NCBI GenBank assembly: GCA_030595525.1
Contig: JAUVDD010000016.1
Coordinates: 1 to 14,348 of the forward strand
DNA from: Puniceicoccales bacterium
GTDB lineage: Bacteria; Verrucomicrobiota; Verrucomicrobiia; Opitutales; Oceanipulchritudinaceae
Length of the DNA stretch: 14,348 nt
Direction of reading: 5' to 3'
Position 1 is the stretch's first letter. The number at the start of each line of letters is the position of its first letter. Shown here one piece after another: positions 1 through 14,348 of the stretch. Made by a program: the position numbers and the translations under genes. Below the pieces are notes generated by a model. That model was given only the letters and a program-made list of their open reading frames with translations, was not told the origin of the DNA and did not search any database.

Positions 1-758
1 AAGGCCATTTCAGGCTCGATCATCCAGAATTCGCTGGCATGGCGTGAAGTGTTGGAATTCTCTGCCCGAAAAGTCGGACCGAAAGTATATACGTCGCCAT
101 GCGATAAGGCGAAGATCTCTGCTTCCAATTGGCCACTCACCGTCAAATAAGTGGGACGGCCAAAGAAGTCTTGTTCGTAATCGATCTTTCCATCCTCTGT
201 TTTTGGCGGATTTACCGGATCCAGGGTACTGACACGGAACATTTCTCCGGCGCCTTCACAGTCGCTCGCTGTTATCAGTGGAGTATGCACATACAGGAAT
301 CCCCTTTCCTGGAAAAATTGATGTATGGCGTAGGCAAGTCGGGATCTCACACGGAAAACCGCTCCAAACAGGTTAGATCGTGGGCGCAAATGGGAGATTT
401 CGCGAAGATACTCCAAACTATGTCGCTTCTTTTGCAGCGGATAGTCGTCGTCGGCACCACCGATCAGCTCAATATTCGCGGCCTTGACTTCCCACGTCTG
501 GCCCTTTCCGAGGCTTTCAACCAATTCCCCAGCCACTCGAACTGCTGATCCAGTCGTGTAATCATGAATCTTGTCATATCCTTCAATTCCCGCATCGACG
601 ATCACCTGAAGGTTCGCCAGACAGCTGCCATCGTTGATTTCCATGAAGGAAAATTCCTTCGAATCGCGACGAGTTCTTACCCATCCGTAAATCTCTACTT
701 GGGCATGGGATTCAACTGATCCCAGTGCTTCCTTAACTTTTAATCTTTTAAGGGTCAT
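1..758 (-). CDS. asnS: Asparaginyl-tRNA synthetase (5' part, runs off the left edge)
   Basis: This gene encodes the cytoplasmic class II synthetase that charges tRNA-Asn. About 252 N-terminal codons are present and the rest lies beyond base 1. Residues about 15-105 form the OB-fold anticodon-binding domain ([21 protein letters not shown]). The class II catalytic domain begins near residue 120 with [14 protein letters not shown], followed by [27 protein letters not shown]. The segment [37 protein letters not shown], read in pieces, is diagnostic: the GQL and [11 protein letters not shown] blocks are AsnS motifs, whereas an AspRS would differ here. The ATG at 756-758 gives the usual family N-terminus ([12 protein letters not shown]). 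No Shine-Dalgarno sequence is evident before it. A strong terminator for the upstream RNA ends only 43 nt away, so asnS must use a promoter within that gap or depend on read-through. Confidence 0.95.
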
Positions 759-801
759 ATATGTCCAATAATTCCTATACGTATCATCCCAAGCTTAAAA
801 T

Positions 802-839
802 AAAAAAAAGGACCCCGCATCTTTTCAGATGCGGAGCCC
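802..839 (-). terminator. Intrinsic terminator ending the large non-coding RNA
   Basis: On the minus strand a 13-bp stem (839-827 with 822-810, two G-U wobbles) is capped by a GAAA tetraloop and followed at once by eight T residues (809-802). This is a textbook Rho-independent terminator. It abuts the 3' strand of the closing helix of the upstream structured RNA (848-840), so it fixes that RNA's 3' end. It lies just upstream of asnS and is oriented toward it. Confidence 0.9.
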
Positions 840-1704
840 TAAATTGTGGGACGGCGCTCGCCACACGCTCTTTCCCGGTTGCTGACATTTGGCGCTCGTG
901 ATCTCTCATGGCTGCCAGCTCCCCGACGCTATTCCCCGAGGTTCTTCGGAGTTCCGGCCTCGTAGCAGGGCCGTAGGCGGAATTACTTCCCCCTATTTCG
1001 GGAGTGAGGCCTCTCAGCACGGATCATCTCGTAGTTGCGAACCACAAGCTTGCCGTACCCGCTAAGGATATCGCTGTAATCCGGTATCCTTACCGTTTTT
1101 CCCCAAGGTCGGCTCCTCTTTAATAATTGGACGTTTGCCTTGGGTTACGGGTCTGACCTCTTACCTCTCGGAGATGTGTTCAGTTTACAGGCTGTTGACT
1201 CGGTTTTTCGAGCCCACTGCTTCTCAAAGGAAACCTGTGGCTGTTGTCATGTACTCGGCCACTTGCTTCCCTGTTTGTCCGGACGTTTTCGCTGCACCGA
1301 CGTTATACGGCCGCTTTTGGTGAGAATGACCCTCACCCGCTTCGTTCAAACAGACGAACTGCACGGTAACATCTCTTGACCTTCCAGGTCACCGCGTTGG
1401 TTCCTCCAAGGACGCAAATCCTTCGGATTCCCTAACTTAATCAGCTGGTTTTGCGTGGTTCCATTTCTGGACCCGCCAGCCAATTTCCGGTCGTGTGCTT
1501 TCACAATTCAGAATGGTGTGACCCACTCCGGCACCGACGGTGAAAAATGCCTCAAGTCGTTGGGCTAAACTGAGAATTTCCTCGGAAATACTCAACCCCC
1601 GTTTCATGAGGAGCCAGATTCATTCGATCAATCTGACAGTTCCCCGGTTGCCCGGGATTATCCTGGGGCTTTCTGAGATAGAATGCCCTTTCTTTCAAAG
1701 AACT
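802..1704 (-). ncRNA. Large structured non-coding RNA, about 900 nt, family not recognised
   Basis: No credible ORF exists here, but the minus strand folds densely. All pairings were read by eye. The ends pair: 1510-1502 (TGAATTGTG) with 848-840, nine pairs, directly followed inward by 1497-1492 (CACACG) with 867-862. Inside lie: 1481-1476 with 1448-1443, enclosing a GAAA-capped hairpin (1474-1457); 1396-1388 with 1370-1362 (nine pairs); 1337-1332 with 1324-1319; 1150-1147 with 1096-1093, stacked near 1144-1138 with 1108-1102; 1092-1085 with 1070-1063 (eight perfect pairs); 1048-1040 with 1036-1028 (nine pairs); 1011-1006 with 961-956; 951-946 with 939-934; and 919-913 with 887-881. A 5' domain adds hairpins at 1657-1642 (GCAA loop), 1635-1615 and 1593-1572 (CGAG loop). 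A promoter at 1740-1711 and a terminator at 839-802 delimit the transcript. The tmRNA tRNA-like end, RNase P core motifs, SRP motif and intron cores were looked for and not found. Function is unknown. The size resembles ornate large RNAs such as GOLLD, ROOL and OLE, but I cannot assign it to any of them. Confidence 0.75.
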
Positions 1705-1710
1705 GAGGAT

Positions 1711-1740
1711 ATTATGCTCTCAATGAATTCCACCTGTCAA
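1711..1740 (-). promoter_or_regulatory. Sigma70-type promoter of the large non-coding RNA
   Basis: Reading the minus strand, a perfect -35 hexamer TTGACA (1740-1735) is followed after 18 nt by CATAAT (1716-1711), five of six matches to the -10 consensus. Transcription would start near 1704, just before the first hairpins of the structured RNA. No ORF begins downstream before the terminator at 839-802, which supports its being the promoter of a stand-alone RNA. Confidence 0.7.
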
Positions 1741-1765
1741 CATAAATTGCTGTATATCAACGATT

Positions 1766-1881
1766 TGTGAATAACTTCTCTTTTTCAGTCATCATAATCT
1801 GAGACAATTGCACAAGTTCCTCATTGATATGTAGATACAAACCACTGCAAATGTGAATAACTTTGTGAATACGGTGAATAA
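1766..1881. promoter_or_regulatory. Cluster of DnaA-box-like 9-mers beside an AT-rich stretch
   Basis: Two exact matches to the DnaA box TTATNCACA occur, read on the minus strand as TTATTCACA: 1766-1774 and 1852-1860. Two one-mismatch copies follow in the same orientation: 1864-1872 (GTATTCACA) and 1873-1881 (TTATTCACC). The first two share 12 identical bases (TGTGAATAACTT on the plus strand). Bases 1886-1975 beyond them are conspicuously AT-rich, rich in A-runs, and contain a TTACCC...GGGTAA inverted repeat (1922-1927, 1945-1950). This could be a replication origin, a DnaA titration site or a DnaA-controlled regulatory region for the RNA promoter at 1711-1740. No dnaA gene is in the window, and an origin function is inference. 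Confidence 0.45.
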
Positions 1882-1975
1882 CTCCAAATTAGCCATAAAA
1901 CTGCTAAAAAAGCGGAATTAATTACCCGAAAAACAGGAATTATTGGGTAAATGTATAAAAAGATAGAGAATCGGA

Positions 1976-2947
1976 TCAATCCTCAGGTTCAGCGTCCTCG
2001 TTGATCATCCGGACTTCTTCAAGAATCGCCTTAATAATCAGAATGGCCTCACCAAAGTCAGCTTCCTGGCTCTTGTTATCAAAGGAGATATTCTTCTCAC
2101 GCGGTTCATATATCCAGCTACCCCACTCATCACTGAGGATATTCAAGGCCTTTATTGCAGAACCCAGCAGCTTCACATCAAGCCGTCGCAACTCATAGAG
2201 CTTGGACCGTTCCCATTCCTGCAGGATCCGTTCCAGCTCAGCTATGGCGATGCGGTCCGCCGGTGGCTGAAGTTCCAGTCCTTCAATTTTCCTGGTATAG
2301 CGATCCTCGAATGTTTCCACAAACTGGGAGAAGGCTCGGGTCTGTTCATAGAGCTCCTTATGCTTTGCGATCTCAAGTGAGAGCTGATCGATCCTGCGGA
2401 ATCTCACCCAGGCATCCGGTCCAAGGGTTAGATTTGCATCCAATACTTGCTTATACATATCCGCCTGGGATTTCACTTCCTCCATCATTGCTGAATCCAG
2501 TTGGCGCATCTGATTGAGAATATCAGCAGGAATCCGTCCCTCATACTGTACAAAACGATCTGTCTTTCCGCGTTCCTGACGATCAGCGATCTCCTCCTTG
2601 ATGCGTTCGGCTTCGCGTAATTGCTGCAATCTCACAGCTTCCCTTGACGCCTTGAGTTCTTCACTGGCCACCAGATCGCTCCGGGCTTGATGTTCCCGGG
2701 CAACAATCAGGGGAACAACTAACATGCAACCAATCAACGCCATGACGCCCCATGATCCCAAAACCGGATCACTCTTCTTGTTCAGTGAGAAAAACAAAAT
2801 AAACACCACCGATAGGAAGGCAACGAACGCTGGCCAGACATCAGACATGAAACTTCCCTGAATCCAGGAAACATCCGGATACCATCCAGCAATCAGATGG
2901 TAACCATATGCAAACAGCAGACAGATTAATAACAGGATGATTCTCAT
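1976..2947 (-). CDS. Unknown membrane protein with three N-terminal helices and a charged helical cytoplasmic domain
   Basis: I do not recognise a family for this 323-residue product. Hydrophobic segments lie at residues about 3-20, 37-55 and 66-84. A strongly charged, probably coiled-coil stretch follows (about 86-130, with runs such as LREAERIKEEIADRQER). A long, mostly helical hydrophilic domain then extends to an acidic C-terminus (NEDAEPED). There are no cysteine clusters or recognisable catalytic motifs. Its ATG overlaps the tatD stop codon (ATGA), so the two are almost certainly cotranscribed and translationally coupled. The architecture suggests a membrane-anchored scaffold or envelope protein, but that is only inference from shape. 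Confidence 0.8.
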   Translation of the reverse strand: MRIILLLICLLFAYGYHLIAGWYPDVSWIQGSFMSDVWPAFVAFLSVVFILFFSLNKKSDPVLGSWGVMALIGCMLVVPLIVAREHQARSDLVASEELKASREAVRLQQLREAERIKEEIADRQERGKTDRFVQYEGRIPADILNQMRQLDSAMMEEVKSQADMYKQVLDANLTLGPDAWVRFRRIDQLSLEIAKHKELYEQTRAFSQFVETFEDRYTRKIEGLELQPPADRIAIAELERILQEWERSKLYELRRLDVKLLGSAIKALNILSDEWGSWIYEPREKNISFDNKSQEADFGEAILIIKAILEEVRMINEDAEPED

Positions 2948-3747
2948 TCCACTACCAGATTGTAGAATTCGACTGCATTCCGCGTGCTTATGTTCGTAAT
3001 TTCTTCCAATGAGACACCAAATAAATCTGCAGCGTAAGCTGCGATATGCGAAACATTCCCTGGTTCATTGACTCGTCCGCGCACTGGTTCCGGGGAAAGA
3101 TAAGGTGAATCGGTTTCCAGCATCAATTTTTCCACTCCCTGTTCCAATGCCGCTTGTCGAATAGGTTCGGCTGATGCGTTCTTATACGTCAAGATGCCCG
3201 TAAAGGACGCACGCCCTCCCCGCTTATTGATTTCGCGGACCAATTCCGGTCCATCCGTAAAACAATGAAAAACGACTTTTTCCCAATTGATACCACTCTG
3301 GTCAATCATCTGGATACATTCCATCACGGCGTTACGGGAATGAATGACCACCGGACAATCCAACTGATACGCCAGTTGTAATTGTTCCCGAAACACAATT
3401 TCCTGCAATTGCTTCAGTTCGGCGGCCTCATCGGGATATTTTGGCATATGAAAATGATCCAATCCAATTTCTCCAAGTGCCACAGGCATGGGATCGGTCA
3501 TAAAGTAGGTGGATATTGCCTTAATTTGCTCCTTCCAATCATCCCCGATATCACATGGATGTATCCCGACTGTCCAATCAACACGGGCGTCTATTCCAGC
3601 AATTTTGTAGTACAGGTTCCAATCCTTCTGGCTCGTTCCGATGGTAACACACCGTCCGATTCCGGCTTCCTCCATCCTCGCCAGGACCTCATTGGCTTCA
3701 TTCTTGAGAATCGCCTTTTCCAGGTGGCAATGCGTATCAATTAGCAT
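2944..3747 (-). CDS. tatD: TatD-family metal-dependent hydrolase/DNase
   Basis: The 267-residue protein has the full TatD amidohydrolase signature. The metal ligands of the TIM barrel are visible: D-T-H-C-H at residues 4-8 (H6, H8), E93 in LGEIGLDHFH, H136 in VVIHSRNA, H161 in VVFHCF, and D213 in LETDSPYLSPEP. Length is typical (about 255-270). TatD proteins are cytoplasmic metal-dependent nucleases linked to DNA repair and 3'-5' trimming of DNA or RNA ends. It is the first gene of a two-gene minus-strand unit with the unknown membrane protein gene that overlaps its stop. It is divergent from rodZ across 97 bp in which I see no convincing promoter. Confidence 0.95.
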   Translation of the reverse strand: MLIDTHCHLEKAILKNEANEVLARMEEAGIGRCVTIGTSQKDWNLYYKIAGIDARVDWTVGIHPCDIGDDWKEQIKAISTYFMTDPMPVALGEIGLDHFHMPKYPDEAAELKQLQEIVFREQLQLAYQLDCPVVIHSRNAVMECIQMIDQSGINWEKVVFHCFTDGPELVREINKRGGRASFTGILTYKNASAEPIRQAALEQGVEKLMLETDSPYLSPEPVRGRVNEPGNVSHIAAYAADLFGVSLEEITNISTRNAVEFYNLVVE

Positions 3748-3844
3748 ACGATATCAATGAGTCATATCATTCAGGAACTTCAACTGTTAATCGAATGTTC
3801 TTTTTAGTTTGAAAGTAACATACTTTTAGCATTCTCATGAACGT

Positions 3845-4768
3845 ATGATCGGTGAACGTCTAGAAGAGGCCAGAAAACGCAAGGGCGTATCCATTCGCGA
3901 AGTTGCTGAAACAACAAAGATTCGTGGAGACTATTTGCTAGCTATGGAGGATAATTCCTTCGATATTCCCTTGCCGGAAATTTATATCAGGGGATTCCTG
4001 AGAAACTATGCACGATTCCTCAATTTGGATTCGAGTAGGTTATTAACGGATTACGAGGCACACCTGTTGGGCAAGACTGTTCATCCGTCTGGATCAGGAA
4101 CGCAATCCTCCGGTCAGAAATCGCTTGGCCGAGTCGAAATCCCCAATCAGGGAGAAGCACCCACTTCCGGACATGTCCCGGAGGATAGAGCGGTCATCAC
4201 CGAAGCACCAGAGTCCGATGGCCCGGATCCGGAATTGACCTTCAACCTCAACAAGGGATCTCCAGCCTCCGGTCCTCCTCCTGCCCGTAAATTGAAGCGT
4301 GAATCCTCAATAATGGAACAGGACGTATGGAACGAGAATAAGACGCTCTACATGAAGATTGGTCTGGTCTTTATGGCCATTCTGCTGGTTTCGATTATTC
4401 TCGTGATCATGATCCAGATGTTGAGTGGCAAGGGTGATACCCCTGAACTTAATCCAGAACTGGCGACCACTCAGACCACACAGGTTCAAAATCCGGTTAT
4501 TTCCGAGCCAACCAGTTCAGCATTGGAGACCAGCTCAAGTAACATTATCACCATTTCCGCTACTGACAGCTTAACATTGATCGTCGAGCAGACTCTCGAC
4601 CGCAAACGTCTATACAGCGGGACCTTGATCGCTGGTGAGTCGCTATCGCTCGAAAAGGAAGGCCCTGTCTCCATCCGTTTCTCAAGTGGCTCCGCCATGC
4701 AGATTGAAAAGGACGGGAATCAATACAATATTCCGCAAACCGGGATGGGCCGGACGGTTATCGAGTAA
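3845..4768 (+). CDS. rodZ: RodZ-like helix-turn-helix membrane protein
   Basis: Residues about 1-75 form the RodZ-type helix-turn-helix (IGERLEEARKRKGVSIREVAETTKIRGDYLLAMEDN, then IPLPEIYIRGFLRNYARFLNLD, quoted in pieces). In RodZ this domain binds MreB in the cytoplasm. A Ser/Pro/Gly-rich linker (about 80-160) leads to a basic patch (KLKRES) and one transmembrane segment at about 169-192. The C-terminal part (about 235-305) resembles the periplasmic RodZ beta domain (DUF4115), with SLTLIVEQTLDRKRLYSGTL. The expected role is to anchor MreB and help maintain rod shape and lateral wall growth. The ATG at 3845 is the only sensible start, because the ATG at 3837 meets a stop after three codons. 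No Shine-Dalgarno sequence is visible. The gene converges on rsmG with only four bases between stop codons. Confidence 0.88.
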   Translation: MIGERLEEARKRKGVSIREVAETTKIRGDYLLAMEDNSFDIPLPEIYIRGFLRNYARFLNLDSSRLLTDYEAHLLGKTVHPSGSGTQSSGQKSLGRVEIPNQGEAPTSGHVPEDRAVITEAPESDGPDPELTFNLNKGSPASGPPPARKLKRESSIMEQDVWNENKTLYMKIGLVFMAILLVSIILVIMIQMLSGKGDTPELNPELATTQTTQVQNPVISEPTSSALETSSSNIITISATDSLTLIVEQTLDRKRLYSGTLIAGESLSLEKEGPVSIRFSSGSAMQIEKDGNQYNIPQTGMGRTVIE

Positions 4769-4772
4769 AACC

Positions 4773-5435
4773 TTAGTTTTCCTCAGGTAATTTCGCCTTC
4801 AGAACCTGACCACGCGTCAAGTGGATAATGTATTTCTCTGAGAAGTAAGGATCTGGAACCTTTTCCTCGATGGGATAAACAGCGAACGGCTCAATTTCCA
4901 AAGAATCCAGTTCTTCCTTATACAAGCTCCCTTTCCAATAGAGTACCCCATTTGGCAGTTCTGCTGTGCCACCTTTGCGGATATTCCTTCGCATCCAACC
5001 AAGGAATCTAGGAAGCGAAGCAACTGCTCGTCCAATCACGAACTCCCATGAGGATTCCAGTGTCTCGGCGCGTTTATTCACGACCTGGGCATTCTTCAGT
5101 TGGAGATCCTTGATCATCTCGTCGACCGCCTTTGCCTTCTTGGCGATCGAATCGCAAAGAAAGAAATTCGTCCGGGGAAAACAAATTGCCAACGGTGTCC
5201 CAGGTAATCCCCCACCCGTTCCGACATCCAGGACGCGGATACGCTCGGGAAACTCGACCCACTTGGACATTGCCAGGGAATGAACCAGATGATGCAGAAC
5301 GAAGTTATCCATGTCCTTTCGGGACACCAGATTGATTCGCTCATTCCATGCGCGGAAAAGATTTTCCAGCTGAACTAACTTCTGTAGCTTGTTCGTATCC
5401 AATTCAGGAAAGTACTTCTCAATCAAACCGGACAT
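4773..5435 (-). CDS. rsmG: 16S rRNA (guanine-527-N7)-methyltransferase RsmG (GidB)
   Basis: This SAM-dependent methyltransferase modifies G527 of 16S rRNA; loss of RsmG in other bacteria gives low-level streptomycin resistance. The 220-residue length fits the family. Key blocks are WNERINLVSRKD (residues 30-41), the SAM-binding loop DVGTGGGLPGTPLAI (70-84), the acidic ribose contact after it (CDSIAKKAKAV), and the conserved GRAVA segment (135-139). A clear AGGAG Shine-Dalgarno sequence lies nine bases before the ATG and overlaps the end of trxB, showing coupling to the upstream gene. It is the last gene of the miaB-trxB-rsmG run, with no room for a terminator before the convergent rodZ. Confidence 0.95.
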   Translation of the reverse strand: MSGLIEKYFPELDTNKLQKLVQLENLFRAWNERINLVSRKDMDNFVLHHLVHSLAMSKWVEFPERIRVLDVGTGGGLPGTPLAICFPRTNFFLCDSIAKKAKAVDEMIKDLQLKNAQVVNKRAETLESSWEFVIGRAVASLPRFLGWMRRNIRKGGTAELPNGVLYWKGSLYKEELDSLEIEPFAVYPIEEKVPDPYFSEKYIIHLTRGQVLKAKLPEEN

Positions 5436-5444
5436 TGGGAAATT

Positions 5445-5449
5445 CTCCT
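5445..5449 (-). promoter_or_regulatory. Ribosome binding site of rsmG
   Basis: AGGAG on the minus strand lies nine bases upstream of the rsmG ATG and overlaps the trxB stop codon (TAG GAG). It is one of the few consensus Shine-Dalgarno sequences in this window, and it confirms the rsmG start at 5435. Confidence 0.75.
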
Positions 5450-6380
5450 AAGCCAGCTCTGCCAGCCAGCGCTCTGCTTCGATCGCTGATTGGCAACCCA
5501 TTCCTGCTGCTGTGATTGCCTGGCGGAATACGTGATCGGCGCAATCACCGGCTACAAACACTCCGGGAACCTTCGTTTTCACCTGACTGCCCGTTTCAGG
5601 AACAAAGTATCCATTTTCATCGGTAGCCAGTTCTTTAGCGAATGGAGCCGTATTGGGGATGTGTCCAATCGCGATGAAGAATCCCTTGGATTCAAGTTCT
5701 GTAATTTCACCAGACTTCACATTCCTTATACTGGCAGCACGCATGTTGCCTTCTTCATCAGCGAGAACTTCAGTTGGGACGGTATCCCAATGTACTTCAA
5801 TTTTCTCATGAGAAACAACACGGTTCGCCATAATTGGAGATGCTCGAAGCTCATCACGGCGATGCAGGAGGTGAATCTTGCTACAAAAATGGGTCAGGAA
5901 CATGGCTTCTTCACAGGCGCTGTCACCCCCACCCACGACAATGACTTCCATATCGCGGTAGAATGCGCCATCACAGGTGGCGCAGGTTGTCACACCCTTC
6001 CCACCAAACATTTCCTTTTCTCCGGGAATACCAATAAGCCTTGGGCTGGCCCCCGTTGCAATGATCACCGCTTTCGCTTCGAAGGTTTTACCATCTTCAG
6101 CTGTGAGGACCTTGGTTTCTCCACTAAAATCCACCGAGGCAATCCGGACATATTCAGTGCGTGTCCCGAATTTCTCCGCCTGCTTGCGCAGTTTTTCCAT
6201 CAAGGAATACCCATCGATCCCCTCGGGCCATCCAGGAAAGTTTTCCACTTCGCTGGTCGTGGTCAATTGTCCACCCGGTTGGGCTCCTTCCAGAACCAGA
6301 GGATTCAAATTGGCACGAGACGCATAGATTGCGGCGGTCAGTCCGGCACACCCGGTACCCAGAATTATAATGTTTTCCAT
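5448..6380 (-). CDS. trxB: Thioredoxin reductase
   Basis: This FAD-dependent flavoenzyme passes electrons from NADPH to thioredoxin in the cytoplasm. At 310 residues it has the bacterial low-molecular-weight length. Visible motifs are the FAD dinucleotide fold at 8-13 (GTGCAG, with Cys where Pro is usual in GxGPAG), [17 protein letters not shown] (35-51), the redox-active C133-A-T-C136, the NADPH-binding [10 protein letters not shown] (150-159), HRRDE (173-177) typical of NADPH-dependent enzymes, and the FAD-binding GDCAD (279-283, commonly GDVxD). It starts with ATG at 6380 ([10 protein letters not shown]); no Shine-Dalgarno sequence precedes it. It lies 16 bp after the unknown membrane protein gene and 12 bp before rsmG. 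Confidence 0.96.
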
Positions 6381-6396
6381 ACTTTAGATATTTAAA

Positions 6397-6942
6397 TTAA
6401 TATTGTGTGGCTGCTACCAGAAGACTGGATCCCATCACAACAAGGATTATTCCCAGAATTCTTACCCGGATCACTGACTTGTAGAGCCAGTTGACCGTAT
6501 CCCGCATCTTGAAGGGCATGATTCCATACCAAAGTGCCAACACAATGAAGATGTAGAGGATTGTTACCAAAACCAGGCGTTCCGGAATGTCGTACAGTCC
6601 AAATGCGGATTTCAAGCCAGTGTTGGCGCTCAAAAGAATCAGCACGGATACTCCCCTCACCGCCAGGAAATCCTTCACGTAGAAAATTGACCCGATCAGT
6701 GTCGCAGCGAACAAAATAATAAGCAGATTCTTGTAGTCACCAAAATCGGATTGTCCCAACTGGGAGATTTTCCAGAGAAACCACCCACCACCTGCAATTA
6801 TGGTGACTAGACCGGTTATTCGATCACGTGGAAAGGCGCGAAAGCCTTTTTCGATTTTGGAAGGTACTGCCAGCAACGGAAATCCAATGATAAAAAGGAC
6901 GGCTGCAGCCAATATGGTAAAAGTAATGAGGGATGGAATCAT
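6397..6942 (-). CDS. Unknown polytopic membrane protein between miaB and trxB
   Basis: I do not recognise this family. The product (181 residues from the ATG at 6942) is almost entirely membrane. Counting from that start, hydrophobic segments lie at about 3-25, 41-59, 71-89, 93-107, 122-142 and 160-179, giving five or six helices with short basic loops (for example KIEKGFRAFPRDR). No catalytic or metal motif is evident. An upstream TTG at 6957 would add MNPVQ and overlap the miaB stop (TTGA), so translational coupling is possible. I prefer the ATG but cannot exclude the TTG. It is in one operon-like run with miaB, trxB and rsmG. Confidence 0.75.
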   Translation of the reverse strand: MIPSLITFTILAAAVLFIIGFPLLAVPSKIEKGFRAFPRDRITGLVTIIAGGGWFLWKISQLGQSDFGDYKNLLIILFAATLIGSIFYVKDFLAVRGVSVLILLSANTGLKSAFGLYDIPERLVLVTILYIFIVLALWYGIMPFKMRDTVNWLYKSVIRVRILGIILVVMGSSLLVAATQY

Positions 6943-6953
6943 CTGTACAGGAT

Positions 6954-8348
6954 TCAAAGGTTCTGAGAAAGACTTCCCGCGGCGGTTTCGTCAATACCGG
7001 TTAAACATAATTCGCCAGTGAGAATGCTGACTGTTGCAGCATCGACCTTTACAGGAACAATCTGCCCAACAAGTCGAGGTGTGGCGGAAACAATCACTTT
7101 CCGGTTTCCCGGATTACGTCCCACGAACTTGCCTTCCCCTTTTCGGGCAGGACCTTCCAACAGGACATCTTGAACGGTACCGATCATGGATTCGTTTCTT
7201 CTCAAGGAACTTTCTCCAAGAATCTCAAGAAGTGCCTTATTTCGGTAATCCTTAATCTCCGCCGACACATCATCACCCATATCAGCTGATTTTGTCCCTC
7301 CTCTTTCTGAATACTTGAAGATGAAAGCCATATCGAAACCCACTTCCTCGAACAGGGACCTCGTTGCTTCAAACTCCTCTTCCGTCTCTCCCGGAAAACC
7401 AACGATTATATCCGTGGACAGGCAGATATTCGGGCGAACTTCTCGAAGCTGATCCACAATCTCAAAAAACCGGCGGCGTGTATAGGGTCGCCGCATGCGC
7501 TTTAGCATACTGTCTGATCCACTCTGTACGGGCAAATGGACATACGGCATGAGCTTTTCCAGTCGACCATATGCCTCCACCAGGTCCTTTTGAAATCCAC
7601 GGGGATGAGGCGAGGTAAACCGGATCCGCTCGAGTCCCTCGATAGCATTAACCCGTTCCAGTAACTGAACAAACGGACTTATACCCGCTTTGTATGGAAT
7701 CTGACGCATTCCGAAGCTGTTGACAATTTGACCAAGCAGGGTGACTTCCTTTGTTCCTTGGGAAACCAACTCTTCTATCTCTTCGCAAATTGAGTCCATG
7801 CTCCTGTAACGCTCAGCACCCCGGGTCTTCGGGACGATACAGAAAGTACAGTGCATATTGCATCCCTGCATGATGCTGACGAATGCGGATACCTGCCTTT
7901 CATCGGAAGTATGTTCACGAATGGTTTCCTCGGATCCTTCCTCTTCCTCGAGATCCACGAGAGTGGCTGGCCTTGGCCCCAAGCCCTTCTGGCTGGATAT
8001 GAACTGGTCCAGCATTTGCGGTACACGGTGAAACTTTTGTGTCCCGACAAGAAGGTCGAGATCAGGTAGTTTCTCAAGCAAGTCGGTTCCACGGTTTTGA
8101 ACCATGCATCCCATTAAGCCCAAGACAAAATTCGGATTTGTTCGCTTCCGTTTAGCTAAATGGCCGGATTTGCCGATCGCCTTCTGTTCCGCTTGTTCCC
8201 GAACTGCACAAGTATTCAGGAGTACAATGTCCGCCGAATGCTCATCATCGACAACGGCATATCCGCGCCCACGCAACTGGGCAGCAACGGCTTCCGAGTC
8301 ACGCTCGTTCATTTGGCATCCGTAAGTCTTGATGTAGACACGATTCAT
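6954..8348 (-). CDS. miaB: tRNA-2-methylthio-N6-isopentenyladenosine synthase MiaB
   Basis: This radical-SAM methylthiotransferase adds the 2-methylthio group to i6A37 of tRNAs that read codons starting with U. Starting at the ATG 8348 gives 464 residues and the canonical N-terminus MNRVYIKTYGCQMNERD; a TTG six codons upstream is possible but unnecessary. The UPF0004 domain supplies three cluster ligands (Cys 11, 47 and 81 in this numbering: YGCQMN, LNTCAVRE, GLMGCM). The radical-SAM core CNMHCTFCIVPKTRG holds the CxxxCxxC (163, 167, 170), followed by SPHP, LPVQSGSD and STDIIVGFPGET. A C-terminal TRAM domain covers roughly the last 65 residues. The usual LLGQNVN block reads LLGQIVNSFG here. 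MiaB rather than MtaB or RimO is supported by the YIKTYGCQMN and SIMQGCNMHCTFC blocks. Confidence 0.94.
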   Translation of the reverse strand: MNRVYIKTYGCQMNERDSEAVAAQLRGRGYAVVDDEHSADIVLLNTCAVREQAEQKAIGKSGHLAKRKRTNPNFVLGLMGCMVQNRGTDLLEKLPDLDLLVGTQKFHRVPQMLDQFISSQKGLGPRPATLVDLEEEEGSEETIREHTSDERQVSAFVSIMQGCNMHCTFCIVPKTRGAERYRSMDSICEEIEELVSQGTKEVTLLGQIVNSFGMRQIPYKAGISPFVQLLERVNAIEGLERIRFTSPHPRGFQKDLVEAYGRLEKLMPYVHLPVQSGSDSMLKRMRRPYTRRRFFEIVDQLREVRPNICLSTDIIVGFPGETEEEFEATRSLFEEVGFDMAFIFKYSERGGTKSADMGDDVSAEIKDYRNKALLEILGESSLRRNESMIGTVQDVLLEGPARKGEGKFVGRNPGNRKVIVSATPRLVGQIVPVKVDAATVSILTGELCLTGIDETAAGSLSQNL

Positions 8349-8405
8349 AAAGCCGGCGATGTTCAACTGTATCGGTCGAGATGGTCAAGCCGGGAATCAT
8401 CAGAA

Positions 8406-8463
8406 GGTAGGGACGGGATCGATGATCCGTCCGCAGCGGCGCTTTCATCGAAAGCGCCCTACC
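8406..8463. repeat. REP-like palindromic element with two internal hairpins
   Basis: An outer stem GGTAGGG (8406-8412) / CCCTACC (8457-8463) encloses two hairpins: GACGGGATC-GAT-GATCCGTC (8412-8431, one bulged G) and an eight-pair GCGCTTTC-ATC-GAAAGCGC (8439-8457). The shape is a compact three-way or Y structure. Some outer and inner bases compete at the junctions. It sits in the 127-bp gap between the SUI1 gene and miaB, has no T-run, and so is not a normal terminator. Similar GGTAGGG...CCCTACC intergenic palindromes are, from memory, scattered in verrucomicrobial genomes. That is recollection, not a search result. Confidence 0.65.
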
Positions 8464-8481
8464 CTTTAAAGCGCCCTACCC
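8451..8481. repeat. 14-bp direct repeat, two copies 17 bp apart
   Basis: AAAGCGCCCTACCC occurs at 8451-8464 and again at 8468-8481, separated by TTT. The first copy is the right arm of the REP-like element. The second runs into the last codons and TAG stop of the SUI1 gene. This looks like a partial duplication of the element's end, or a trace of its insertion next to the stop codon. Confidence 0.7.
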
Positions 8482-8856
8482 CTTTACCCGATACCCTCTG
8501 GCCTCCAGTAATGGTTTCACCCGCTCACGGCACTCGCCCTGCAGTTCGAGAACTTTGCCCTTACAGGTTCCGCCGGTACCCATTTGTCCCTGTAATTGCT
8601 TCAACAATCTGGCCAAGGAACCCGGGTCGGCATCAAATCCGGAAATTTCGGTCACCACCTTGCCACCCTTGCCCGACTTCAATCGTCTCAACAACAAGGT
8701 TTCCTTCTTCTTTGGCAGTTCCGTTTTCTTCTCTTCAACGGGATGCACCGAAGGGCTTCCTTTCGGCAAATCCAACCCGCCCAGACTCGTAAATGGGTTT
8801 TCAACCGAGAGATTGCTCCCCCCAGCTGTATTTATTCGGTCTTTTTTCTTTCCCAT
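8476..8856 (-). CDS. yciH: SUI1/eIF1-like translation initiation factor (YciH family)
   Basis: The C-terminal half (residues about 52-126) is a SUI1 domain: ETLLLRRLKSGKGGKVVTEISGF, then LARLLKQLQGQMGTGGTCKGKVLELQG and the terminal GYRVKG, matching the KxGKGGKxVT...GTGGxxK pattern of eIF1/YciH. The N-terminal 50 residues are low in order, with a basic start (MGKKKDR). In E. coli YciH is reported to promote stringent start selection and to act on translation under stress; the role here is by homology. I chose the ATG at 8856 (126 residues) because an SD-like AAGGCAGG lies just before it. The longer reading from 8898 overlaps the upstream gene by 35 bp and adds residues atypical for the family. 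Confidence 0.88.
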   Translation of the reverse strand: MGKKKDRINTAGGSNLSVENPFTSLGGLDLPKGSPSVHPVEEKKTELPKKKETLLLRRLKSGKGGKVVTEISGFDADPGSLARLLKQLQGQMGTGGTCKGKVLELQGECRERVKPLLEARGYRVKG

Positions 8857-8863
8857 ACCTGCC

Positions 8864-9076
8864 TTAATGACAAACGCCCTTTTCGGGATCATCACCATTC
8901 AAGAGAATCCACGCCTTCTCATAACTGCGTTTTGTCAGATAGTGGGACAAATGGCCGGATACAGCGCTTTTCAAGCTATCCAAAGACAGGGTCGCTGATG
9001 CCAAATCACCCTCTCGCTTTTGCAGAATAATCTCCAGATTCTCGATAATTTTCTCTCTCAATTGTTGTTCTTCCAT
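8864..9076 (-). CDS. Small unknown protein upstream of the SUI1 gene
   Basis: This short ORF encodes about 70 residues (MEEQQLREKIIENLEI..., ending DDPEKGVCH). It appears soluble, with an N-terminal helix rich in Glu and Leu and a basic/aromatic middle (SHYLTKRSYEKAWILL). I do not recognise it. Its stop lies seven bases before the SUI1 start, and the SD-like sequence for that gene abuts the stop, which argues that it is real and cotranscribed. Alternative starts in frame are ATG 9097 (77 residues) and GTG 9112 (82 residues). None has a good Shine-Dalgarno sequence. Confidence 0.6.
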   Translation of the reverse strand: MEEQQLREKIIENLEIILQKREGDLASATLSLDSLKSAVSGHLSHYLTKRSYEKAWILLNGDDPEKGVCH

Positions 9077-9121
9077 GATTTGTTCTTTTCTTCCCATAAA
9101 AAATACACTCACTCAAGCCTC

Positions 9122-9478
9122 ATGAAACAACAGTTGTATCAAATCTTGCATTTAACCGGCGTCTTTATGGTCTTTCTGGCATACGGAGGACTCATTGTCC
9201 GTAGTGCCCTGGGATCCGACCACAAGGGTATCCGGCGCATGGGAGCGATCACCAGTGGAATCGGTCTTATTTTAATGATTGTAGGTGGTTTTGGATTATT
9301 AGCAGTAATGAATTTGGGATTTCCGATGTGGGCAATCGTCAAGATCTGCATTTGGGTCCTCCTGGGAGCAATGCTCGTAGCCATCAACCGTCTTCCACGT
9401 CTCGCACAGGATCTCTGGTGGTCAACAATCGTTCTCGGATTGGTGGCACTCTTGATGGTGGTCTTAAAACCGTTTTAA
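9122..9478 (+). CDS. Small four-helix membrane protein, unknown function
   Basis: The product (118 residues from ATG 9122) has four predicted membrane helices at about 5-27, 42-63, 69-88 and 97-115. There is a His in the first helix (LYQILHLTGVF) and a basic, Arg-rich loop between helices 1 and 2 (RSALGSDHKGIRR). The fold is reminiscent of small SirB2/CopD-like integral membrane proteins, but no diagnostic motif lets me assign it. Translation could extend upstream to 9020, but that part reads through the divergent gene's start region and is unlikely. Its stop codon overlaps that of the acylphosphatase gene on the other strand (shared TTAA). Confidence 0.75.
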   Translation: MKQQLYQILHLTGVFMVFLAYGGLIVRSALGSDHKGIRRMGAITSGIGLILMIVGGFGLLAVMNLGFPMWAIVKICIWVLLGAMLVAINRLPRLAQDLWWSTIVLGLVALLMVVLKPF

Positions 9479-9759
9479 CGGCCGATTGTAAAACCTCGGA
9501 ACACAGGTTCACGCCAGTTTTCTGAAAGCTCCGTCTTTCGAATAAACATCGAGAGGCGGTCGCGAATCTCGGCGATGAATCCCTGAACTTCGGATTTTTC
9601 ACCCTCAGCTTCCACCTGAACACGGCCGTCGACAAGGTTGCGGACATGTCCGCTGACTTCGAATTCCTTGGCTATCTGCAAGGTGTGATATCGGAATCCA
9701 ACGCCCTGAACCCGTCCGCCGAAGTATACTGATGAATGGAATTTTTCCTTTTGTGTCAT
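9475..9759 (-). CDS. acyP: Acylphosphatase
   Basis: This small cytoplasmic enzyme hydrolyses acyl phosphates to carboxylate and phosphate. The 94-residue length matches the family. VYFGGRVQGVGFRYHTLQIAKEF contains the phosphate-binding loop with catalytic Arg23, and SGHVRNLVDGRVQVEAEG carries catalytic Asn41. Both signature blocks are intact. I chose the ATG at 9759 (MTQKEKFHSSVYF); a TTG 14 codons upstream would give an atypical tail. The gene is divergent from the 228-residue unknown gene, with 86 bp between starts. Confidence 0.93.
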   Translation of the reverse strand: MTQKEKFHSSVYFGGRVQGVGFRYHTLQIAKEFEVSGHVRNLVDGRVQVEAEGEKSEVQGFIAEIRDRLSMFIRKTELSENWREPVFRGFTIGR

Positions 9760-9845
9760 AGTCGTGCTGGATTTCTTGAGTTCATCATTGCCAAACCGCA
9801 ATCGTCTCTCAATCTATAAATTTATCAATTCTCTAGCTTTGTTAA

Positions 9846-10532
9846 ATGACAAATTTCAATTTTGAAGGTCAGCCTGAAGGAGACTGGGAAGACCGGGGCA
9901 ATCTGTCCTGGGGTGAGCTCGACTGGCAGCGCTTCCTCCAGAGACAAGACAGGGAAATCTCCCGCTTTCTCCGTCACTATGATGAGTGTCCTGTGCCTCC
10001 AACCGAGCGTCTCGACTGGGTAGCCAGACAGATGGGCTGGGACACGGACGATTGGTCGGTAGGCGATTTCCCCGAGGATGAGGAAGATTCTGATGCATGG
10101 AATAAGGAAGACGAATCTGTATCCGAGCATGCCGATACCGATCCCTATACTCTGCACCGGCATCCCGTTTATGTGGTAACTGTAGGATTATTCCTGCAGA
10201 TCCGTCATATTTGGAGAACTGCTTTGAAGCATCAGAATAATCCTATGGACGGCCTCCTGGGATGGGAATTTGCAGACAGCCTCAATGAGGCAGAAAAACA
10301 AAGCCTGATGGCCATGCAATCAATGGACATGGGCGATTTCATGCTTTGCGTCGTCCATCTAAAGCGTTCCATGCGAGCCATGAACCTCTCGATGAGCCTA
10401 CTTGCTCCTGTCGTGGAAGCCGCCTCAGCAGGCGAATTCTTCAAGCAGGCAATCCTCACCAGGATGTTTGATCTGAGAGATGTCTGCATCCGAGTGATCC
10501 AGGATTGCCGTGGTGAAGACCGCCGAAACTAA
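9846..10532 (+). CDS. Unknown acidic protein, 228 residues
   Basis: I do not recognise a family. The N-terminal 100 residues are acidic and Trp-rich (GDWEDRGNLSWGELDWQRFLQRQDREISRFLRHYD, in pieces, then GWDTDDWSVGDFPEDEEDSD). The C-terminal half is helical and more hydrophobic (HPVYVVTVGLFLQIRHIW at about 106-123, then LMAMQSMDMGDFMLCVVHLKRSMRAMNLSMSLL). The second half is Met-rich and may be a helical bundle. There is no signal peptide and no convincing transmembrane helix. ATG 9846 has no Shine-Dalgarno sequence but gives the full ORF. It lies 82 bp upstream of the importer genes in the same direction. Whether it is functionally linked to them is unknown. Confidence 0.8.
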   Translation: MTNFNFEGQPEGDWEDRGNLSWGELDWQRFLQRQDREISRFLRHYDECPVPPTERLDWVARQMGWDTDDWSVGDFPEDEEDSDAWNKEDESVSEHADTDPYTLHRHPVYVVTVGLFLQIRHIWRTALKHQNNPMDGLLGWEFADSLNEAEKQSLMAMQSMDMGDFMLCVVHLKRSMRAMNLSMSLLAPVVEAASAGEFFKQAILTRMFDLRDVCIRVIQDCRGEDRRN

Positions 10533-10614
10533 CTTAATCGGTCAATATTCCCAATTATTCACGCTTTGAGGTTGAAACCTGTGCCGATTTGGCAACCTTA
10601 CTTATCTTTCTAAT

Positions 10615-11640
10615 ATGCGATCGTATTTCCTACGCAGATTACTACTTATTCCCCCGACCATTTTCGGCATTACCGTTATCGTTTTTGCAATTACACGGTT
10701 TGTACCTGGTGGCCCCATGGAGCGCGCCATCATGGAGATGCAGTCCGTGAATGTGAGCGCTGGCGTCAGTGGGGGCAGTCAGTCGACTGGCCAACAGGCT
10801 CTCTCCGAAGAACAGCTTCAACAACTCAGGGAGTACTATGGGTTCGATAAACCTTGGTACCAGAGCTACGCCCTTTGGGTAAGTAACGTTTTACAGGGAG
10901 ACCTCGGAACATCCTATCGCTATAACGAACCGGTATGGGATATTATCCAGAGCCGCTTTCCCATTTCCATTTTCTATGGAGTACTGACTTTAATCATCAC
11001 CTACACGGTCTGTATTCCTCTGGGCATTATGAAGGCGATCAAGCATCGAACATTTATAGACAACTTCTCTTCCATCCTGATTTTTACCGGATACGCAATT
11101 CCCGGCTATGTTCTCGGTGCACTCCTGGTGGTGTTTTTTGCGGCGCGAATGGAATGGTTCCCTATGGGTGGATTCACCAGCATCGCATTCGACGAATTCA
11201 GCACTTGGGGAAAAGTGAAGGATATCCTCTGGCATGCCGTCCTCCCCCTTTGCTCCTATTTAATCGGCAGTTTCGCTCTGGTTACTCTCCTCATGAAAAA
11301 CCACCTCATGGACAATCTGGCATCGGACTACATCAGGACAGCAGTCGCCAAGGGAGTATCTTTCAAACAGGCTGTTATCGGCCATGCTCTTCGTAATTCC
11401 CTCATACCTATTGCTACTACTTTTGGACAAAACATTATTCTCCTCGTAGGTGGTTCCTTCCTGATTGAAACAATTTTCGATATCAACGGATTCGGTCTAC
11501 TTGGATTTACGGCGATTCTGGACCGGGACTACCCGATTGTCATGGGTGTCCTTTTATTCTCCAGCATTCTCCTACTGATCGGCAACATGATCAGTGACTT
11601 CCTCGTGGCCATGGTCGATCCACGTGTTCGCTTCCAATAA
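10615..11640 (+). CDS. yejB: ABC peptide transporter permease, YejB type
   Basis: This is the first inner-membrane permease of an oligopeptide/microcin C-type importer. The start MRSYFLRRLLLIPPTIFGITVIVFAITRFVPGGP is the standard OppB/DppB N-terminus with its first helix at about 9-29. An extracytoplasmic segment follows (about 30-110, including REYYGFDKPWYQSYALWVSNVLQGDLGTSY). Five further helices carry the cytoplasmic EAA loop that contacts the ATPase (about 239-261: DYIRTAVAKGVSFKQAVIGH). The end DFLVAMVDPRVRFQ is family-typical. The 341-residue length and the Gly/Ser/Gln-rich insert at 45-65 favour YejB over DppB. It leads an operon with yejE and yejA. Confidence 0.92.
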   Translation: MRSYFLRRLLLIPPTIFGITVIVFAITRFVPGGPMERAIMEMQSVNVSAGVSGGSQSTGQQALSEEQLQQLREYYGFDKPWYQSYALWVSNVLQGDLGTSYRYNEPVWDIIQSRFPISIFYGVLTLIITYTVCIPLGIMKAIKHRTFIDNFSSILIFTGYAIPGYVLGALLVVFFAARMEWFPMGGFTSIAFDEFSTWGKVKDILWHAVLPLCSYLIGSFALVTLLMKNHLMDNLASDYIRTAVAKGVSFKQAVIGHALRNSLIPIATTFGQNIILLVGGSFLIETIFDINGFGLLGFTAILDRDYPIVMGVLLFSSILLLIGNMISDFLVAMVDPRVRFQ

Positions 11641-11650
11641 TTTCGAGCAA

Positions 11651-12946
11651 ATGATTACCAGAAAATCCAACGAGAAAGTTCCTTTCCCGACAAAACGGGT
11701 TGCTGCCTATGGTACCTTGGGATTAATCGGATTGATCACTTTGTTAACCGTGCATTGGCGCCCCGGGATTGGATTATTGCTGCTGGCAGTCGTGTTGTCA
11801 CTGTTCTCAATTCCGATTAGGTTGAATCCTCTTACAGTCAAAAAGCTGACCCGGTTCAAAGAAATCCGGAGAGGTTATGTTTCTTTCCTGATACTGTTGT
11901 TGTTTTCTGTTTTATCCCTGTTTGTCGAGTATTTCGCCAATGGTCGGGCACTCATAGTCCATTATGAAGGAGAGACCTTTTTCCCAACCTACTCTGACGT
12001 GAAACTTGGGAATGAGTTTGGGTTAACCGGTGATTTAGCCAATGCGCCGGTTGAATACCGCCAGCTGAAAATGATTTTAGAGGGACAAGAATCCGGCAAC
12101 TGGGTTTTGATGCCACTAATTGAGTTCAGTCCCAACGAAAACAACAAATACGAGGGAGTCCTTAAACCGATGCGTCCCCCGTGGTGGCATACCATGGTGA
12201 ATCTGTTCTCTGATGAAAATCTGGCGCCACTTTCACAGGATACCGAACCGGGACATTATCTCGGGACAGACAGCACTGGAAGAGATATTCTCTCACGGCT
12301 GATTTACGGATTCAGAATCGCCATTTTCTTCTCCCTGGCCTTCATGACACTGGTCTACCTGATCGGAATCACAATTGGGTGTCTGATGGGGTATTTTGGA
12401 GGATGGTTCGACTTATTCGTTCAGCGCATAATCGAAATCTGGTCCCTCGTACCGTTCATCTATATGGTCATTATTATCTTCTCGGTCATTCCGACAAGTT
12501 TCTCAATCTCTACCCGAATCGCTATTCTCCTTGGTATCATGGTCCTGTTTTCCTGGACGGGCATGACTTATTACATGCGGACAGCAACATACAGGGAAAA
12601 GGCCCGTGACTATACGGCGGCGGCCCAGATCATCGGTGCCAGCGCCCCGCGTATTATTTTCCATCACATCCTCCCCAATGCAGTCAGCACGATTGTGACT
12701 TTCATGCCGTTTACAATGGCAGCCGCAATCACCGCGGTCACCGCCTTGGACTTTCTGGGATTTGGCCTGCCTCCTCCCACCCCGAGTATTGGCGAAATCC
12801 TTAAACAAGGAACTTCGAGACTGGATGCACCTTGGATTGTTTCCAGCGCGTTTCTCGCACTGGTATTCATCCTGACTTTGGTAACTTTTATCGGAGAGGC
12901 TGTTAGAGAAGCCTTCGATCCAAAAAAATTCACAACCTATCGTTGA
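11651..12946 (+). CDS. yejE: ABC peptide transporter permease, YejE type, with extended N-terminus
   Basis: This is the second permease of the importer. YejE features include RRGYVSFLILLLFSVLSLFVEYFANGRALIVHYEGETFFP (from about residue 73, in pieces), HYLGTDSTGRDILSRLIYGFRI (about 202-223), the EAA loop (about 320-342: DYTAAAQIIGASAPRIIFHHILPN), and the DFLGFGLPPPTPSIGEIL block. At 431 residues it is longer than typical YejE (about 340). The extra part is an N-terminal region with two hydrophobic segments (about 19-36 and 40-56) and basic residues ahead of the usual first helix. I start it at ATG 11651, ten bases after the yejB stop; an in-frame ATG at 11594 would overlap yejB. A large extracytoplasmic domain lies at about 97-200. 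Confidence 0.9.
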   Translation: MITRKSNEKVPFPTKRVAAYGTLGLIGLITLLTVHWRPGIGLLLLAVVLSLFSIPIRLNPLTVKKLTRFKEIRRGYVSFLILLLFSVLSLFVEYFANGRALIVHYEGETFFPTYSDVKLGNEFGLTGDLANAPVEYRQLKMILEGQESGNWVLMPLIEFSPNENNKYEGVLKPMRPPWWHTMVNLFSDENLAPLSQDTEPGHYLGTDSTGRDILSRLIYGFRIAIFFSLAFMTLVYLIGITIGCLMGYFGGWFDLFVQRIIEIWSLVPFIYMVIIIFSVIPTSFSISTRIAILLGIMVLFSWTGMTYYMRTATYREKARDYTAAAQIIGASAPRIIFHHILPNAVSTIVTFMPFTMAAAITAVTALDFLGFGLPPPTPSIGEILKQGTSRLDAPWIVSSAFLALVFILTLVTFIGEAVREAFDPKKFTTYR

Positions 12947-12950
12947 AACT

Positions 12951-14348
12951 ATGAAAATTCCCTTCGATACATCATGGAAATTCCTGACCGTTGCCGGATT
13001 ATCAGCCCTATTGTTAAGTGGCTGTGGCGGTGGCAAGGAGGAAGAAGCCTTTGCTCCGATCGATAATACGGCGGAAGTTGAGGAATATTACGCTACATTC
13101 AAACGAGCTCCCATTGATTTAAAGGCAGGGCTTGCCGCCGGTGATATTGCGCAGGAAGAGTTTGATCGTTCCATGGAAGACATTCCCCTGTTCTTCCAGT
13201 TCAAAACCCTTAATGATCTCCCTCAGGGCCTTAACTGGACCCACAACAGCCATCTCCCGGAGATTGGTTCATCTGATGCCATCAAGGGAGGAACGCGCTA
13301 TGGTGCATTGCAGGACTTCCCACGTACACTGCGACGCGTTGGCCCGGATTCAAACGGTTCCTTCCGGCCATACATTCTCGACGACGTCGCTATGCATATG
13401 GCCCGGCGCCACCCGAATGTCACCAATATCGGTCAGGAAGGCCATTATTACATGCCGGAACTTGCTCAGGAATGGGCGGTGGATAAGGAAAACATGACAG
13501 TTTACGTTCGCTTGGATCCGGATGCCCGCTACTCGGACGGTGTGAAAGTCACAGCTGATGACTACATGTTCATGTTCTTCTTTTTCCAATCCAGTCACAT
13601 TCGTGCCCCGTGGTACAACAATTGGTACACGGAAATGTACACGAACATCACCAAGTACGATGATCTGACTTTCTCAATCAGCGTTCCCGAAGCGAAGCCC
13701 GATATGAATTCACGGGTACTCGATCTGGTTCCCGTCCCACGACATTTCTTCAAGGAGCTGGGCGAAGACTACGTGGAGCGTTATCAATGGCGCTTCCAAC
13801 CAACCACGGGCGCATACGTCATCAATAAAGAGGATATCAAAAAAGGTCGATCCATCGTCCTCACCCGCCAGCAGGATTGGTGGGCAAAGGATAAGAAGTT
13901 CCTCAAGAATCGCTATAACTACGACAGGATTCATCTCACGGTTATTCGTGACATCCCGAAGATGTTTGAAACCTTCAAACGTGGCGATCTCGATGGCACA
14001 GGACTTACCAACCTTCCCGAATACAATTACGAAAAACTCCCGGATAGTGATCCTGATGTACAGAAGGGTTACATTCAAAAGATCACTTTCTATAATGAAA
14101 TCCCTCGTCCATCGTATGGATTCTGGATAAACGAATCCAAACCGCTTCTGGACAATCGTCATATTCGTGTTGGCATTCATTATGCGTCCAACTGGCAACG
14201 GGTGATCGAAGAGTATTTCCGAGGGGACTACATCCGAATGAATACCACTGCCGATGGTTACGGGGAATTCACCCACCCCACCCTGAAGTCCCGACCGTTC
14301 TCCATCGACAAGGCATTGGAGGGATTTGCCAAGGCAGGATTTACAGAT
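12951..14348 (+). CDS. yejA: Peptide-binding lipoprotein of the ABC importer, YejA type (3' end beyond the window)
   Basis: This is the substrate-binding component (SBP family 5) of the importer, with 466 codons present and the C-terminus off the right edge. A signal peptide ends in the lipobox L22-S23-G24-C25, followed by GGGKEEE, so it is probably a lipoprotein anchored in the envelope. Family features include GGTRYGALQDFPRTLRRVGPDSNGSF, LAQEWAVDKENMTVYVRLDPDARYSDGVKVTADDYMF (in pieces), and TTGAYVI. The stretch GYIQKITFYNEIPRPSYGFWINESKPLLDNRHIR is characteristic of YejA-like proteins. The start at 12951 is four bases after the yejE stop. Operon order B-E-A is visible; the ATPase (YejF-like) is presumably downstream. 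Confidence 0.92.
   Translation, partial: MKIPFDTSWKFLTVAGLSALLLSGCGGGKEEEAFAPIDNTAEVEEYYATFKRAPIDLKAGLAAGDIAQEEFDRSMEDIPLFFQFKTLNDLPQGLNWTHNSHLPEIGSSDAIKGGTRYGALQDFPRTLRRVGPDSNGSFRPYILDDVAMHMARRHPNVTNIGQEGHYYMPELAQEWAVDKENMTVYVRLDPDARYSDGVKVTADDYMFMFFFFQSSHIRAPWYNNWYTEMYTNITKYDDLTFSISVPEAKPDMNSRVLDLVPVPRHFFKELGEDYVERYQWRFQPTTGAYVINKEDIKKGRSIVLTRQQDWWAKDKKFLKNRYNYDRIHLTVIRDIPKMFETFKRGDLDGTGLTNLPEYNYEKLPDSDPDVQKGYIQKITFYNEIPRPSYGFWINESKPLLDNRHIRVGIHYASNWQRVIEEYFRGDYIRMNTTADGYGEFTHPTLKSRPFSIDKALEGFAKAGFTD

Follow-up and report, generated by a model that had tools for sequence, protein, structure and literature searches.

The window, by which we mean the whole stretch of 14,348 nucleotides analysed here, contains a 1.2-kb gap between asnS (3-758, minus strand) and an open reading frame at 1976-2947 (minus strand). 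No listed ORF inside the gap exceeds 79 amino acids, in agreement with an earlier note on this DNA, which had found the gap before asnS to lack a credible ORF. The same note had described the gap as holding an unrecognised structured RNA, its strongest candidate for something new, had proposed an Rfam scan, and had stated that a strong hit to a known family would remove the novelty. The whole window was scanned with cmscan, and positions 853-1663 (minus strand) gave a full-length match to Rfam RF03079, the MISL RNA, covering model positions 1-751 of 751 with 356 bits against a gathering cut-off of 274.6 (E 1.4e-106). Nowhere in the window did another Rfam family reach its gathering score; within the gap the runner-up, from another family, had an E-value of 0.22 and lay far below its cut-off. 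The label "unrecognised" was wrong, because the RNA is RF03079. Both the score over the full model and the conserved helices with covariation, seen in 93 representatives, place the RNA in this family. Judged by its sequence, the region is a MISL RNA gene, a member of an already catalogued but functionally unexplained family of the Verrucomicrobiota. One copy was found in its own genome, which is 84% complete. MISL was reportedly first described by Weinberg et al. 2017. Among the literature matches listed, Ribonanza (PMC10925082) was the only real mention of MISL RNA, the excerpt of that paper describing chemical mapping of a piece of one MISL RNA. The features of the locus are the following.

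3-758, minus strand: asnS (asparagine--tRNA ligase; NCBIfam NF003037, TIGR00457), the downstream neighbour, not part of the RNA
802-840, minus strand: intrinsic terminator (stem 840-809, then a T-run), common to homologues
853-1663, minus strand: MISL RNA core, complete model 1-751 (cmscan), single copy in its own genome
1074-1079, minus strand: 3' arm of long-range helix PK-B, TTACAG
1171-1177, minus strand: 3' arm of long-range helix PK-A, ACATCTC
1185-1190, minus strand: 5' arm of PK-B, CTGTAA (partner 1079-1074, within a hairpin loop of the Rfam structure; covariation)
1369-1375, minus strand: 5' arm of PK-A, GAGATGT (partner 1177-1171; column pairing, 7 perfect pairs in the window)
1642-1657, minus strand: first MISL hairpin, with a GCAA tetraloop
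1666-1688, minus strand: helix P0 (1688-1685/1669-1666), from the 5' hairpin to the Rfam model (minimum-energy fold; covariation)
1689-1703, minus strand: 5' hairpin GTTCTTTGAAAGAAA, boxA-like, outside the Rfam model
1711-1740, minus strand: sigma-70-like promoter, TTGACA-18-CATAAT
1766-1774, minus strand: DnaA-box-like site TTATTCACA, upstream of the promoter (motif search)
1852-1872, plus strand: DnaA-box-like pair TGTGAATAA-3 bp-TGTGAATAC (9 and 8 of 9 letters), with a further GTGAATAAC at 1874

The minus-strand consensus promoter noted earlier is present at 1740-1711 and agrees with the consensus in 11 of 12 letters. Promoter-like sites are not rare by chance, two being found against 1.3 expected in shuffles, but the promoter of the window gains weight because a locus of the same genus (L010) has TTGACA-18-CATACT at the equivalent place. 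A promoter of the TTGAC type was seen in just 21 of 122 homologues, and therefore other lineages must use other promoters. The textbook terminator also held up: its stem has 14 pairs, 1088 of 1220 cells are paired with 240 double changes in the covariation count over the homologues, and a terminator-like site lies just past the model in 118 of 126 homologues. We infer that this copy is transcribed from about 1704 to about 802 on the minus strand, and that MISL is a stand-alone transcription unit which would yield a non-coding RNA of some 900 nt, running from its own promoter to an intrinsic terminator. The earlier picture, a large and ornate non-coding RNA framed by a promoter and a terminator of its own, is supported as far as sequence evidence goes.

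The conservation of the fold was assessed on 152 MISL loci (L001-L022 and L044-L173), which were reduced to 126 distinct near-full-length homologues and further to 93 diverse representatives with flanks; counts of boxes and of the 5' hairpin cover the 122 or 120 of these 126 homologues whose upstream sequence was long enough. In the window, strand 1704-809 folds better than each of 20 dinucleotide shuffles (z -7.3). Covariation had been proposed earlier as the test of the helices listed in the note. The terminator and the GNRA hairpin 1657-1642 proved to be conserved, while a second GNRA hairpin at 1474-1457 and a helix joining the two ends of the core did not. Hairpin 1657-1642 is the first hairpin of the Rfam structure and is paired in 542 of 556 cells. 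The hairpin at 1474-1457 is present in the window with a GAAA loop and one G.A mismatch, but it is an insertion relative to the Rfam model, with 105 of 223 filled cells paired, and was rejected as a family feature in favour of a lineage insertion. The end-joining helix (1510-1502/848-840) can form in the window with nine pairs, one of them G-U. Most homologues are gapped there, letters being present on both sides in 395 of 837 cells, and 245 of these 395 pair (0.62; slid controls 0.23-0.48). By eye, the alignment shows the helix broken in two loci of the same genus (L010 and L016), and after this test on 93 homologues it was rejected as conserved.

Outside the Rfam model, the 5' hairpin sits at the expected transcript start and reads GTTC-N-TTGA-N-A-GAAC in most homologues, with a perfect GTTC/GAAC stem in 106 of 122. 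It is backed by conservation and not by covariation, because the stem is almost invariant (363 of 372 stem cells paired). Helix P0 is paired in 409 of 465 cells with 119 double changes (slid controls 0.14-0.37); in the window it is shifted by one base from the alignment columns, as in the minimum-energy fold. The register of the P0, PK-A and PK-B columns was set from slid columns and the covariation list, after which the pairs were recounted. When six-pair segments were filtered for 90% pairing and 20 double changes, 29 passed among 365,740 with enough letters, and PK-B was the sole one spanning more than 100 nt. It shows 54 double changes and pairs in 530 of 552 cells, against 0.20-0.41 for slid controls. 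PK-A has less behind it than PK-B. Its two halves are paired in 266 and 278 of 279 cells each, with slid controls reaching 0.65 and 0.50, and the window is shifted by one base against the counted columns in the first half. The bulged PK-A appears only as a three-pair segment, one of seven passing among 326,808 long-range ones; two of the other six belong to PK-B, and four fit no helix and look like chance. Neither long-range helix is in the nested structure printed by cmscan, which cannot show pseudoknots. The boxA-like 5' hairpin and P0 outside the model, together with the two long-range helices beyond its printed structure, are what this analysis adds. The RNA is predicted to fold into many hairpins that are tied together by at least two long-range helices.

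The 5' hairpin resembles the boxA (NusB/NusE) of rRNA operons. The MISL of the window begins with GTTCTTTGAAA, and this start is shared with the rRNA leaders of three genomes (G001, G005 and G008). At nine positions, chosen after looking, all nine agreed in 113 of 122 homologues, compared with 1 of 122 in the reversed control. The hairpin differs from the rRNA boxA in that the MISL version stands in a hairpin at the very 5' end of the RNA and in that position 5 is often C or A: of 122 homologues, 70 have C there, 32 have T and 20 have A, against T in each of the eight rRNA leaders scored. Many homologues read GTTCCTTGATAGAAC, and in one genome (G079) this is the MISL version and GCTCTTTGAAAT that of the rRNA leader. 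The comparison is based on eight rRNA leaders and one miss, a ninth leader (G302) in which no boxA-like word was found in 420 nt; of the underlying searches, one recovered the 16S in 4 of 16 genomes, a second its start in 9 of 30, and a third, for a word inside the 16S, gave 0 of 15. Aside from position 5 the loop of the hairpin is fixed. Position 5 itself seems to be a lineage marker, being A outside the order and T in the family of the window (e.g., L048, L054 and L057). For the gamma-proteobacteria, the boxA consensus is given as GYTCTTTAANA in an excerpt of PMC5725501. It is a possibility that the 5' hairpin acts as a boxA antitermination element.

Upstream of the promoter, DnaA-like boxes are over-represented before MISL, an observation on sequence that is new with this analysis. 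Exact TTATNCACA occurs in the 260-nt stretch before the model in 48 of 120 homologues, at a density of 2.12 per kb, compared with 0.092 when all loci are taken together (these stretches included). The word TTATTCAC is found in 96 of these 120 stretches and two unrelated control words in 2 and 0. In the stretches of at most 150 nt that precede the 5' hairpin, exact TTATNCACA was present in 42 of 120 and absent in 78, whereas 300 permuted-letter motifs gave a mean of 0.62 in the same stretches; the best two reached 19 and 13, and the one reaching 13 resembles a variant of the DnaA box. The boxes were noticed after the fact, and a degenerate form of the box, whose definition was drawn up with the data in view, occurs at least once in 107 and at least twice in 72 of 120 homologues (2.4% and 0.1% in mononucleotide shuffles); it is absent in 13. 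Box counts are not independent, because the homologues are related.

The spacings of the degenerate boxes cluster at 33, 11 and 22 bp, and multiples of 11 account for 81 of 149 pairs. Most boxes lie 50-120 nt before the 5' end of the RNA, at loci with different neighbours. In the window they have no divergent gene to serve, because the upstream ORF is on the same strand. The own, incomplete genome (G000) carries TTATTCACA 15 times, two of them at MISL, compared with 10 for the reversed control, and shows the tandem pattern only before MISL. Among relatives the tandem pattern gave 23 matches in 13 of 20 genomes, compared with 7 for the reversed control. Only three of the 23 lie shortly before MISL, of which G000 has two and G077 one, and the pattern is also carried by four genomes lacking MISL. 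The tandem boxes elsewhere are as a DnaA regulon with many members would show, and MISL is not singled out. Such boxes were located near genes other than MISL at L354:5324-5343, L356:5276-5295 and L355:4143-4162. Two MISL-less genomes (G013 and G006) have a DnaA-like pair 11 bp apart near a gene that by eye looks like miaA, and in another genome (G036) a distance of about 4 kb separates such a pair, which is close to other genes, from MISL.

DnaA control of MISL is most likely, because DnaA-box-like sites precede the promoter; DnaA would set MISL transcription and couple it to replication or growth state. Both DnaA binding and the direction of the control are presumptive, being read from the sites. 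A different regulator, with boxes that resemble DnaA boxes by chance, is a possibility that we consider improbable though not negligible. The DnaA assignment is itself made from sequence, and many homologues have degenerate boxes only, which leaves some room for it; what weighs against it is the sequence before dnaA. This stretch is the classical place of DnaA autoregulation. Of 13 genomes offering at least 130 nt upstream of the dnaA match, 10 have the exact 9-mer TGTGAATAA there, at a distance of 57-63 bp. We take TTATTCACA to be a DnaA box in these bacteria because of this placement. A further genome (G318) has 8 of 9 box letters at -69 before dnaA and the full word at -352, and in two (G195 and G302) no box word was found within 400 nt. 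Before 16S rRNA the word occurs in one of nine leaders of 900 nt. The sites at MISL are over-represented and identical to those at dnaA, as would be expected of a DnaA-controlled promoter, with 78 of 120 homologues lacking the exact box. Among the matches listed, literature on DnaA boxes with Verrucomicrobia or non-coding RNA had nothing on MISL.

The boxes could also be functional as an array in their own right, a DnaA titration site similar to datA, with MISL merely sharing the locus. The regular spacings of 11, 22 and 33 bp would suit such an array, and so would its distance from dnaA: in ten genomes of one or two contigs, taken as circles, MISL lies 0.16-2.2 Mb away, so that the array is not the dnaA-side origin. 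A location of MISL at that origin was rejected on the same distances. Against this, the boxes keep mostly to 50-120 nt before the RNA at loci whose neighbours differ, as promoter elements would, and the RNA itself is structurally conserved; we regard this explanation as unlikely. Control of the MISL promoter by DnaA is the reading that we retain.

MISL is patchily distributed. At E-values of at most 0.001 it was found in 22 of 89 genomes of relatives, in 68 of 286 for the class and in 31 of 387 for the phylum, and over the cut-off in 18 of 89, 63 of 286 and 28 of 387, respectively; the filters were strict, and the genome sets share members. Two of the 31 phylum genomes belong to other classes, and none of 14 control genomes has MISL. 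A conserved 20-base MISL word occurred in 102 stretches in 84,980 species genomes. All 102 contigs also match the MISL profile, and among the matches listed (80 of 102 titles) 80 of 80 are Verrucomicrobiota. In the family of the window 8 of 17 genomes carry MISL, and this patchy presence means that many relatives manage without it. Two genomes (G229 and G334) have two copies each, on different contigs.

The neighbourhood was compared in 124 contexts with up to three ORFs a side, some genomes being represented twice and some contexts being cut by contig ends. No protein family accompanies MISL throughout these contexts. In 48 of them, many titled Opitutaceae or Opitutae, the upstream divergent neighbour falls into one cluster, of which the one tested member is an HrpB helicase (TIGR01970, 611 bits). 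A cluster of 25 contexts has TypA downstream (one sequence, by eye), and other neighbours, also read by eye, include a glutamyl-Q-like synthetase and an SNF2 helicase. The ORF at 1976-2947 encodes 323 amino acids with what appears by eye to be an N-terminal membrane part, and no NCBIfam family was found for it; its relatives adjoin MISL in four contexts, all of the own genus. Since the neighbours change, MISL probably acts in trans and not as a cis leader. It would most likely do so as a compact structured RNA, probably in an RNA-protein particle, and not as a leader of asnS.

In three RNA-phage (levivirus) contigs of IMG/VR, which stem from different samples, MISL stands in sense orientation ahead of the phage genes (L174:1-476, L251:1-317 and L298:1-806), cut at a different MISL position in each. 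L174 has 476 nt that share 89% identity with the MISL of L140, from an Opitutaceae MAG, and that end where a related phage contig without MISL (L219) begins; its maturation protein matches PF03863 with an E-value of 7.1e-28. In L251, about 290 nt of MISL at 81% identity are followed by the maturation protein and the replicase (PF03863, PF03431). L298 contains nearly all of MISL (up to position 806 of the 5357 of the contig), followed by a weak match to PF03863 (7.6e-5, below the cut-off) and a replicase (PF03431, E 3e-42). L251 was the only MISL-profile match among 80 relatives fetched by protein. L174 and L298 allow no rate, because both were found by MISL words. Rfam gave no gathering-score match in the 80 contigs, MISL included, because the MISL piece is short, and the same applied to L174. 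Another phage-labelled contig of 15,111 bases (L299:5-165) has the first 165 nt or so of MISL, directly followed by a DUF3383 gene. Further viral-contig matches, at 25 loci (L193-L217) and L300, were discarded as chance, having no MISL profile match at E-values up to 10.

To our knowledge, RNA phages have no DNA stage, and therefore the contigs derive from RNA and MISL existed as RNA. The family thus exists as RNA in nature, although the fusions may be cDNA chimeras. Their plainest reading is template switching by reverse transcriptase, or assembly chimerism with an abundant RNA; true RNA recombination may also have occurred. If genuine, the fusions would tie RNA phages to verrucomicrobial hosts. 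A more far-reaching proposal joins them to the upstream sites: MISL would be coupled to replication, with the DnaA array setting its level, the boxA-like element providing antitermination and the abundant RNA truly recombining with RNA phages of these bacteria, which would leave MISL attached ahead of the phage genes. Antitermination would then keep RNA polymerase on an untranslated transcript of 900 nt. We give this combination a slim chance.

Large RNAs such as GOLLD and ROOL are often borne by phages or other elements. The patchy distribution of MISL, its changing neighbours and the pieces in phage contigs could be taken to mean that MISL, too, is an RNA of phages or mobile elements. The window RNA, however, had no blastn match among 72,556 records of plasmids or 50,697 of phages, on which basis a plasmid or DNA-phage origin was rejected. 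None of ten scanned window proteins belongs to a phage family, and the phage contigs comprise the three RNA phages, with MISL at the contig end as fits chimeras, and one other (L299). We consider an element-borne origin quite improbable.

We give very little credence to the idea that the RNA regulates asnS in cis, as a leader or attenuator of the T-box or another type, with the terminator as its switch. The arrangement invites this idea, as in the window and in two relatives (G001 and G002) the RNA lies upstream of asnS on the same strand and the terminator ends it just before the gene. asnS itself is cut by the window edge, and its best matches (NF003037 and TIGR00457) were below cut-off because of this. 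Across the 124 contexts, however, asnS is among the nearest ORFs in four, from three genomes of the own genus, the fourth genus member (G003) falling outside the asnS-neighbour cluster; elsewhere other genes adjoin MISL, among them those for HrpB, TypA, the synthetase and the SNF2 helicase. The Rfam scan gave no match to a T-box or other riboswitch; neither a leader-family match nor a conserved linkage was found, and the terminator goes with the RNA family (118 of 126 homologues). The asnS leader was rejected on its changing neighbourhoods. As for a new class of structured RNA, the proposal made at first, the RNA is indeed large, well folded and conserved, but a full-length RF03079 match 81 bits over the cut-off leaves that explanation practically no chance.

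Our preferred reading, which we consider reasonably probable, is that the locus is a MISL gene which has a promoter and a terminator of its own and encodes a trans-acting structured RNA of about 900 nt, whose transcription would be set by DnaA. Supported outright are the family membership, the conserved structure, the 5' hairpin and terminator, the lack of conserved neighbours and the over-represented boxes. The RNA is a new member of a known family, and with it the gene becomes better defined and gains a first regulatory lead. What large bacterial RNAs such as MISL do is difficult to establish, and for MISL no conserved neighbour offers a hint; the recurrent DnaA-like boxes would be a first, testable lead to its physiology and control.

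Compared with the double boxes that E. coli DnaA prefers, pairs 2 or 3 bp apart according to an excerpt of PMC11317965, the pair in the window has the same 3-bp gap, and 20 same-strand degenerate pairs of homologues, at a spacing of 11 bp, consist of two 9-mers with a 2-bp gap. The boxes of MISL differ in that TTATTCACA is commonest here and not TTATCCACA, and in that the commonest pair is on opposite strands at 33 bp, unlike the E. coli arrangement. With RF03079 itself the window copy shares the complete model 1-751, the conserved hairpins, the GAGAGGUAAGAGG..AGACCCGUA core and the 3' end. It differs by insertions, such as that at 1474-1457, and the 5' hairpin, P0, the terminator, the long-range helices and the DnaA-like boxes go beyond the model or the nested structure printed for it. 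With the longer 5' end, the terminator and the two long-range helices, a construct of about 900 nt can be defined that should serve structure determination better than the 751-position model; for ROOL and GOLLD, cryo-EM structures exist (excerpt of PMC13324647). The comparison with GOLLD, ROOL and OLE drawn in the earlier note stands for the general kind, a large RNA without known biochemistry, and fails as membership, the window RNA having no Rfam match to any of the three. MISL further differs from them in having no plasmid or phage blastn record and in its restriction to Verrucomicrobiota among the matches listed (80 of 102). What it has in common with these RNAs is the size class (OLE is given as about 600 nt), an ornate conserved structure and, for MISL presumably, its own transcription unit.
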